A stretch of 64,000 nucleotides of DNA, from the NCBI RefSeq assembly GCF_900167535.1, contig NZ_FUYE01000005.1, forward strand, positions 62,001 to 126,000, read 5' to 3'. Position 1 is the stretch's first letter; the number at the start of each line of letters is the position of its first letter. This document shows positions 1 through 64,000 of this stretch, in pieces. The notes under the pieces are model-generated. The model was given only the letters and a program-made list of their open reading frames with translations, was not told the DNA's origin and did no database searches. The stretch comes from Prosthecobacter debontii (lineage in GTDB: Bacteria > Verrucomicrobiota > Verrucomicrobiia > Verrucomicrobiales > Verrucomicrobiaceae). The translations under genes were made by a program, and so were the position numbers.

Positions 1-1
1 G

Positions 2-751
2 CACTTTGGCACCGGTAACTACAATGAAGCGACCTCCAAGCTTTATACCGACATCAGTTACCTGACCTGCCGTCAAAACTACGGCAGTGATGCCAGCGCT
101 TTCTTCAACACCGTCACGGGGCGCTCCCGCTTCGTTCACTTCGAGCGCATCTCCATGGCGCCCTTCGGCCTGCGTGAGCGCCTGCTCAGCATGATCGAGA
201 GTGAAACCGAGCGTGCCCGCCAGGGCGAGGAAGCGGAGATCATGCTGAAGATGAATGCGCTGGAAGATCGCCAGATGATCGAGGCGCTTTATCAGGCCTC
301 TCAAGCTGGAGTGAAAATCCGCCTGAACGTCCGTGGCATCTGCTGCCTACGCCCCGGTGTGAAGGGGCTGAGTGAAAACATCACGGTCATCAGCATCATT
401 GACCGTTACCTGGAGCACGCCCGCATCTATCACTTCCGCCAGGGTGGCCGCCCAGTCATCTTCATCAGCAGTGCAGATTTCATGAACCGCAACCTTTCCA
501 AACGGGTGGAGCTGCTCGTCCCCGTGGAGGATAAGGAGGCGAAGAAACGCCTCACCAGCATCATGGAAACGCACTTTGCGGATACTTCCCGAGGTCGCAT
601 TTTAAAAGCCGATGGCGCTTGGGTTTCCCAGGCCAGTTCCGGCACCAAACTACAGCGGTCCCAGCAGATCTTTGCCATCGAGGCCGCCAAGCGCCTGCGC
701 CAGCGCAATCAAGCGCCGGACGTTCTCGTGCCTCACGTGCCGAAGGCGTGA
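2..751 (+). CDS. ppk1: Polyphosphate kinase 1, C-terminal part (5' end outside window)
   Basis: This is the last 249 codons of a polyphosphate kinase, which makes polyphosphate reversibly from the terminal phosphate of ATP. The family is about 700 residues long, so roughly the C-terminal third is visible. The frame opens with the family motif GTGNYNEATSKLYTDIS and continues with the segment DRYLEHARIY, which holds the second conserved active-site histidine (His592 region of the E. coli enzyme). SSADFMNRNLSKRVELLVPV corresponds to the conserved SADWM-RN block. The primary autophosphorylated histidine lies upstream of the window. After the catalytic core there is a tail of about 45 residues rich in Gln, Arg and Ala. 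The frame is intact to its stop. Two strong hairpins follow before the convergent next gene. Identification is firm; nothing can be said about its promoter. Confidence 0.95.
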   Translation, partial: HFGTGNYNEATSKLYTDISYLTCRQNYGSDASAFFNTVTGRSRFVHFERISMAPFGLRERLLSMIESETERARQGEEAEIMLKMNALEDRQMIEALYQASQAGVKIRLNVRGICCLRPGVKGLSENITVISIIDRYLEHARIYHFRQGGRPVIFISSADFMNRNLSKRVELLVPVEDKEAKKRLTSIMETHFADTSRGRILKADGAWVSQASSGTKLQRSQQIFAIEAAKRLRQRNQAPDVLVPHVPKA

Positions 752-773
752 GGATTGGCTTTGAATCAAATGA

Positions 774-835
774 TGCGGCCAATTCTTGGCCGCACGTTCC
801 CGGACTGAGATACGGGCAAGGTTTTTGCCCGTATC
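774..835. terminator. Two tandem perfect hairpins between convergent genes
   Basis: Two stem-loops fill the gap between ppk1 and the next, convergent gene. The first has arms TGCGGCCAA (774-782) and TTGGCCGCA (786-794). The second has 11-bp arms GATACGGGCAA (809-819) and TTGCCCGTATC (825-835). Neither has a clear U-tract on either strand. They are likely transcript-end or stability structures working in both directions, but are not textbook intrinsic terminators. Confidence 0.5.
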
Positions 836-841
836 AGCGCG

Positions 842-1414
842 TCAGGCCTCTTTAGGCTGCACATTCGGCACCGAAGGACCCATGGCTTGGGCAAACTTGA
901 TCTTCGAACGTAGCAGCAGGGTGCCAAAACAAAGATCAGCCAGAGGCAGCACCACATTGAAGTTTTTATGCATGTAGCGGTGATGCAGCAGGTGATGCCC
1001 GTTTAAACGACGAAACAATAGATTGGCCTCCATGCGGCGGGCCTTAGGCAGATGCATGCACCAGTGAATGCGCTCGTAAGTCACATAGTAGGCGGCAATC
1101 GCAACGAGGGCTCCCCAGAAAACCGCGGAGGTCCCGATGGCCCAGGCCGCTAGGGCAAAAGGCAGGCTGCCGCCCAAAATGAGAACCGGACCATTCCACC
1201 AAGCCATGGGGATGGTTTCTTTATCCGAGTCGTGAATGAGGTGATAGGTTTCATCCGCCTTAAAAATCTGGTGATGCACCACCGCATGTGCACGGAAGGG
1301 ATATTTGAAGCCTAACATAGGCTTGTGCATCAGATGCTTGTGGATGGCCCATTCAAAGAATGAGGCGTAAGCAGTTGCAACGGCAAAAGCGGATAGAAAG
1401 CAGATGATTAACAT
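842..1414 (-). CDS. Fatty acid hydroxylase / sterol desaturase superfamily membrane protein
   Basis: A 190-residue integral membrane protein of the fatty acid hydroxylase superfamily, whose members use a di-iron centre held by histidine clusters to hydroxylate or desaturate lipid-like substrates. The His boxes are visible in order: HKHLMH near residue 25, HAVVHH near 43, HWCMH near 117 and HHLLHHRYMH near 140. Hydrophobic stretches lie at the N-terminus (residues 1-20) and in the middle (about 75-110). The substrate cannot be told from sequence; carotenoid, sterol or fatty acyl groups are all possible. It stands alone, convergent with ppk1 and about 80 bp downstream of the RRM gene on the same strand. 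Confidence 0.8.
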   Translation of the reverse strand: MLIICFLSAFAVATAYASFFEWAIHKHLMHKPMLGFKYPFRAHAVVHHQIFKADETYHLIHDSDKETIPMAWWNGPVLILGGSLPFALAAWAIGTSAVFWGALVAIAAYYVTYERIHWCMHLPKARRMEANLLFRRLNGHHLLHHRYMHKNFNVVLPLADLCFGTLLLRSKIKFAQAMGPSVPNVQPKEA

Positions 1415-1494
1415 GGTCGAAGTGGGGGGCGAAGCCCGGCTTTTTTAAGAGGGGCGGATCTTTCCTCGAAAGCCGGGCTTTGCGCTAGAGATTT

Positions 1495-1815
1495 TTACCA
1501 CCGACGAGATTTGCGATCGTTGCGGTCATTGGAACCACCACGATTGCCAGAAAAGGCGGGCCGCTCTTCGCGAGGGCGGGCCTCATTGACGGCCATCGGG
1601 CGGCCATTCCAATTCTTGCCGTCGTTGCCACGGATCGCGGCTTCCATGCCTTCAGTGGTATCCATGGTGACAAACGCAAAGCCACGCGGGCGCTGGGTCT
1701 CCCGATCCATGACGATGGCCACCTCGTTCACTTGACCGAATTCGCTGAACAGATCGCGGAGGTCGAGTTCTGTGGCCTCAAAGGGGAGGTTACCCACAAA
1801 CATTTTCGTATTCAT
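1495..1815 (-). CDS. RRM-type RNA-binding protein
   Basis: A small protein of about 106 residues with one RNA recognition motif. RNP2 (MFVGNL) is at the start and RNP1 (RGFAFVTM) about 40 residues later. A short basic tail rich in Gly, Arg, Asp and Asn follows (roughly residues 85-106). Bacterial proteins of this build are often cold- or stress-induced RNA-binding proteins. I chose the ATG at 1815 because RRM proteins of this type start directly before the RNP2 strand; an in-frame ATG at 1824 is possible. The leader on the minus strand contains A/T-rich and GGCC-containing segments that could fold near the start. Confidence 0.88.
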   Translation of the reverse strand: MNTKMFVGNLPFEATELDLRDLFSEFGQVNEVAIVMDRETQRPRGFAFVTMDTTEGMEAAIRGNDGKNWNGRPMAVNEARPREERPAFSGNRGGSNDRNDRKSRRW

Positions 1816-2175
1816 ATGCTGCAAGTTCGAGGCCTTTTTGCTTTTTAAGCAGGCCCCGAAGATCCGGGTTTACGTTCATCACCGAATCTACACTCACCTG
1901 ATGAACTGCCATGGCCTAAATCAATCAGGAAGAGCTCGAACGTGAATCCTATCGTCTCGACCCCTTCTAGAAGCAACCAGAATGTCAAATATCTTCATCC
2001 TGCAAAACTCGGCCTAACACTGAATGATTAATCATTTCACGTGTGTGTTCGGCTGAGGCCGTGCTTTTGACGAGACACTTTGAGTTTGGCCTGAGAGAAC
2101 GGGTGACATCACGCCAATCTAAGGCATGTTAAGGTCCGTGACTGCCTATGGATTGAGGAGTTACAGGTTTTCTTC
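1816..2175. other. Gene-free stretch between divergent genes
   Basis: About 360 bp separate the divergent RRM and metallopeptidase genes. I see no open frame worth calling and no RNA fold I recognise. It must carry both promoters. The one clear symmetry is a 14-bp palindrome at 2023-2036, listed separately. Confidence 0.6.
2023..2036. promoter_or_regulatory. 14-bp perfect palindrome, candidate operator
   Basis: AATGATT at 2023-2029 is followed directly by its reverse complement AATCATT at 2030-2036. It lies in the divergent intergenic region, about 140 bp before the metallopeptidase ATG and 210 bp before the RRM gene start. Such A/T-rich symmetry fits a dimeric regulator, but no regulator is identified. 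Confidence 0.3.
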
Positions 2176-3237
2176 ATGCGACGATTTTTTTGCGGCTGTG
2201 GAAACACACTCTTCTTCGGCAGCGTGCGTTGCCTGAGCTGTCGTCGTGAGGTGGGTTACGATCCTGTTAGCCAAGCCTTGCACCCGCTTCCGGAGGCACC
2301 CTCTTTGAAACGGTGTGGCAATGGCGTCCAGCATGGCGTGTGCAATTGGTTGTTAGACTCAACATCGAAAGAAAGGCTCTGTGTCGCATGTCGGATGAAT
2401 CAGATCGTCCCCGACCTGAGCAGGGATCGGAATAAACTCCTCTGGAGCAGGATGGAGTCAGCAAAACGCAGGCTGATCTATAGTCTCTTGGGTCTCGGGA
2501 TTCCGCTTCCCAATAAAGCTGAGAGTCCGGTGGATGGCCTAGCTTTTGAGATCATGAGCACCATATTGAATCCCTCCGTCTCAACCGGTCATTTGAACGG
2601 AATTATTACGGTGAATCTGGAAGAGGCCGACGATACTTACCGCCAGATCAACCGCCAGATGTTTGGAGAAAGGAGCCGGACCTTGCTCGGCCATTTCCGC
2701 CATGAGAGCGGGCATTATCTATGGGCCCGCTTTATATCGAAGTTGCCTTCTCAGGACCCTCAGCGATTGGCCTTTCGTGAAACCTTCGGTCAGGATTGGA
2801 GGGATTACGGCATCGCCCTCAGTGATTATTATCGGTTAGGCCCGCCACCCGATTGGTCCCAGCGCTTTATCAGCAGTTACTCAGCTTCCCATCCCTGGGA
2901 GGATTGGGCGGAGACCTGGAGTCATTACCTGCAAATGGTGGATGGCCTCGAAACTTGCTCAGCCATGGGCATCCAGACGCAACATCTCAATCTGCCTCTG
3001 GTGACTCTACCCGTTCACGCAGGATTTCTTTCAACACATCTCAAATCATCCCTTCAGGAAGATGAAGCCTTTCTGGCCATGGTCCAGCGCTGGATCTGCG
3101 TATCCACGGTTCTAAACGAAGTCGCAGATAGCTTCGGGGAAGCCCATTTATATCCCTTTGTGATCTCCGTACCGATCGCTCAAAAACTGCGCCTGGTTCA
3201 TTATTTTGCAGGTTTGTGGGGGCGTGGAGGACGATAG
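2176..3237 (+). CDS. Putative zinc-binding metallopeptidase with N-terminal zinc ribbon
   Basis: A 353-residue protein matching the putative zinc-binding metallopeptidase family (Peptidase_Mx type). The N-terminus is a zinc ribbon: FCGCGNTLFF then RCLSC, so two Cys pairs at about residues 6/8 and 20/23, followed by a second Cys cluster at about 47-76. The catalytic motif HESGH is at residues 176-180, and a conserved acidic segment WEDWAETWSHY follows near residue 245 and probably supplies the third zinc ligand. No signal peptide is seen, so it is likely cytoplasmic. The start at 2176 is kept because the zinc ribbon begins at once; a GGAG lies at about 2155, farther than ideal. The physiological substrate is unknown for the family. 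Confidence 0.8.
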   Translation: MRRFFCGCGNTLFFGSVRCLSCRREVGYDPVSQALHPLPEAPSLKRCGNGVQHGVCNWLLDSTSKERLCVACRMNQIVPDLSRDRNKLLWSRMESAKRRLIYSLLGLGIPLPNKAESPVDGLAFEIMSTILNPSVSTGHLNGIITVNLEEADDTYRQINRQMFGERSRTLLGHFRHESGHYLWARFISKLPSQDPQRLAFRETFGQDWRDYGIALSDYYRLGPPPDWSQRFISSYSASHPWEDWAETWSHYLQMVDGLETCSAMGIQTQHLNLPLVTLPVHAGFLSTHLKSSLQEDEAFLAMVQRWICVSTVLNEVADSFGEAHLYPFVISVPIAQKLRLVHYFAGLWGRGGR

Positions 3238-3296
3238 CGCTAACGTGTCTGCAGAACTGACTTTCGTAAATCCATAAAATCAGGATTCCAGGCAAC

Positions 3297-3325
3297 AAAA
3301 AAGCCGAAGCGTTTCCGCTCCGGCT
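3297..3325 (-). terminator. Intrinsic terminator of the rpiB-glyA gene
   Basis: Read on the minus strand, the arms AGCCGGAGCG and CGCTTCGGCT pair (one G-U wobble) around a GAAA loop and run into six T residues. It lies about 30 bp past the fusion gene's stop codon. Confidence 0.85.
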
Positions 3326-3355
3326 TCGTTGTTAAAGGTGGATAGGTCCGATCGA

Positions 3356-5065
3356 TTAAGGTAGCGGGAAGCGCTCGTTCACGGCAGCGATCTCAGCCCG
3401 GATGCTGGCCAGGACGTCTGCGTTGTCCTTGTTGTTCAGCGCCTTGTCGATCCAGTTGGCGATCTGCACCATCTCGGCTTCCTTCATGCCACGAGTCGTG
3501 ACAGCCGGGGTGCCGATACGGATACCACCGCCGAGGGTGATCTTCTCGGTGTCGAATGGAATACCGTTCTTGTTCACCGTGATGCCGGCATGGTCCAGAG
3601 TCTCGCTGGCGACCTTACCATTCAGACCACGCGGACGCAGGTCCACAAGCATGAGGTGATTGTCCGTGCCACCGCTGACGATGCGGTAACCCAGCTCAGC
3701 CAAGCGAGCTGCCAGAGCCTGAGCGTTTTTGACGATCTGCTGGGTGTATTCAGCAAATTCAGGCTTGAGGCATTCACCAAAGCACACGGCCTTGGCGGCG
3801 ATGACGTGCATGAGGGGGCCACCCTGGACGCCGGGGAACACCTGGCTGTTGATCTTCTTGATCAACTCTTCGCTGTTAGTCAGCACGATCCCACCGCGAG
3901 GTCCACGCAGGGACTTGTGAGTGGTGGAGGTGACGAAGTCAGCGTATTCCATCGGGTTCGGATGCTGGCCACCGGCCACGAGTCCCGCGATGTGCGCCAT
4001 GTCCACGAAGAGGTAAGCACCCACGCTCTTGGCGATCTCGCTCATCTTCTTGAAATCAATGATGCGCGGGTAAGCGGAGGCACCGGCGGTGATCATCTTC
4101 GGCTGTTCGCGCTTAGCCACTTCAGCGAGTTCATCGTAGTCGATGCGCTCGTCGTTCTGGCTCACGCCATACTGGCAGAAGTTGTAGAAACGGCCCGAGA
4201 AGTTAGCCGGATTTCCATGAGTCAAGTGGCCCCCGTGAGCGAGGTTCATGCCCAGCACTTTGTCACCGGGCTGAAGCACGCTGAAATACACGGCGGCATT
4301 GGCCTGGGAACCGGAGTGCGGCTGCACGTTGGCATACTTGGCACCGAAGAGCTGACACACGCGATCGATGGCGAGTTGCTCCACCTTGTCCACTTCCTCA
4401 CAACCACCATACCAGCGTTTGGCAGGGTAACCTTCGGCATACTTGTTGGTCAGGCAGGAGCCTTGTGCAGCCATCACCGCTTTGCTGGTGAAGTTCTCGC
4501 TGGCGATGAGCTCGATGTTGTTCTGCTGGCGGTTCTGCTCGGCGTGCACGATGGCGGCAACGGCGAGGTCAGAGTTCTCCAGGATGGTCAGGGGGTGGAG
4601 TTGAGGCTGGGTGTTCATTTTGGCGACTCGGCGTCCGTGGCGACCCCCGGCGAAGGGAGTTTTGAGCCAGGCTGTAACGATTTCTTGGGCGGTGGCTTCG
4701 GAGGTGGTTTTGGCGGCGAGGCACAGGACATTGGAGTCATTGTGCTCGCGGGTGATGGCGGCGGTTTCGGCATCGTGGACCAGACTGGCCTGGATGCCGG
4801 GGTGGCGGTTGGCTGCGATGCTCATGCCGATGCCGGTGGTGCAGACGAGAATGCCTGCATCCGCCTGACCGGAAAGAACGCTTTGGCTAACCAACTCTGC
4901 AAAGTCGGGGTAATCCACGGAAGCAGTGCCATGGGTGCCAAAGTCCTGCACGGTATAACCGTCTTGGGTGAGCTGTGCGACGACGGCATCCTTCAAACCA
5001 ACGCCGCCATGGTCGGAGCCGATGGCGAGGGATCGAGGAAGGTCTGGGGCAGTGGTGGTGCTCAT
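3356..5065 (-). CDS. Fusion of ribose-5-phosphate isomerase B and serine hydroxymethyltransferase
   Basis: One open frame of 569 codons joins two complete enzymes. Residues 1-149 are RpiB, which interconverts ribose 5-phosphate and ribulose 5-phosphate: SDHGG near residue 17, the active-site Cys75 in [13 protein letters not shown], and REHND near 110. Residues 150-569 are SHMT (GlyA), the PLP enzyme making glycine and 5,10-methylene-THF from serine: ASENF, KYAEGYP, and the Schiff-base Lys384 in [12 protein letters not shown]. The RpiB part is of normal length and ends at its usual GGRH-RR-KM end; the next Met (codon at 4618-4616) is where a free GlyA would start. No stop and no Shine-Dalgarno lie between them. 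A free SHMT translated from that internal ATG cannot be excluded. A YwlE-type phosphatase gene lies 129 bp upstream on the same strand, recalling the Bacillus ywlE-ywlF(rpiB)-ywlG-glyA order. Confidence 0.93.
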
Positions 5066-5194
5066 GAAGATGTCTGGCTTGGAGGGGATGAATTGGAAAA
5101 TGAAAAGATCGAATACAAAGATGAAGGAAATGAATGGTGCCGCAGAGAGATGAAGCGAAGGGGAAAAGCGCCTGTAGGCCCTGATCCCCCTGGT

Positions 5195-5707
5195 CTAATC
5201 CCCCTGCTGACGACCTCGGCCGGCCTCCGCGTCGGCGTTTTCATCTTTCCAGGTTTGCTCGATGTAGGCGAGGACGCTGGGCAGCATCGCTTCCAGATGC
5301 TGCAAGGTCTCACGATACTCGGAAAGGTCTCCGCCAAAGGGGTCGCACAGGTCACGCCCACGCAAGTGATCATCCGCCGTGAATTCTGAGACGAGATACA
5401 CTTTATCTTCGGCCTCAGGATACTCTGCCAAAATGGCGGCCACATGACTCCGGCTCATACCGAAGATGTGTGTGGCTGCTTCGATGAGGTCAATGGTGGC
5501 TGCCCGGCTTTGATGCATGCTCAGATCCAACCCGCGTTCTTTCGCCAGAATGGCGCTGTTACGGCTGGCGGCCTGCCCTGAGAAAGCGCCGACTCCAGCG
5601 CTGCCCACCTGATAATCCGCACGATCTTTCACAAGGTCACGGAACAGCACCTCAGCCAGCGGGCTGCGGCAGGTGTTACCGGTGCAGACGAAAAGAACGT
5701 TTTTCAA
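5195..5707 (-). CDS. Low-molecular-weight phosphatase, YwlE (protein-arginine phosphatase) type
   Basis: A 170-residue cytoplasmic phosphatase of the LMW-PTP fold. The P-loop is CTGNTCRS at residues 8-15, with nucleophile Cys8 and Arg14. Thr12 sits where the Bacillus protein-arginine phosphatase YwlE has Thr11; tyrosine-specific LMW-PTPs usually have Ile or Leu there. The general-acid segment DPFGGD is near residue 120. The C-terminus carries a charged tail of about 15 residues. The rpiB-glyA fusion follows on the same strand, a neighbourhood shared with Firmicutes. Arginine-phosphatase activity is inferred from the Thr and context; I see no McsB-type arginine kinase in this window, so tyrosine phosphatase activity stays possible. 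Confidence 0.82.
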   Translation of the reverse strand: MKNVLFVCTGNTCRSPLAEVLFRDLVKDRADYQVGSAGVGAFSGQAASRNSAILAKERGLDLSMHQSRAATIDLIEAATHIFGMSRSHVAAILAEYPEAEDKVYLVSEFTADDHLRGRDLCDPFGGDLSEYRETLQHLEAMLPSVLAYIEQTWKDENADAEAGRGRQQGD

Positions 5708-5878
5708 AGGAGCAAGCGGGGTTTGTGAAACTACGCTCCGCCGGGCTGGCGGGATGGCAGAGTGCCGCGCCTGAGCGGTTTGTCAAAGGGCAGAGGCAGG
5801 ATTGGGCAGGTTTGTTTCACCAGAGGCTGCGTCTTGATCCTTGACCACAGCGCCTTGCCCTCTGACGTTCACGGCTCC

Positions 5879-7075
5879 ATGTCCGTCCCGCTTCTCGACG
5901 TCAACGCCCAGAATCTCCCCCTCGAAACTGAACTCCAGGCCGCCTTCAACCGCGTCCTTCAGCATGGCCGATTCATCATGGGCCCGGAAATGGAGGTCTT
6001 TGAAAAAGAAGTCGCCGCCATGGTGGGGGTGAAGCATGCTCTGGCCGTCTCCTCCGGCACAGACGCCCTCTTACTGGCCCTCATGGCGCTGGACATCCAG
6101 CCCGGTGACGAGGTTCTCTGCCCCGCCTTCACCTTCTTTGCCACCGCTGGAGCCGTCTCCCGCCTCGGTGCCGTGCCGGTTTTCACCGATATCTGTCCTG
6201 TGTGCTTTAACCTGGATGTGAATGACGCCCGGGCGAAGATCACTCCCAAGACGAAGGCGATCATCCCCGTGCACCTCTTCGGCCAAAGCGCCGATATGGA
6301 CCCGATCCTGGCCCTGGCCGCCGAGAAAGGTCTGAAGGTCATCGAAGACGGGGCCCAGGCCATTGGCGCTCTCTACAAAGGCCGTGCCTGCGGAGCCATG
6401 GGTGACTTCGGCACTTACAGCTTCTTCCCCAGCAAAAACCTCGGCGGTTTCGGTGATGGCGGTATGCTCGTCACCAATGACGATGCCCTGGCCGAATTTG
6501 CCAAAGTCCTGCGCGTCCACGGCTCCAAGCCGAAATACTACCATCACTATGTCGGGGGTAACTTCCGCATGGACACGATCCAGTGTGCCTTGCTGAGCGT
6601 GAAGCTGAAGCACTACGCCGACTACACCACCCAGCGCCAGACGAATGCCGCCCACTATACAGAGGCTCTGTCCCAACTCTCCGGGGTGGTTCAGGCCAAT
6701 CCGGCCCACTGCAAGTGCCTGAGCTCTCAGGATGCCTGGCTGGCGGCTAACAACGCCCGCATCGTCCTGCCCGTGGGTTACGAACACAACACACACATCT
6801 GGAATCAATACACCCTCCGCGTCATCGGAGCTGGTCAGCGCGATTCTCTGCGCGATCATCTACAAAAAGCAGGCATCGGCTGCGAGATCTATTACCCACT
6901 GACATTGGATCAGCAGCCGTGCTTTGCCCACCTGCCTGCCGCTTCCCTCACGGGCTGCGAGGTCTCTCACCGCATGGCAGAGGAAGTCCTCAGCCTGCCA
7001 ATCTATGGCGAACTGACCGAAGCCCAGCGCAACGAGGTGATCAGCGCCATCGGCGAGTGGCTGAAGCTAGGATAA
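5879..7075 (+). CDS. DegT/DnrJ/EryC1/StrS family PLP aminotransferase
   Basis: A 398-residue sugar aminotransferase-type protein. Enzymes of this family transfer an amino group from glutamate or glutamine to a keto-sugar nucleotide, usually for surface polysaccharide or secondary metabolites. Visible are the N-terminal FIMGPEMEVFEKE, SSGTDALLLAL near residue 62, PVHLFGQ, IEDGAQA near 160, and the Schiff-base Lys186 in FFPSKNLGG. I placed the start at the ATG at 5879 since the family core starts there; the frame stays open upstream to a start codon at 5762, but those 39 residues look unlike the family. No other nucleotide-sugar gene is adjacent, so the product sugar is unknown. Confidence 0.9.
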   Translation: MSVPLLDVNAQNLPLETELQAAFNRVLQHGRFIMGPEMEVFEKEVAAMVGVKHALAVSSGTDALLLALMALDIQPGDEVLCPAFTFFATAGAVSRLGAVPVFTDICPVCFNLDVNDARAKITPKTKAIIPVHLFGQSADMDPILALAAEKGLKVIEDGAQAIGALYKGRACGAMGDFGTYSFFPSKNLGGFGDGGMLVTNDDALAEFAKVLRVHGSKPKYYHHYVGGNFRMDTIQCALLSVKLKHYADYTTQRQTNAAHYTEALSQLSGVVQANPAHCKCLSSQDAWLAANNARIVLPVGYEHNTHIWNQYTLRVIGAGQRDSLRDHLQKAGIGCEIYYPLTLDQQPCFAHLPAASLTGCEVSHRMAEEVLSLPIYGELTEAQRNEVISAIGEWLKLG

Positions 7076-7207
7076 TCATGCTGTAGCCTCAGCGGATTCA
7101 CTTTTTTACCAGCCAGGAAGGCTGGATGGATGTCCATGCACGTATGTTAATAAGGTGCTGGATGTTGTGAAAAACCATGGTCTTCAATCAAAAGCGAGAG
7201 TCTCAAC

Positions 7208-7233
7208 TTTGCGAAACTGCAAACGTTCGCAAA
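7208..7233. promoter_or_regulatory. Perfect inverted repeat upstream of the ATPase gene
   Basis: TTTGCGAA at 7208-7215 and TTCGCAAA at 7226-7233 are exact reverse complements with a 10-bp spacer. A second, overlapping pairing GTTCG (7225-7229) with CGAAC (7238-7242) could form instead. The repeat sits 31 bp before the earliest possible start of the ATPase gene and is a plausible operator for a dimeric repressor; the regulator is unknown. Confidence 0.45.
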
Positions 7234-7263
7234 TTAACGAACTCGCTTGTTTAATTTTTTGTA

Positions 7264-9693
7264 TTGGAGAATAGTTTCAATAGTTGCTACTGCGTAGCAG
7301 AAATCGAACAGGTGAATCTCGTGGGCAGTCCAGACTCTTCTAACGCTCCTACTCCGGCCGAAACTGGCTTTGTTCCGGTGCGGGGAAATCCCTTCGCCTC
7401 GGATGTCTGTCCGAGCCCGCTGGGGGTGACGGAAGACGGTTCAGTCGGTGCGCTCAATGAAGACGTTCTGGATCAGCTTCTCGAATCGGTGGAAAACCGT
7501 ACCGGCAGGCCCTTGATGCTGCTGACGGCTCCTCGTGCAGGTTATGGCAAAACTCATTTGCTGGGGCGCGTTGTGGCCGCCGCAGGGCCGCAGGTCATCA
7601 TGGTGCCGCTGGCCTTCCGCACGGGAGATACGCTAAATCTCAGCACCACGAGCCGCCGCAGCCTGGAGTCTCTTCATCTGGCCAAGGGAGAAGCTGAAAA
7701 CTGGTCCCGCCTACGTGAGTTGTGTGCCGGGCTGGTGGCGCATCTGCTGCATGATTTGATCAAGGAGGGACTCGTGCCCAGTGCCAACCCCGAGCAGGCC
7801 CTGCGCGTTTTGAAGGGCTCACCCGTGGAGGTTTTTCAGAAGGAAGGTAGCGCACACATGATCGGGGAGTGGCTACGCAAGCACTCGAGTGGTCTGCGGC
7901 CGATCTTGGCCCGACGTGTCACGCGCGAGCTGCCGCTGCGTCCCGAGGTGGCGGATGAATGGCTTTCGCTGATGATCGGTCAAGCCTTTGCTGGAGGCAC
8001 CGAGGGACTGGCTGCCATGCTGGACCTTACGGCCAAGGATAGCTGCACTGGGTCACCTCTATGGCTGCGGCTGCTTTCCATCTGGCGGCCTGTGGTGCTG
8101 CTGGTGGATCACCTGGACGGTTACTACCGCAATCCCGATGCCGGAGTCACCATCGCGGCCATGCTGATGGACCTCGTGGATAGTCAGGGGCTGCATGTCT
8201 TGCTCAGCCTGAATCAGGATGTCTGGCAGGCGACTTTTGGTCAACACTTGCCGAGTGCCTTGGAGGATCGTCTGACTGCCAGCCAGATGCTGCTGCGCGG
8301 ATTGCGTGAGGCGGATGCCATGTCCCTCCTACGCTTGCGCCTGGAACAAGGGCGGGTCTCTAAAAGCGAGGTGCGAGAGTTCGAGTCCTTTGTGGATGTG
8401 CGCCAATACTTCCTGGGGCGCCCGGTTGGGTCGGTTTCCGCTCGTGTGTTTCTGCGCCATTGCGCACGCCAGTGGGAGATCTTCCAAAACTCCGTGCCCG
8501 TCCCGACAAGCGGTGCTGCATCATCCTCTGTCGCAGAAGCCGCAGCGGTGGTTCCTCCCCCCACATCCATGCCTCCGCCTCTCCCAGCGGTGGAGCCGAT
8601 GACCAGTGCTGTGCCTCCTCTAATGACGGAAACAGTCGCGGAAGAGGAGCCTGCTCCTAAGATCCCCTCCATCTTCGATGCTGAGACCGCCACGGAACTT
8701 CAGCAGATGGCGGAAACTCTGGCGGACCCCAAACCCGCGCTCCCTCAAGATGAGCTACCTCCGCCAGTCTCGACTTCGGCGCCTGATCCATTTCCTGAGC
8801 GGGAGGAAGTCACCTCACCTCCAGCCGCAACCGATTGGCAAGCCGCAGAACCGAGCGATGAAGAGGCTTCTTCGAGCACAGCCAAAAATGCCCCGACTCC
8901 GGGTGCGGACGCCTTTGTGAAACTGCGCGAGATGCTGCATCACCTCCGGCAGCCGGGAGGTCGTGCCAAGATCGTGGATGACCCGGCGGATATCCCACCG
9001 GAACGCCTGAATCTCCCTGTGACAGCCCCGACTGTCGCCGCGTCTGCATCTGGCTCAGCACCTGTGGCTCCACAACCTCCAGCGCCTACGCCTGTGCCTC
9101 CGAGTCGCCCTGGGGATGCCTTGTTGGGACGCTTTGAGGCCTTGCGTCTGCAAATGATCCCACAGGCGGAGTCTCAGGCCCTGGATTACACCCGTTTGGG
9201 AGATCTGGTGCGTCTGGCGGGACGTCGTTTCCCGCTCGTCAGACTTACGGAGCATGAACTGCCTGGCATGACCGGCCGTCACACGTTGGTGTGGTCACTT
9301 CAGGGCGTGGAGCTCCTCTTCGGTCTCGCTTCCTTTGCTGATACGGCTTACTGGCGTGTCCTGGCAGGTTTTGCGGCAGGTCGCCTGACCGATATCCATA
9401 ACGATGCCGAGCGCGATGGAGTCGCTCCCGCCAAGTTCAAGCTGGTGACCTTCAAATCCGATCGCGAACAAAATGCGTGGCAAAATCTGGTGGCCGATGA
9501 AACCATCCCTGACCCGTTGAAGCCACATCTCGATGCGGTGCATCTGGATAGCCGCAGCGTGGCCGCCTTGTATGCCATGCAGCGGATCATCAAGGACGCT
9601 GAAACCGGCACCGTGCAGGCGGAGCCAACTCAGGTAATGACCGTCCTGGCCCGCGAGCTGGATTTCTTCTGGAAGCGCATTACGCGGAGCTAA
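7264..9693 (+). CDS. Large P-loop (AAA-like) ATPase with Pro-rich linker and unrecognised C-terminal domain
   Basis: An 809-codon open frame. A nucleotide-binding domain occupies about residues 70-400: Walker A APRAGYGKTH with Lys96, a hydrophobic Walker B strand VVLLVDHLD with Asp282, a sensor-like LLSLNQD and an arginine-finger-like segment LEDRLTAS near 335-345. The layout suggests the AAA/STAND group. Residues about 412-615 are a Pro/Ala/Ser/Glu-rich linker with no fold expected. The last 190 residues form a second globular domain I do not recognise. No signal peptide or membrane segment is seen. No ATG lies near the 5' end: the frame can start at TTG 7264, GTG 7312 or GTG 7321, and I favour one of the GTGs on codon character. 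It stands alone behind an inverted repeat. Function unknown. Confidence 0.75.
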   Translation: MENSFNSCYCVAEIEQVNLVGSPDSSNAPTPAETGFVPVRGNPFASDVCPSPLGVTEDGSVGALNEDVLDQLLESVENRTGRPLMLLTAPRAGYGKTHLLGRVVAAAGPQVIMVPLAFRTGDTLNLSTTSRRSLESLHLAKGEAENWSRLRELCAGLVAHLLHDLIKEGLVPSANPEQALRVLKGSPVEVFQKEGSAHMIGEWLRKHSSGLRPILARRVTRELPLRPEVADEWLSLMIGQAFAGGTEGLAAMLDLTAKDSCTGSPLWLRLLSIWRPVVLLVDHLDGYYRNPDAGVTIAAMLMDLVDSQGLHVLLSLNQDVWQATFGQHLPSALEDRLTASQMLLRGLREADAMSLLRLRLEQGRVSKSEVREFESFVDVRQYFLGRPVGSVSARVFLRHCARQWEIFQNSVPVPTSGAASSSVAEAAAVVPPPTSMPPPLPAVEPMTSAVPPLMTETVAEEEPAPKIPSIFDAETATELQQMAETLADPKPALPQDELPPPVSTSAPDPFPEREEVTSPPAATDWQAAEPSDEEASSSTAKNAPTPGADAFVKLREMLHHLRQPGGRAKIVDDPADIPPERLNLPVTAPTVAASASGSAPVAPQPPAPTPVPPSRPGDALLGRFEALRLQMIPQAESQALDYTRLGDLVRLAGRRFPLVRLTEHELPGMTGRHTLVWSLQGVELLFGLASFADTAYWRVLAGFAAGRLTDIHNDAERDGVAPAKFKLVTFKSDREQNAWQNLVADETIPDPLKPHLDAVHLDSRSVAALYAMQRIIKDAETGTVQAEPTQVMTVLARELDFFWKRITRS

Positions 9694-9786
9694 CCGAGGA
9701 GACTGTTTCAGTTCCGCGTTCTTCAGGGAGCACAGTGCTCCAGATACGGATGACTGATACCGATAGCAGAACGCTTCCCAAACAAA

Positions 9787-9832
9787 AGCCCCTCAAGCTA
9801 GCCGTGCCATGCACAAACCAACGTGAGGGGCT
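9787..9832 (-). terminator. Probable intrinsic terminator of the FAD oxidoreductase gene
   Basis: On the minus strand, AGCCCCTCA (9832-9824) pairs with TGAGGGGCT (9795-9787) and runs into TTTTGTTT. The loop is long (28 nt). It lies about 35 bp beyond the stop of the minus-strand gene and also ends the region convergent with the ATPase gene. Confidence 0.65.
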
Positions 9833-9866
9833 GAGTCAATTGACCAACGAACTGGATAAAAAGCGC

Positions 9867-12212
9867 CTACTGCTTCACCACTTGCACGGCATCCAGGTGC
9901 ACATTGCCATTGGAGCCTTCCGTGCGGAAGGTGACTGAAGCTTCTTCACCGGCGTTGAACTTGAAGACGCCGATGCTCTCCGAGCCATTCGGGCCGCTGG
10001 CAGGTTTGGTCTGGTCCACTTGCACTGTCTTTTCACCATCCGCGCCCAAGACTGTGATAGGCACGGTCTTACCACGGTTGGCGTGCGGCTGCCAATAGAC
10101 GCGCACCTCGTAGGAGCCGCTCTCTTTCACCGCGAAGGAGAACCTCGCCGAGGCACCCTTATCTTGGCCGTAGCTGTAGTGATCGCCCACATGGGGCTTC
10201 AGTCCTTCACCCGAGGCCCACTTGCCCGTCAACTCCGCATCTGCATCGTCGATCACGATGCCTTCCAGTTTTTTCGGATCGATGGAATCATTCACCACTT
10301 CGGGCAGCTTCTTAGCATTGGCTGGCAGGTAGAGAGCGCCTTCCAGGCTGTCACGACGCATGGCACCCGGCTGGCTCATGAGATCCTTTAGGATGTCCAG
10401 ATACTGCTCATAGACACCGCGTGGCGTGGTGTGATGGCGCACGCTGATCCAGGCGGCTTTCCCTACCACTTCACCGAACATGCCGCAGGTGCGCATCACG
10501 CGTGTGCTGCCGAGGGCGAAGCGATCCACACTAATGTTACGGCCCGCCATAAACAGGTTGGCAATGTCTTTGGAATACAAGCAGCGGTAAGGCACCGGAT
10601 AACCATTTTTACGATCCGTGTGTTTGCCGAATTGAGCGCGGGAGATGAAAGGATTTTCAGGGAACTTCCCGGCATACTGCTCTTTCGGATAATGCAGGTC
10701 CTGATCCCAGGTGGTGGGCACACAGGCGTCGGGCTGGATTACGCCATTCACCATGTCCTCACCGGGCAGAATGAAATCACCGACAATACGACGGGACTCA
10801 CGCGTGCCGCCCACGTAGGCCAGCCAGGTCATGTCGTAGTTCTTGTATTGCTCGGGAGAATACTTCTTCAGCGCGCTGACGGCACCATACACGGCACGGA
10901 AGTTCCAGTCACGAATGCGCTCCAGGCCATTGATCGGGTCTTGATCGAAACCGCTCTCCCAGAACCACTCACCATGCACATAGTCCTCGGCATTTTCCAC
11001 GGGAGTGTAACCGAGATCGTAGCCAAGCATGTTCGGCTTATTCTTCACGCCTACAGGTTCCATCACCTTCGGAGCGGGGAAGTCTTCCAGCTTGAGATCC
11101 AGCGCCCAGGGGGTTTCCGGCCAAGCTTTCGGATTCTCGACTTTCTTCAGCACCCACATGTTACTCATGCCCATGCGGCCTTTTTCTTCCTGCATGATGG
11201 TGGCTCCCGCGAGGAAACCGACACTGCCGTGGCCGGTGCAATCACTGAAGAACTTACCACGGAAGCGAGTCTCTTTTCCGGTGCGAGTATCCAGACCGGT
11301 GACGCTGCGAATCTTGGTGTCCTCACCTTTTTCCATCTCCACGGCATAGACGTGAGTGTTGAGGAAAAGATCCAGGGTCTTCTCCGCACGCACCACATCC
11401 TCTTTCAATTGATCGTTATACTCCGCAGGGGATGCCGCAGGACTGTTGCTGGCGCGATCCGCGAACTCTTCCACAATCTCACCTAGATGCGGATATAGAC
11501 CGCGACGGGTGCCGCCCATGGCCCACACCTGCACCTCGCTGGAGCCGTTACCGCCCAACACAGGGCGGTTTTGGATGAAGGCCACTTTCAGGCCCTGGCG
11601 AGCACCGGAGATCGCAGCGCCCATGCCGGAGTAACCACCACCGACAACGACGAGGTCATACTCTTCGGTCTCAGGGGCAACTTCGGGCAAGCCTAACAAC
11701 TTCTTGCGCAAACTGTTCGTGGCTGCAAAATCGGCGGGCGGGGTGAAAGCCGCATCTTTGCTCAGCAGGATGGCATCCACGCGACCTTCAAAGCCGGTGT
11801 TGTCCACGAGAGCCAGCTTAGCGGCATCTTTGAGCTCCACCGTGCCGACCTCTTCCCACAGCCAATCTTTGCCTTCGGTGCCTAGCACTTTATCCAGCAC
11901 CTTGCCGTTCACGCTCACTTGGAATTTCCCAGGTGCTCCTGGAGCGTCCCAGGGGCCGACCCAGTTCTTCGTGCGCACCCACACTTTGTAGCTGCCTGCT
12001 TCAGGCACAGCCACTTCAGTCTCCGCATTTTTCACAGGTGTTCCCATGCCATGAGCCAGCAGGTAAGGAGAGCCCATGATGTCGATGAACTGGGTATCCA
12101 GCATCCAGCCACCATGATTAGCAAAAGACTCGGCTTCCACCCAGACTTGCTGAGCAGGGGCAGAGAGTGCAGTAGCCGCCAAGGCGGCATAGAGGGTTCG
12201 ACGTAACATCAT
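9867..12212 (-). CDS. Secreted FAD-dependent oxidoreductase with flanking beta-sandwich domains
   Basis: A protein of about 781 residues. A signal peptide opens it (MMLRRTLYAALAATALSAPAQQ). Residues about 20-150 form a beta-rich domain with wording like carbohydrate-binding or golvesin-type modules (VWVEAESFANHGGW, GSYKVWVRTKNW). The FAD-binding domain starts near residue 180 with YDLVVVGGGYSGMGAA and LGGNGSSEV, typical of the FAD-dependent oxidoreductase family (PF12831 type) abundant in Planctomycetes and Verrucomicrobia. The last 130 residues are another beta-sandwich ending in VHLDAVQVVKQ. Such proteins are thought to act on sugars or related compounds in the periplasm, but substrates are mostly unknown. 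The frame is open to an ATG at 12263; I chose 12212 because the signal peptide begins there. A 21-bp palindrome lies about 85 bp upstream. Confidence 0.85.
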   Translation of the reverse strand: MMLRRTLYAALAATALSAPAQQVWVEAESFANHGGWMLDTQFIDIMGSPYLLAHGMGTPVKNAETEVAVPEAGSYKVWVRTKNWVGPWDAPGAPGKFQVSVNGKVLDKVLGTEGKDWLWEEVGTVELKDAAKLALVDNTGFEGRVDAILLSKDAAFTPPADFAATNSLRKKLLGLPEVAPETEEYDLVVVGGGYSGMGAAISGARQGLKVAFIQNRPVLGGNGSSEVQVWAMGGTRRGLYPHLGEIVEEFADRASNSPAASPAEYNDQLKEDVVRAEKTLDLFLNTHVYAVEMEKGEDTKIRSVTGLDTRTGKETRFRGKFFSDCTGHGSVGFLAGATIMQEEKGRMGMSNMWVLKKVENPKAWPETPWALDLKLEDFPAPKVMEPVGVKNKPNMLGYDLGYTPVENAEDYVHGEWFWESGFDQDPINGLERIRDWNFRAVYGAVSALKKYSPEQYKNYDMTWLAYVGGTRESRRIVGDFILPGEDMVNGVIQPDACVPTTWDQDLHYPKEQYAGKFPENPFISRAQFGKHTDRKNGYPVPYRCLYSKDIANLFMAGRNISVDRFALGSTRVMRTCGMFGEVVGKAAWISVRHHTTPRGVYEQYLDILKDLMSQPGAMRRDSLEGALYLPANAKKLPEVVNDSIDPKKLEGIVIDDADAELTGKWASGEGLKPHVGDHYSYGQDKGASARFSFAVKESGSYEVRVYWQPHANRGKTVPITVLGADGEKTVQVDQTKPASGPNGSESIGVFKFNAGEEASVTFRTEGSNGNVHLDAVQVVKQ

Positions 12213-12287
12213 GTTCAATACCATACGAAGGTTGGGATTTTCCGAGCCTGTCATAAACGCCATTCCAGGGCAATGACAATCAAGGAA

Positions 12288-12308
12288 GTTCTGTTACGGT
12301 AACAGAAC
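12288..12308. promoter_or_regulatory. 21-bp palindrome upstream of the FAD oxidoreductase, candidate operator
   Basis: GTTCTGTTAC (12288-12297) and GTAACAGAAC (12299-12308) are exact reverse complements around one base. The core TGTTAC-GTAACA looks like LacI-family (GntR-type) operators. It sits upstream of the minus-strand FAD oxidoreductase gene and just past the stop of the lipoprotein gene. A hairpin terminator role is less likely, as the tail after it is only weakly T-rich. Confidence 0.5.
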
Positions 12309-12342
12309 ATCTTCCTTCGAAATAGAAGAAACCCACGGTGGA

Positions 12343-12852
12343 TTACTTCTTCGGCGACCTTTGAAATTTCAGACCAAAGTTGCCTTTCTCGCGCCACAGA
12401 GCATACCAGCGCACATACCGGCCCTGATAACTGACAAAGGGCAGTCGCAGAAAACCACGCTCCGCCACGGCCCAATTCCAGCCGCCTTCAGGATGAAAGA
12501 CCGCACTTGGCGAGCGTCCACGCCTAACAAACTCCTTATCATGAATGCCGATCATGTAGAAGGTGAAATTGTGCAGTGGATTGCGGAACTGCCACAACGG
12601 GCCACGCAGACGCTGCCCAGGGCGATACCACTCCGGCGGCTGCGGATCATCCGCGTTGCCGATCCACCAAGCGGGATTCCATTTCTGAGTGCCCCCAGGT
12701 GGTGGTTGAGCGGGGTGATACACCGCCTTCTCTCGCAGGACTGGGGTCGGCTTTACATACCGGGGTGATACACAAGACACCAGCATCAGCAGCAAGGCCC
12801 CAGTCAGCAGACGCGAGGCTTGAGTCAATACTGGTTGCTGGGAGTGATTCAC
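12343..12852 (-). CDS. Hypothetical lipoprotein
   Basis: A 169-residue protein with an N-terminal hydrophobic segment ending in the lipobox LVSC at about residue 27, so it is predicted to be lipid-anchored in the envelope. The mature part is Pro- and Trp-rich (KWNPAWWIGNADDPQPPEWY) and contains a block with FYMIGIHDKEFVRRG and a basic C-terminus. I do not recognise the family. Its ATG overlaps the stop codon of the M20 deacylase gene by four bases, so the two are translationally coupled. Confidence 0.75.
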   Translation of the reverse strand: MNHSQQPVLTQASRLLTGALLLMLVSCVSPRYVKPTPVLREKAVYHPAQPPPGGTQKWNPAWWIGNADDPQPPEWYRPGQRLRGPLWQFRNPLHNFTFYMIGIHDKEFVRRGRSPSAVFHPEGGWNWAVAERGFLRLPFVSYQGRYVRWYALWREKGNFGLKFQRSPKK

Positions 12853-14003
12853 GACTGCCAGCTCTTGAGGAACTTGATGAAGAAGGCGGCCCCGGCTTCG
12901 AGGTCGTCCGTCTTGATGTGCTCATCCTTGGTGTGGGCTTGAGCGATGGTGCCTGGGCCAATGGCGATGGATGGCGTGCCTTTAGCCGCGAGGAAAGCAG
13001 CATCACAGAACCACGGGGCTCCGGTCAGTTCCGACCCACATTCCACCAGACGTTGCACAAAGGGATTCTGCGCATCGGTATCCAGAGGGAAAGTCTCTGG
13101 CAGGGGCTCCACCCAGGCCTCAGCGTCTTGGCTCTTCACAAAGTCCTCGAGCAGGGCCAAAGCGCCACCTGCACGATTGATTCCTGGAGTGGTGCGCATA
13201 TCTACACGCAGCACACAATGATCCGCCACGATGTTGGAACGCGTGCCGCCGCGGATCATGCCGAGGTTGATGCTGCTCGGGCCTAACAAATCATCTGGAC
13301 CACCGTGTTCCTTCAGCAAGGCACGGAATTCCGTATCCAGGGCCTGCACCAGCGCCGCCATTTTAACAATGGCATTCACGCCTTTTTCAGGGATGGAGCC
13401 ATGGACAGCCACACCCGTGGTATGCACATCCGCCCACAGACAGCCCTTGTGTTTATATACCGTTTTCAGATCGGTCGGTTCACCGATGAGAGCGAAGTCA
13501 TACGGGCCGTGATGAAGGGCAAAGTGTTGGGAGCCAAGCTGGGCCGATTCCTCCGACATGAAACCGACGAAGTGCACCTCCACGGGCAACTGCGGGATCA
13601 CTTCGCGCAGCTCATGCAGCGCCCAGAGCATGGCCGCCATCGGGCCTTTGGTATCACTGGCTCCCCGGCCCCAGATCCGGCCATCCCGCAGCTCTCCGCT
13701 GAAGGGTTCGATGGTCATGCCGCCGACACTCACCGTATCCGTGTGGGGTGCAAAGACGATTCGCGGTTTCGGCTGACCGTCCGCACTCGGAGCGGTGGGG
13801 AAACGCCCGATCACATTGGGGCGGCCCGGTTCCACTTCATCCAGTTCAACAGCCGCGCCAGAAGCTCGTAAAAACTCGCCAATGTATCCCGCACAGGCCA
13901 GCTCTCCCGTCTGGTCACAGCCAGGATCGCCATCAGGATTCACCGAAGGAATGCGGACCAAAGCCTGACAGAGTTCGATGACATTGCCTGGGAGAGTTTT
14001 CAT
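12849..14003 (-). CDS. M20 family metallopeptidase (ArgE/DapE-type deacylase)
   Basis: About 385 residues. It belongs to the M20 zinc amidohydrolases that remove acetyl, succinyl or similar groups from amino acids. The metal-site motifs are seen in order: APHTDTV, GASDTKGPMAAML, the general-base pair SEES, GEPTD, and AHTKDEH near the C-terminus. No signal peptide is visible, so it should be cytoplasmic. An acetylornithine deacetylase or succinyl-DAP desuccinylase role is possible, but the sequence does not decide it. The start at 14003 (MKTLPGN) leaves a 31-bp gap to the upstream gene; an in-frame ATG at 14060 would overlap that gene by 26 bp. The lipoprotein gene follows with a 4-bp overlap. 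Confidence 0.85.
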   Translation of the reverse strand: MKTLPGNVIELCQALVRIPSVNPDGDPGCDQTGELACAGYIGEFLRASGAAVELDEVEPGRPNVIGRFPTAPSADGQPKPRIVFAPHTDTVSVGGMTIEPFSGELRDGRIWGRGASDTKGPMAAMLWALHELREVIPQLPVEVHFVGFMSEESAQLGSQHFALHHGPYDFALIGEPTDLKTVYKHKGCLWADVHTTGVAVHGSIPEKGVNAIVKMAALVQALDTEFRALLKEHGGPDDLLGPSSINLGMIRGGTRSNIVADHCVLRVDMRTTPGINRAGGALALLEDFVKSQDAEAWVEPLPETFPLDTDAQNPFVQRLVECGSELTGAPWFCDAAFLAAKGTPSIAIGPGTIAQAHTKDEHIKTDDLEAGAAFFIKFLKSWQS

Positions 14004-14034
14004 GAGCCCATCAAGCCACAAGCCCGCCGTGGGA

Positions 14035-15831
14035 TCAAGCTTGCTTACGCCATTGCTCAAGCAAAGGAACCAGGTTATCCGCCACCAGTTTACTTGGAAT
14101 TCCGTCCATGAGAGTCACCCGTTTACCAAAGGTGGTGTCAGCCCGGACCTCATAGTAGCTCGTGCTGCCTGAGCTCATGTGCATGCGGCTGCTAAACTCC
14201 AGCAAGTGTCGGCGCTCAAAACGCTTCTTGCTGGACCACGGGCCTAGCGTCTGACGGATCTCCAGAGCTGCGGCATCCAGATCAATGTGCCGGTGTTCAA
14301 ACTGACGGATGATCACCCACCAGAACAAGGCCGACGTGACACCCCAGATGAGAGGAAAAATGAAGGGGGCATCGAGAGTCACCAGCAGGAAAAAGACACC
14401 GGTCCAAATCGTATTGAAGATCGTCAAAAACAACCGCGCGGAGGCATAGCGCCGGGGACTGAGGTCAAAACTCATCGGTAGATTGTGCCGATCAAACACG
14501 GCCGTGATGTGATGCTTGGCTAAATGCATCGTCAGCTCATCGGCATCCAAAGCGAGTATGGATTCCACTGAGGGCCTAGCCTTTCGAGCGGATTTTGGGG
14601 GGGCTAATGGATCGGTCGAAACCGTTGTCTCAGCACTCTCAAAAACAGGCAGGTCAAATACCACGGGATGACGCAGTTTGGGCATCTTCACTCGTAGCTC
14701 CCAGTCGTATCTCTCTCCGTGAGAACCACCCTCGGAATCGAGCGGAGAAGCTGGCAACTCGGCCGGAAGGTCGATGCGCAGAGGCAGTCGGCTGCCACGA
14801 TCTTCACGCACCGCATCACTGAAGGAAGCGGAGATCGTATCTGACCAAAGAGTTTCCTCACGAGTCGTCGTGCTTTTACCCGAGTGGGTCGTCACCTGCT
14901 TCACACAGCGGACTTCGGCATGCAGGTGGTCACGCATACTCACCGAACGCCGTGGTGGGATGGCCACCTGAATGTCCAGGGATGCCCCAGGGCTAGCAGG
15001 CATTGGCTGCACGTGGATTTGAGGTAATCCCTGCCGCTGATCCAACACACGGCGGATAGCAGCCCGCCAAATAAAAAGAAGAGGCACCGTCAGGATCAAA
15101 ACCACCCAGGAAAAAGTGTCTTCAAGCTCACCATCTCCCCCGATCAGGGTGGCATAGATAATAGGGCCCCAAACGATGGTCAGCCAGATCGCGACCATGA
15201 GCCAGCCTTTGAAGAAGCCTGCATTCTTCGGTCGTATCCACTCGTCCTGCCAGCGGGTTTGCCAGCGCCAAGGGGCCTCAGGATGCTGGCTCTTGGCCAG
15301 CTCTCGTTCCTTCTTCTGCCGCCGCTCACTCAGTCCCATGGACATGACAAACCCACCGGCCAGAGGAAACGCGACCGGGAACAAACTGAGGAACAAAAGC
15401 AGTGTCCAACGACCTTCCCGGAAGATAACGGCTTCTTCCGGGCGCTCAGGATTCACAAAGCAGCGGAACGGCTGACCCGACTCTTCGTGCTGCTGCAAAA
15501 TGGAGGCGGCTTGCTGCTGAAAATCCCCAAAGTTATCCGACCCCGAACTCAAAGACACCTCACGGCCCTGATAACTGCGCCCCTCGAATTCATAACGATA
15601 GGTCGCCACTGCCGAATAGGTGACACTGGTGCCAGAGTCACTGTCATGACTCACATGATCCTCCAGAGAACTGGACTCAATGATGCACGGCACCTTCACC
15701 CAGGACCGGGCTGCATACCAGCCGGAGACCATGCTGAAGTAAAAGATACCCACGCCGAGCCCCGCGAGGATGAACACGAGACCGAAGGGAATGAGAAACG
15801 TATCTCCGGAGGATGTGCGACTGTACGACAT
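14035..15831 (-). CDS. DUF3592 domain membrane protein
   Basis: A 598-residue multi-pass membrane protein. It opens with a transmembrane segment (residues 12-32), then an extracytoplasmic DUF3592-type segment (WVKVPCIIESSSLE, YRYEFEGRSYQGREVSL, FVNPERPEEAVI), then further membrane segments near residues 137-165, 213-260 and 450-500. Between them is a beta-rich segment (about 270-390) that resembles an arrestin-like fold in layout. The family has no assigned function. Downstream on the same strand, 31 bp away, comes the M20 deacylase gene and then the lipoprotein gene, so the three are probably one operon. Confidence 0.75.
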   Translation of the reverse strand: MSYSRTSSGDTFLIPFGLVFILAGLGVGIFYFSMVSGWYAARSWVKVPCIIESSSLEDHVSHDSDSGTSVTYSAVATYRYEFEGRSYQGREVSLSSGSDNFGDFQQQAASILQQHEESGQPFRCFVNPERPEEAVIFREGRWTLLLFLSLFPVAFPLAGGFVMSMGLSERRQKKERELAKSQHPEAPWRWQTRWQDEWIRPKNAGFFKGWLMVAIWLTIVWGPIIYATLIGGDGELEDTFSWVVLILTVPLLFIWRAAIRRVLDQRQGLPQIHVQPMPASPGASLDIQVAIPPRRSVSMRDHLHAEVRCVKQVTTHSGKSTTTREETLWSDTISASFSDAVREDRGSRLPLRIDLPAELPASPLDSEGGSHGERYDWELRVKMPKLRHPVVFDLPVFESAETTVSTDPLAPPKSARKARPSVESILALDADELTMHLAKHHITAVFDRHNLPMSFDLSPRRYASARLFLTIFNTIWTGVFFLLVTLDAPFIFPLIWGVTSALFWWVIIRQFEHRHIDLDAAALEIRQTLGPWSSKKRFERRHLLEFSSRMHMSSGSTSYYEVRADTTFGKRVTLMDGIPSKLVADNLVPLLEQWRKQA

Positions 15832-15977
15832 GAGAGATCAAGACCGAAATACCACAGCGACTGTTCGTCAACCGATGGACTTTCCACGTAATGATGATCC
15901 GTTTGCCTGATAAAATTACGCATTTACTCAGAGCCGCCTCTTGAGCTTGTTGTAAACCGCAGCGTTCTCCCTTCCTC

Positions 15978-16679
15978 ATGCCCTCTCCCTTTCATGCCTT
16001 TGGTCCCAGCCATTTCGCCGTCCTCGGTGTTTGTGGAAGCATTCTTCTCATCCTCGCGCTCCTGCGGCGGTTTCACCCCGCCTCAGCCCGTATCGCGGAG
16101 TGCGTGCTCGCCTGCCTGCTGTTGCTTGATTGGCCGCTAGCTGCCTTCTCTCACTGGCGATCAGGCACGCTGACTTGGGATACAGGTCTGCCATTTCACC
16201 TGTGTGATATTGCAGGCATTGCCGGAGGCATCGCCCTTTTGACCCATCATCGGTTGGCCGCAGAGATCGTTTATTTCTTTGGCATGGCCGGCACGCTACA
16301 AGGCCTCATCACCCCCAACCTGGATGTGGATTTCCCAGATCCACGTTTCATCATGTTCTTCGTTCTCCATGGCGGAGTGGTGGTGACAGCGTTGCATCTG
16401 GTCACCTCACTGAAATGCCGTCCACGCCCCTGGGCCGTGCCACGTATGGTGGGCCTGACCATTGCTTATGCCTTTGCGGTGGGCGCGGTGAATCTGTCCC
16501 TGAACAGTAACTTTGCCTTCCTGTGTCAAAAACCCGCCCAGGCCAGTCTCATGGATGCTTTGGGGCCTTGGCCGTGGTATATCGGTAGCCTCGTCCTCCT
16601 CTGTGGGGTGTTTTACAGCGTGCTAGACGCGCCGTTCTTCATCGCCCGGCGTCTGAAACCAGCCTCCAGGGAGGTATGA
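15978..16679 (+). CDS. TIGR02206 (YwaF-like) integral membrane protein
   Basis: A 233-residue protein with about six to seven hydrophobic segments spread over its full length. The N-terminal FHAFGPSHFAVLG, the loop WDTGLPFHLCDIAG, the segment GTLQGLITPNLD and FFVLHGG are typical of the TIGR02206/YwaF family of uncharacterised membrane proteins. Function unknown. The start at 15978 gives the family's normal N-terminus. Confidence 0.82.
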   Translation: MPSPFHAFGPSHFAVLGVCGSILLILALLRRFHPASARIAECVLACLLLLDWPLAAFSHWRSGTLTWDTGLPFHLCDIAGIAGGIALLTHHRLAAEIVYFFGMAGTLQGLITPNLDVDFPDPRFIMFFVLHGGVVVTALHLVTSLKCRPRPWAVPRMVGLTIAYAFAVGAVNLSLNSNFAFLCQKPAQASLMDALGPWPWYIGSLVLLCGVFYSVLDAPFFIARRLKPASREV

Positions 16680-16755
16680 CATTGCCTGTTGCCACCGGCG
16701 GACACGCGTGTTAGCAAGCACGCCCCATTTCCAACCCACTTTTTTGAACCGGCGA

Positions 16756-17250
16756 ATGAAAGCGCAACAGATCCTCCAGGCCATCGGACCCGAACTGCGT
16801 CAGCAGATCCTCACTTACATCCAGACCGATGAGCGCCCTGCCTATCGCGCCCTGATTCAGTCCCTGGCTCAGGCCCGCAAGCTGCGTCCTCAGTTCATCC
16901 TAGAAAAGTCCCGCGCCCAGCAGGCCGAGTGGCTGCTGAATCAGCTCTATCTGAAGAGCAACGATCCTGTGGCTGAACAACTCCTGCAGATCTGGTTGCT
17001 GAAATCTCAGGGTGCCATGCTGATCACTTTCCTCGATGCGGTGGGTATCACGCACGACGGTAAAGGTCAGGTGGATGAACTCCCTGAAGAAATCAGCGAA
17101 GAGAAAGCCCAAGCTGGTATTGATGCCCTGCTCAAAGACTACGGTCCACAGCAGGTGGCTCTCTATCTCCACATGTTCCAGATTCAGCGCCCGGAAGGCT
17201 GGGCAGGCCTCACGACGGCCATGGAGAAGACCGAGGCGATCAAACTGTAA
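16756..17250 (+). CDS. Hypothetical alpha-helical cytoplasmic protein
   Basis: About 164 residues, predicted to be almost entirely helical and rich in Gln, Leu and Glu (MKAQQILQAIGPELRQQIL). No signal peptide, membrane segment or catalytic motif is seen, and I do not recognise the family. I chose the ATG at 16756; the open frame extends upstream to a weaker start at 16708, but those codons look non-coding. A strong terminator follows directly. Confidence 0.7.
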   Translation: MKAQQILQAIGPELRQQILTYIQTDERPAYRALIQSLAQARKLRPQFILEKSRAQQAEWLLNQLYLKSNDPVAEQLLQIWLLKSQGAMLITFLDAVGITHDGKGQVDELPEEISEEKAQAGIDALLKDYGPQQVALYLHMFQIQRPEGWAGLTTAMEKTEAIKL

Positions 17251-17273
17251 TCGCACTTCAATCCGTTTCATCA

Positions 17274-17300
17274 GGCGAGAGGTTTTCCTCTCGCCTTTTT
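17274..17300 (+). terminator. Intrinsic terminator
   Basis: GGCGAGAGG and CCTCTCGCC pair around a TTTT loop and run into five T residues. It lies 23 bp past the stop of the helical protein gene. Confidence 0.92.
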
Positions 17301-17352
17301 CATTCGTGGGTAAGGGAATAGCACACCCAGATAGCTTTTAATCGGCCGGGGC

Positions 17353-18609
17353 TCAAATCCGGCGTGCTTCGCTGACATCCAGCTTGGTCACTTTCCACTC
17401 GGATTGAACAGGGGAGATGACCACTTGAGCGGTGTAGCGGTTCACACGTGTATGGGCGTGGCCCCAGTGGCCCACGGTGCCTAAGGCGGTCCATTGACAG
17501 TGGGCAATAAAGCCTGAGCCGTCGGGGTTGGGTTTCACATCCATGACCTCCGTGCTGAATTCCGTGATGGTGACCCGCGTTCCTTCACGGCCTTCCAGGG
17601 TCAGTGCTTGCAGGGTCTCCAGATAAAGCTGGCGCAGCAGTTCACCATCCACACTGCGGGCGAGGGTATCGTAGATGTCCGATTCGGTTCGGTGATCGAA
17701 AGCCCGGTAAACATTGCGCAGAAGAGGAGTCAGGATGGACTCGGCATCGTGAGCGGTTTTGATATCAGGCACCCGGGTGTTGCCTGTGATCTCGATGACG
17801 AAGAGGGGCCAGGTGAGCAGGGCTCCCAAAAGCCAAGCCCCGAGGAAGGCGACTGTGCCACCCGGTAGGCGGCGTCCCTTGAACAGGAGGAAGAAAACGA
17901 GCCCGCAGCTAAACCAGATTAAGCTGGCGACAGGCAGCCGCCAGGGGGCGGATTGCTCTAGCTTGGGCACTGAGGCCAGAGGGGCCGGCATCGGCAGGCG
18001 GCCTCGGCTGCGCCAGCGCACTTCTTTGAGGCCTTGAATGGCTTCCGTGGTTTCACTTTGGCTGCCGTAGAAGACGCGAATGGGCAGCCGTTTTTGATCG
18101 TGAATGTATCCGGTCCATTCAATGAGGACTTGTTCGGGCATGGGCGGCAGGGGTGCCTCCCACATGAGGCCGACCATGGCTTCGCGGAGAGGAACTGTAG
18201 CTCCTTCTTCGAGAGGCAAGGTAGCACCGGGCTTGCCCTTGATGATGGAGGCTCCACGGAAGCTCGCCTCGCCAGCTTTCTCGATGCCGAGACGGCACCA
18301 GTCGGCCGATTTCGCCGCCAGCGCATCTGTCAGAGCTTTTTGTTCATCAGCGTTGAGAAACTGAGTGCTGGGGAGTTGCGCCCAATTCAGCGCCGTCTGC
18401 GCATCGAAGAGTGCTTCGAAGCGCATTTGGTTAGGCTCCAGATAGAGGTAACCTTGGAAAATGGGCTCCGCAGGAGGTTCGGGGTCCATCTGCTTGGGAG
18501 CGGCTTGACCGAGAATCCGTGAGGGATCAAGCTGCAAGGACTGCCCCAGCCCGGGGCTGGACAGTAAGACCAGAATACAAGCTGTGAAGATGATCTTCAG
18601 CGAGATCAT
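17353..18609 (-). CDS. Hypothetical secreted/membrane protein
   Basis: About 418 residues. An N-terminal signal peptide (MISLKIIFTACILVLLSSPGLGQS) leads a periplasmic region of about 200 residues, followed by two hydrophobic segments near residues 225-243 and 252-275 and a C-terminal soluble domain of about 140 residues that contains FSTEVMDVKPNPDGSGFIAHCQW and ends in WKVTKLDVSEARRI. I do not recognise the family. The start at 18609 is chosen because it begins the signal peptide; an open extension to 18732 would run into the upstream gene. It follows the Gfo/Idh/MocA gene by 35 bp and may share its transcript. Confidence 0.72.
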   Translation of the reverse strand: MISLKIIFTACILVLLSSPGLGQSLQLDPSRILGQAAPKQMDPEPPAEPIFQGYLYLEPNQMRFEALFDAQTALNWAQLPSTQFLNADEQKALTDALAAKSADWCRLGIEKAGEASFRGASIIKGKPGATLPLEEGATVPLREAMVGLMWEAPLPPMPEQVLIEWTGYIHDQKRLPIRVFYGSQSETTEAIQGLKEVRWRSRGRLPMPAPLASVPKLEQSAPWRLPVASLIWFSCGLVFFLLFKGRRLPGGTVAFLGAWLLGALLTWPLFVIEITGNTRVPDIKTAHDAESILTPLLRNVYRAFDHRTESDIYDTLARSVDGELLRQLYLETLQALTLEGREGTRVTITEFSTEVMDVKPNPDGSGFIAHCQWTALGTVGHWGHAHTRVNRYTAQVVISPVQSEWKVTKLDVSEARRI

Positions 18610-18644
18610 CTTCAGCCGATGCTGGCGGCATGCGCAGAGGGAAT

Positions 18645-20060
18645 TTACAGCACCCACGGTTTTCTCCATTCTTTCGAGAGCAGTTTGGAAGCCGCTTCGT
18701 TGCCATCGATCTTCTCGGTTTGTGGATTCCACTTCAGCCCGGTGCTGCCGGTGCGCAGGGCGATGTTGGCCAAATGGGCGATGGTGATGCTGCGATGGCT
18801 GACCTCCACCGGAGCGGCGGTCGGTTTACCATCGTAGATGCAATTCAGGAAGTTGTCCGTGTGGTCCTTGCTCTCATAGAGGTGGATTTCATCGGGGCCG
18901 ATCTTCTCACGCAGGATGGCCGGATCACTGGCGCTGATCTTCCCACGATTCACATAGATCCACTTGCCAGCATCGCCTTCGAAAAGGATGCCGACATGGT
19001 CGAAGGGCTTCTTGCTGTTACTATTTTGCAACGAGGCTTCCACCTCGGGCATCAGTTTGTGTTCTGGGCTGGCCACCTGCATGACGACGCCATTTTCATA
19101 CACACACTCAAACTTGAAGTCGGTGGCGGTGTTATAGAGCGCATCTTTGTTCAAGGTTCCAGAGACCTCCCGTAGCTCGAGCGGACCGGTATGCTGGGTG
19201 CCGAGGCCCCACTGGGCGATGTCGATGTGGTGGGCACCGAAGTCGGTAATCATCCCTCCACTGAAGTTAAAGTTATGCCGCCAGTTCAGGGGGAGCAGGG
19301 CAGGACGGTAGTCCATCTGCTCGGCAGGGCCTAGCCACAGCTCATAGTCGAAATCATCGGGGATCGGAGCTGGAGCCGTCAGCTCGGCCATGCCATTCCA
19401 GTTGCTATGACCACCCGGGAGGCCGACACGCACACGTTTGAGCTTACCCAGTCGTTCATTGCGCACCAGCTCGCAGGCGAGGCGGAAGTAGATGTCACTG
19501 CGCTGCTGGCTGCCCGTCTGCCATGTGACTCCGGCTTTGGCCACTTCGTCAGACATCAGGCGTCCTTCGCCGATGGTGAGAGCCAAGGGCTTTTGCCCAT
19601 AGATGTGTTTGCCTTTCCGTGCGGCATACACCGCCATGTAGGCGTGCCAGTGATCGGGGGTGGAGACCTGCACGGCATCTAAATCCTCTTTCTCCATCAT
19701 CTCTCGGAAGTCCACATAGGCGGTGCAGGTCTTCACGCTTTTGTTAGCGGCTTGAGAGTAGTGCTGGTCGATGATTTTACGTCCTGCTTCCCGGCCTCCG
19801 GTTTCTTTACCGTCGTAGCCATAATGACCGTATTCTTTCATCGGGTCCGCCACGGCGATGACCTGACACTTTTCATTGTTCAGAAAGCTCGGTGTCCAGT
19901 CGCCTGCGATAGTGCCCCAGCCGATGCAACCGACGGTGATGCGCTCGGAGGGTGCGGGACGTCCCGGTTTTCCAAAAACACTGTTAGGGACGATGGTTGG
20001 GAAGCCCAGCGCCGCGGCACTGGTGGCAAGGAATCGACGGCGTGAAAACTGAGGGTTCAT
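18645..20060 (-). CDS. Tat-exported Gfo/Idh/MocA family oxidoreductase
   Basis: A protein of about 471 residues. The N-terminus has a twin-arginine leader (FSRRRFLATSAAALG), so export as a folded, cofactor-loaded enzyme is expected. The Rossmann domain follows with VGCIGWGTIAGDW near residue 43, the STPDHWHA segment near 130 and a GQKPLALT segment where many family members have EKP. The C-terminal alpha/beta domain includes DFGAHHIDIAQW. These enzymes oxidise or reduce sugars and cyclitols with NAD(P). The start at 20060 was chosen for the Tat leader. The membrane protein gene follows closely on the same strand. Confidence 0.9.
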   Translation of the reverse strand: MNPQFSRRRFLATSAAALGFPTIVPNSVFGKPGRPAPSERITVGCIGWGTIAGDWTPSFLNNEKCQVIAVADPMKEYGHYGYDGKETGGREAGRKIIDQHYSQAANKSVKTCTAYVDFREMMEKEDLDAVQVSTPDHWHAYMAVYAARKGKHIYGQKPLALTIGEGRLMSDEVAKAGVTWQTGSQQRSDIYFRLACELVRNERLGKLKRVRVGLPGGHSNWNGMAELTAPAPIPDDFDYELWLGPAEQMDYRPALLPLNWRHNFNFSGGMITDFGAHHIDIAQWGLGTQHTGPLELREVSGTLNKDALYNTATDFKFECVYENGVVMQVASPEHKLMPEVEASLQNSNSKKPFDHVGILFEGDAGKWIYVNRGKISASDPAILREKIGPDEIHLYESKDHTDNFLNCIYDGKPTAAPVEVSHRSITIAHLANIALRTGSTGLKWNPQTEKIDGNEAASKLLSKEWRKPWVL

Positions 20061-20153
20061 GAAGTGTGATTGTAGTGGGCACTGCCTACGGGCGGCAATA
20101 GTGAAGTCAGGCACCCTCCCAGAATTTATCCGCGAGGATTGGCCGGAGGGCAC

Positions 20154-20184
20154 AAAAAAGCCAGTCACCTCATCGATGACTGGC
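20154..20184 (-). terminator. Intrinsic terminator of the cyclophilin gene
   Basis: On the minus strand GCCAGTCA pairs with TGACTGGC around a 9-nt loop and runs into six T residues. It lies about 30 bp past the peptidylprolyl isomerase stop codon. Confidence 0.88.
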
Positions 20185-20212
20185 CTTTAGAAAAACGCAG
20201 GGAAGGGAGGGA

Positions 20213-20809
20213 TTACTCCACCACTTTGGCGCTCTTGATGACGACAGGCTCGGCAGGCACGTTTTGATGGGGGCCTTTATTACCGGTTTTCACGGCGGCG
20301 ATTTGGTCCACCACTTCCATGCCTTTGCTCACTTTGCCAAAGACGCAGTAGCCCCAGCCGTCTTGACCAGGATAGTCGAGGAAGGTGTTATCCTTCAGGT
20401 TCACGAAGAACTGGCTGGAAGCGCTGTGGGGATTCGGCGTGCGGGCCATGGCCAGGGAGCCACGGACGTTTTTCAAGCCGTTTTTGGCTTCGTTCTGGAT
20501 CGGGGCTTCGGTTTCCTTCTGCTCCATGTCTGGGGTGAAGCCTCCCCCCTGAATCATGAAGTCTGGGATCACACGGTGAAACACGAGGCCATCATAGTGA
20601 CCTTTTTTCACATATTTCACAAAGTTGGCCACGGTGCCGGGGGCTTTAGCGGCGTCGAGTTCGATTTCGATGTCACCTTTGGAGGTTTCCATCACAACTT
20701 TCACGGGTTTGGTTTCGCTCACGGGGGCAGTTTCCTGGGCTTGGGTTTGACCGGTCGAGCCGACAAAAGTCAATGCAAGAGCGGCAAGAAGCGGAAGATT
20801 GAATTTCAT
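20213..20809 (-). CDS. Secreted cyclophilin-type peptidylprolyl isomerase
   Basis: About 198 residues. A signal peptide (MKFNLPLLAALALTFVGSTGQTQAQ) is followed by a short linker and a complete cyclophilin domain, which catalyses cis-trans isomerisation of prolyl bonds. Seen are GDIEIELDAAKAPGTVANF, FHRVIPDFMIQGG, GSLAMART, SSQFFVNLKDN and FGKVSKGMEVVD. The periplasmic location points to folding of envelope proteins. The start at 20809 is set by the signal peptide. A terminator follows. Confidence 0.95.
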   Translation of the reverse strand: MKFNLPLLAALALTFVGSTGQTQAQETAPVSETKPVKVVMETSKGDIEIELDAAKAPGTVANFVKYVKKGHYDGLVFHRVIPDFMIQGGGFTPDMEQKETEAPIQNEAKNGLKNVRGSLAMARTPNPHSASSQFFVNLKDNTFLDYPGQDGWGYCVFGKVSKGMEVVDQIAAVKTGNKGPHQNVPAEPVVIKSAKVVE

Positions 20810-20950
20810 AGTTGGGGATAGCAATGAGACATGAGCGTTCGTGTTTGCCAAGAAGAATGTGCGCAAGCAAAATGCACTCACCGCTGCAAAAGGCGCGATC
20901 GGCACTGGTTTTGAATAGTTGTCCGGCTATCGGAGTCTGAGGTAAGTAAC

Positions 20951-21526
20951 ATGAAAACCAAATTCCTTTCTTTGGCAGGGCTCGCGGCCTGCGTGGCAGC
21001 ATTGAGTTCCTGCGCGGTGTATGATGAATACGGCTACTACGATGCCCCCGTTGGCGGCCCGGCCTACGTGGATGGCTATGATTATGGCTACGCTCCCGCC
21101 TATCCGGCTTATTCCTCCGTTTCGTTCTTCGGCTTTGGCGGTGGCTATCCTTACCGTTATTACGGGCGTGATTATCACCATCATCATCACGATGATCACT
21201 ATAGCCATCGCTCCTCTTCCGGTAGCCGCTCTTACGCCTCGCGTGTTGCTCGGCCAAGCTCTGCCCGCGGCAGCACTAGCGTGACAGCACCTCGTATCCC
21301 GTCTGTTTCGACACCGCGTTCCCTGAGCCGACCTTCGATCAGTGCCTCACCTCGTAGCGGTATTTCTCGCCCCTCGACCAGTTCGGCACGTCCTTCCGTG
21401 CGCCCCACGCCGCGGGTTGAGTCGCGTCCTTCCTCCAGTTCACGTCCAACTCGCGTGACCACAGCTTCCTCGACGCGTTCGTCGTCTTCGTCTGGCTCTT
21501 CCCGGGATACCCGCCGCAGTCGTTGA
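20951..21526 (+). CDS. Low-complexity putative lipoprotein (Tyr/Gly/His region then Ser/Arg/Pro tail)
   Basis: A 191-residue protein. The N-terminal segment MKTKFLSLAGLAACVAALSSC ends in a lipobox, so lipid anchoring at Cys21 is predicted. Residues about 22-85 are rich in Tyr, Gly, Asp and Ala and end in a run of five His plus HDDHYSHRS. Residues about 90-191 are rich in Ser, Arg, Pro and Thr, with repeated SRPS and RPS units and high positive charge. No globular domain is expected. The basic tail could bind murein, polyphosphate or nucleic acid, but that is speculation. The frame runs against the secretin gene from the other side. Confidence 0.7.
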   Translation: MKTKFLSLAGLAACVAALSSCAVYDEYGYYDAPVGGPAYVDGYDYGYAPAYPAYSSVSFFGFGGGYPYRYYGRDYHHHHHDDHYSHRSSSGSRSYASRVARPSSARGSTSVTAPRIPSVSTPRSLSRPSISASPRSGISRPSTSSARPSVRPTPRVESRPSSSSRPTRVTTASSTRSSSSSGSSRDTRRSR

Positions 21527-21592
21527 TCTTGGTTTAGGTCCTCGCGGAGACTTTTCTGAGAGCAGGAGTTGCGATGGCCTGACTGTCGTTCT

Positions 21593-23617
21593 TCAGAAGT
21601 ATTTCTTGGAGAACAACAGCCGGGCCATTTGCTGATTGCGATCCAGCAGGCCTTTCAGCTTTTGCTGATGCTCATAGATGGTGGCGTAGTCGTTGGGATA
21701 CTGCTGCTTGAGCACCTCACATTGTCCATCAAGCTGTTCCACGGCGATCTTGAGTTCTTTCAGCTTGCGGCTCTCATCAGGGGTGATGCGCCCTTCATGG
21801 ATGGTGTGATGAAGGATATCCGTCTCACGGGTCAGGTAGGCGACTGCGTTGGGCAGCGACTTCGGACCGCCGAGCAGAGCTCCGGAGTTCTGGTCCACCT
21901 GAGGGATTTTGGGTTGGAATTGGTTAGGCTTCTGGGGAATGACAGACTGAGGCTCTGGTGGTAAGCCGCCGTCACGCGCATCGATGATCTGTGGTGTGAT
22001 GAAGAGCATGAGGTTTTTATGGTTCTTGCTCTTGCTGTCGTATTTGAAGGCCTTGCCGAGCAGTGGGATGCTGTGCAGGAAAGGCACGCCGGCTTTCCCC
22101 TCACGCTCACGCGCTTCATCCAAGCCGCCCACGGCGACGGTGTAACCTGAGTTCACCTCCACAGGCGCATTGTAGATGCGCGATGAGGCGACGGGGTAGG
22201 GATTGCCATTGATCACCTCGGTACTGATGATGCTGGAAACGGTGACGGCCATGTTCAGCAGAATTTTATCGTCGTTCATCCGTTTGGGCAGGATGTTGAG
22301 CACGGTGCCGATCGGTAGATAAGCGATGGAAGAGGTCGTCGTGGCACCCGCACCGACGGTGGCAGAGGCGGTGCCATCCAGCACGGGTTGGTTGACCACA
22401 CTGCGGAAGGACACCTCGCTGTTATTCAGCGTGACCATGCGTGGGTAGGAGGTCATTTGCGTCTCTTCATCTCGGAGCATGGCGCGCAGCTTCACATTGA
22501 TGTCTTGTGAGCTTAGGATGCCGAGCGCAGGCCAGGCTAATCCTCCTCCAGCCGCGTTGAGGTTGGCCCCGGTGAGCAGGTTGGTTAAGTCCGCACGATA
22601 CCCCCCATTCGTGGCTGTATTGTTGTACTCCACAATCACTTTTTCCTGACCAGTGGTGGAGTCGGTTTCGGTGGTCACACTGTCCACCGCGCGGAAGTTA
22701 CCGGTATCAAAGGTGCCGGTCCAATCAATCCCGAACTCACGTTTTGGGTCGCGGGTGGTTTCGATGAACTTCACTTCGATGGCGATGAGCGTCTGCGGTT
22801 TATCAGCAGCTTCGAGATAACCTTCCACCCATAGATGCTGCAAGCGGGTGGCCACCACATAGAGGGTGTTGGAGTCTGACATCCAGATGACCTTGGGCTT
22901 GCGGTAAGCACTGAGTTCATTGGAGTTTAGGGCTTTCGTTTGATCTCCGCCGACTCCTCCCAGAGCCGCCGCTGCGGCTGCAACATCTCCGCCTTGTCCG
23001 CCAGTCTCAGACTCTTCTTTGGGCAGGCTGAGCAGGTCACGAATCGCATTGATGATCTCGCTGCGCCGTACGGAGAAAGTCTCCTGGTTGCCTTGGAGAT
23101 TCACGCCGCCTCCGCCGGAACTGCCTCCCGAACCACCGACAGGAGTCAGGCCCAAGCCTGACCCCGAGCTGACTCGATCCACCTTTTCAAGAGAGTTGTA
23201 GCGAATTTGGTAGGACTTGCCGATCAGTTCCTTGTCGTCAGCCGGACGGATATACCAGATGCCATTATCGGGGATGATAGCCAGTTCGTTAGCCTTGCAC
23301 AAAGTTTCCAGCACGCGAAAAGGGCTGGAGCGAATGGAGAAGGTGATCTGGCGTGAGCCTTCTGGGCTGTCGTTTGGCAGCGAGAAGAAAGAGATGCCCG
23401 CATCCGTGGCTAAAAAGCGGAGCACATCGGAGAGAATGGCGTTCGAGAAGTCATACTGCTGTGGGGGGGCATCCCGCAGTTTCGAGGCCTCAGCCTCATA
23501 TAGGCTGGAAGAGAAATTAAAAGGGGATCCCCCCAACTGCGCTCGGGCCTGCCTCAGTGGGAAAGCAAGGCTGGCGCCGATAAAGAGGACCAGGAGAGTG
23601 AGGCGCGAGGTGTGCAT
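21593..23617 (-). CDS. Secretin (PilQ/GspD family), Amuc_1098-like pilus outer membrane protein
   Basis: A 674-residue protein with a signal peptide (residues 1-26). An N-terminal region of STN/N0-type wording follows (YDFSNAILSDVLRFLATDAG, residues about 54-130), then N1-like modules with Gly-rich insertions (about 155-175 and 205-225), then the secretin core: VEVKFIETTRDPKREFGIDW-type segment, SYPRMVTLNNSEVSF, IGTVLNILPKRMNDDKILLNM and SGYTVAVGGLDEAREREGKAGVP. After the core, a helical coiled-coil-like tail of about 110 residues follows. The core matches secretins; the overall layout resembles the Akkermansia Amuc_1098 family. It should form the outer membrane channel for the divergent pilus operon. 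Confidence 0.9.
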   Translation of the reverse strand: MHTSRLTLLVLFIGASLAFPLRQARAQLGGSPFNFSSSLYEAEASKLRDAPPQQYDFSNAILSDVLRFLATDAGISFFSLPNDSPEGSRQITFSIRSSPFRVLETLCKANELAIIPDNGIWYIRPADDKELIGKSYQIRYNSLEKVDRVSSGSGLGLTPVGGSGGSSGGGGVNLQGNQETFSVRRSEIINAIRDLLSLPKEESETGGQGGDVAAAAAALGGVGGDQTKALNSNELSAYRKPKVIWMSDSNTLYVVATRLQHLWVEGYLEAADKPQTLIAIEVKFIETTRDPKREFGIDWTGTFDTGNFRAVDSVTTETDSTTGQEKVIVEYNNTATNGGYRADLTNLLTGANLNAAGGGLAWPALGILSSQDINVKLRAMLRDEETQMTSYPRMVTLNNSEVSFRSVVNQPVLDGTASATVGAGATTTSSIAYLPIGTVLNILPKRMNDDKILLNMAVTVSSIISTEVINGNPYPVASSRIYNAPVEVNSGYTVAVGGLDEAREREGKAGVPFLHSIPLLGKAFKYDSKSKNHKNLMLFITPQIIDARDGGLPPEPQSVIPQKPNQFQPKIPQVDQNSGALLGGPKSLPNAVAYLTRETDILHHTIHEGRITPDESRKLKELKIAVEQLDGQCEVLKQQYPNDYATIYEHQQKLKGLLDRNQQMARLLFSKKYF

Positions 23618-23629
23618 TGAAAACAGGGG

Positions 23630-23658
23630 ATTATAAAAAATATAGTGGATTTGGTTAA
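23630..23658 (-). promoter_or_regulatory. Predicted promoter of the secretin gene
   Basis: On the minus strand, TTAACC (23658-23653), a 17-bp spacer and a perfect TATAAT (23635-23630). The start codon is at 23617, so the leader would be only about six bases. Confidence 0.5.
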
Positions 23659-23696
23659 TTCACTCAAATGCTATTTATCTCCATGATGATAATATT

Positions 23697-23791
23697 TTCA
23701 GTAATACCAAAATATCTGTCTCCCTGGACAAGCTGGGATCGCTCATGGTCAACGGACGCCTCCAACTCAGACTTCAGCAATATCAAAATAT
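23697..23791. repeat. 19-bp imperfect direct repeat in the pilus divergent promoter region
   Basis: TTCAGTAATACCAAAATAT at 23697-23715 and TTCAGCAATATCAAAATAT at 23773-23791 differ at two positions and start 76 bp apart. Both lie in the A/T-rich 253-bp gap between secretin and pilin genes, upstream of the predicted pilin promoter. Candidate activator sites. Confidence 0.5.
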
Positions 23792-23820
23792 GGAAAATAT
23801 GGGAAATCTCATCCTTAAGG

Positions 23821-23849
23821 TTGATTTAACCCACAAATTTCGCTATCTT
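23821..23849 (+). promoter_or_regulatory. Predicted promoter of the pilus operon
   Basis: TTGATT (23821-23826), a 17-bp spacer and TATCTT (23844-23849), with the ATG at 23871. It faces away from the secretin promoter. Confidence 0.4.
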
Positions 23850-23870
23850 TAAATATTTACCATAAACATC

Positions 23871-25493
23871 ATGGATGTTGCACTGCCAGATCCCTTCTCT
23901 CACGGCAGGTCGGACCTTCGGTCCCGATCCGGCTTTTCCGTGATGGAGTTGGTCATTCTGATTGCCATCCTAGGCGTGTTGGTGACCGTGGTGACGGGGG
24001 TGATTACCCGCCAGAATGTCGCTCTTAAGGATACCAAGATCACTTCCGACGTGGCAACGCTGAATCAGATGATCGCGATCTACACGTCGGATGGCGGATC
24101 CCTCTCGGGGATTACCAGCCCGCAAGCGGTCTTGGATAAACTGAAGCGCACCCTACCTCAATCTGACTGGGCCAAGCATACCGGTCCCGCCTCAGGTCGG
24201 CTGCTTGACATCCGGCTGACGGCTCGGGTCACGACTTCCGTGGATCCTGCCGGAAAGGTAAGAGCGAAGTGGGACCCGCAGAAACAACGCTTCGAATTGA
24301 CGAGCGGCGGAGGCACCGCTGTGAGTGAGTTTTATCTGGATCCGTCTCTGGGGAGCAAAGATTTTGGCAGTGAAACCCGCCCGACTCAGCGTGCGGTGGC
24401 TTATAATAGTGGGGCGGGGAAAAACCGGGGTTGGGTGTGGGGAAATAGCAGCTCACCAGGTTTCGCCTATAATACTCCAGGCAGCACAGGCGGCTCGGGA
24501 GTATCGAGCCCTTTTGATCCTATGAAAGAGTTGCCTGCTGGCAACCCCGGCACCGGTGATGGGGGGAGTGGTGGTGGCGATGGGGGGGGAGGCGGAGGTG
24601 ACGGCGGGGATGGTGGTGATGGCGGCGATGGATCGGAAACACCGCTGGTCACTCAACTGCCCAAGCCAACGATCAGCCCGACCGGAGGCACCTTCAGTTA
24701 TGCCAGCTTTCCAGGCTATGTCACGCTCAGCCCCAACGGCGCACCCAGCCAGGGATCACGACTGGAGTATCGGGTCAATAATGGCGGTTGGACACCTTAC
24801 ACAGGGAGCCCAATTACCGTCGCTTCGTCCGATAAATTGGATGCGCGTAACTACGCTACGGACACGGCTCTTTATAAAACCAGCGGCAATGCATCCGCCA
24901 CATATTATCGCCTAACCACAGGCTTCAGCGGCTCAGGCACCAGCACCTGGGGGAACGCTACGGGCGGAACGAACCTCGTTACCACGGTGGAGAATAGTGA
25001 GGAAAGCTCCACCTTTAAACATGGCAACACCAAGTTGGATCTGGGCAATGGCGAGTTTCTTGATGCTGGGGTGGAAAACGTGCTCACCTTCACTCCCGGC
25101 GAGTTCGAGACCATCGTGCCTAACACGTGGTTCAATTTGGGTGAGTTGATCATGTTCAATGGCACCACGTTCTATAACAGTGAAGCGGATGGGGTAACAC
25201 TGAGTATCAATCTGAACCTCACCCAGCCTGCTCAGAATGCGGTGGTGCACGTCAACCTGGGGCTGATCAGCACAGACAATACCAGCGACCGCCTCTCCAG
25301 TGCCGACATCGTGGAACTGCGTAACCCCACCACCGATCTCAAGGTCACCGTGGATGGTGTGGAATACCGATTGGAATTGAGCTGGGCCACGCTCGATCCC
25401 GGTGCAGGCGTCGTGCAGGGAAATCAGTTCCTCGTGTTCGAAGGGGCCTCCGCCAGCGCTGCTCTAAGAGGGCGCTTCGTCAGCAATCACTAA
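23871..25493 (+). CDS. Large prepilin with Gly-rich linker and adhesin-like C-terminal domains
   Basis: A 540-residue prepilin. A 21-residue leader ends in Gly, then FSVMELVILIAILGVLVTVV with Glu at +5, the classical type IV prepilin cleavage and helix signature. A pilin head of about 180 residues follows, then a Gly/Asp-rich linker (about residues 224-262). The C-terminal half has a beta-rich domain like chitobiase C-terminal/Fn3-type modules (FPGYVTLSPNGAPSQ, WTPYTGSPITV) and a last domain of about 190 residues resembling choice-of-anchor-type modules (SGSGTSTWGNATGG, GFELGEF-like segments). It is far larger than normal pilins and is probably a tip or adhesin subunit. The linker is encoded by homopolymeric G tracts (G6 at 24561, G8 at 24582). 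It is first in the operon, 14 bp before the PilT-like gene. Confidence 0.82.
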   Translation: MDVALPDPFSHGRSDLRSRSGFSVMELVILIAILGVLVTVVTGVITRQNVALKDTKITSDVATLNQMIAIYTSDGGSLSGITSPQAVLDKLKRTLPQSDWAKHTGPASGRLLDIRLTARVTTSVDPAGKVRAKWDPQKQRFELTSGGGTAVSEFYLDPSLGSKDFGSETRPTQRAVAYNSGAGKNRGWVWGNSSSPGFAYNTPGSTGGSGVSSPFDPMKELPAGNPGTGDGGSGGGDGGGGGGDGGDGGDGGDGSETPLVTQLPKPTISPTGGTFSYASFPGYVTLSPNGAPSQGSRLEYRVNNGGWTPYTGSPITVASSDKLDARNYATDTALYKTSGNASATYYRLTTGFSGSGTSTWGNATGGTNLVTTVENSEESSTFKHGNTKLDLGNGEFLDAGVENVLTFTPGEFETIVPNTWFNLGELIMFNGTTFYNSEADGVTLSINLNLTQPAQNAVVHVNLGLISTDNTSDRLSSADIVELRNPTTDLKVTVDGVEYRLELSWATLDPGAGVVQGNQFLVFEGASASAALRGRFVSNH

Positions 25494-25507
25494 CCGCAAC
25501 GTCATTC

Positions 25508-26572
25508 ATGGAAGATATCAACGAAAGAAGTCAACTCGGCTACCGGATGCTTCACCTCTCGAAGGATCCCGGGGTGAGTGACTTTTACATCACCCCATGG
25601 GAGCCGCTGACCTACAAGCGGAATGGCAAGCTGTTCTTTGATTCCTTCATCTATCAGCCCGAGCGCCCGCTCGAATTCACACCTGGATGTGTCGACTACG
25701 CCCTGACTTTGGGGAACCGCCGTTATCGTGTGAACCGCATGGTGACTCGGGGGCGTCCGCGGTGGGTCATGCGGCTGCTGCCTGAGAGCATCCCCGACAT
25801 CAGCAAGCTCATGGTGCCACCTGCGGCCATCAAAGCCTTCCTGGAAGCGAAGAACGGACTCTTTTTGGTCTGCGGTGCTACTGGTTCCGGTAAATCCACC
25901 ACGATTGCCTCAATGATCTTGGAGCGTGCCAAGCGCCGTCAAGAGCACGTGCTCACGTTTGAGGATCCGATTGAGTTCGTTTATCCACCGGGCATTCCTT
26001 CCCTCGTCTCTCAGCGTGAGATCGGCACGGACGAGTTGGATTTCAGCAAATCCCTACGGGCCGCTCTTCGTCAGGCTCCAGATGTGATTCTGGTGGGTGA
26101 GATTCGTGACGGTGAAACAGCGGAGATTGCTCTGCAAGCAGCTGAAACCGGTCACGTCGTGGTGGCTACATTGCACACCTCCAGCGCAGCGCAGACCGTG
26201 CAGCGTTATCTGAAGCTCATTCCCAGTGATCGTATGGAGAACGCCACGCTTTCCTTTGCGGATAGCTTCCGGGGGATTCTCTGCCAGCGTCTGCTCTTTG
26301 ACGAGACTCGCGGCAAGCGGTTCCCAATTCACGAGCTGCTACTGCCCTATGACTCCGTCTGCGGCATGATCCGTCGCGGTGAGTTTAAGAACCTGGAGCA
26401 GGAACTCGAAGCCGGTTTTACCCGCGGCATGATCAGCTTCGAGCGCTGCCTCAGCTTCCGCCAGCAAGATGGCTGGAGACCGACGCAGACCCGTAAGACC
26501 GGCTACGCCGAGCATGAAGTTTACGATTACCTCTCACGAGAAAACCTGACCTCCGTTTATGCTGTTGGATGA
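25508..26572 (+). CDS. PilT/PilU-type pilus retraction ATPase
   Basis: A 354-residue hexameric motor ATPase of the type II/IV secretion superfamily. Walker A is GATGSGKS with Lys129, the Asp box FEDPIEFVYP follows near residue 155, Walker B is VILVGEIRDGETAEIAL near 195, and the His box is VVATLHTSSAAQT near 220. The short N-terminal domain (about 110 residues) and the AAETGH-ATLHT wording fit PilT rather than PilB/GspE. Its role would be to drive pilus retraction from the cytoplasmic side of the platform. Its 3' end overlaps the next gene by 14 bases. No PilB-type extension ATPase is in the window. Confidence 0.92.
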   Translation: MEDINERSQLGYRMLHLSKDPGVSDFYITPWEPLTYKRNGKLFFDSFIYQPERPLEFTPGCVDYALTLGNRRYRVNRMVTRGRPRWVMRLLPESIPDISKLMVPPAAIKAFLEAKNGLFLVCGATGSGKSTTIASMILERAKRRQEHVLTFEDPIEFVYPPGIPSLVSQREIGTDELDFSKSLRAALRQAPDVILVGEIRDGETAEIALQAAETGHVVVATLHTSSAAQTVQRYLKLIPSDRMENATLSFADSFRGILCQRLLFDETRGKRFPIHELLLPYDSVCGMIRRGEFKNLEQELEAGFTRGMISFERCLSFRQQDGWRPTQTRKTGYAEHEVYDYLSRENLTSVYAVG

Positions 26573-27428
26573 AATCAAATCTGTTCTGAGCTTCGACGCT
26601 TTCAAACCGGAGGCGGACGATGCGAGTGTTTCCTGGGGGCGGCGCTTCGAGGGCCGCAAGACTCTGCTGCTCAATGTGAGCCGTAACCAGACGAGCTGGC
26701 GCGGTATCAATAAAAAAGGCCGCTTCGATGATGGTGGCGTGATGGAGGGCGAGTTTGCCGACATCGCCCCCCAGCGGGCGGATGAGTGGCGCATGATGGC
26801 CGATGGAGGCTGGTGTGTGGTCTCGATCAACAACCGCTTCATCATGAGCCTGGAGAATAACATGATGCGTGGTGACAACTGCGTGAATCTCCTGCGCACG
26901 AATCCTCGTGCCGTGCTCGGGCCTAAGTTTGATCGCGGTAAACGTTACGCCATTTGCCACCACCCGGAGACCTCTGCCAGCATGCTCTTGGCTTGTGAGG
27001 AGAGCATGGTGAAAGTGACCGAAGATGTGCTCCGGACCATCGGCATCCGTCCGGGGCGGGTCTGCTGCGGGCTGTTTGCCCTCAATGAGTATGCGGTGCA
27101 TCAGCTCTATGTCGCTCAACGGGGTTCCGTGCCGCCCAACATGGTGCTCGTCTCCGCATGTGAAGGTTCGATCGGTGTGTTGGTGCAGCAAGATGGTCAG
27201 TGGAAGGAGTTGCGCTGTCGAAGTGGTCTGGGACCGGATGCGGTGGAAACCTCTCTCCAGATCATCAGCCCGCTGCTTCAGAAGGTGCCTCAAGGCAGCC
27301 CGGTCTATTTCATCAGTGAAGGTCAGGATGCCAAATTCCGGGCAGACCTCTTTGTGCATCTGGAACGTGTCGGCGCTGTGGACATGACACAAGATGACAT
27401 CCTCTGGAGAGCCATCGGTATCCACTAA
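26559..27428 (+). CDS. PilM-like pilus assembly protein
   Basis: A 289-residue protein without signal peptide or membrane segment, placed directly before PilN- and PilO-like genes. It has an actin/FtsA-like layout: an N-terminal beta/alpha domain and a later stretch VLVSACEGSIGVLVQQDGQWKELRCRSG that fits a second nucleotide-binding subdomain. Sequence signals are weak, so the call rests largely on position and size. Akkermansia has a PilM-like protein (Amuc_1101) in the equivalent locus. Its start overlaps the PilT-like gene by 14 bases. Confidence 0.62.
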   Translation: MLLDEIKSVLSFDAFKPEADDASVSWGRRFEGRKTLLLNVSRNQTSWRGINKKGRFDDGGVMEGEFADIAPQRADEWRMMADGGWCVVSINNRFIMSLENNMMRGDNCVNLLRTNPRAVLGPKFDRGKRYAICHHPETSASMLLACEESMVKVTEDVLRTIGIRPGRVCCGLFALNEYAVHQLYVAQRGSVPPNMVLVSACEGSIGVLVQQDGQWKELRCRSGLGPDAVETSLQIISPLLQKVPQGSPVYFISEGQDAKFRADLFVHLERVGAVDMTQDDILWRAIGIH

Positions 27429-27448
27429 CCAACCTTTAAAATTTAGCT

Positions 27449-28000
27449 ATGTCCGAATACATTTGTCACGACTTCAAGACGCCACGGACGGATACCTCCA
27501 AACGGCTGCCGAATTCATTCAAGCTGGTGCCTCTAGCCTTTTACCTAGCCCTGGTAGGCGGCACTTATTTCATGACCATGGATTGGCTGGCATATAAAAA
27601 AGCTCAACAAGCCAAGCAGCAGTTTGAGCAGGTGCGTAAGGAGCATGAAGGGGTGAGCAAGCAGCTCATGAATGAGAAGATGGCACTGGACGCAGAAACG
27701 GCCAAGGCCGAGGTCGTGGCCAAATGGGTAGAAGGCGCACGGAATATCCAGCCTATCAGTGTGGCCATTGCTCGAGCCATGCCACCAGAGGTGCGTATCT
27801 CGGATCTCTCGATCGAGCGTGGCGATCAGGTTCCCGCCAACCTCTCTCTGACGCTGCGTATCAACGGTGGTTCAGCCACAGAGGTGGCGCTGGTGGATAG
27901 CAGCATCACCCGCCTGAACTATCGCTCCTATTCACCCCAGCAGAGTAAGAACGGCGACATCATCGAATATCGATCCACGCTGGTTCGCCAGGAACAATAA
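27449..28000 (+). CDS. PilN-like inner membrane protein
   Basis: A 183-residue protein with a short cytoplasmic N-terminus (about 25 residues), one transmembrane helix (residues about 28-46), a charged helix likely to be coiled coil (about 50-95), and a small alpha/beta domain at the C-terminus (ARAMPPEVRISDLSIERG onward). This is the PilN/GspL periplasmic layout. The N-terminus would contact the PilM-like protein made just upstream. Called from topology and gene order rather than from strong sequence motifs. Confidence 0.62.
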   Translation: MSEYICHDFKTPRTDTSKRLPNSFKLVPLAFYLALVGGTYFMTMDWLAYKKAQQAKQQFEQVRKEHEGVSKQLMNEKMALDAETAKAEVVAKWVEGARNIQPISVAIARAMPPEVRISDLSIERGDQVPANLSLTLRINGGSATEVALVDSSITRLNYRSYSPQQSKNGDIIEYRSTLVRQEQ

Positions 28001-28014
28001 CTCTTTTCCCTCGA

Positions 28015-28593
28015 ATGAATCCCAAGCAACTCGCCTGTGTGGTGCTGATGATGTTCATCGGTGTCATCACCTATTTTGGTCAGATCGTTCACCAGAAAGT
28101 GACGGCTATGAAAAAGTCCGCCAGCCTGGCTGAGCAGGATGCCATCACCGCAGAAGGAGCACGCCAAGCCGCAGAGATCCTCACGGCTCGCACGAAGGCT
28201 GAGACCGAAGACATCCGGCGTTTCCTGCAGGCCTGGGTGCCGCATGTGGATCGTTCACAGACAGAACAAGAGGTGGAAAGCGCCATTGAATTCAGTCTTC
28301 GTGAGCGTGGGATCACGCTGGTGAGAACTCGTAAAACTGAAATCAAAAGCTTCCGTGACAATAAACTCATTCCCCGGGCGGTCCTCACCACGATCGTGAT
28401 CGAAGATGAGTATGCCAAGGTGATGAATTGGTTAGGTGACGTGGAGAAGCGCTTGCCTTTGGCTCGTGTCAAAGCCTGCCGTATCACCGGGGGGAGCACG
28501 GCTAGACAATTACGTCTGGATGTCTCTCTGGAGACACCTCTGATCAACCTGTCTGCTGATCCGACGGACACGAAATCCAAAAAGAAAGCCTGA
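28015..28593 (+). CDS. PilO-like inner membrane protein
   Basis: A 192-residue protein with an N-terminal transmembrane helix (residues about 5-25), a helical segment likely to be coiled coil (about 28-70) and a ferredoxin-like alpha/beta domain (about 75-180, with VMNWLGDVEKRLPLARVKACRI). This matches PilO topology and follows the PilN-like gene by 14 bp. Together they would form the periplasmic alignment ring between platform and secretin. Confidence 0.62.
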   Translation: MNPKQLACVVLMMFIGVITYFGQIVHQKVTAMKKSASLAEQDAITAEGARQAAEILTARTKAETEDIRRFLQAWVPHVDRSQTEQEVESAIEFSLRERGITLVRTRKTEIKSFRDNKLIPRAVLTTIVIEDEYAKVMNWLGDVEKRLPLARVKACRITGGSTARQLRLDVSLETPLINLSADPTDTKSKKKA

Positions 28594-28601
28594 TCTAGCT
28601 C

Positions 28602-29333
28602 ATGAAACGACTTCTTTTCATCATGACCTTGCTGGCTGGTTTTTGCCAGTCGAGGGTGCATGCTCAAGCCGAGGCGGGCGATGAAAACGAGCGCGTGCAA
28701 TACGTGCTCATCATGCCCGACGAAAAAACTCCAGAGCTAGTCAAGCCCGAAGAAAACAATCCCTTTGAAGCGGCCTCTGACGGACGTGTTAACGATGAAT
28801 CTGATACGGAAGAAAATCAGGTTCGTGACATGTTGTTAGGGATGCGAGTCGGTGGTGCAGCCTCAGGACCCCGTGGCATGCGAGTTATGCTGGGCGGCAT
28901 GCGTTTGGAGCCGGGGATGGAGGTGCCTCAGATCATCCCTGATCAACAGGTGAAGCTGCGGGTCAAAAACATCACCACCTCAGCGATAGAGCTCGTTTGG
29001 GTGGAAAAAAGAGCCACGGGTCTGCCTCCTAAACTCCTGGTCATTCCCATGGATGGAGGCCCCAGCGTCCGCTATCGAATGCCAGCCGGTGGGCCCTCTG
29101 GAGCCGGCGGTAGCATGGGGACGATCCGCAGGCCTGAGGTCTCGGCGTTTACACCTGCACCCGTAGACACCAAACCTCAGGTGGCGAAAGCGGAGCCTGT
29201 GCAACAACCCCAAGAAGCTCCTGCCGAGGCGAAGCCTGCGCCCAAGCCTTCTACCCCTCCCGCGCCGGCCAACGTCCCGGAGGCCTCCGTGTTACGCATG
29301 TTGTTCGGTAACCATGCCCCTGCGGCCAAATGA
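28602..29333 (+). CDS. Secreted Pro-rich protein, possible PilP-like pilotin/link protein
   Basis: A 243-residue protein with a signal peptide (residues 1-22). A segment NPFEAASDGR precedes a predicted small beta domain (about 75-145: RDMLLGMRVGGAAS, LEPGMEVPQI, KLRVKNITTSAIELVWVEKR) whose wording resembles the homology region of PilP/GspC. The last 75 residues are Pro/Ala/Lys-rich and unstructured. PilP normally ties PilN/PilO to the secretin, and the position directly after them supports this, but the match is weak. Its stop overlaps the next ATG by four bases. Confidence 0.5.
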   Translation: MKRLLFIMTLLAGFCQSRVHAQAEAGDENERVQYVLIMPDEKTPELVKPEENNPFEAASDGRVNDESDTEENQVRDMLLGMRVGGAASGPRGMRVMLGGMRLEPGMEVPQIIPDQQVKLRVKNITTSAIELVWVEKRATGLPPKLLVIPMDGGPSVRYRMPAGGPSGAGGSMGTIRRPEVSAFTPAPVDTKPQVAKAEPVQQPQEAPAEAKPAPKPSTPPAPANVPEASVLRMLFGNHAPAAK

Positions 29334-30331
29334 AAAGAGACCGTTCAAGCAGAGTCGATCGCTTCGGTTACAGTTCGATTGAGCTGCTGACGGTGCTAGC
29401 CCTTTCGGCGATCGTGATTGGCGGCATGGTGGTCAGCTATGGCACACTGGTGCGCAGTCAACCGCAAGTAGCCTCCGTGGTGGAGGTGCCTCTGGCGAAT
29501 TCTCGGCTAACTAATTTTTACGGAACCTCCAGTTCTTCTTACAAGGACACACCGGTGGCACCGAGTTACGGCAGTCTGGCGCGTGCGGAGATGCTGCGGG
29601 AGCAGTTTTATCATGATGTTTTGAGTGCGACAGCCGTTTATTGTCTCCCTCGGAACAATGACAACACATGGAAACCCGCTTATATTAGCTATGATCCTGA
29701 GGTGGATGATGAATTGGATACGCCTCAGAAGTTCCGTGAGCACATCATTCGAGTAGCAGGTGTATCGGCCAGTCTGTATTTGGATTTTCGTAATCCCGGG
29801 GTGACTTCAACCGCCCTTGCGACAAACGCGAGCATTTTCATTCTGAGCTTCAGTGCTCAAGCCAAAAAGATGCGCGTTCAAGCTATCTATGACATCGATG
29901 TCATTCGCTTCTCAACGGGCGGCACTCAACCTCTGGGATTTCATGCCAGTGTGAAGCGTTTCACCGATCCTTACCCGCTACCCACTAACACCACTTACAA
30001 CTTAGTGCCGGCAGGACACTACTCAGTCTTTTATCCGCCAGCGAATCCTGCTGCCCGTGTGGCCACCGATTTTGCCAAAGACGGTTTCACGCCACTGTTT
30101 GTGACCTTTGAAAGACACACGCGCCTCGCTCAACGTGAATCCACGGCGATTGATCGTTTCAAACTGGCGGCTGAACGTCCCTTCTATTTCATCTGGTGGC
30201 CGGACCCCGCCGCCCGCCATCTCGGTGAGCAGGCCAATACGGCAGCCGCCAGCCTGCCTCAGCAAGCTTATAACCACATGGCAGGCCGCACCTCATTCAT
30301 GTTCACGGTGCCGATGTTTCCCACCCTTTGA
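29330..30331 (+). CDS. Prepilin-like protein (large minor pilin)
   Basis: A 333-residue protein with a 13-residue basic leader ending in Gly, then YSSIELLTVLALSAIVIGGMV with Glu at +5: a prepilin peptidase site. The head of about 290 residues is beta-rich and unlike the pilins I know. It is too large for a major pilin and is likely a minor or pseudopilin that primes assembly. Translation is coupled to the upstream gene by a 4-bp overlap. Confidence 0.75.
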   Translation: MKRDRSSRVDRFGYSSIELLTVLALSAIVIGGMVVSYGTLVRSQPQVASVVEVPLANSRLTNFYGTSSSSYKDTPVAPSYGSLARAEMLREQFYHDVLSATAVYCLPRNNDNTWKPAYISYDPEVDDELDTPQKFREHIIRVAGVSASLYLDFRNPGVTSTALATNASIFILSFSAQAKKMRVQAIYDIDVIRFSTGGTQPLGFHASVKRFTDPYPLPTNTTYNLVPAGHYSVFYPPANPAARVATDFAKDGFTPLFVTFERHTRLAQRESTAIDRFKLAAERPFYFIWWPDPAARHLGEQANTAAASLPQQAYNHMAGRTSFMFTVPMFPTL

Positions 30332-30343
30332 GGTTTCTCTTTC

Positions 30344-31942
30344 ATGACACTGCGTTTTCGTCTTCCTCCGTCGAGCCAGCGTGGCGCCCTTATGGGAGCT
30401 GCTCTCTTGCTCATGTTGGTGACGGGGCTTTTTCTGGCGGGGTGGGTCACGGTCATGAGCACGCGCTCCATTCAGGTGAGTTGGCTGGAAGATGCTTTGT
30501 CGCGTAGGATCGCCTTGGAAAACTCCCGCATGCTATCATGGGAGACCGTGATGGAACACGCTTTCGAGCCAGATGATGACTTCGCCGGGCAGACAGCACT
30601 TTTAACCGGAGGAAAAGAGGGAGGACTGAGCACGAACGGCGGATGGAAGGACCTGAATCTCTACGTCAATCTGGATACTCCAGAGACGCTGAAAACGGAT
30701 TTTCCATACAATCCCTCGGGCTTGCGCCCAGGACCCAGTTTCATGAATCGGCAGACCTTCTTAAAGCCGCCCGCCTTGGAGAAGGTGGATAGCTTTTTCG
30801 CCCACAACTTTCTCAAGAGTCATTGCCCTATTTTGAATGGCGACCTTATCACCATTTACAAGAAACCAGCGAACTATGCAGGCGAATTGAACGTGCATAA
30901 CAATGCCATGAGTTTCAATGTGTATGGCCGGGTGGTGGTGCGGCATCCACCGTCCTTGTTCGTGCAGACGACGTCGAAGGTCACACTGCCCATTCAGAGC
31001 AAGTCACTTTACATCCAGTCATATGATGCCGCTGCACGATATCCCATCGTTGGCACAACATTGGATGGGAAAGTCCTTTTGCCGTCGAACATGCCGGTGG
31101 TGCCTTCCTCAACGGGACCTCAGAGCCAAGCTTCACCCTCTCTTTTTGAGGGTGAGCTTAACGTCGTTCATAACAAAGATTATCCAGACAACTCGCTGTG
31201 GAATAAGATGGTCGAGGAGGCGTATGACAATATCGAGGTCTTTACCAAATCCCGCAGCCAGACTGACCCCTGGTATATGGTCCAGTACAGCGGAGATGCC
31301 AAACCGCGTGTTCTGCCCCCGAGTTATCCGAGTGGTTATGACAATCTCTTCAGAACCCTTTACATCAACGTAGCCAACCCGTCTCTCAAGCACCTGCGCA
31401 TCTCCAACAATGGTTCGGCGATGGATCAGATCGTCTTCGTGGGGCAGACAACTGCGGCAGAGTATGAGGCTGCGGGAGCACTGTCTCCCGTCATCATCCT
31501 GCTGGAGAATACCGGTTCGAAATGGGCTAAAAACATCGCTTTCGAACACGATAACAACCGCCGCATTATCCTGGGGGTGAAGGACGAGTATTCGCTGACT
31601 TCCAAGAAAAAAGAACAGCCGCATCAGATGGATCTGAGTTGGGCAGGTTCGCCCATTCTCGGGCAGGACACACGCTGGCGCATGACGTTTATCAATGAAG
31701 GTCATGCGGTCTTTGTCGGACTGCCTGATAATACCGTCCGTGTGATCAACTGGATCGGCGGCGTCATGACGAACTGGTCCTTCTGGAGAGACATCAAGAC
31801 TGCCCCCCGAGCAGAGCGATTGATCTTCAGATCGGATGGCTCCATGCCCACGCTGCCCATCGTGGGGCTAAGTTATGCCACTCTCCTGCCACGGGATGTC
31901 TGGCTCGAGGCCTTCTTTCTGCCTGATCCACCACCGCCTTGA
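30344..31942 (+). CDS. PilX-like pilus-associated protein without Glu5
   Basis: A 532-residue protein. A basic leader (about 14 residues) ending in Arg-Gly is followed by the hydrophobic helix ALMGAALLLMLVTGLFLAGWV, as in PilX/GspK-type minor pilins, but no Glu is at +5. The remaining 490 residues are probably a beta-rich extracytoplasmic domain with repeats of short strands; no motif is recognised. Lack of Glu5 is typical of the GspK-type tip pseudopilin, so a tip role is plausible. The next gene starts inside its stop codon. Confidence 0.6.
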   Translation: MTLRFRLPPSSQRGALMGAALLLMLVTGLFLAGWVTVMSTRSIQVSWLEDALSRRIALENSRMLSWETVMEHAFEPDDDFAGQTALLTGGKEGGLSTNGGWKDLNLYVNLDTPETLKTDFPYNPSGLRPGPSFMNRQTFLKPPALEKVDSFFAHNFLKSHCPILNGDLITIYKKPANYAGELNVHNNAMSFNVYGRVVVRHPPSLFVQTTSKVTLPIQSKSLYIQSYDAAARYPIVGTTLDGKVLLPSNMPVVPSSTGPQSQASPSLFEGELNVVHNKDYPDNSLWNKMVEEAYDNIEVFTKSRSQTDPWYMVQYSGDAKPRVLPPSYPSGYDNLFRTLYINVANPSLKHLRISNNGSAMDQIVFVGQTTAAEYEAAGALSPVIILLENTGSKWAKNIAFEHDNNRRIILGVKDEYSLTSKKKEQPHQMDLSWAGSPILGQDTRWRMTFINEGHAVFVGLPDNTVRVINWIGGVMTNWSFWRDIKTAPRAERLIFRSDGSMPTLPIVGLSYATLLPRDVWLEAFFLPDPPPP

Positions 31943-32421
31943 TGAAAACCTCTTTTCAACGTTTATGTCGCCGAGGTTACACTCTTATCGAAGTGCTGGC
32001 CGCCGGTGCTGTCGTGTCTGTGGGGATGGCGGCGGCCGTGAGTTTGACGAGCTCTCTCATGCTCCAGGAAGAGTTGGCTTGGCGCACGGCCATCACGCGC
32101 AACTATCAGGAAAACACGATGCGGCTTTGGCAGCTCGGCCTGAGTCCTTCCTTCAGCAAGGAAGTCACTAACATCACTGCGGTGATGCCCCGCCAGAGCT
32201 ACAGCCCGAAGCTGAATGAAGCCATCAATGGCGAACCCTATCTGATGGAGATGGGAAAGACGACCGTGGAAGGCCTGGGCACCTTGCAGCTCGCGACTAT
32301 TCAGGCCTCTGTCAATGTCTCCAGTGACGCAACGAAGGAGATTCAAGGTAGTTCTTTTAGCCTGAATGGATATCGCCCTCTCTTGCCTATCAATCTGCGG
32401 ACCAGCGCCGCCAATCCCTAA
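31942..32421 (+). CDS. Prepilin-type protein
   Basis: A 159-residue prepilin. The leader MKTSFQRLCRRG precedes YTLIEVLAAGAVVSVGMAAAV with Glu at +5, a good prepilin peptidase site. The small head domain (about 120 residues) fits an ordinary minor pilin. The ATG at 31942 shares its first base with the stop codon of the upstream gene; an in-frame TTG one codon earlier is less likely. Confidence 0.8.
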   Translation: MKTSFQRLCRRGYTLIEVLAAGAVVSVGMAAAVSLTSSLMLQEELAWRTAITRNYQENTMRLWQLGLSPSFSKEVTNITAVMPRQSYSPKLNEAINGEPYLMEMGKTTVEGLGTLQLATIQASVNVSSDATKEIQGSSFSLNGYRPLLPINLRTSAANP

Positions 32422-32436
32422 CGCCCCCTCCCGGTC

Positions 32437-33663
32437 ATGCTCAAAAAGGTCACGATTACCAACGTCAATACCGGACACAAAAGTGTGTCTCTGGTGGATA
32501 CCGACACGCATGAAAAAGCCCTGATCGGTTCAGGCATCGCACCGAATGAAACGGCGGCGATCGAGGATATCACTGGTGCGGATGAAAAGATTCAGAGACT
32601 GACTTCGCCCAAGGGGGGCACGGAGGATTGCGGAGCTTTCTTTTCGGGCTTGGGGCGATGCTTGGAGCGAAACATCAGCATGACCAAGAGTCTCAAGCTC
32701 CAGGTCAATCGCGTGACCTCGGCTCGCTATAAAGGGATGATCGCTGAGGTGATCTATGCCATTTCCATGGGGGAGAAGTTTAGTGATGCGATGTCTCGCT
32801 TCCGCGACTTGTTTTCAGAGGACATCCTCTCCCTGATCGTCGCTGGTGAGGAAGCTGGTCAGCTCGCACGCGTGTGCAAGCGTATCGGGGTAGCGAAGAA
32901 AAAATCGTCTAAGACATTGAAGAAGCTCAAGGGAGCGCTCATTTACCCGGCAGTCGTCGTCGTTTTAGGGGTGGTTGTCGTGATCGTCATGAGCTTCACG
33001 CTCGTGCCTGCCATGTCAAAGCTGTTCACCAGCTTCAATACTGAGTTGCCCTTTGCCACCAAAGCCCTAATCGCTCTTTCCGATCTCTTTCTGCATAAGC
33101 CTTACATGGCCGCTGCTCCGCTTTTGGGACTCTACATTATGTTCTCCAATTTCGGCAAAATCATGTCCCTGAAGTGGGTGCAGGATTTGGTGCTCAAGAT
33201 TCCCGTGGTGGGGCTTTTGGTGCGTAAATCCGCTGCTGCTTCTGGCTTCCGCACCATGGCCATGCTAACGGAGTCCAATGTGCGTCTTACCAGTGCTCTG
33301 GAAATTACCTCAGCGGCCACCTGGCACTATCATTACAAGGAGTTTTTCAATCGTTTGCGCGATCATATCAGCGTCGGCCGCACCTTGCATGAAGGTTTCC
33401 TGATGGAATCGCATTGGCTCGGCTCGGATGGGCGTAACTTGTGTGGTTTGATCGAGCTGGCTTCTGAAACGGGTTCCGGCACAGAGATGCTTTCGGAGAT
33501 TGCCGACGATTACGAAGAGGAGCTGGATAACATGGCTGCCTCTCTCGATAAACTGATCGAGCCTCTGACGATGCTGATCCTCGGTGTCATGGTGGGCTTC
33601 CTGATCTATGCGATCTATGGTCCGATGTTCAGCCTCGGCGACGTGATTCTGAAGAAGAAATAA
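32437..33663 (+). CDS. PilC/GspF-type pilus platform protein
   Basis: A 408-residue inner membrane protein. A unique N-terminal region of about 55 residues leads into the two GspF domains (about 65-190 and 265-395): LGRCLERNISMTKSLKLQ, FSEDILSLIVAGEEAGQLARV and SLDKLIEPLTMLILGVMVGFLIYAIY. Three hydrophobic stretches lie near residues 165-190, 215-235 and 375-395. It would form the membrane platform turned by the PilT-like motor. It is the last gene of the operon; no clear terminator follows. Confidence 0.9.
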   Translation: MLKKVTITNVNTGHKSVSLVDTDTHEKALIGSGIAPNETAAIEDITGADEKIQRLTSPKGGTEDCGAFFSGLGRCLERNISMTKSLKLQVNRVTSARYKGMIAEVIYAISMGEKFSDAMSRFRDLFSEDILSLIVAGEEAGQLARVCKRIGVAKKKSSKTLKKLKGALIYPAVVVVLGVVVVIVMSFTLVPAMSKLFTSFNTELPFATKALIALSDLFLHKPYMAAAPLLGLYIMFSNFGKIMSLKWVQDLVLKIPVVGLLVRKSAAASGFRTMAMLTESNVRLTSALEITSAATWHYHYKEFFNRLRDHISVGRTLHEGFLMESHWLGSDGRNLCGLIELASETGSGTEMLSEIADDYEEELDNMAASLDKLIEPLTMLILGVMVGFLIYAIYGPMFSLGDVILKKK

Positions 33664-33690
33664 GTTGGACTTGAAAAAACGGCGGCTCGG

Positions 33691-33722
33691 TAAATCATGT
33701 GTTCATGAGAACACATGATTTA
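33691..33722. promoter_or_regulatory. LexA operator within a 32-bp perfect inverted repeat
   Basis: TAAATCATGTGTTC (33691-33704) and GAACACATGATTTA (33709-33722) are exact reverse complements with spacer ATGA. The central 14 bp, 33700-33713, are TGTTC-N4-GAACA, the palindromic LexA motif I recall as reported for Verrucomicrobia (tested on the Verrucomicrobium spinosum recA promoter). It overlaps the 5' end of the radical SAM gene. Regulation by LexA is inferred from the sequence match. Confidence 0.8.
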
Positions 33723-33725
33723 CCC

Positions 33726-34769
33726 GTGAATCGTCCGCATGGCCGAGGAGCATTCGGGAATACGGAACAGCGGTTCTCGGCGCTCCAGATGAGTTATGAT
33801 CCGGGAGAGGAACCGGAAAAGGTCGCCACCAAGTTTTTCCGCGATCACTCCAGCAGCATCATCAGTCACCACAAGAGCCCCGACTTACCGTTCGAGGCCA
33901 GTTTGAATCCCTATCGAGGGTGCGAGCATGGTTGCGCTTATTGTTATGCAAGGCCGACTCATGAATGGTTGGGGTGGTCGGCTGGTGTGGATTTCGAGTC
34001 GCGTATCTTGGTGAAGATGGATGCTCCGGCTTTGCTGCGGCAGGAACTGGCGCGAGACAAATACACACCGGAGCGGCTGTCGCTAAGTGGTGTGACGGAT
34101 TGTTATCAACCTGCTGAAAAGCGGCTGCAAATCACCCGCGGATGCCTAGCCGTGCTGGCGGAGTGTCGGCATCCGGTGGTGATGATCACGAAGAATCACC
34201 TCATCACGCGGGACATGGATCATCTATCGGAACTTGCCCGGCATCAGGCCACGTCGGTTTACATCTCCGTCACTTCACTGGATGCTGATCTCGCACGTAA
34301 GCTGGAACCGCGGGCTTCGTCGCCCAAGATGCGCTTGGAGGCGATCCGTGCCTTGGCAGGGCAGGGGATACCTGTGGGAGTATCCGTGGCACCGATCATT
34401 CCCGGCCTCAATGACAGCGAGATCCCAGCTATTCTGCAGGCAGCCAAGGATGCCGGGGCCATGTTTGCAGGCTACACCGTGGTTCGCCTGCCTTTCAGTG
34501 TGAAGGATGTCTTCGCCGCATGGTTGCAGGAGCATTTTCCCGGGATGAAGGACAAGGTTCTCAACCGCATTGAGGAAACTCAAGGTCGCACGCTTTCGCA
34601 CCCTGAGTTTGGGAAACGGCTGAAAGGGGTAGGAGTCTGGTCGCAGCAGATCGAACAGATCTTTAAGGTCTCCTTGAAGCGTGAGGGACTGCTGCATCGT
34701 CGGGCCGAGGTGACCGATGCGAATTTTCGTCGGCCTCGGGAGATTGGTGGGCAGATGGAGTTGTGGTGA
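33726..34769 (+). CDS. PA0069-family radical SAM protein, predicted SOS-regulated
   Basis: About 347 residues. Radical SAM enzymes split S-adenosylmethionine with a [4Fe-4S] cluster held by CxxxCxxC; here CEHGCAYC is Cys66, Cys70 and Cys73. HGRGAFGNTEQRF at the start, LNPYRGCEHGCAYCYARP, SGVTDCYQPAE and SVAPIIPGLND are typical of the PA0069 (Rv2578c-like) family, distantly related to spore photoproduct lyase. The reaction is unknown. A LexA-type operator lies directly upstream, so a role in DNA damage response is likely. I use GTG 33726, which puts the operator just before the start; ATG 33705 or GTG 33699 are also in frame and would put it inside the coding region. Confidence 0.87.
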   Translation: MNRPHGRGAFGNTEQRFSALQMSYDPGEEPEKVATKFFRDHSSSIISHHKSPDLPFEASLNPYRGCEHGCAYCYARPTHEWLGWSAGVDFESRILVKMDAPALLRQELARDKYTPERLSLSGVTDCYQPAEKRLQITRGCLAVLAECRHPVVMITKNHLITRDMDHLSELARHQATSVYISVTSLDADLARKLEPRASSPKMRLEAIRALAGQGIPVGVSVAPIIPGLNDSEIPAILQAAKDAGAMFAGYTVVRLPFSVKDVFAAWLQEHFPGMKDKVLNRIEETQGRTLSHPEFGKRLKGVGVWSQQIEQIFKVSLKREGLLHRRAEVTDANFRRPREIGGQMELW

Positions 34770-34832
34770 GCATATGCAGGATGGGTTTTGCTGCTGAAAC
34801 AAACGTTCGGCTTCATCGTATGGATGGGGCAT

Positions 34833-35609
34833 ATGTTCCGACCCACCTTGCCTCTGCTGTTTTTGTGTTTTGCTCTGTGCCTATCTGCGGAGGAGGTCCA
34901 ACCACCGGAAGGTTTTAAAGCCATCTTCAATGGCAAAGATCTGAGCGGCTGGAGCGGCAGTAACAAATACTGGTCGGTGGAGGATGGCTGCTTGACCGGG
35001 GTGGCGGATGGCACGCTGGATTACAATCGCTTCATCACGTGGAAAGAGGGCAAGGTGAAGAACTTCGAACTGCGAGTGAAGGTGAAGGTCACTCCGGATG
35101 GCAACAGCGGTCTGCAATATCGCGGTCAAGAGCGCCCTGATCTCGGTGAATGGGTGGTGACCGGTTATCAGTGTGATGTGGTGCCCAAGCGCGCTGACTA
35201 CAATGGCATGCTGTATGAAGAGCGTGGCCGCCGGATCCTAGCGCACACTGGAGAAAAGGTGGTCATTGATCCACAAGGCCAGCCGTGGGTGGTGGGAAAG
35301 ATGCCTGTGCAGGAGTTCCCGGGTGACCAGTGGCATGACTACCGTGTGCTGGTGGAGGGAAACCATCACCGTCACTGGATCGATGGGGTGCAGACCGTGG
35401 ATGTGGTGGACCTGGATGAAAAAGGTCGGGCACTGGAGGGCGTCATCGCCGTGCAAGTGCACGTCGGACCTGCCATGAAGATCCAGTATCGGGACTTTTT
35501 CTTGAAGGACTTGCCAGATGATCTGCCGCTCTTGACTGCCCAACAGGCCTCGATCTCCAGTGATGCCGTGAAGGTGGTGCCCCAGGGCGGGAAACCGAAG
35601 AAAAAGTGA
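34833..35609 (+). CDS. DUF1080 (3-keto-disaccharide hydrolase) family secreted protein
   Basis: About 258 residues. A signal peptide (MFRPTLPLLFLCFALCLSAEE) is followed by a single beta-sandwich domain: GFKAIFNGKDLSGWSG, WSVEDGCLTG, FELRVKVKVTPDGNSGLQYRG and KIQYRDFFLKDLP. DUF1080 proteins have a concanavalin-like fold and some cleave 3-keto-glycosides; they are expanded in Verrucomicrobia and Planctomycetes. Start 34833 fits the signal peptide, with ATGGGG spaced before it. A bidirectional terminator follows. Confidence 0.9.
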   Translation: MFRPTLPLLFLCFALCLSAEEVQPPEGFKAIFNGKDLSGWSGSNKYWSVEDGCLTGVADGTLDYNRFITWKEGKVKNFELRVKVKVTPDGNSGLQYRGQERPDLGEWVVTGYQCDVVPKRADYNGMLYEERGRRILAHTGEKVVIDPQGQPWVVGKMPVQEFPGDQWHDYRVLVEGNHHRHWIDGVQTVDVVDLDEKGRALEGVIAVQVHVGPAMKIQYRDFFLKDLPDDLPLLTAQQASISSDAVKVVPQGGKPKKK

Positions 35610-35617
35610 ACGAAAAA

Positions 35618-35651
35618 CAAAAAGGACGACTGGAGGGCAGTCGTCCTTTTG
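35618..35651. terminator. Bidirectional intrinsic terminator
   Basis: GGACGACTG (35624-35632) and CAGTCGTCC (35638-35646) form a 9-bp stem with A-rich sequence before and TTTTGTTTT after, so it works for both convergent genes. Confidence 0.92.
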
Positions 35652-35683
35652 TTTTGATTTAGAGGCCTAACAAGAGGCGGGGC

Positions 35684-36124
35684 TTACTTGATCTCCGTGG
35701 CCCAGAAAGTCTGCCAGTCATCGAGATTGTTTAGATCGACCGCGCCGGGGTTCACACCGCCATCATCAGGGAGCCCCACGGCTTCCAGGATGCCCTTGCG
35801 CACGTCATCGGTGTGGATGTAGCCCGTGACCGCCTGGTTGTGTTTGTAGATGTCGGCTGCGGTTAGCTTCACGCCGGGATAGTCACGCACCCAGGCTTCC
35901 AGTTGCACGTAGGTGGGCTTGGTGGCGATGAAGGAAAGGAAATCTTCTTCCTTGATGCCGAGGTGACCCAGGGTCATGCCATCGTAGCCCTTGCCGCAGC
36001 CCGGGTAGTCGGAGTGCAGTTTACCAGCGGCTGCCAGGGAGGCTTTCTGCCAGAGGCGTGGGAGATGCAGCACGCCGAGAGGGCCGGCGATGCCGGAGGA
36101 AACGAGAGGAACGATTTGGCTCAT
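35684..36124 (-). CDS. DUF5069 family protein
   Basis: A 146-residue cytoplasmic protein. Segments such as GVLHLPRLWQKASLAAAGKL, YPGCGKGYDGMTL and LGIKEEDFLSFIATKPT match my memory of the DUF5069 family, which is common in Planctomycetes and Verrucomicrobia and has no known function. No catalytic signature is clear. It is monocistronic, between a bidirectional terminator and the promoter region of the pyrophosphatase gene. Confidence 0.75.
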   Translation of the reverse strand: MSQIVPLVSSGIAGPLGVLHLPRLWQKASLAAAGKLHSDYPGCGKGYDGMTLGHLGIKEEDFLSFIATKPTYVQLEAWVRDYPGVKLTAADIYKHNQAVTGYIHTDDVRKGILEAVGLPDDGGVNPGAVDLNNLDDWQTFWATEIK

Positions 36125-36309
36125 AGGGTTGGGGTAGTTAAGGTTGAGAAAGGTCGGAGTGATGAAGCCAGCCGAAGCCAGCTTGGATTTTAACGTCGGT
36201 TAAGGTGTCGTTGGCTCAAAGAATCCAAGAAAAGCCTGAATAAAGAACGCAAGGAAAGGCAAAAATGCGGATCAGGGCCCGTAGCTAGCTTTCTGGGCGT
36301 GAAAAGGCG

Positions 36310-36337
36310 TTGCCATACTTTTCGCAACCGCTAGACT
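36310..36337 (+). promoter_or_regulatory. Predicted promoter of the H+-pyrophosphatase gene
   Basis: TTGCCA (36310-36315), a 16-bp spacer and TAGACT (36332-36337), about 50 bp before the ATG. Only approximate to the consensus. Confidence 0.35.
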
Positions 36338-36389
36338 CGCGCCCTTTATTCCCCCGGTTCCAACCAGCCGGTTTCTTCAGACAACCTCC

Positions 36390-38441
36390 ATGAACTCGCT
36401 CCTTCTCGATCAAGGCGTCCTGGTTTCCATTGCTCTGGCAGTGGTAGGCCTGGCCTTTGCCGTCCTGCTCATCCGCCAAATTTTGGCCTCCTCTCCCGGT
36501 AATGAAAAAATGGCCGAGATCGGCGGTGCCATTCAGCAGGGAGCGAAAGCTTACCTGAACCGCCAGATCCGCGCAGTGGGTCTCATCGCGGTGGTCATTT
36601 TCGTGATCGTCTTTATGACCCGTGGCGGGCTCTCCAGCGTTGGATTCGTGATCGGCGCGGTGTGCTCCATGATCGCAGGTTACATCGGCATGATGATCGC
36701 GGTGCGGGCCAACGTGCGCACGGCTTGGGCGGCCAGCGTCGGTTCTCATCCGGCATTGAAGGTGGCCTTCAACGGCGGTGCTGTGACGGGCTTGCTTGTC
36801 GTGGCTCTGGGTCTGCTCTCCGTCGGTGGTTTCTTCCTGGTGGTCGAAAAGATGGCGGGTGCCAAAGCTGCGATTGATTCCCTGGTGGGTCTGGCGTTGG
36901 GGAGCTCTCTGATTTCCGTTTTCGCCCGTCTCGGCGGTGGCATCTACACCAAGGCCGCTGACGTAGGTGCTGACCTCGTGGGCAAAATCGAGCAGAACCT
37001 GAACGAAGATGATCCCCGTAACCCAGCCACCATCGCCGATAACGTGGGTGATAACGTGGGTGACTGCGCGGGCATGGCTGCTGACGTGTTTGAAACCTAT
37101 GCGGTCAGTCTGATCGGTGGTGTCTTGGTCGGCCACCTGACGGGGCCCGAAAACAACCACGCTGTGTTGGTTTATCCCTTCGTGCTCTGCGGTCTGGCCA
37201 TCATCGCCTCTCTCCTCGGAATCGGGTGGGTGAATTTTGTGAAGCAGAAAGCTACCGCCTCTCTTGTCAGTGGTGTGGTTGTCGCTGGGATCGTCTCTGC
37301 GGGACTCTTCAAGTGGGCAACGGATGCCATGTTCCCCGAAGCAGTGCTGATGGCCGGTAAGATTGTCTCTGCGGATGACCTGTTTTACTGTGCATTGATC
37401 GGCATCGTCATGACCTTCGCCGTGGTGTGGATCACCAACTACTTCACCAGCACCGCTCATGCTCCGGTGCGTCGTATCGCTAAAGCCTCCGAGACTGGCC
37501 ACGCGACCAACATCATCGCGGGCATCAGTGTCGGTCACCACGCCACCTTGCTGCCTGTGCTGGCCATTGCAGCCTCTATCTGGGGCACCTGGGAAATGGG
37601 CGGTCTATATGGCATCGCCATCGCGGTGGTTTCCATGCTCAGCCTGAGCGGCATCATTATTTCTCTCGATGCTTTTGGTCCCATCACCGACAACGCGGGT
37701 GGTATCGCTGTGATGTCCGGCCTGCCTGAAGACGTGCGTAAGATCACCGACGAACTGGATGCCGTGGGGAACACGATGAAAGCCGTGACCAAAGGTTACG
37801 CCATCGCCTCCGCCGGTCTCGCTGCCATGGTGCTCTTCGGCTCCTACGTGGAAGAGGTGAAAGCCTTCCTGAACCTGGAGGTGTTGGTCTTTGACCTGAT
37901 GAATCCGAAAGTGATCATCGGTATGTTCATTGGCGGTCTGCTGCCTTACCTGTTCACGGCCTTTGGGATGGATGCTGTGGGAAGCGCTGCCGGTGCGGTG
38001 GTGCGTGAAGTGCGCCGCCAGGTGGCTGCCAAGCCTGGTATCCTGACGGGCCAAGACGTTCCTGAATACGGTCAGTGCGTGGACATCGTGACCAAGGCTG
38101 CTCTGCGTCAGATGATCGTGCCTGCTCTCTTGCCGATCGTGTTCGTGGTTGGTGTCGCTTTCCTGGGCAAAGAAGCACTGGGTGGTCTGCTCATCGGCAC
38201 CATCGTCACCGGTCTGTTCGTGGGTATTGCGATGACCAGCTCCGGCGGTGCTTGGGATAACGCTAAGAAGTATGTGGAAGAAGGCAACCATGGTGGCAAA
38301 GGCAGCTTTGCCCACGCCGCAGCCGTTACAGGTGACACTGTGGGTGACCCCTACAAAGACACCTCCGGCCCTGCCGTGAACCCGATGATCAAGGTTGTTA
38401 ACGTCCTGGCCATCCTGGTCATCCCGCTGTTCTTCAAATAA
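36390..38441 (+). CDS. hppA: Membrane-bound proton-pumping pyrophosphatase (K+-independent type)
   Basis: A 683-residue protein with about 16 hydrophobic segments that couples hydrolysis of pyrophosphate to ion pumping. Signature segments include [51 protein letters not shown] and [14 protein letters not shown]. At the site that decides potassium dependence the sequence reads [10 protein letters not shown], with Lys464 and Thr467; K+-dependent enzymes carry Ala there. This indicates a K+-independent enzyme, which in known cases pumps H+. It would conserve energy from pyrophosphate made in biosynthesis. A terminator follows the stop. Confidence 0.95.
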
Positions 38442-38468
38442 TCTGCGACGACAAGCTCTTTTGAGAAA

Positions 38469-38497
38469 GGCAGCCCGAGCAGGGCTGCCTTTTTTTA
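38469..38497 (+). terminator. Intrinsic terminator of hppA
   Basis: GGCAGCCC and GGGCTGCC pair around a 5-nt loop and run into seven or more T residues, 28 bp past the stop codon. Confidence 0.93.
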
Positions 38498-38567
38498 TGC
38501 CCTTATGTGGCGAGGTTGGTGAGAGAGGGCCAAGGCATTTCAGGCGTCTGGCCTTGGCTCGTTGTGG

Positions 38568-40019
38568 TCACTCTGATTTCGCCTTCGCTTTGCTTTTCTT
38601 GGGTTTGCTCACTTCAGAGGCTCCCACTTCTTTTTTCCAAGCGTGAAGCTTATCCAAGAGGCGCTGAGTGTCTTCCGGCCTTTCGCTGGCAAGGTTCGTT
38701 CGCTCTTCTACGTCGGTTTTCAAATCATAGAGTTCGATGCGTTTTTCCTCGGGAAACTCAACGAGCTTGAGATCACCGTCGCGAATGGCGGATGAAAACA
38801 GGTCTCCCGTGCTGGTCGGGCGCGGGGCCGGATTGTGCCAGTAGAAGGTCTGGCGTGCAGGAGCAGAGCCGCCTTGGAGTAAGGGAGTGAGGCTCACCCC
38901 ATCGAGATGCTCTTGAGGACGCAAGGGCAGGCCTGCCATGTCTAGAAGCGTGGGGTAAAGGTCCGTGGTGATGACTGGGACGGCAATTTCAGTGCCCGCT
39001 TTCGTCTTGCCCGGCCAACGGACGAGCAGGGGAATGCGTAGCCCACCTTCGTAAAGATGTCCTTTTCCAGCACGCAGCGGCCGATTTGAGGTGGCCACCT
39101 CGCGTTTGCCTCCGCGAGCGGAAAGTCCGCCATGATCGCTGGCCAAAATGACGATGGTCTTGTCGGCGATACCTAACCGATCCAAGGTGTTTAACAGACG
39201 TCCCACCCCATGATCCACACTCTCAATCATGGCAGCATAGGTGGCGTTGTTCTGCACCAGGGAGTTTTCCCCCGCGCTTTCTTTTTCAAATTCGGCCGCG
39301 GCCTTGGGCATACCGTCGAGCTTACTTTGATAGCGCTTGGTGAGATGTTTCTTGGCTTCAATCGGTGTGTGAACCGCATAGTGCGCCAGTACGGCACAGA
39401 AGGGCTGATCCGCGTTGTTCTCGATGAATTTGATCGTCTCGCTGGTGAGGCGATCTGTGAGATATTCACCTTTGGGGGCATCATCGAGGCCAACGATGGG
39501 ATCCTTTTCTTCTTTGCCTCTCCCACCCTCTGTACTTGATTTCGTATAGGGTGCGAAGTGGGATCTCGTGGCTCCGGCGGCACCGGCTGCGACAGTGGTT
39601 TCGTAACCGACTTTGTCTGGGTTCGATTCACCATCGCCCAGGTGCCACTTGCCGCAGTAAAAGGTGCGATAACCGGCTGCTTGGAAAGCGGCGCCAAAAG
39701 TGCTGTCTCGCCCAGGCTCCACATGCGGGCTATCTTTTAGGCCCTGGACACGTGCCGGATACTTCCCGGTCATGATGGCATAACGTGAAGGCACACAGCG
39801 TGGATAAGCCACATAAGCTTGCGTGAGCTTGGCGCCGCTGGCCGCCAGTTTATCCATGTTGGGGGTTTCGTAGAGAGTTGACCCGTAGCCGCTGAGGTCA
39901 CGAGCACCGAAGTCATCGACCAAAATGAAAAGAATGTTGGGCTTGGTTTCGTCTGCCGAGACTGAGACCGAGGAGAGGGCCGCGTAGAGGGCCAGCGCAC
40001 AGAGGAAAAACGGCTTCAT
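38568..40019 (-). CDS. Secreted sulfatase (S1 family)
   Basis: About 483 residues. A signal peptide (MKPFFLCALALYAALSSVSVSA) leads a type I sulfatase domain that hydrolyses sulfate esters. NILFILVDDFGARD carries metal-binding Asp residues, and CVPSR (Cys75) is the core of the formylglycine motif CxPxR. Later segments HWHLGDG-type and ILASDHGG fit the second metal site. The extreme C-terminus is Lys-rich (KPKKSKAKAKSE). Sulfatases are strongly expanded in this phylum for polysaccharides from algae or mucin. The start at 40019 is set by the signal peptide. Confidence 0.93.
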   Translation of the reverse strand: MKPFFLCALALYAALSSVSVSADETKPNILFILVDDFGARDLSGYGSTLYETPNMDKLAASGAKLTQAYVAYPRCVPSRYAIMTGKYPARVQGLKDSPHVEPGRDSTFGAAFQAAGYRTFYCGKWHLGDGESNPDKVGYETTVAAGAAGATRSHFAPYTKSSTEGGRGKEEKDPIVGLDDAPKGEYLTDRLTSETIKFIENNADQPFCAVLAHYAVHTPIEAKKHLTKRYQSKLDGMPKAAAEFEKESAGENSLVQNNATYAAMIESVDHGVGRLLNTLDRLGIADKTIVILASDHGGLSARGGKREVATSNRPLRAGKGHLYEGGLRIPLLVRWPGKTKAGTEIAVPVITTDLYPTLLDMAGLPLRPQEHLDGVSLTPLLQGGSAPARQTFYWHNPAPRPTSTGDLFSSAIRDGDLKLVEFPEEKRIELYDLKTDVEERTNLASERPEDTQRLLDKLHAWKKEVGASEVSKPKKSKAKAKSE

Positions 40020-40124
40020 CGTTAGGTTGAATGAAGCCCAAACGTCAAAAGGGCAGCCGTATTGCCAAAAGCTTGATGGGTGCTGGTGATGTTTCGGGGC
40101 TGTGATCAACGCCAGGGTGGCGTC

Positions 40125-40334
40125 TCAATTCGCGGCAGCACCTTTTGCCCGAGCCATTTTCTCATTTCGATGCCGCCGCCACTCAGCCCGGTGGTTCTGG
40201 GCCCATTCATTGAGGGCGCGTTCGAAGCCCACATCTTTGCCTTCCTTTTCACTCACGATCCACTTGTGACGCAGGATCTGGTCAAGTTCCGCTTTAAATT
40301 CCGCGTAGGCATTGGGTGGTTGGGAGATTGGCAT
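40125..40334 (-). CDS. Small conserved-looking hypothetical protein
   Basis: A 69-residue soluble protein. The segment ILRHKWIVSEKEGKDVGFERALNEW followed by NHRAEWRRHR has the look of a small conserved helical family I have met as hypothetical proteins in several phyla, but I cannot name it. The composition is coding-like (Lys, Glu, Arg, Ala). No signal peptide or membrane segment. It stands alone between the sulfatase gene and the tRNA gene. Confidence 0.6.
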   Translation of the reverse strand: MPISQPPNAYAEFKAELDQILRHKWIVSEKEGKDVGFERALNEWAQNHRAEWRRHRNEKMARAKGAAAN

Positions 40335-40482
40335 TTCTAGTTTCTATACGTTCGGGCAGCATAGGCGGTTTGCAATGTGTAAGGACGCCTTCACTAGGGA
40401 TAAAATTGAGCCGGGCAAAGAAAGGGAATGACAAATCAGAGGCCCGAGTTATATCTTGCTGACTCACCGAAACGCAGCACGC

Positions 40483-40557
40483 GCCGGAGTAGCTCAGTGG
40501 TAGAGCATCGCATTCGTAATGCGAGGGTCGCGGGTTCGAATCCCGCCTTCGGCTCCA
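40483..40557 (+). tRNA. tRNA-Thr (anticodon CGT), CCA encoded
   Basis: A cloverleaf fits well. The acceptor stem GCCGGAG pairs with CTTCGGC (one G-U), the D arm is GCTC-AGTGGTAGA-GC, the anticodon stem TCGCA/TGCGA encloses the loop TTCGTAA with anticodon CGT, and the T arm is CGGGTTCGAATCCCG. The discriminator T is at 40554 and CCA is encoded at 40555-40557. It decodes ACG. The next coding start is only 12 bp downstream. Confidence 0.95.
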
Positions 40558-40568
40558 CTCGTCAGGCA

Positions 40569-41486
40569 ATGACTCCAGTTTCCGAGAAGCCACGCGCCAG
40601 CCGCAACCGTCGGCAGGAGGGCATATTGGGTCTCGTCGCGAAGAAACTCTCTGGTGCTGCAGTCGTTGTGATCGCTATTGCAGTGCTGTTTTACATGCTG
40701 ATTCACCGTTTGGAGCGCAGCCCACCGGTGCAGCCGGAGTATGATGTAAACCGGAAATCAGCGGAAGCCCAGCCCGAGCAACCAGAGGGAAAGATGGCCT
40801 CTTCCCTCGTCGAGCCTCAAGAGATGGTGCAAGGCATTCCCGACATCGAGAGCAAACGCCCACTCATTGAGGTCGCCCTGCGTGGTTTTTTCGAAGCTAA
40901 AAATGTCGAGGACAAGCTAGCTTGGTCCAGAGATCCTCTCCGGGTTCGGCCGCTGATGCAGAAGTATTATCGCCGGCATCGCTTGGCAGCCAAAAAGGTA
41001 ATCGGGGTGGGATCTTGCGTGTCCGTTCAGGAAAAAGGCCACCGCTTGGGCTACGTGCAGGCCCTCTTTGGTCCGGATGACAGCGTCAGCTTGATCATTG
41101 AGGAGGGGGAGGATGGCCAAATTCAGGCGGATTGGGAAAGCCTCGTGAGATTCAATGAAATGGAATGGGGTGATTTTCTTCGCCAAAAACCCGAGACGCC
41201 TACACTTTTCCGAGTGTTGGCCACCAAGCATGAAAACCGAGCTGATGGAAGCCATGAGTGGTTAGAACTCATTTGTCCCGGCCAGGAGTTTGCCTTGAAG
41301 GCCTTTTTCGACCGGAAAGACCCACAATTTCAGCCTTTGCTAGATCAACTTCAGTTAGGCGGATGGAAAAGAGTTCCGCTAACGCTGAGACTGTGTTATT
41401 CGAAACACAAATCGGAATCTGACGCGGCCTGTATCGCAGGAAGTGAAGGTAAAGGCTGGTTGATACTAACAGACAGGAGGAGTTAA
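40569..41486 (+). CDS. Hypothetical single-pass membrane protein
   Basis: About 305 residues. A short basic N-terminus is followed by one transmembrane helix (about residues 33-52, AAVVVIAIAVLFYMLIHR) and a charged, soluble domain of about 250 residues predicted to lie outside the cytoplasm, with RDPLRVRPLMQKYY and ELICPGQEFALKAFFDRKDPQF. No family recognised. I start at ATG 40569; the open frame extends back over the tRNA gene and those codons cannot be coding. A PHP protein gene follows three bases after the stop. Confidence 0.7.
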   Translation: MTPVSEKPRASRNRRQEGILGLVAKKLSGAAVVVIAIAVLFYMLIHRLERSPPVQPEYDVNRKSAEAQPEQPEGKMASSLVEPQEMVQGIPDIESKRPLIEVALRGFFEAKNVEDKLAWSRDPLRVRPLMQKYYRRHRLAAKKVIGVGSCVSVQEKGHRLGYVQALFGPDDSVSLIIEEGEDGQIQADWESLVRFNEMEWGDFLRQKPETPTLFRVLATKHENRADGSHEWLELICPGQEFALKAFFDRKDPQFQPLLDQLQLGGWKRVPLTLRLCYSKHKSESDAACIAGSEGKGWLILTDRRS

Positions 41487-41489
41487 CAA

Positions 41490-43016
41490 GTGAGCAAGAC
41501 ACCCCCATCCAAGTCCAAGGTGGCCAAGAAAAAAGCAGCGGCCCCTGCCAAGTCCATCCCCCCTTCGAAAAAGACAGCTTCTAGGCCAGCGGCAAAAAAA
41601 ACGGCGTCAAAAAAAGGAGCCCCTGCTAAGGCCAAGTCAGCTCCCCCCGCCAAAAAAGCGGCTGCTTTGAAGAAAAAGGTCGCCGCTAAAAAAAGCGCAC
41701 CCACCCCGACCAAGAAAAGCGCTTCTCCCAAGGCTGCCCCTCCTGGGAAGAAAACCAGTCCGGCTCGAAAAGTCCCACCTGCGAAAAAGGGCGTGGTGAA
41801 ACAGGCACCCCCTGAGAAAAAGGCTATCCCCGCCAAGAAAGTAACTCCGTCTAAAAAGGTGGCTCCTGCTAAAAAAGCCGCGCCTACCAAACAGCTAGTC
41901 AAGAAAGTGGCGGTCAAGGGACCGGTGAAAAAGGCTGTCGTTCAGAAACCTGAGCCCGTGGCTAAGCAAGAGGTCGTCAGCACGGCGGCTGCTCAAGCTC
42001 AAGCCGCTCCCGCCCCTGCGCCAGTCCCAGCAGTCAAGTCTCCTCCGGCTCCCGCCTCTGTGGCTCAGAAGCCGAAGGCCAAAGGCAAAGAGAAGGTGGC
42101 TCCGACGGCGACTCTCGACGTCTCGCTACCTCCCCCCCAGCGGCCGGTCCTCTCGGACGAGAAACCCGTCGCGGATAAATCTGGCGCATTGTTTTACGAT
42201 TCCCACATGCACACTCCCCTATGCAAACATGCTTGGGGTGAGCCTGAAGAGTATGCCGCCCAGGCTTTGAAGTCAGGGCTCAAAGGCATCATCTTCACCT
42301 GCCATTGCCCGATGCCGGATGGCTTCTGGCCCAGTGTGCGCATGTCTAACAGCGAGTTCGATACCTATGTGGAAATCGTCCGCCGCGCCGCGGAGGCTTA
42401 TGCGGGGCGGCTCGATGTCTGTCTCGGGTTGGAGAGCGAGTTCTTCCCCGGTCATGAAAAGTGGATCTCCGAACTGCATAAGCGCGCGGATTTTGATTAC
42501 ATTCTCGGAGCCGTGCATTGGCAGTCGAAAGACTACCTAACCAAGTTTGAAACCGGAACGATTGAAAACTTCCGCCGCATTTACTTCGAGCATCTGGCTC
42601 AGAGTGCAGAGACGGGGCTTTATGATTGCTTAGCACATCCAGACTTGGTGAAGAATTATCATCCCGATTCTTGGTGCTTCGCTATCATTAAAGATACCGT
42701 GGCGGGTGCGCTGGACCGCATTGCCAAAACCGGTGTGGCCATGGAGTTGAACACGTCCGGATTGAACAAGAGCTACCCGGAGATGAATCCTGGAAACGAG
42801 ATGCTGCGCATGATGGCGGAGCGTGGTATCCCTGTCGTCTTAGGAAGCGATTCCCACAAAGCTGTCCGAGTCGGCGAACACTTCATCACCGCGCTGAATA
42901 ATCTGGCGGAAGCTGGTTACGAAAACGTGAGTTACTTTAAGAAGCGTCAGAGGATTGATCTCAAGATCAATGATGTGCTCGCCAGCATCCGCAAGGCGAT
43001 TGACGCAAATGGGTGA
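41490..43016 (+). CDS. PHP-domain phosphoesterase with long histone H1-like N-terminal tail
   Basis: A 508-residue protein in two parts. Residues 1 to about 205 are Lys/Ala/Pro-rich with repeated KKA, PAKK and KKV units, like histone H1 or AlgP tails, and should be unstructured and bind nucleic acid or polyanions. Residues about 230-508 form a PHP domain related to histidinol-phosphate phosphatase: HMH at 239-241, GLESEF, GAVHW, AHPDLV and GSDSH complete the metal ligands. The GTG at 41490 is well supported: GGAGGAG lies seven bases before it. It starts three bases after the membrane protein gene, so the two are co-transcribed. The enzyme's substrate is not known; the tail may tether it to DNA or polyphosphate. 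Confidence 0.82.
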   Translation: MSKTPPSKSKVAKKKAAAPAKSIPPSKKTASRPAAKKTASKKGAPAKAKSAPPAKKAAALKKKVAAKKSAPTPTKKSASPKAAPPGKKTSPARKVPPAKKGVVKQAPPEKKAIPAKKVTPSKKVAPAKKAAPTKQLVKKVAVKGPVKKAVVQKPEPVAKQEVVSTAAAQAQAAPAPAPVPAVKSPPAPASVAQKPKAKGKEKVAPTATLDVSLPPPQRPVLSDEKPVADKSGALFYDSHMHTPLCKHAWGEPEEYAAQALKSGLKGIIFTCHCPMPDGFWPSVRMSNSEFDTYVEIVRRAAEAYAGRLDVCLGLESEFFPGHEKWISELHKRADFDYILGAVHWQSKDYLTKFETGTIENFRRIYFEHLAQSAETGLYDCLAHPDLVKNYHPDSWCFAIIKDTVAGALDRIAKTGVAMELNTSGLNKSYPEMNPGNEMLRMMAERGIPVVLGSDSHKAVRVGEHFITALNNLAEAGYENVSYFKKRQRIDLKINDVLASIRKAIDANG

Positions 43017-43038
43017 TTCCTACCGAATCTCACGATGA

Positions 43039-43067
43039 AAAGCTCCAGGGTATCCCCGGAGCTTTTT
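43039..43067 (+). terminator. Intrinsic terminator after the PHP gene
   Basis: AAGCTCC and GGAGCTT pair, with a further GGG/CCC pairing inside (one mismatch), and run into TTTTT about 20 bp after the stop. Confidence 0.85.
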
Positions 43068-43232
43068 AAGGCGGAGGCTACCTAGCGGAAAGTGACTGAT
43101 CACTGACGTTGCTATCAGGCCATCGCGAGGGTGCTTACGAGGGCCGTTTTTAGGGTTGATTTGAAAGTGTAAAAAGTGTCGTAGCCGCTGCTTGCGGGAG
43201 GGCCCCGCCCTCGCTATGAGGCAGGCTTCCAA

Positions 43233-44381
43233 ATGACTTCCTCTTTTCCTGAAAGCCCCGTAGCCGTCCTGTGCAGTGGCGGTGATGCCCCTGGCATGAA
43301 CGCCTTTCTGCGCGCTGTGGTTCGCCTGGGCCTGAATCGCCATCATGTCCCGGTCTTGGGGATCCGAGACGGTTATCGCGGGCTCGTCAGGGCAGCTAAG
43401 TTGGCCAATGTGGATAGCGAATCTCTGGTGCGTTTGAAGCAAGAAATCACCAACAATCCTGGCAAACGGGGATTGATCGATTCTCAGCAGTCCATCATCC
43501 AGATGGATCACGCCAGCGTCAGCGGCATCATGGGCAAAGGCGGCACGATTTTAGGCTCCGCTCGCTGCTTGGATTTCCACAAGCGCGAGGTGCGTGACAG
43601 TGTGGTGAAATTGCTGAAAGACCTCGGTGTCCGCGCTCTGGTGGTGGTGGGTGGTGACGGCTCTCTGACCGGCGCGCGCCTATTGGCTGAGGAGAGTGAT
43701 CTGCGCATCATCGGCGTGCCGGCGACGATTGATAACGACCTTCAGTTTACCGAAATGGCACTGGGGGTGGATACGGCTGTGCATACGTTGGTCTGGGCCG
43801 TGGATCACTTCATCGACACAGCACGCAGCCATCGCCGTGTGATGGTCCTGGAAACAATGGGGCGTGAAAGCGGCGATCTTGCTCGTATGGCCGCATTGGC
43901 TTCGGGAGCGGAAATGGTGATTACCCCTGAGATAGGGGCCCTTACCGCAGAGAAGATGGCGGCTTATGCCGAGGAGATCGAAGGTGCGATGACCCGTGGC
44001 CGCGGTCATGCCATCGTGCTCATTGCCGAAGGGGTGAAGTTTGATCCGCCTCAGACCCGCAATGGAGCTTATGTGTTGCGAGATGCCTTCCAGAACTACT
44101 TTGAGCGTGAAGGGGCTCCTTTCCAAGACCTCGAAGTTCGTCCTTCTGTGCTCGGTCACTTGCAGCGCGGGGGGCACGCCACTCCGGGAGATTGTATTCT
44201 GGCGGCTCGTTTTGCGGAAGAGGCCTGGAAATCGATCCTTAACCACGATAACGAGAACGGCATCACTGCCCTGCAACATAACAAGGTGACCATCGTGCCC
44301 TTCGGCTGTGAAGACATGCCTGAACGTGCCGAGACCTCAAGTGCGATGGATCGTCTGCATGACGATCTGGCATCTTGGTAG
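43233..44381 (+). CDS. 6-phosphofructokinase, ATP-type
   Basis: A 382-residue PfkA-family enzyme that phosphorylates fructose 6-phosphate. VLCSGGDAPGMNAFLRA opens it, GGDGS at residues 140-144 carries the Gly typical of ATP-dependent rather than PPi-dependent enzymes, and PATIDND near 163-168 contains the catalytic Asp. METMGRESGDLA-type and VRPSVLGHLQRGG segments complete the active site. It is longer than E. coli PfkA (320) because of the C-terminus. A GC-rich hairpin (GAGGGC/GCCCTC) lies just before the gene. ATP use is inferred from the Gly only. Confidence 0.92.
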   Translation: MTSSFPESPVAVLCSGGDAPGMNAFLRAVVRLGLNRHHVPVLGIRDGYRGLVRAAKLANVDSESLVRLKQEITNNPGKRGLIDSQQSIIQMDHASVSGIMGKGGTILGSARCLDFHKREVRDSVVKLLKDLGVRALVVVGGDGSLTGARLLAEESDLRIIGVPATIDNDLQFTEMALGVDTAVHTLVWAVDHFIDTARSHRRVMVLETMGRESGDLARMAALASGAEMVITPEIGALTAEKMAAYAEEIEGAMTRGRGHAIVLIAEGVKFDPPQTRNGAYVLRDAFQNYFEREGAPFQDLEVRPSVLGHLQRGGHATPGDCILAARFAEEAWKSILNHDNENGITALQHNKVTIVPFGCEDMPERAETSSAMDRLHDDLASW

Positions 44382-44394
44382 TGGACTGATCAGA

Positions 44395-44421
44395 GCCTGT
44401 CATTCTCTTGGAATGACAGGC
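44395..44421 (+). terminator. Hairpin after phosphofructokinase gene
   Basis: GCCTGTCATTC and GAATGACAGGC form a perfect 11-bp stem with a 5-nt loop, 14 bp past the stop. The T-tract is weak (GTATTGTTG). Confidence 0.65.
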
Positions 44422-44453
44422 GTATTGTTGAGTTGGGGTTTGGGCTCTTGGCT

Positions 44454-44496
44454 AAAAAAACATCCGGGGCCAGCATCGAACTAGCACCCGGATGTG
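44454..44496 (-). terminator. Intrinsic terminator of lysA
   Basis: On the minus strand ACATCCGGG pairs with CCCGGATGT around an 18-nt or so loop and runs into seven T residues, just past the lysA stop. Confidence 0.85.
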
Positions 44497-44513
44497 AAAG
44501 GATGAGGATGGGG

Positions 44514-45794
44514 TTAGACTGCCTCTGAGCATTCCGCTTTGAGCAGATCTTCCAGGGTCTCACGGCGGGAGATCATTTCGACGGTGCCATCTTTCTCTAA
44601 CCAGAGTTGAGGAGCTTTGCCGATGGAGTTGTAATTGCTGCTCATGGCATAACCATAAGCTCCGGCATCGTGAAGCACGAGAAGGTCACCCGCCTGGGGG
44701 CTGGGGAGTTGCCGAGGCTGGAGAAGCTCCTGATCATCGCGGGTGAAGACGTCGCCGCTCTCGCAAAGGGGGCCTGCGACGACAATAGGTTCCAGAGGCC
44801 GATCAGCACCATCCTGCGGGATGACGGTGATCCGATGAAAGGAACCATACATGGCGGGGCGGACCAGATCCACGAAGCCGGCATCCACCATGGCGAACTT
44901 CACGCCAGAACCCTTCTCGTTATTCTGGGTCTCTTTGATGTCGGTGACACGAGCGACGAGATCGCAGGTCGGCGCCACATAGTAGCGTCCGGGTTCGATC
45001 TCGAGACGGATCTCGCGGCCCGCTGCTTTGCAGAGAAGGGCGTGGCAGTTGGCAAACAAGTCCTTCAGACGATCCAGAGGGACTTTGGCGGAAGGATCGC
45101 GGTAATTGTGTGGGATACCACCGCCCAAGCTCACTGCACGCAGGTCAGGAAGCTGTGGGACGAGTTCCGCATATTCCTCGGCGAGACGGGTAAGGTTTTC
45201 CACCAACTCATCAAACTGCGGACCACTGCCGATGTGCGCGTGCAGCATGTAGATGGGGAAGCCTGCTGCTTTGGCCTGCTCCGCAATTTTAGTAAAGTCT
45301 TCAAACCAGATGCCATGCTTAGAGCTGGGGCCACCTGTATCGCAAGCATTGACGTGACCATGGCCGAAGCCTGGATTCAGACGGATGGAGATGCCGCCTT
45401 TGTAGCCTGCTTTGGCCAAGTCCTGAATCTGTCCTGGGCTGCCGATGTTCGGCAGGACATTGTGCTTGAGAACGACGTCGAGAGCGTTGTCGCGGAAGAC
45501 ATCGCAGGTGAGGCACACCTGAGCGGGCTCTTGTCCTCCAGGATAACCTGCGGCCAGAGCGCGCAGCACTTCATTGCCGGAGACGGCATCAATGCCGATC
45601 CCTGCGGCGTGCATTTCCTTCAGCACCTTGGTGGCGGGGCAGGACTTCATGGCGAAGCGCGCGTGCACCCCGGGCGTGCTGGTGATGTATTGGATGTCCG
45701 CGATCCGTTTGCGCAGCAGTTCCGCATCGTAAATCCAGAACGGTGTGCCCACTTTTTGTGCCAGGGCAGGGAGGAGGTCGGTCGTCGGGGTCAT
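44514..45794 (-). CDS. lysA: Diaminopimelate decarboxylase
   Basis: A 426-residue PLP enzyme of the alanine racemase-fold decarboxylases that converts meso-diaminopimelate to lysine. The Schiff-base Lys50 is in ARFAMKSCPA, the glycine-rich phosphate loop is VSLGGGIPH, EPGRYYV and CESGDVF (substrate Cys) follow, and DAGAYGYAMSSNYN is near the C-terminus. The meso-DAP-specific order of motifs supports LysA; carboxynorspermidine decarboxylase is a less likely alternative. It is monocistronic, with its own terminator, convergent with phosphofructokinase. Confidence 0.9.
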   Translation of the reverse strand: MTPTTDLLPALAQKVGTPFWIYDAELLRKRIADIQYITSTPGVHARFAMKSCPATKVLKEMHAAGIGIDAVSGNEVLRALAAGYPGGQEPAQVCLTCDVFRDNALDVVLKHNVLPNIGSPGQIQDLAKAGYKGGISIRLNPGFGHGHVNACDTGGPSSKHGIWFEDFTKIAEQAKAAGFPIYMLHAHIGSGPQFDELVENLTRLAEEYAELVPQLPDLRAVSLGGGIPHNYRDPSAKVPLDRLKDLFANCHALLCKAAGREIRLEIEPGRYYVAPTCDLVARVTDIKETQNNEKGSGVKFAMVDAGFVDLVRPAMYGSFHRITVIPQDGADRPLEPIVVAGPLCESGDVFTRDDQELLQPRQLPSPQAGDLLVLHDAGAYGYAMSSNYNSIGKAPQLWLEKDGTVEMISRRETLEDLLKAECSEAV

Positions 45795-45887
45795 GAAAAA
45801 AATGAGCCTGTGGGATAGTCTGCCCCGTCGTTATACGCAAGTGCTCTGTGTGGGCAGATCCTGGAAAGCGCTGGTTCTGGACCGGCT

Positions 45888-46352
45888 TTAATCCGTCACC
45901 TTGGTTTCCGCTTCCAAGGCCTCTCGCTCGAAGGGAGCGGCCGCGTAGCCGTTTTCGATGCACTGCTTCAAGTATTCCTCCAGGAAGGGTTCGATACCCC
46001 CGAGCCTCTCATACTGGCAAACATGAGCGAATTCGTGTGCGAGAAGCTGTCGGCTGCCCCAGCAGTCCTCTCGGATGTAGATGCCGTGACCTGCGGTGAG
46101 GCCGGTCGAGTGAGCGGAAATCAGACCGACGCTCCTACCTGCACTGTCAAGGAAAGGATTGTCAGGCTTGGGGATGGTGGAGACTGGCAAGAGCCGGATT
46201 TTTTCAGGGCAGCTCACTCCGATCAGGTAGGCGTCTTGGATCTGCTCGTCGGACAATAGGTGACCGTGTTCCAAGATATGCTTCTCTTGCTCCTCAGCCC
46301 ACAATGTGGCCAAGGGGATGATCACCGGGAGTTGCTCCAGAAGCTGATTCAT
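45888..46352 (-). CDS. Putative zinc metalloprotease-like protein (HExxH)
   Basis: A 154-residue protein with LLAHEFAHVCQYERLGG near residue 105, an HExxH zinc site like those in small gluzincin-type domains. The N-terminal half (about 1-75) is helical and charged. There is no signal peptide. I do not recognise the family; proteolysis is inferred from the motif alone, and a structural zinc role is possible. Its start overlaps the stop of the small membrane protein by four bases. Confidence 0.72.
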   Translation of the reverse strand: MNQLLEQLPVIIPLATLWAEEQEKHILEHGHLLSDEQIQDAYLIGVSCPEKIRLLPVSTIPKPDNPFLDSAGRSVGLISAHSTGLTAGHGIYIREDCWGSRQLLAHEFAHVCQYERLGGIEPFLEEYLKQCIENGYAAAPFEREALEAETKVTD

Positions 46353-46561
46353 GACCTGCTGCGCTCGGCTCTATTCTCTCGCAGTTTTTGACCCACTAGC
46401 ACCACACAAATCGCGGCTGCACCTGCGGCCAAGGCTCGCTGCCATGATTCGGTGAATTGCTCACGCTCGCCCATCAATGCCCCCGCGATCAGGCAACCGA
46501 GCACAACTTGGACGGCTTGTTTCAATGACGCAAACCGAGGGGAAGCGAAGCGTGTGTTCAT
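46349..46561 (-). CDS. Small membrane protein
   Basis: A 70-residue protein with two hydrophobic segments (about residues 15-30 and 42-57) separated by a short charged loop and a basic tail. No family recognised. It overlaps the HExxH protein gene by four bases (ATGA), so the two are made together and may interact. Confidence 0.65.
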   Translation of the reverse strand: MNTRFASPRFASLKQAVQVVLGCLIAGALMGEREQFTESWQRALAAGAAAICVVLVGQKLRENRAERSRS

Positions 46562-46723
46562 AGGAGTGTGGCTTATTCCTGGAGAGGGAAAAACAGCTGG
46601 TGGATCAAACTAATGACAGACGCTGAGGATGTCCATGACAAAAATGATGGCCGCAGGTGCGGTGGGAAAGCTACTCAGCCGATGTTTGCATCTGAGAGCT
46701 TCCTGTTCATGTTCGCAGGATTC

Positions 46724-48685
46724 ATGCCCGCCACAGCCGCTCACGCTCCTACTGTCGTCATCGAGAATTTCTATCCCTGCATCGAAGGGGGCCGTCATCC
46801 GATCAAACGTATCGTCGGTGAGCCTCTACAGCTATGGTGTGACATCTTTACGGATGGACATGTGGTGATGTCGGCCGTGCTGAAGTGGCGTCAGCTCGGC
46901 ACCCGACGCTGGTATGAAAGCCGGATGACCCCGACGGACAATGATCGCTGGCAGGGCCTGTGCCAGTTCGATAGCATTGGCCGCTGGGAATATACCGTTG
47001 AGGCTTGGGCCGATACTTTCCGGGGCTGGAAGAAGACCTTTGCGGTGCGTGTGCAGGCTGCGGATCCAGATGTGCCGATCGAAGCCCTCGAAGGGGCTCG
47101 CCTGCTGAAGGAAGCTGCTTTGCGTGCGCGTCCAGGCGCTGCTGATGCAGCGAGTCAGCTCGAAGAAGTGGCGGAGCTTCTGGAAAAGCTCCCTCCTCAG
47201 GAAGTGATGGAGGTTTTGTTGTCTGAAGATCTTCAGAAGCTGATGGACGCCTATGCGGATCGCAGCCTCTCAACCACTTCTGAGCCTTTGAAAGTCATTG
47301 TGGAACGGGAGCGAGCCCGGTTCTCGGCGTGGTATGAGTTCTTCCCACGTGGAGCGGAAGGGCGCGCGGATAAGCACAGCACTTTTCGTGATTGTTTGCC
47401 TCGGCTGGATGATGCCAAAGCGATGGGCTTTGATACCATCTATTTCCCACCGATTCATCCCATCGGGATCACTGCGCGGAAAGGGAAGAACAATACCCTC
47501 ATAGCCGATGAAAATGATGTCGGTAGTCCTTGGGCCATCGGTGGGCCAGCGGGGGGGCACCGGGCTGTGGAACCCGCTCTCGGCACGATTGAGGATTTCG
47601 TCTGGCTGGTGAAGGAAGCTAACCATCGCGGTCTGGAGATCGCCATGGACTTTGCCATCAATTGCTCCCCTGACCATCCCTACGTGAAGGATCACCCCGA
47701 GTGGTTTTATCAGCGCCCTGATGGCAGTATCCGCTATGCGGAAAATCCGCCGAAGAAGTATCAGGACATCTATCCCCTGAATTTCCACTGTGCAGACTGG
47801 AAAAACCTCTGGAAGGAACTGATCGACGTGGTGCTTTTCTGGGTGGACAAAGGAGTGAAGGTCTTCCGTGTCGATAACCCCCACACGAAGCCGGTTTCCT
47901 TCTGGGAAGAGTTGATCTCCACTGTGCAGCGCAAGCATCCTGAGGTGATCTTCTTGGCCGAAGCCTTCACCAAACCCAAGATGATGCAGGTGCTGGGTAA
48001 GGTGGGGTTCACCCAGAGCTACACCTATTTCACGTGGCGTGAGGATAAGTGGAGCCTGACAGACTACGCTAAGGAGCTGACTCAGGGAGAGATGCGCTGG
48101 TTTTACCGAGGCAACTTCTGGCCGAATACACCTGATATTCACCCCTACTACCTGCAAAATGCCCCGGCGAGCATCTTCCGGTTGCGTGCTGCTCTGGCGG
48201 CAACTCTTTCCAGCACCTGGGGCATGTATGCCGGCTATGAAATCTGTGAAAACGAGCCGCTTCCAGGGAAAGAGGAGTATCTGGACTCTGAAAAGTTCCA
48301 ACTTCGTCAGCGCGACTACGATGCTCCTGGTAATATCAAAGGATTCATCGCTCGGTTGAATTCCATCCGCCGGGATAATCCGGCCATGCATCTGTATGAC
48401 AATCTCGTCTTCCACGGAGCGGATCACGACCAGATGATGTGCTACAGCAAATGCACGCCAGATTTCAGCAACCGGATGCTCTGTGTCGTGAGTCTGAACG
48501 GCCATGATATGGTCTCGGGCATGGTGCATCTGGATCTGGCAGCGCTCGGGTTATCCTCGGATCAGCCTTACCGTGTGCGAGATCTGATGCACGGCACGGT
48601 TTACATTTGGCAGGGCTCCCACAACTACGTTTCGCTGCATCCTACAGGAACGAGTCTGCACGTGTTCAAGGTGGAACCGCAATAA
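46724..48685 (+). CDS. glgE: Alpha-1,4-glucan:maltose-1-phosphate maltosyltransferase
   Basis: About 653 residues of the GH13_3 family, which transfers maltosyl units from maltose 1-phosphate to alpha-glucan. The N-terminal beta domains start with PTVVIENFYPCIEGGRHPIKR. The catalytic barrel has WYEFFPRGAEG, the nucleophile Asp384 in FRVDNPHTKP, the acid Glu413 in LAEAFTKP, and NFWPNTPDI; the DNPHTKP wording is specific to GlgE. The frame opens earlier (GTG 46568), but residues before 46724 look non-coding; ATG 46709 is also possible. None of the usual partners (treS, pep2, glgB) is adjacent. Confidence 0.92.
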   Translation: MPATAAHAPTVVIENFYPCIEGGRHPIKRIVGEPLQLWCDIFTDGHVVMSAVLKWRQLGTRRWYESRMTPTDNDRWQGLCQFDSIGRWEYTVEAWADTFRGWKKTFAVRVQAADPDVPIEALEGARLLKEAALRARPGAADAASQLEEVAELLEKLPPQEVMEVLLSEDLQKLMDAYADRSLSTTSEPLKVIVERERARFSAWYEFFPRGAEGRADKHSTFRDCLPRLDDAKAMGFDTIYFPPIHPIGITARKGKNNTLIADENDVGSPWAIGGPAGGHRAVEPALGTIEDFVWLVKEANHRGLEIAMDFAINCSPDHPYVKDHPEWFYQRPDGSIRYAENPPKKYQDIYPLNFHCADWKNLWKELIDVVLFWVDKGVKVFRVDNPHTKPVSFWEELISTVQRKHPEVIFLAEAFTKPKMMQVLGKVGFTQSYTYFTWREDKWSLTDYAKELTQGEMRWFYRGNFWPNTPDIHPYYLQNAPASIFRLRAALAATLSSTWGMYAGYEICENEPLPGKEEYLDSEKFQLRQRDYDAPGNIKGFIARLNSIRRDNPAMHLYDNLVFHGADHDQMMCYSKCTPDFSNRMLCVVSLNGHDMVSGMVHLDLAALGLSSDQPYRVRDLMHGTVYIWQGSHNYVSLHPTGTSLHVFKVEPQ

Positions 48686-48854
48686 GCGAGACTTGCTGGA
48701 CAAAATAGGCGGGGATTGGCACCTGATTAGTGAAATAGCTAAGTAAAACCATGTATCCAACCTCTGGTGGGATGACAGATAGGGTCAGGATAAATATCCT
48801 GGTAATTATGAAAATTCTATTTGTGTGGAAAAATAATGAACTTAGCTTTTTCGC

Positions 48855-50609
48855 ATGCATACCTCCCAGCCACTCGGCAAGCTACCCGCCAAATACCAGG
48901 TGCTGATCGCGTCAGCCGCTGAGAGCACCACGCGTCTTTTGCAGCCTCTCCAGCATATCGGTCAGACGGAGGGCGTGACGGACAGTGGTGGGCTCTTCGT
49001 GCTTCCACGGCAGCGTTTCGTTTTTCACCCCCTTGAGCACAATGTGCTGAACATTGTCCTGCGGAGTTTTCAAGCCGACACACCCGTGGCGGTGGTGATT
49101 GTGGATGTACAGCCAGGGACGGAGAGCACGGCAGAGCAGTTGATCAATGCGCTGTATCACGCGGATGGCACCCTCGGCGTCATCGTTTTGTTGGGAGAAG
49201 GAGCGTCACTCTCGGCCACACTTTTGGAACAGATCACGCACAGCCCCCGGCTCACTTTCGTGCAGATGCCCGGCACTCTGCCGCAGATTTTCCAGATCGT
49301 TAAAATCATGCTCATGTCTTGGCATGCGCAGCGTCGATTGGCTGACCCTGCGGCTAATAAGGCCGCTGAAACGGGGGCTGCTGCTTTAGGCGGGCATCTC
49401 GCGCCGGATGTTCCCGTGGAAGCTCCGCCGATGCATCTGGAGATCGTAGGCAGTCTGGCGGCAGGCATTGCCCATGAGTTTAATAACGTTTTGACCGTGA
49501 TTCAAAGCCAGATGGACATGGCGATGAAGCAGGCTGGCGAGGTGCCTGGCGTACTCAATCTCCTGACTCAGGTGATGGAGACGGCCCGCAGTGCTTCGAC
49601 CTTGTCTCGCAAACTGGTCTCGTTTACTCCCGATGAAGGCAGTTCTCCGGCGGCAGTGGATTTGACGGCTTCGTTAAAGGAAGAAGTCATGCTGCTGAAT
49701 AAAACGTTAGGGGATCACTTTACCCTTGAGGTCAGTCATTCGGCCGACCTGCCCAAAGTTTGGGCGGATCCCTCGACGATCAGTCAACTCATCATCAACG
49801 TTGCTTTGCATGCTCGCAATGGTATGCCGGACGGGGGCCGCCTCCAGATTTCCACCAGCAAGATCTCCCACCAGACCGGCTGCAAATTTGCGCGATTGTT
49901 TCCCGAAGCAGCTCATGGCGACTATGTCATGCTCACCATTGAGGACCCGAATCCATCCGACGAAGTCTCTGTGACAGATCCGAGTCAGGTGGTCGTCACC
50001 CTACCGCCTTCGGTTCAGCGTGCCGCCGATGACCGACTCGCCTGGATTCAGCGCACGATCCAGGCTGCAGGTGGTGGGCTCAATGTGACTCTATTGCCTG
50101 GGATGGTTAGGCTTTATCAGTTGTTATTCCCCTTGGCATCCGATCATCAGGAAGAAGGGGATGTCGCAGAATCGGCTCCCCACTCTTCCCCACCTATCCC
50201 TGAGATCATCTCTGGAGAAGTGCCGCCGTCCACCGTATTGGTGGTGGATGACGATGACACAATTTGCATGATCATGAGCCAAGTTTTGGCGACAGAGAAA
50301 CATCGTGTGCTGACAGCAAAAAGCGCGGACGAGGCATGGCAGCAGTGGTGTAAGCATCGCAGTTCCATCAAACTGCTCATTACCGACATCAATATGCCCG
50401 GCGGTGCCAATGGAGTGGCGTTGGGGCATGCCATCCAAGAGCAGGATGGTTCCGTGCCTGTCATTTACACCAGCGGACACCGTGCAGTGCATCAGTTTGC
50501 GGAATTGGAGGTAGGGACCAATTACCTGCCCAAGCCTTTTGGGATGAACGATCTCCTGGCTGTGGCCAACCGCGCTTTGATGTCTCATCGTAGCCATGGC
50601 TTAAGCTGA
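48855..50609 (+). CDS. Hybrid histidine kinase-like protein with degenerate ATPase domain
   Basis: A 584-residue soluble protein. Residues about 60-165 resemble a receiver fold that has lost part of the phosphorylation site (pseudo-receiver). A HisKA dimerisation domain follows, with IAHEFNN and His207. The region after it (about 285-425) aligns with a HATPase domain but lacks the key residues: the N-box reads VALHARNGMPDGG with His where the Mg-binding Asn should be, the DxGxG box is replaced by IEDPNPSDE, and no GTGLGL segment is found. The C-terminal receiver (about 455-570) is normal, with Asp511 in LITDINMPG and a KPF segment. It probably cannot phosphorylate itself and may serve as a phosphate acceptor or scaffold. 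Confidence 0.8.
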   Translation: MHTSQPLGKLPAKYQVLIASAAESTTRLLQPLQHIGQTEGVTDSGGLFVLPRQRFVFHPLEHNVLNIVLRSFQADTPVAVVIVDVQPGTESTAEQLINALYHADGTLGVIVLLGEGASLSATLLEQITHSPRLTFVQMPGTLPQIFQIVKIMLMSWHAQRRLADPAANKAAETGAAALGGHLAPDVPVEAPPMHLEIVGSLAAGIAHEFNNVLTVIQSQMDMAMKQAGEVPGVLNLLTQVMETARSASTLSRKLVSFTPDEGSSPAAVDLTASLKEEVMLLNKTLGDHFTLEVSHSADLPKVWADPSTISQLIINVALHARNGMPDGGRLQISTSKISHQTGCKFARLFPEAAHGDYVMLTIEDPNPSDEVSVTDPSQVVVTLPPSVQRAADDRLAWIQRTIQAAGGGLNVTLLPGMVRLYQLLFPLASDHQEEGDVAESAPHSSPPIPEIISGEVPPSTVLVVDDDDTICMIMSQVLATEKHRVLTAKSADEAWQQWCKHRSSIKLLITDINMPGGANGVALGHAIQEQDGSVPVIYTSGHRAVHQFAELEVGTNYLPKPFGMNDLLAVANRALMSHRSHGLS

Positions 50610-50791
50610 TTGCACGTTGGGGATACAATCACTTAACTCATGCCGCCTGAACCATGAAGGGCTCTTCAGGTGGCCTGAGCAGTTTGATAAATTTAAACAT
50701 CAAAGATAATCTGAGGTAAGAAACCTTGGTCTTTATCAAATATTTAGGTCATAAGTCTTGACCGCAGGCAATTATCTTGTTGGTATTCCTC

Positions 50792-52747
50792 ATGGCGAGG
50801 CGGCAGACATGGTCCATGCGCACGTTGTTACCGGGCATCTCGCCAGCAGCGAGCGGCCTCGCTATCCTGACGGCTGGCCTCGTGCTTGTAGGTTGGGCGT
50901 TGGATATTGAATCGTTGAAGCGTGTATTCCCCGGGTTGGTCTCGATGAATCCACTTACGGCCATTGCCTTTTTGTTGGCGGCCGTTTCCCTTGAAATACA
51001 GAGAAAAAGTGGACTGGGACGTTACAATTTGTGGGCGGAGATTCCAGCGGTCATCGTTCTGATCATCGGGGGGCTCCGCTTGATCGGGTATGTCTTCGAT
51101 TGGTCTTGGGGATTGGATCAAATCCTGTTTTCTGACAAGCTGGTGAATGACCAATCCGGCCAAGACAACCGCATGTCCCCGAATGCCGCTTTGGGGTTTG
51201 CTTTTCTTGGAACGGGTTTAGCCCTTGTGAATCTCCGCACCCGCAGCGGTTTTCGCCCCGCAGAGATCTGCGGGGCATCCGTGCTGGCCATCTCGCTCCT
51301 CGCCCTTTTAGGCTATCTCTACAGGGTCACTTGGCTCTATGAGTTTGGAGCTTTCATTCCCATGGCCTTACACACGGCCGTGTTGTTTCAAGTGCTGGCG
51401 GTTGGCCTCCTGTGTGTCAGACCGGAGAGAGGTTGGATGGCATTCATTATTAGCGACAGTCCGGGAGGCTCGTTGGTCAGGCATCTTTTCCCGCTATTGG
51501 TTCCCGTTTTGGTCGTGCTCGGTTGGGCACGCTTAGCAGGGGAGCGGCATGGCTACTTTGAGGCCGAGATGGGCACCACCCTTTATACTATTACCACGAT
51601 CTCCATGGTCAGCAGTCTCATCTGGTGGAGTGCTCGATCCTTGCACCGGTCCCACAAGCAAAGGATCCGGGTCGAGAAAGAACTTGAGGGTTTTTTTACC
51701 GTCTCGCTCGACATGCTGTGCATCGCCAGCAAGGATGGTTATTTCAAGCGGATCAATCCCGCTTTCAGCCAAACACTTGGCTATACTGAGGAGGAGCTAC
51801 TCTCCCGGCCCTTTGTCGAGTTCGTGCATCCCGAGGATCTGGAGCGCACTCGGGCTGAGACGGGGCAGGTAAGCGGCGGGCAGTCCTCGGATCATTTTGA
51901 GAACCGCTATCTCTGCAAGGACGGTTCCTGGAAGTGGCTGTGGTGGAAGGGGCGTAATCTCGAGGAAACCGGCCTGATCTATGCCACTGCCCGTGACATC
52001 ACCGAACAAAAAGAAGCGGAAGAAAAGATCCGCCGCCTGAACCGCATGCTCGAAGAAAGAGCTGCGCAGTTAGACGCAACGAATCAAGAATTGGAAGCCT
52101 TCAGCTATTCCGTTTCGCATGATCTCCGTGCACCTCTGCGAGGCATTGCGGGATTTGCCCAGGCCCTGGAGGAGCATGCGGACGCGTCTTTGGATGACAC
52201 TGCTCGAGGTTACCTTATGCGGGTAAGGCGGGCCGCAGACCGAATGGGAAATTTGATTGATGATCTGCTGAAGTTATCCCGCCTGACTCGGGCGGAAATG
52301 AACCTTCAAAAAGTGAACCTCAGTGACATGGCCGAGTCTATCCTCACGCAATTGAAACAGCGCGAGCCTGATCGGCAGATCAAGTGGAAGATCAGTCCAG
52401 AAGTCACAGTGCATGCAGACGCGGCTCTGATGCGCATCTTGTTGGAAAACTTGTTGGAAAATGCCTGGAAATTTACTTCCAAGAAGGCGGATGCGTTGAT
52501 CGAATTGGGCGCTCAGATAGGAACTGAAAGCGAGCAGGTCTGTTATGTGAGGGACAACGGCGTGGGTTTTGACATGCGTTATGCCTCGAAACTCTTCGGT
52601 GCCTTTCAGAGATTGCATTCCATGGTGGAGTATCCTGGAACGGGCATCGGCCTAGCGACTGTTCAGCGCGTGGTTCGTCGTCATGGCGGGCGTGTTTGGG
52701 CGGATGCCAAGTTAAATGTAGGCTCGACATTCTACTTTGTGGTATAA
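50792..52747 (+). CDS. Membrane sensor histidine kinase (PAS-HisKA-HATPase)
   Basis: About 651 residues. Six to eight hydrophobic segments fill the first 280 residues (a multi-pass sensor of unknown ligand). A PAS domain follows (about 300-425: FFTVSLDMLCIASKDGYFKRINPAFSQTLGY), then a coiled coil, a HisKA domain with SVSHDLRAPLRG and His443, and an intact HATPase domain with LLENLLENAWKFT, RDNGVGFDM and GTGIGLATVQR. The C-terminal part is like phytochrome-type kinases. I use ATG 50792. The response regulator gene follows after 21 bp. Confidence 0.9.
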   Translation: MARRQTWSMRTLLPGISPAASGLAILTAGLVLVGWALDIESLKRVFPGLVSMNPLTAIAFLLAAVSLEIQRKSGLGRYNLWAEIPAVIVLIIGGLRLIGYVFDWSWGLDQILFSDKLVNDQSGQDNRMSPNAALGFAFLGTGLALVNLRTRSGFRPAEICGASVLAISLLALLGYLYRVTWLYEFGAFIPMALHTAVLFQVLAVGLLCVRPERGWMAFIISDSPGGSLVRHLFPLLVPVLVVLGWARLAGERHGYFEAEMGTTLYTITTISMVSSLIWWSARSLHRSHKQRIRVEKELEGFFTVSLDMLCIASKDGYFKRINPAFSQTLGYTEEELLSRPFVEFVHPEDLERTRAETGQVSGGQSSDHFENRYLCKDGSWKWLWWKGRNLEETGLIYATARDITEQKEAEEKIRRLNRMLEERAAQLDATNQELEAFSYSVSHDLRAPLRGIAGFAQALEEHADASLDDTARGYLMRVRRAADRMGNLIDDLLKLSRLTRAEMNLQKVNLSDMAESILTQLKQREPDRQIKWKISPEVTVHADAALMRILLENLLENAWKFTSKKADALIELGAQIGTESEQVCYVRDNGVGFDMRYASKLFGAFQRLHSMVEYPGTGIGLATVQRVVRRHGGRVWADAKLNVGSTFYFVV

Positions 52748-52768
52748 CTCTTTTTACTTCCGAAATTC

Positions 52769-53221
52769 ATGCACCCGAAAGTCATTCTCCTGGTTGAAGA
52801 CAATCCTGATGATGAAGAGCTGACCCTCATGGCTCTGGCGAAGAATAACATCCTGAACGAAGTCGTGGTCGCTCGCGACGGGGTGGAGGCTCTGGAGTAT
52901 TTATTCGGTGATGGCCCAGAGTCGTTTGCACAACGTCATGTGGTGCCCGCGATTATCCTGCTGGATTTGAAGTTGCCACGGGTGGATGGGCTGGAGGTGC
53001 TGAAACGCATCCGCTCGGAGGAGCAGACGCGCATGCTGCCCGTGGTGGTTCTTACATCTTCTCGCGAAGAAAGGGACTTGCTCGAAAGTTATTCTCTGGG
53101 TTGCAATAGCTATGTGCGTAAGCCGGTGGACTTTGCCCAATTCGTCGAGGCGACTCGTCAGCTCGGGCTTTACTGGCTACTGCTCAATGAATCACCACCT
53201 GTCAAACCGCTTACCTCATGA
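52769..53221 (+). CDS. Single-domain response regulator (Rcp1-like)
   Basis: A 150-residue CheY-fold receiver with no output domain. The acidic pair is in VEDNPDDEEL, the phosphorylated residue is Asp66 in LLDLKLPRVDG, and VLTSS and YVRKPVDF give the conserved Thr/Ser and Lys. The YLFGDG insertion after the second strand is typical of Rcp1-type partners of phytochrome-like kinases. Its stop overlaps the next start by four bases. Confidence 0.92.
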   Translation: MHPKVILLVEDNPDDEELTLMALAKNNILNEVVVARDGVEALEYLFGDGPESFAQRHVVPAIILLDLKLPRVDGLEVLKRIRSEEQTRMLPVVVLTSSREERDLLESYSLGCNSYVRKPVDFAQFVEATRQLGLYWLLLNESPPVKPLTS

Positions 53222-54264
53222 AACCTCTGCGCGTTCTTCTGGCTGAAGACTCAGATGATGATGCACAATTGATCCTCCAGCGTCTTGAGCGGCATGGTTA
53301 CGAGTGCGTGGCCAAGCAGGTGATGGCTGCCCTCGATCTGCAAACCGCTCTGGCGACAGAAAGCTGGGATATCATCTTGTGTGATTACGTCATGCCGGGT
53401 TTTGATGCGTTGGCGGCTTTAAAGATCGTCGCAGCGCATGGAGAAGATATCCCGGTGATCGTGGTGTCTGGCACGGTGGGGGAAGATGTGGCTGTGGCGA
53501 CGCTGAAGCATGGTGCGCGGGATTATATCTTGAAGCAAAATCTGACGCGCCTCGGTCCGGCAGTGGATAGCGAGCTGAAGGAAGCTTCCGCGCGCCGATA
53601 TGGGTTGCTCTTGGAAGCGATTGCGCGAAGCTATTCGGAGATTTTGGAAATGATTCTGAATGGCTCACCGCTAACGGCCATTTTGGAGCACATCGCCCAG
53701 CGCATTGAGCGGCTGAGCCCTCACGGAGCCTTATGCTCGATTTTACTGACGAATCCGGCTGGCACACATCTGGAGCATGGTGCGTCCCCTAGTTTGCCCA
53801 AGGAGTTCGTCCAGGCGGTCAATCCAGTGGCCATTGAAGCCGGAGTCGGGTCCTGCGGTCACGCGGCGGCGGTGAAGGAAACGATGGTGGTGGAAAATAT
53901 TCTTGAGCATCCCAATTGGCAGTCTTTGAAAGCTCTTGCCGAGAGACATCGACTCAAAGCTTGCTGGTCGGTGCCGGTTTTTTCATCGGGTAGAGAAGTG
54001 GTGGGAACCATGGCGGTCTATTATCGCACGCCGCGCAGTCCTCTGCCAGATGAGCTCGGCTGGGTCGAGTCAGCGGCCAAACTCGTGGGGGTAGCGATCG
54101 AACGAGGTCGCTCTGAGGCGAGGATACGCGATCAGCTCGACGAGCTACTGCGTTGGCAAAATGCGATGTTGAATCGTGAAGATCGTGTGCAGCAGTTAAA
54201 AGTTGAGGTAAATGAACTACTCCTGCGCTTGGGTGAACCGGTCCGGTATTCCAGCCAGGTGTGA
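53218..54264 (+). CDS. Response regulator with REC and GAF domains
   Basis: A 348-residue protein. The receiver (1-120) has AEDSDDDAQL, Asp56 in LCDYVMPGF, VVSGTVGED and ILKQNL. A short helix leads to a GAF domain (about 140-300; RLSPHGALCSILL, GSCGHAAAVKETMVVENI, ACWSVPVFSSGREVVGTMAVYY), and a coiled-coil tail follows. GAF domains of this wording (GSCGHAA) bind small ligands in related regulators. It sits between the single-domain receiver and the hybrid kinase, overlapping the first by four bases. Confidence 0.88.
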   Translation: MKPLRVLLAEDSDDDAQLILQRLERHGYECVAKQVMAALDLQTALATESWDIILCDYVMPGFDALAALKIVAAHGEDIPVIVVSGTVGEDVAVATLKHGARDYILKQNLTRLGPAVDSELKEASARRYGLLLEAIARSYSEILEMILNGSPLTAILEHIAQRIERLSPHGALCSILLTNPAGTHLEHGASPSLPKEFVQAVNPVAIEAGVGSCGHAAAVKETMVVENILEHPNWQSLKALAERHRLKACWSVPVFSSGREVVGTMAVYYRTPRSPLPDELGWVESAAKLVGVAIERGRSEARIRDQLDELLRWQNAMLNREDRVQQLKVEVNELLLRLGEPVRYSSQV

Positions 54265-54268
54265 GATC

Positions 54269-57200
54269 ATGAAAGCCCCTATTCCTGAAGATGAAGACGA
54301 GAGACTCGCCATTCTGCGCGAGTATGAGATCCTCGACACCCCTCCAGAAGAAGCCTTTGATGGCTTGGCGCAACTGGCTGCACACATCTGCCAAGCTCCT
54401 ATTGCCTTGGTATCGCTGATCGATGAAAACAGGCAGTGGTTCAAGTCTCAGGTCGGCATTTCCGTCAGTGCAGGGGAGACCTCTCGGGATACGGCCTTTT
54501 GCGCGCACGCCATTCTTGACAGTGGTCATGTGATGGAGGTTCCGGATGCGAGTCAAGACGCACGTTTTTCTGACCATCCCGATGTGACGGGAGAAATGCA
54601 CGTCCGATTTTATGCTGGAGCTCCTCTAGTGACTCGCGGAAAGCATGCGCTTGGCACGTTATGTGTCTTGGATCGTGAACCGCGGCATCTGACGCCTGCT
54701 CAGGTAGAGGCGCTGGAAACACTGAGCCGAAACGTGGTGGCCCAATTGGAACTCCGCAGGCAAGCGCGGCAGCTCGCACGTGAGATCGCAGAAAAAGATC
54801 GTTTCGCGAGTATTTTAGAGGAGCAGAACAGCCAACTTCTTCGCAGTGAGCAGGAGACGAGTCGCCTGTTGGATTTGGCCGAAAAATCCCGCAATGCTTT
54901 GCTCAGCGTTTTGGAGGACGAGCAGCGCTTGGGGCGCGAACTGAGGCGTTGGGCAGATGCTTTTGAAAACTGTGCTCAAGGCATCCTGATCTGCACGCCC
55001 TCGGATCAGAGTATCTTTGCCAGTAATAGTGCCTTAGCTCGTTTGCATGATCGGCCTTCGGGGGAGATTGCCGGGCTCAAGCTCAGTTCGCTCTATCCAG
55101 TCGATCATCACCTCGCCTTGCAGCAGCACATCGTTGAAGCGGATCGAGAAGGCCAAGTGCAGTTCGAGATGCCGATGCTTCGTGCTGATGGCAGCACCTT
55201 TGATGCTCAAGTGGATTTGGTTAGCGTTCGGGAATTTGAAAGTCCGCCTTTGTATTGGGTGGTGACGATTCAGGATATATCTGAGCGCAAGTTGGCTGAG
55301 CTGCTTTTGGCACGCACCAACCGTGCCCTTAAAATGATGTCGGCCTGCAATGAATCGGTGGTGCATGCCACCGACGAACAGCATCTCTTGGCAGAAGTAT
55401 GTCGACTTGCGGTGGAGATCGGCGGCTACCGGATGGCATGGGTGGGTTATGCCATGAATGATGAGAGCCACTGCATTCAACCCATGGCTCATGCCGGCCA
55501 TGAGGCGGGCTATCTCAAGCACATTCAGCTCAGTTGGTCTGATGCTCACCCCACGGGGCATGGTCCCGCCGCTCGCTGCATTCGCTCCGGTCAGACGGTG
55601 ATCTGTGAGGACATCTTCCAGGAATCCGCAGGATTTTTCTGGAAGGAAGAAGCGCTAGGACGCGGCTATCGCGGTATCGTGTGTCTGCCCTTACATGATG
55701 AAAAGCGCACCTTTGGTCTTTTGGCTCTCTATGCATCGGAAGTCCATCAGGCGGGGCCTGATGAGATTAAGATGCTTCATGAAATGGCCGAGGATTTGGC
55801 CTTTGGCATTCGCCACATCCGTAGTCGTCAGGAGCGGCAGCGCATGCAGGATGTGGTGTTGAAGGTATCCCAAGCCGTGTCGGCAGGGCATGGAGAAGAC
55901 TTCTTTCAGTCACTCACACGAAACATGGTGGAGGCTTTGGAGGCAGATGGCGGTATCATCGGTAGACTGGATCCGAAGGTTCAACAGAGTGTGGAAACCA
56001 GGGTTCTCTTCATGGATGGCCAACTTAAAGAGAATGTGCATTACCAACTCCCTGGCACGCCCTGTGAGGGAGTGAGCCTCGGCTACACTTGCATTTTTGA
56101 AAATGGTATCCAGACGCAATTCCCTGAGGATACGTGGCTGAAAGACAACGGGATCGAAGCTTATGCTGGCATCCCCTTAATGGATACGCGCAATGAGGTC
56201 AGCGGTATCATGGCCGTTTTTTTCCGGCATCCTCTGGATCACACCTCACTTGTGCACTCGACCCTCAAAATCTTTGCCGCGCGTGTGGCCGATGAGCTTG
56301 AACGGCAGGAAACTGACGAACGGATTTTTGAACAAGCCTCTCTGCTCGACAAAGCTCAGGATGCGATCCTGGTGCGGGATCTAGAGCATCGGATCACCTA
56401 CTGGAACAAGAGTGCGGAAGCGCTCTATGGCTGGTCGGCAGAAGAGGTGGTTGGTAAACGAGTCACGGATATCTTTTACCAATCAACAGGGGACTTTAAC
56501 GACGCCATCCACCAGCTCTTCCATGAGGGGGAATGGGTGGGCGAGCTGGATCAGTATGCCAAGGATGGTAAGCCGCTAATCATTGAGTGCCGTTGGACGA
56601 TGGTGAAAGACAGCGTGGGGAAACCCAAAGCGGTTCTTTGCATCAACACCGACATCACGGAGAAAAAGCGCCTGGAGCAGCAGTTCCTACGGGCGCAACG
56701 CATGGAGAGTATTGGCACTTTGGCGGGGGGGATCGCTCACGATTTGAACAACGTTCTCGCCCCGATCATGATGGCCATTGATCTCCTCAAGATGCGGATG
56801 ACGGATCAGATCAGTCAGGACATTCTCGCCACCATTTCACAGAGTGCCCAGCGCGGCGCTGAGATGGTCAATCAGGTGCTTTCCTTTGCCCGAGGCATGG
56901 AGGGGCGGCGCATGGATGTGCATGCTCACATGCTCATTCGAGACATCGAAAAGATCGCTCGCGATACCTTCCCGAAGAATATTCAGATCGTCACCGACTA
57001 TCATGAAAGCCTTTGGCCGGTGGTGGGAGACCCCACCCAACTCCACCAAGTGCTGCTGAATCTCTGTGTGAATGCCCGTGATGCCATGCCCGATGGGGGG
57101 CGGATCTCGGTCAGTGCCAAGAATGAGCGGCTGGATGAAAACTATGCGGCCATGAATCTGGATGCCACCCCTGGCCCCTACTTGGTTTTCCATGTCACCG

Positions 57201-57820
57201 ACACCGGCAGTGGCATCCCGCCAGCCATCATTGAGCAGATTTTTGACCCTTTCTTTACGACCAAGGAACTCGGTAAAGGCACTGGCTTGGGGCTTTCCAC
57301 CTCTCTGGCCATCGTGAAAAGTCACGGAGGCTTTATCCGGGTGACCAGCGAGCAAGGAAGAGGAAGCTCTTTCAGCCTCTATCTGCCCGCTCGGGAGCAG
57401 TCGGGCCAAATGGTGGAGGAAATGCAAGTGGAGGAACTGTCGCGCGGTCGTGGGGAGACGATTCTCGTCGTCGATGACGAGCTGACCATCCGCGAAATTA
57501 CTCAGCAGACTCTCCAGGCGTTCGGATATAAAGTCCTGCTCGCAGCAGATGGGGCCGAGGCGGTCACTCTCTATGCTCAGCATAAGGGGGTAGTCTCCAT
57601 TGTGCTGACAGATATGATGATGCCCGTCATGGATGGCCCTGCGACGATCAAGGTGCTGCGGAAAATGACCCCGAGTCTGAAGATCATCGCCGCCAGCGGA
57701 ATTTCGACCCAAGATTCCGTCACCCGGGCTGCCAATGAGGGGGTGAAGCATTTTGTTGCGAAGCCCTACACGGCGGACTCTCTGCTCAAAGTGCTGCGAG
57801 ATTGCTTGGATGAGCCGTGA
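54269..57820 (+). CDS. Large hybrid histidine kinase (GAF-PAS-GAF-GAF-PAS-HisKA-HATPase-REC)
   Basis: A protein of 1183 residues without membrane segments. Domains in order: GAF (about 20-165), coiled coil, PAS (about 230-350), GAF (about 365-525), GAF (about 530-690), PAS (about 700-810), HisKA with IAHDLNN (His824), HATPase with [22 protein letters not shown] and GTGLGLS, and a C-terminal receiver with Asp1115 in [11 protein letters not shown]. All catalytic residues are present, so it should autophosphorylate and pass phosphate to its own receiver. It starts four bases after the REC-GAF gene, so the four genes from 50792 form one operon. The signal is unknown. Confidence 0.92.
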
Positions 57821-57926
57821 GCAGCGCAGGATGCACGAACTGAAATCTCTCGGAAAACTCCTTGCCCCACCTTCGTCTTGCCCTACCTGAGACGGCAGCC
57901 GCAGCCGGCTGGGCGCGGTTTCTGAC

Positions 57927-59312
57927 ATGTCCTCTTCTAAGCATCTCCATTTCATCGGCATCTGCGGCACCGCCATGGGCTCCACCGCAGTGGCTCTTCG
58001 TGCTCTCGGTTATACCATCTCCGGCTCGGACGAGAAAGTTTATCCCCCCATGTCAGATGTGCTGCGTGAGGCGGGTATCACGGTAAGCGAGGGCTACCTC
58101 CCCGAGAACCTGCCCGCTCATGCGGACGTGTATGTGGTCGGCAATGCTATCTCCCGTGGCAATGAAGAGTTGGAAACACTGCTGGAGAGAAAGCTGCCCT
58201 ATGTCTCCATGGCCGAGCTGCTGAAGACGGAAGTGATTCAGGGAAAGCGCAGCTTTGTCGTGAGTGGGACGCATGGCAAGACGACGACCACCACGATGCT
58301 TTCCTGGATCTTTGAGCATGCAGGGAAGAATCCGGGCTTCATGATCGGTGGGGTGCCGGAGAACTTCACCAGTGGTGCGCGCTTCAATCATAGCGATCTT
58401 TTCGTGATCGAAGGGGATGAATATGACACGGCCTACTTTGATAAGCGCTCCAAGTTCCTGCATTATCTGCCGGAATGTGCCATCGTGAATAACATTGAGT
58501 TTGATCACGCCGATATCTTTGCAGATCTCGATGCCATCTTGCTTACCTTTCAGCGTTTGCTGAATAGTGTGCCACGGAATGGACTGGTTTTGCTCAATGG
58601 TGACGATAAAAACTGCCTCGGCCTGAAGAGTTATGCACCCGTGAAAACGGTGGGCTTGGGAGAGAGTTGTAGCGAGCGCATCCGCATCACGGAAGCGACT
58701 CCCGAAAGCACGGGGTTTGAGATCAACGGCGTGCCCTTCAGCGTGCCAATGATCGGCGAATTCAATGTGCGCAATGCCGCTATGTGTGTTTGCGCGGCAC
58801 GCCATGCGGGCTTGAGTGATGATGAAATCCGAGCCGGGTTGGAAAGCTTTAAAGGTATCCGTCGGCGTCAGCAGGTGAGAGGTGTGGCGGGTGGAGTCAC
58901 GGTGATCGATGATTTCGGTCACCATCCGACGGCGATCCGGGAAACCCTGCGTGGTCTGCGTCAGCGGTATCCAGGCCAGCGTCTGTGGGCGGTCTTTGAG
59001 CCGCGCTCGAATACGAGTCGGCGTAATCTTTTGCAGAACGAGTTGATCGAAGCACTCAAGGAAGCTGATGGTTCCGTCATCGCGGCAGTGGCCAACCCTG
59101 AGAAAGTGGCCGCCGCTGAGAGGCTTGATCCGGAGCTTGTGGCGCGCAGTGTGAGTGCTGCGGGCAAACCCTGCTATCATGAGCCCGATGTTGCGGCGAT
59201 TGTGAGCCGCTTGAAGGGTGAGACCAAGTCAGGAGATGTGATCGTGATCTTCAGCAACGGCGGTTTCGATGGCATTCATGGGAAGCTGCTGAAAGCCTTG
59301 GGGGAAGACTAA
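57927..59312 (+). CDS. mpl: UDP-N-acetylmuramate:L-alanyl-gamma-D-glutamyl-meso-diaminopimelate ligase
   Basis: A 461-residue Mur ligase that joins recycled murein tripeptide to UDP-MurNAc. The start HFIGICGTAMGSTA is the Mpl-specific version of the MurC GIGGxGMS loop. The ATP site is SGTHGKTTTT with Lys118, followed by EGDEYDTAYFDKRSKF and DFGHHPTAI, and the C-terminal SNGGFDGIHGKLL. The meso-DAP use fits with lysA and a DAP-type wall. It appears monocistronic. Confidence 0.94.
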   Translation: MSSSKHLHFIGICGTAMGSTAVALRALGYTISGSDEKVYPPMSDVLREAGITVSEGYLPENLPAHADVYVVGNAISRGNEELETLLERKLPYVSMAELLKTEVIQGKRSFVVSGTHGKTTTTTMLSWIFEHAGKNPGFMIGGVPENFTSGARFNHSDLFVIEGDEYDTAYFDKRSKFLHYLPECAIVNNIEFDHADIFADLDAILLTFQRLLNSVPRNGLVLLNGDDKNCLGLKSYAPVKTVGLGESCSERIRITEATPESTGFEINGVPFSVPMIGEFNVRNAAMCVCAARHAGLSDDEIRAGLESFKGIRRRQQVRGVAGGVTVIDDFGHHPTAIRETLRGLRQRYPGQRLWAVFEPRSNTSRRNLLQNELIEALKEADGSVIAAVANPEKVAAAERLDPELVARSVSAAGKPCYHEPDVAAIVSRLKGETKSGDVIVIFSNGGFDGIHGKLLKALGED

Positions 59313-59363
59313 AGCCCTGTTTTTAATGCGTGTTGGGAGATGGAAGCTGCGTTTCCTCTCCCC

Positions 59364-60989
59364 ATGCTTCATCGGCGTCAGTTTCTCCAAACCACAGCGG
59401 CCACTCTGGCCTCAGTGCCTTTCTCTCAAGCGGAGTCAGCCCGTGCTAAGGCTCCCTTTCGAGTCATTTACAGCAACGATACGACGAACATCACCAGCTG
59501 CGTCAGTCCCTTTCACCAGGCACGACAGCCGTTTCGCAAGGAGATGCTGGAGGCGACGGTGGATGAAGTGGCGGGGCGTGTGGATGCCCACTTCCTCCAG
59601 CCAGGTTTAGGCATGGTGCCCATGTGGCCGAGTAAGGTGATGCCGCTGGAGCCTCATTATGCCTGGATCAAAGAACGTTATGGGGTCGGGCCGGACTCAT
59701 TTGGCAATTTTGTCATGAGGGGCGGAGATGTCGTTCAGATCTTTGTGGATCGCTGCCGGGCCACAAAGCAAGCCGCGTTCATCTCATTCCGGCTAAATGA
59801 TGCCCATCACAAAGAGTTCACTCACCCAAAGCCAGGAGATAAACCGGGTAGCAGCATGGGCATGAGTGTGACCCAGCACTATGTGGATCATCCCGAATAC
59901 ACGTTTAAGCAGGAATCCAAACGGGGCGCGGATCTCGTGCAGAACTGGATTCACGACGATGTGCGAGCTCAGAAGCAGGCGCTCATTACGGAGCTTTGTG
60001 AGAACTATGATCTCGATGGTTTGGAGCTGGACTACATGCGGTTTTATAGCTTCTTCGACGAAGCGGGTACGTCCCTGGCGCAGCGTCAGCAGATCATGAC
60101 CGGTTTTGTCAAACAGGTGCGTGAGGTCTTGGACCGGACCGCACGTGGCGGGCGCCGTCGCTGGTTGTGTGTGCGGGTTCCTTGTTTGCTGAAAGGGCTG
60201 GATGCGCTCGGGCTGAACCTACCCGAGTTCGTTGCTGCGGGCGTGGATATGGTGAACATCTCCGCCAGCTACTTCACCACTCAGCAAATGGAGATCGCCG
60301 AGATTCGAGCCCTCGTGCCTGAGCCTGCGTCACTCTATGTCGAGATGTGTCATTCCATCGCCAACGGCACTCGGCTGGTGCCTGGGTATGACACCTTTAC
60401 CTTCCGCCGGGCGACACCGGAGCAGTATGAAACCACCGCACATCTGGGCTACGCTCGAGGGGCGGATGGTGTGAGCCTCTTCAATTTTGCCTACTATCGC
60501 GAGCATGGGGGACCTGGACGTGGACCTTTCGCTGAGCCTCCATTCGAGGTCTTGAATAAACTGGGTGATCCTGCGCCCTTGGCCAAGAAAGCGCAGCATT
60601 GGTTCCTGGCCACCGGGTGGAACAATCCGTATGTGCGTCCCCCCATTTTACCTCGTGGCTTACGTGAGAAGAATCAGACTCGGTTTGAGCTCGATATGGC
60701 TCCGCCTACCGGGGGCTGGAAAGGAGAGGGAAGACTTCGCCTCCAGGCCGATGCCCGCTTAGAAGGTCGGGTGATCCTGGCGCGCTGCAACGGCACCGAA
60801 TTGAGTCCCCATGATGATGTGAGCGAACCTTTTGAGAACCCTTATCCGTCCTTGTTAGGCAAGCCTGAAACCTTGCGTGCCTGGAAGGTGCCTGCGGCCT
60901 TATTGAAGAATGGTCACAACACCTTCGAGTTTATCCATCAGAGTGGTAAACCTGTGACGCTGGATTATCTGGATGTGCGGATGGGTTGA
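59364..60989 (+). CDS. Tat-exported glycosidase-like (GHL10-type) protein
   Basis: About 541 residues. The N-terminus HRRQFLQTTAATLASVP is a twin-arginine leader. The main domain looks like a TIM barrel: YDLDGLELDYMRFYS carries an acidic cluster typical of glycoside hydrolase-like GHL10 enzymes, and MVNISASYF and PASLYVEMCHSI follow. A C-terminal beta domain of about 110 residues (FELDMAPPTGGWKGEGRL to the end) looks like a carbohydrate-binding or sandwich module. The substrate is unknown; a polysaccharide is likely. The start at 59364 is set by the Tat signal. Confidence 0.7.
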   Translation: MLHRRQFLQTTAATLASVPFSQAESARAKAPFRVIYSNDTTNITSCVSPFHQARQPFRKEMLEATVDEVAGRVDAHFLQPGLGMVPMWPSKVMPLEPHYAWIKERYGVGPDSFGNFVMRGGDVVQIFVDRCRATKQAAFISFRLNDAHHKEFTHPKPGDKPGSSMGMSVTQHYVDHPEYTFKQESKRGADLVQNWIHDDVRAQKQALITELCENYDLDGLELDYMRFYSFFDEAGTSLAQRQQIMTGFVKQVREVLDRTARGGRRRWLCVRVPCLLKGLDALGLNLPEFVAAGVDMVNISASYFTTQQMEIAEIRALVPEPASLYVEMCHSIANGTRLVPGYDTFTFRRATPEQYETTAHLGYARGADGVSLFNFAYYREHGGPGRGPFAEPPFEVLNKLGDPAPLAKKAQHWFLATGWNNPYVRPPILPRGLREKNQTRFELDMAPPTGGWKGEGRLRLQADARLEGRVILARCNGTELSPHDDVSEPFENPYPSLLGKPETLRAWKVPAALLKNGHNTFEFIHQSGKPVTLDYLDVRMG

Positions 60990-60999
60990 GCGGGATGTT

Positions 61000-62457
61000 T
61001 TAAAGAGCTGCCATGCCGCCTTGCTTGATCCATGTATTCAGAGGCGTTAGACTCTCCAAATTCAATTCGATGCCACAACCAAACGGTGCTGCGTTGATAC
61101 TGCGGATATCGAGTTGTCCGGCTTGGATGGCGAGCGTCGGGAAGCCCTTGGCATGGGCGTCATAGAGGCCAGGATGCGCGGCTAATACGGCCTGCTGCAC
61201 TTCAGGCGAGTACATGGATAAGCCACGGAAGTAATGATGCCCGTTGCGCTCCACATGAGAAATGCCCAGCGTCGCCATCATGGCCAGATCTTGCAGCAAG
61301 GCTACCGGACCGACATTGGCCAAATCTTCGCCACTGAGGATGAGTGGGCGGGATGCGGAGGCGGCTCGTGTTTGGATCAAGGCAGCGTTGGTGATTCCTT
61401 TGAGGATGCCTTTGCAATTCTTATGACTGGTGCCGCTGTATCCCAGGCTCAAAGCTCGAGGGAGGTCCTTAACGGAACTGTCGGCTTCATCAATGATGAT
61501 GCCGGGTCCATCCTTCCAGCCAGCGATGGCCTCTTCTACATCGTCCGCCAGAGCATGCGCTCGATGCAGAGGTTGTTCGATGAATAACAGGTTTTGAAAC
61601 AGGGGGGCTAGAGATGGATCGGCACTGAGTGCATCATAAAACTCGCGGAAGGCAGCCAGTACCTGAAATTGCTCATTGCCATCCAAGGTGGCTTTGAAGC
61701 CTTGAGGGCATTCTTCCACGAGCACAGCGGTAATCTGGCGCAGCCGTGGCAAATCCACCTCCTTTTGACCGCAGACTTTGATCTTGAAGTAACGCAGCCC
61801 GTAAGTACGAATGGATTCATCCAGACCTTGAGGAAGACCATCGTCCAAACGCTCCTCCGCAGGAATGTCTCTAGCGCGGAGTGGATCACCCAAGCCGACA
61901 GTGTGACGCACTGCGACTTGGTCGGCCGGGCTGGAAGTCAGCACGTCGGCGGCTTGGATGCCCCGCAGTTCCTCATGAATTTTACCCAGATCAATTCCGG
62001 GTGCATCGCTGGTTAGCCAACGATGCAGAGGTGTCTGTGCTACTTTGCAGAGGGCATCAAGCACCGCTCTTTCCATGAGGCTGACTCCGAGATTGGCCAG
62101 TAGAGAGGGGATTTGTTTCACGCCAGCCCAGCGAGCTTGTTCCTGATAGAGGGCCTGCCACCAGGGGAAATAACGAATCGGCTGCATGGCCGCGTTTTCA
62201 GCGATGCGAGACGCGTTTTGAACGACAGCCAGCATCTCGGCCAGATCCTGCTCGCAACTGGTGGTTGGGTCTTTGGTGAACCACTTGGGGGCCAAACCTT
62301 CACTGGCAAGGCCCTGTGCGGTTTTGCCATCAACGCTCAGGGTCACACTCACGAAGAGATGCGGGAGGGCACTCAGACTGGCGATCCCATACTTGAAGGG
62401 AAAGCGCGTGCGCATCGGCAGAACGTGGAAGTGGATCTCGTGGATTTGGAATTCCAT
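61000..62457 (-). CDS. Enolase superfamily (mandelate racemase/muconate lactonizing-like) protein
   Basis: A 485-residue protein. The capping domain occupies the first 190 or so residues, and the barrel has YFKIKVCGQ (KxK), ATLDGNEQF, FIEQPL, IIDEADSSV and GTSHKNCKGI, which fit metal ligands and catalytic residues of the enolase superfamily. The substrate cannot be read from sequence; a carboxylic acid (sugar acid or dipeptide-type) is expected. No transporter or dehydrogenase is adjacent to help. It is longer than usual family members (about 370-400). Confidence 0.78.
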   Translation of the reverse strand: MEFQIHEIHFHVLPMRTRFPFKYGIASLSALPHLFVSVTLSVDGKTAQGLASEGLAPKWFTKDPTTSCEQDLAEMLAVVQNASRIAENAAMQPIRYFPWWQALYQEQARWAGVKQIPSLLANLGVSLMERAVLDALCKVAQTPLHRWLTSDAPGIDLGKIHEELRGIQAADVLTSSPADQVAVRHTVGLGDPLRARDIPAEERLDDGLPQGLDESIRTYGLRYFKIKVCGQKEVDLPRLRQITAVLVEECPQGFKATLDGNEQFQVLAAFREFYDALSADPSLAPLFQNLLFIEQPLHRAHALADDVEEAIAGWKDGPGIIIDEADSSVKDLPRALSLGYSGTSHKNCKGILKGITNAALIQTRAASASRPLILSGEDLANVGPVALLQDLAMMATLGISHVERNGHHYFRGLSMYSPEVQQAVLAAHPGLYDAHAKGFPTLAIQAGQLDIRSINAAPFGCGIELNLESLTPLNTWIKQGGMAAL

Positions 62458-62580
62458 GGCATGAACAAAAGAGCTTGGATGACGGGTGCTTTCACATCTT
62501 TTTGTCCATGGACCGAGGTTTTGTTTCGAGGGTGCGGTTTTGACTTGTCAGAACGGGCCGGTCTTTCTCAAGCTGTGCGG

Positions 62581-63270
62581 ATGAAGCTCCGCCATTTGCT
62601 CTTGTCGCTGCCCTTTGCCGCCAGTCTTTTGATTCACGCTGCCGACCCGGCACCCAAGAAGTCAGCTCCGCATCCTTCAGTGGTGCCGGTCGATGACGTG
62701 CCGGGTTTGCCTCGTGTGTTGCTCATCGGTGACTCCATTTCCATGGGATATACCTTGCCCACACGGAAGCTGCTGGAAGGTTTCGCCAATGTGCATCGCA
62801 TCCCCCAAAACGGTGGTCCCACAAAGAATGGTGTGGCGAACATGGAGAAGTGGCTAGGCTCTGGCCTCTGGGATGTCATCCACTTCAACTGGGGAATTCA
62901 CGATCTGAAGATCATGCCGGATGGCAAGCGCCAAGTGGAGCCTGCTGACTATGAGGCCAATCTACGCAAGCTTGTCGCCCGGATGCAGAAAACGGGGGCA
63001 CGCTTGATCTGGGCCTCCATTACCCCGATCCCGCAAGGCCCGCTCATCCCACCTCGTGAATTTGGCCAAGTGGCGGAATACAATCAGATCGCTGAAAAAG
63101 TGATGAAGGAAAACGGAGTGACGGTCAATGATCTCAATGCCTGGATCACCCCTAAACTTGCGGTAATGCAGAAGCCACAGGATGTGCACTATCACGATAG
63201 CGGCTCTGAGTATCTTGCCCAAAAGGTGGCGCAGGAGATCAAGGCGGCGTTAGCAAAGGAGCGGAAGTAG
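62581..63270 (+). CDS. Secreted SGNH/GDSL-type hydrolase
   Basis: About 229 residues. A signal peptide (MKLRHLLLSLPFAASLLIHA) precedes an SGNH hydrolase domain: LLIGDSISMGY with nucleophile Ser52, NGGPTKNG, HFNWGIHDLK and QDVHYHDSGS with the catalytic His203. Such enzymes are esterases or acetylxylan esterase-like lipases, often acting on polysaccharide esters. The frame is open far upstream (to 62113) on the strand opposite the enolase-like gene; I start at 62581 where the signal peptide begins. Confidence 0.85.
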   Translation: MKLRHLLLSLPFAASLLIHAADPAPKKSAPHPSVVPVDDVPGLPRVLLIGDSISMGYTLPTRKLLEGFANVHRIPQNGGPTKNGVANMEKWLGSGLWDVIHFNWGIHDLKIMPDGKRQVEPADYEANLRKLVARMQKTGARLIWASITPIPQGPLIPPREFGQVAEYNQIAEKVMKENGVTVNDLNAWITPKLAVMQKPQDVHYHDSGSEYLAQKVAQEIKAALAKERK

Positions 63271-63276
63271 AAAGCT

Positions 63277-64000
63277 TTACGCCAAGGGCTCAACGATGAT
63301 CTTGGGCCCTTGGATTTCACGCACTTTCACTGCAGTTCCGTTCAGGAGGTAGCCGCCTTCAACCATGGCTTCCAGGCGTTCTTCACCGAACTGCACGGTG
63401 CCATAGGGGCGCAGAGCACTGCAAGTCTGGCCCACATCTCCCACCTGCACGATTTGACGTTTGGGGAGCGCGTCACCTCCATCAATGGCGGATGCCAGCA
63501 CGAGTTTTTGAAATGGCCCTGTTTGAGGAAGGAACCGGAATACTGCGAGGATGACCACTCCCGCTCCTAAAATGCCTAACGCGAAGTTACGCAAACCGAT
63601 GGCATAGATCTGGATGTCAAATCCGTTCCCGCTTTCACCTTCTCCAGGAGTGGTTCCAGGTAGGGGGGGCATCTCCCACGCGGACATGGTGTAAACCAGG
63701 GCCACCATGACAAGGAGAAAACCCAGGATGCCGGGCACCAGCAGCCCTGGAAAGACAGCGAGTTCCATGATTAGCAGGATGATGCCGATGACAAAGAGAG
63801 CCGCGACAGCGGCCGTCTCTTGGCCGACCAAACTACCTGCGACATAGTGACCGAAAAAGAAGAGACTGAAGGCGGCGATGGATACAAAACCGGGGATACC
63901 AAAACCAGGGGTCTGCATCTCCAGGTAACCACCGGCCACACCAATGAGAATGAGGAGGGCTGCATACTTGGTGACCCAGATGGCGATGGATTCAAAACCT
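63277..64000 (-). CDS. NfeD-family membrane protein, C-terminal part (5' end outside window)
   Basis: At least 241 codons remain; the frame is open to the window edge. The visible part starts with IAIWVTKYAALLILIGVAGGYLEMQTPGFGIPGF, followed by three further hydrophobic segments and a C-terminal OB-fold domain (VGQTCSALRPYGTVQFGEERLEAMVEGGYLLNGTAVKV) typical of long NfeD proteins, which have a ClpP-like serine protease at the N-terminus. Long-form NfeD proteins cleave stomatin-type partners; here the protease part lies outside the window. Confidence 0.88.
   Translation of the reverse strand, partial: GFESIAIWVTKYAALLILIGVAGGYLEMQTPGFGIPGFVSIAAFSLFFFGHYVAGSLVGQETAAVAALFVIGIILLIMELAVFPGLLVPGILGFLLVMVALVYTMSAWEMPPLPGTTPGEGESGNGFDIQIYAIGLRNFALGILGAGVVILAVFRFLPQTGPFQKLVLASAIDGGDALPKRQIVQVGDVGQTCSALRPYGTVQFGEERLEAMVEGGYLLNGTAVKVREIQGPKIIVEPLA

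Follow-up and report, generated by a model that had tools for sequence, protein, structure and literature searches.

A palindrome that overlaps the start of a PA0069-family radical SAM gene in Prosthecobacter debontii is, with a probability of about 0.88 as judged from the sequence, a LexA operator that places this gene under SOS control. The window, by which we mean the whole 64-kb stretch of DNA that was analysed (G000:C5:62001-126000), belongs to a genome of 6.29 Mb in 56 contigs, and it contains an inverted repeat at 33689-33724 with 16-nt arms that are 100% complementary and separated by a 4-nt spacer (Table 1). When spacers of 0-11 nt are tried, 16 bp is the longest perfect arm in the window. 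The perfect 14-bp TGTTC-N4-GAACA centre that had been claimed in an earlier note on this DNA was found at 33700-33713, where it is the sole perfect occurrence in the window, with 0.045 expected per 64 kb given the base composition; one further site carries 1 mismatch. The same note described a symmetry with 14-bp arms at 33691-33722, and this palindrome is real, but its arms measure 16 bp and the span was thus 2 bp short on each side. The note's view of the long symmetry as an extension of the LexA motif stands for the core, which matches, but not for the arms, which lie outside the motif and are not kept by the relatives that keep the core. The right half-site is partly coding (M-R-T).

Table 1. 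Features at and around the predicted operator, in window coordinates.
Feature	Position	Strand	Remarks
Predicted -35 element, TTGAAA	33671..33676	+	promoter scan
Extended perfect palindrome, left arm, GGTAAATCATGTGTTC	33689..33704	+	16 nt, 100% complementary; apparent species-specific extension
Predicted -10 element, AATCAT	33693..33698	+	promoter scan; within the left arm
Predicted LexA operator core, TGTTC-ATGA-GAACA, TGTTCATGAGAACA	33700..33713	.	perfect motif match
Radical SAM protein of the PA0069 family, 354 aa when started at the ATG	33705..34769	+	NF033668
Right arm, GAACACATGATTTACC	33709..33724	+	overlaps radical SAM codons 2-7
CxxxCxxC iron-sulfur cluster motif codons (C73, C77, C80)	33921..33944	+	invariant in 122/122 sequences

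A dispersed repeat was rejected, as the left-arm sequence occurs exactly only here, in both arms, and the other 32 genome matches listed carry 2-3 mismatches. Elsewhere in the window, an inverted repeat at 35615-35655 (AAACAAAAAGGACGACTG/CAGTCGTCCTTTTGTTTT) reads as a terminator on either strand, and a 13-bp inverted repeat with 92% complementarity and a 1-nt centre lies at 12285-12311 (GAAGTTCTGTTAC/GTAACAGAACATC).

TGTTC-N4-GAACA is said, in work by Erill and colleagues from 2016, to be the LexA operator of Verrucomicrobia. The P. debontii genome has one S24 peptidase match, which is LexA (TIGR00498, 154.4 bits at a cut-off of 110.95), and one RecA match (TIGR02012, 500.1 bits). That lexA and recA of this genome should carry the same motif had been put forward as a check, and the check came out in favour: a perfect site is located just upstream of both the sole lexA found (locus L005, TGTTCGGGCGAACA) and the sole recA found (L007, TGTTCGCCAGAACA). 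The operator at the radical SAM gene therefore resembles the reported one in its 14-bp motif, shared with P. debontii lexA and recA, and differs from it in overlapping the start codon of its target and in its perfect 16-bp arms, which are absent in the five closest relatives. Across the genus, sites outnumber those of a reversed control in 46 of 48 genomes (276 vs 35 in total), the exceptions being G018 and G027, and a perfect box is present upstream of lexA in 25 of the 30 loci fetched. The five misses are L215 and L189-L192, the latter from genomes with a further lexA match. L189-L192 are LexA-like genes of the genus members G020, G042, G033 and G038, and the TGTTC box is absent from the upstream stretch checked.

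The P. debontii genome holds 12 perfect sites compared to 4.4 expected (Poisson P 0.002) and one occurrence of the reversed pattern, and since this enrichment is only moderate, a part of these 12 is probably due to chance. Family searches of the genes beside these sites covered all of them except L001 and L004. One site lies ahead of two neighbouring genes; the first is without a family match, and the second carries a Y-family polymerase domain (IMS) and is ImuB-like by its place. Another, located between phoH and a 7TMR-HD (HDIG) gene, has perfect arms of 15 bp (L010:1501-1514; G000:C21:45659-45672); all five of the close relatives that were checked have its core at about the same place (perfect in four, 1 mismatch in the fifth) and lack the long arms, and it may be an SOS target that ties DNA damage to an HD-domain signalling phosphodiesterase. 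A further perfect LexA-type site (L012:1501-1514) is located upstream of a small ORF and a gene resembling a type I restriction R-subunit, and could reflect either SOS-controlled restriction or a chance match.

The six closest species (82-100% protein identity, P. debontii included) all have the operator at the same place, four with a perfect match and two with one mismatch. In their alignment, 12 operator columns are invariant, including TGTTCATG and AACA, in DNA that has otherwise diverged on both flanks and shows only scattered identities upstream. Two of the relatives have 12-bp arms with one mismatch, as counted by eye, and the arms of the others are shorter. The core thus looks to be under selection and the arms look recent, and the 16-bp arms are best seen as a putative species-specific elaboration that would be dispensable for recognition by LexA. 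Arm length reaches 15-16 bp at two of the 12 genome sites and 9 bp at two others, and the close relatives checked for the long-armed sites L003 and L010, which are unrelated loci, retain the core and not the arms. Our guess is that the long arms were produced by quasi-palindrome correction during replication.

This pattern also bears on other readings of the palindrome. With the ATG in its loop and a predicted 61-nt RNA fold of -30 kcal/mol (z -6.5 vs shuffles), the repeat might act as a translational switch, in which an RNA hairpin masks or frees the start codon and the likeness to a LexA box is incidental. We regard this as very improbable, because the long hairpin is not conserved and relatives keep the 14-bp core without the arms, because lexA and recA bear the same core upstream with arms of only 5 bp, and because a leaderless transcript would exclude the left arm altogether. 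Slightly less credible still is a chance match of the core, favoured by what the first codons (ATG AGA ACA) must encode. The six species with the site do have R/Q-T at codons 2-3, and 7 of 24 site-less relatives begin with M-Q-T or M-K-T. However, the site-bearing species spell these codons AGA ACA or CAA ACA, whereas five of the seven site-less starts use CAG ACG or AAG ACG, one CAG ACA and one AAG ACT, and such a difference in codon spelling between the two groups is what one would see if the site-bearing group were constrained at the level of the DNA word. Furthermore, the left half TGTTC lies upstream of the ATG and is invariant in 6/6 species amid divergent DNA, and the box is found elsewhere upstream in other lineages. 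The weakest alternative, a terminator or other hairpin of the upstream gene, is suggested by a long perfect stem 25 nt past the end of the upstream ORF (stop at 33663), but the stem is followed by CGTGAATCG without a T run, it is absent from the terminator scan, and relatives keep the core without the long stem.

The LexA operator that remains the preferred reading is closely joined to the start of its presumed target. The gene had been assigned to the PA0069 family with the site at its start, and both points held up: scanned from GTG 33699, the ORF matches NF033668 (rSAM_PA0069), a model that names no reaction, with 437.7 bits at a cut-off of 360, and ATG 33705 sits within the operator spacer, so that the palindrome overlaps the gene start. 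The candidate starts are GTG 33699, ATG 33705 and GTG 33726. In all six closest species this ATG is the only in-frame ATG ahead of the conserved GRGA motif; as alternatives, an in-frame GTG is present 6 nt before the ATG in 5/6 species, also within the palindrome region, and later in-frame TTG or GTG codons occur in some of the six. The promoter scan yields a match, TTGAAA-16-AATCAT, that ends 6 nt upstream of the ATG. Taken alone the scan is weak (2 matches in an 8-kb region vs a shuffle mean of 3.1); a TTG is found 34-35 nt upstream of the ATG in 6/6 closest species. Two of the six, L024 and L025, show a loose Shine-Dalgarno pattern, which the remaining four lack. The position of the predicted -10 element would set the transcription start at about ATG 33705 and yield a leaderless mRNA, and since the only ATG lies in the operator spacer, a leaderless transcript that is blocked by LexA is predicted. 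On balance we favour, with some reserve, a radical SAM mRNA that is leaderless and starts at the ATG. The overlap of operator and start codon would amount to a compact promoter design.

The family was then followed across the Verrucomicrobiota. NF033668 genes above the cut-off are present in 24 of 193 genomes that were drawn from the phylum and are at least 90% complete, and of the 68 genomes covered by the family search, 45 had a PA0069 match; its upstream DNA set leaves aside G021 (N-terminus missing), G032 (a 31-residue piece) and weak second matches in G019 and G022. Pooling and deduplication resulted in 65 loci, of which the genus of the window contributes 32, without L091-L096, which are under the NF033668 cut-off, and without L081, L083 and L084, the genomes of which are already counted. 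A box with 0-1 mismatch is located within 300 nt in 20 of the 65 loci (11 perfect, 9 with one mismatch), a count of mutually related loci and not of independent events, and relative to the base that aligns with 33726, these boxes lie at -16 to -105. The controls gave 0/65 for the reversed pattern at 0-1 mismatch and 0/152 for the box in in-gene windows. The remaining 45 loci are without a box at 0-1 mismatch, and 24 of the 30 fetched same-family loci (69-82% identical) have no such site in the 0.5-1.5 kb upstream that was covered. The LexA motif is retained in the genus notwithstanding these site-less members, and, as far as the DNA letters tell, the link of the box to the PA0069 gene is lost, or was never gained, in much of the genus. 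In a genome of another family (G232), the PA0069 gene at L067 has two tandem boxes upstream, TGTTCGAACGAACA and TGTTCATGTGAACC, which are 31 nt apart.

The LexA box of alphaproteobacteria is GTTC-N7-GTTC, and that of beta- and gammaproteobacteria is CTGT-N8-ACAG. PA0069 itself is reportedly LexA-regulated in Pseudomonas aeruginosa, according to work by Cirz and colleagues from 2006. Among the best 80 of the 598 PA0069-family matches listed, which are related loci with classes assigned by hand from the record titles, GTTC-N7-GTTC is found upstream of 26/27 alphaproteobacterial and 1/50 beta- and gammaproteobacterial loci, while CTGT-N8-ACAG is found upstream of 30/50 beta- and gammaproteobacterial loci (beta 9/13, gamma 21/37) and 0/27 alphaproteobacterial ones; three loci without a class have the CTGT box in one case. 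The reversed motifs occur upstream in 1/80 and 0/80 of these best 80 loci. In 396 control windows placed inside and behind the gene, the GTTC box occurs once and the CTGT box never, and the reversed alpha motif and the reversed CTGT motif occur 9 times and once, respectively. A single gene family that carries three unrelated LexA words is hard to account for other than by a role in the damage response, and the class-matched boxes, which span four bacterial groups and three motifs, independently support its membership in the DNA-damage response.

Within the same best 80 of 598 matches, the box of the class is missing in 16/37 gamma, 4/13 beta and 1/27 alpha loci. The LexA motif of Xanthomonadaceae is TTAGTA-N4-TACTAA, and a search that allowed 0-2 mismatches did not find it in any of the 16 gamma loci that lack the CTGT box; none of the boxes tried is present at the PA0069 loci of Xanthomonadaceae. 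Two gamma loci that were counted as box-less have near-boxes, L138 with one mismatch and L168 with CTGT-N6-ACAG, which is two bases shorter. Loci on plasmid records were sampled as 12 of 28 matches, picked by hand to spread the genera and including near-duplicate pairs in Azospirillum brasilense and Sinorhizobium; in this set, 9 of 11 alphaproteobacterial loci have a perfect box, one has a box with one mismatch and one is without, and the single Aeromonas locus is perfect.

Spore photoproduct lyase (SPL) uses a cysteine, C140 in the solved enzyme, as its H-atom donor. A distant kinship of the radical SAM protein to SPL had been asserted, and it is apparent at the level of the fold but not by sequence. 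A structure model was built on 17 sequences (mean pLDDT 80.7, pTM 0.83), and with this model Foldseek places six SPL entries first (E 3.1e-9 to 3.8e-8, TM 0.53-0.57). VIA-align likewise ranks six SPL entries at the top, with Z 18.9-19.4 over 271-279 residues compared to 15.1 for the next match, and the best whole-chain structural match is among SPL (PDB 4fhc and relatives; Z 19.4 over 276 residues). However, the identity of SPL to the PA0069-family model is only 14-16%, and the SPL chains were not reached by a sequence profile search (E 0.68-1.2). C140 mutants are named among the SPL structure entries matched. Besides C73, C77 and C80, no cysteine column is invariant in the 122 sequences (121 loci and the window, with the N-terminally cut L100 and most of L029-L066 left out), the next highest column having a cysteine in 38/122. 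C140 of SPL is thus without a conserved cysteine counterpart in these 122 PA0069-family relatives, in a comparison of columns and not of superposed positions. As only the three cluster cysteines are invariant, the chemistry may differ from that of SPL. The protein probably works like an SPL-group radical enzyme and is not to be filed as SPL, and we lean, with some reserve, towards a DNA lesion as its substrate. The SPL-like fold indicates what kind of chemistry to seek, and a family of unknown reaction thereby gains a specific assay.

In the mechanism that we infer, LexA would bind TGTTC-N4-GAACA over the -10/start region and the start codon, which would block transcription. Upon DNA damage, RecA filaments would form and promote the self-cleavage of LexA, and the promoter would be freed. 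The mRNA would then begin, probably without a leader, at or beside the ATG in the operator spacer, and its product, a radical SAM enzyme that resembles SPL in its overall fold, would most likely reverse or process a DNA lesion via a 5'-deoxyadenosyl radical. A wider proposal, which we consider tentative and would not bet on, is that the PA0069 family is a core light-independent, SOS-induced system of direct-reversal repair in non-sporulators, with the SPL fold and a different H donor, hence a different lesion or route, and that in one verrucomicrobial lineage the start codon became part of the LexA operator, which would make the footprint of the repressor coincide with the start of the leaderless message.

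SOS regulation of splB is predicted in alpha- and betaproteobacteria in a passage of PMC3323433, and that of COG1533 in Bacteroidetes in a passage of PMC8565304, which also cites the Verrucomicrobia LexA paper among those showing SOS regulation of COG1533 in several species; a passage of PMC3765255 places SplB-like proteins in SOS neighbourhoods. Since SOS control of COG1533/splB has been published, the regulatory claim made here is not new in kind. The genes described in these passages (PMC3323433, PMC8565304) resemble ours as SPL-group radical SAM genes with LexA boxes of divergent motifs, and differ in that the passages cover splB/COG1533 generally, whereas the present genes are of the NF033668 type, in Verrucomicrobiota and several gammaproteobacterial genera. 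We infer that the published splB belongs to the same subfamily as the NF033668-type genes. A literature search on PA0069 alone returned titles that do not concern SOS. The present analysis adds three points: the tie to NF033668-type genes, for which the controls were class-matched, a start codon located within the operator, and the lack of any conserved donor cysteine.

The P. debontii genome has a second repair-like radical SAM gene with a LexA-type box, which is perfect and has 9-bp arms (L006:1501-1514; G000:C7:148328-148341). This gene belongs to rSAM_link_UDG (TIGR03916, putative DNA modification/repair radical SAM protein), and it resembles the PA0069-family gene of the same genome in being a radical SAM gene with a perfect box, but it represents another family, with 575 bits to TIGR03916 and no NF033668 match.
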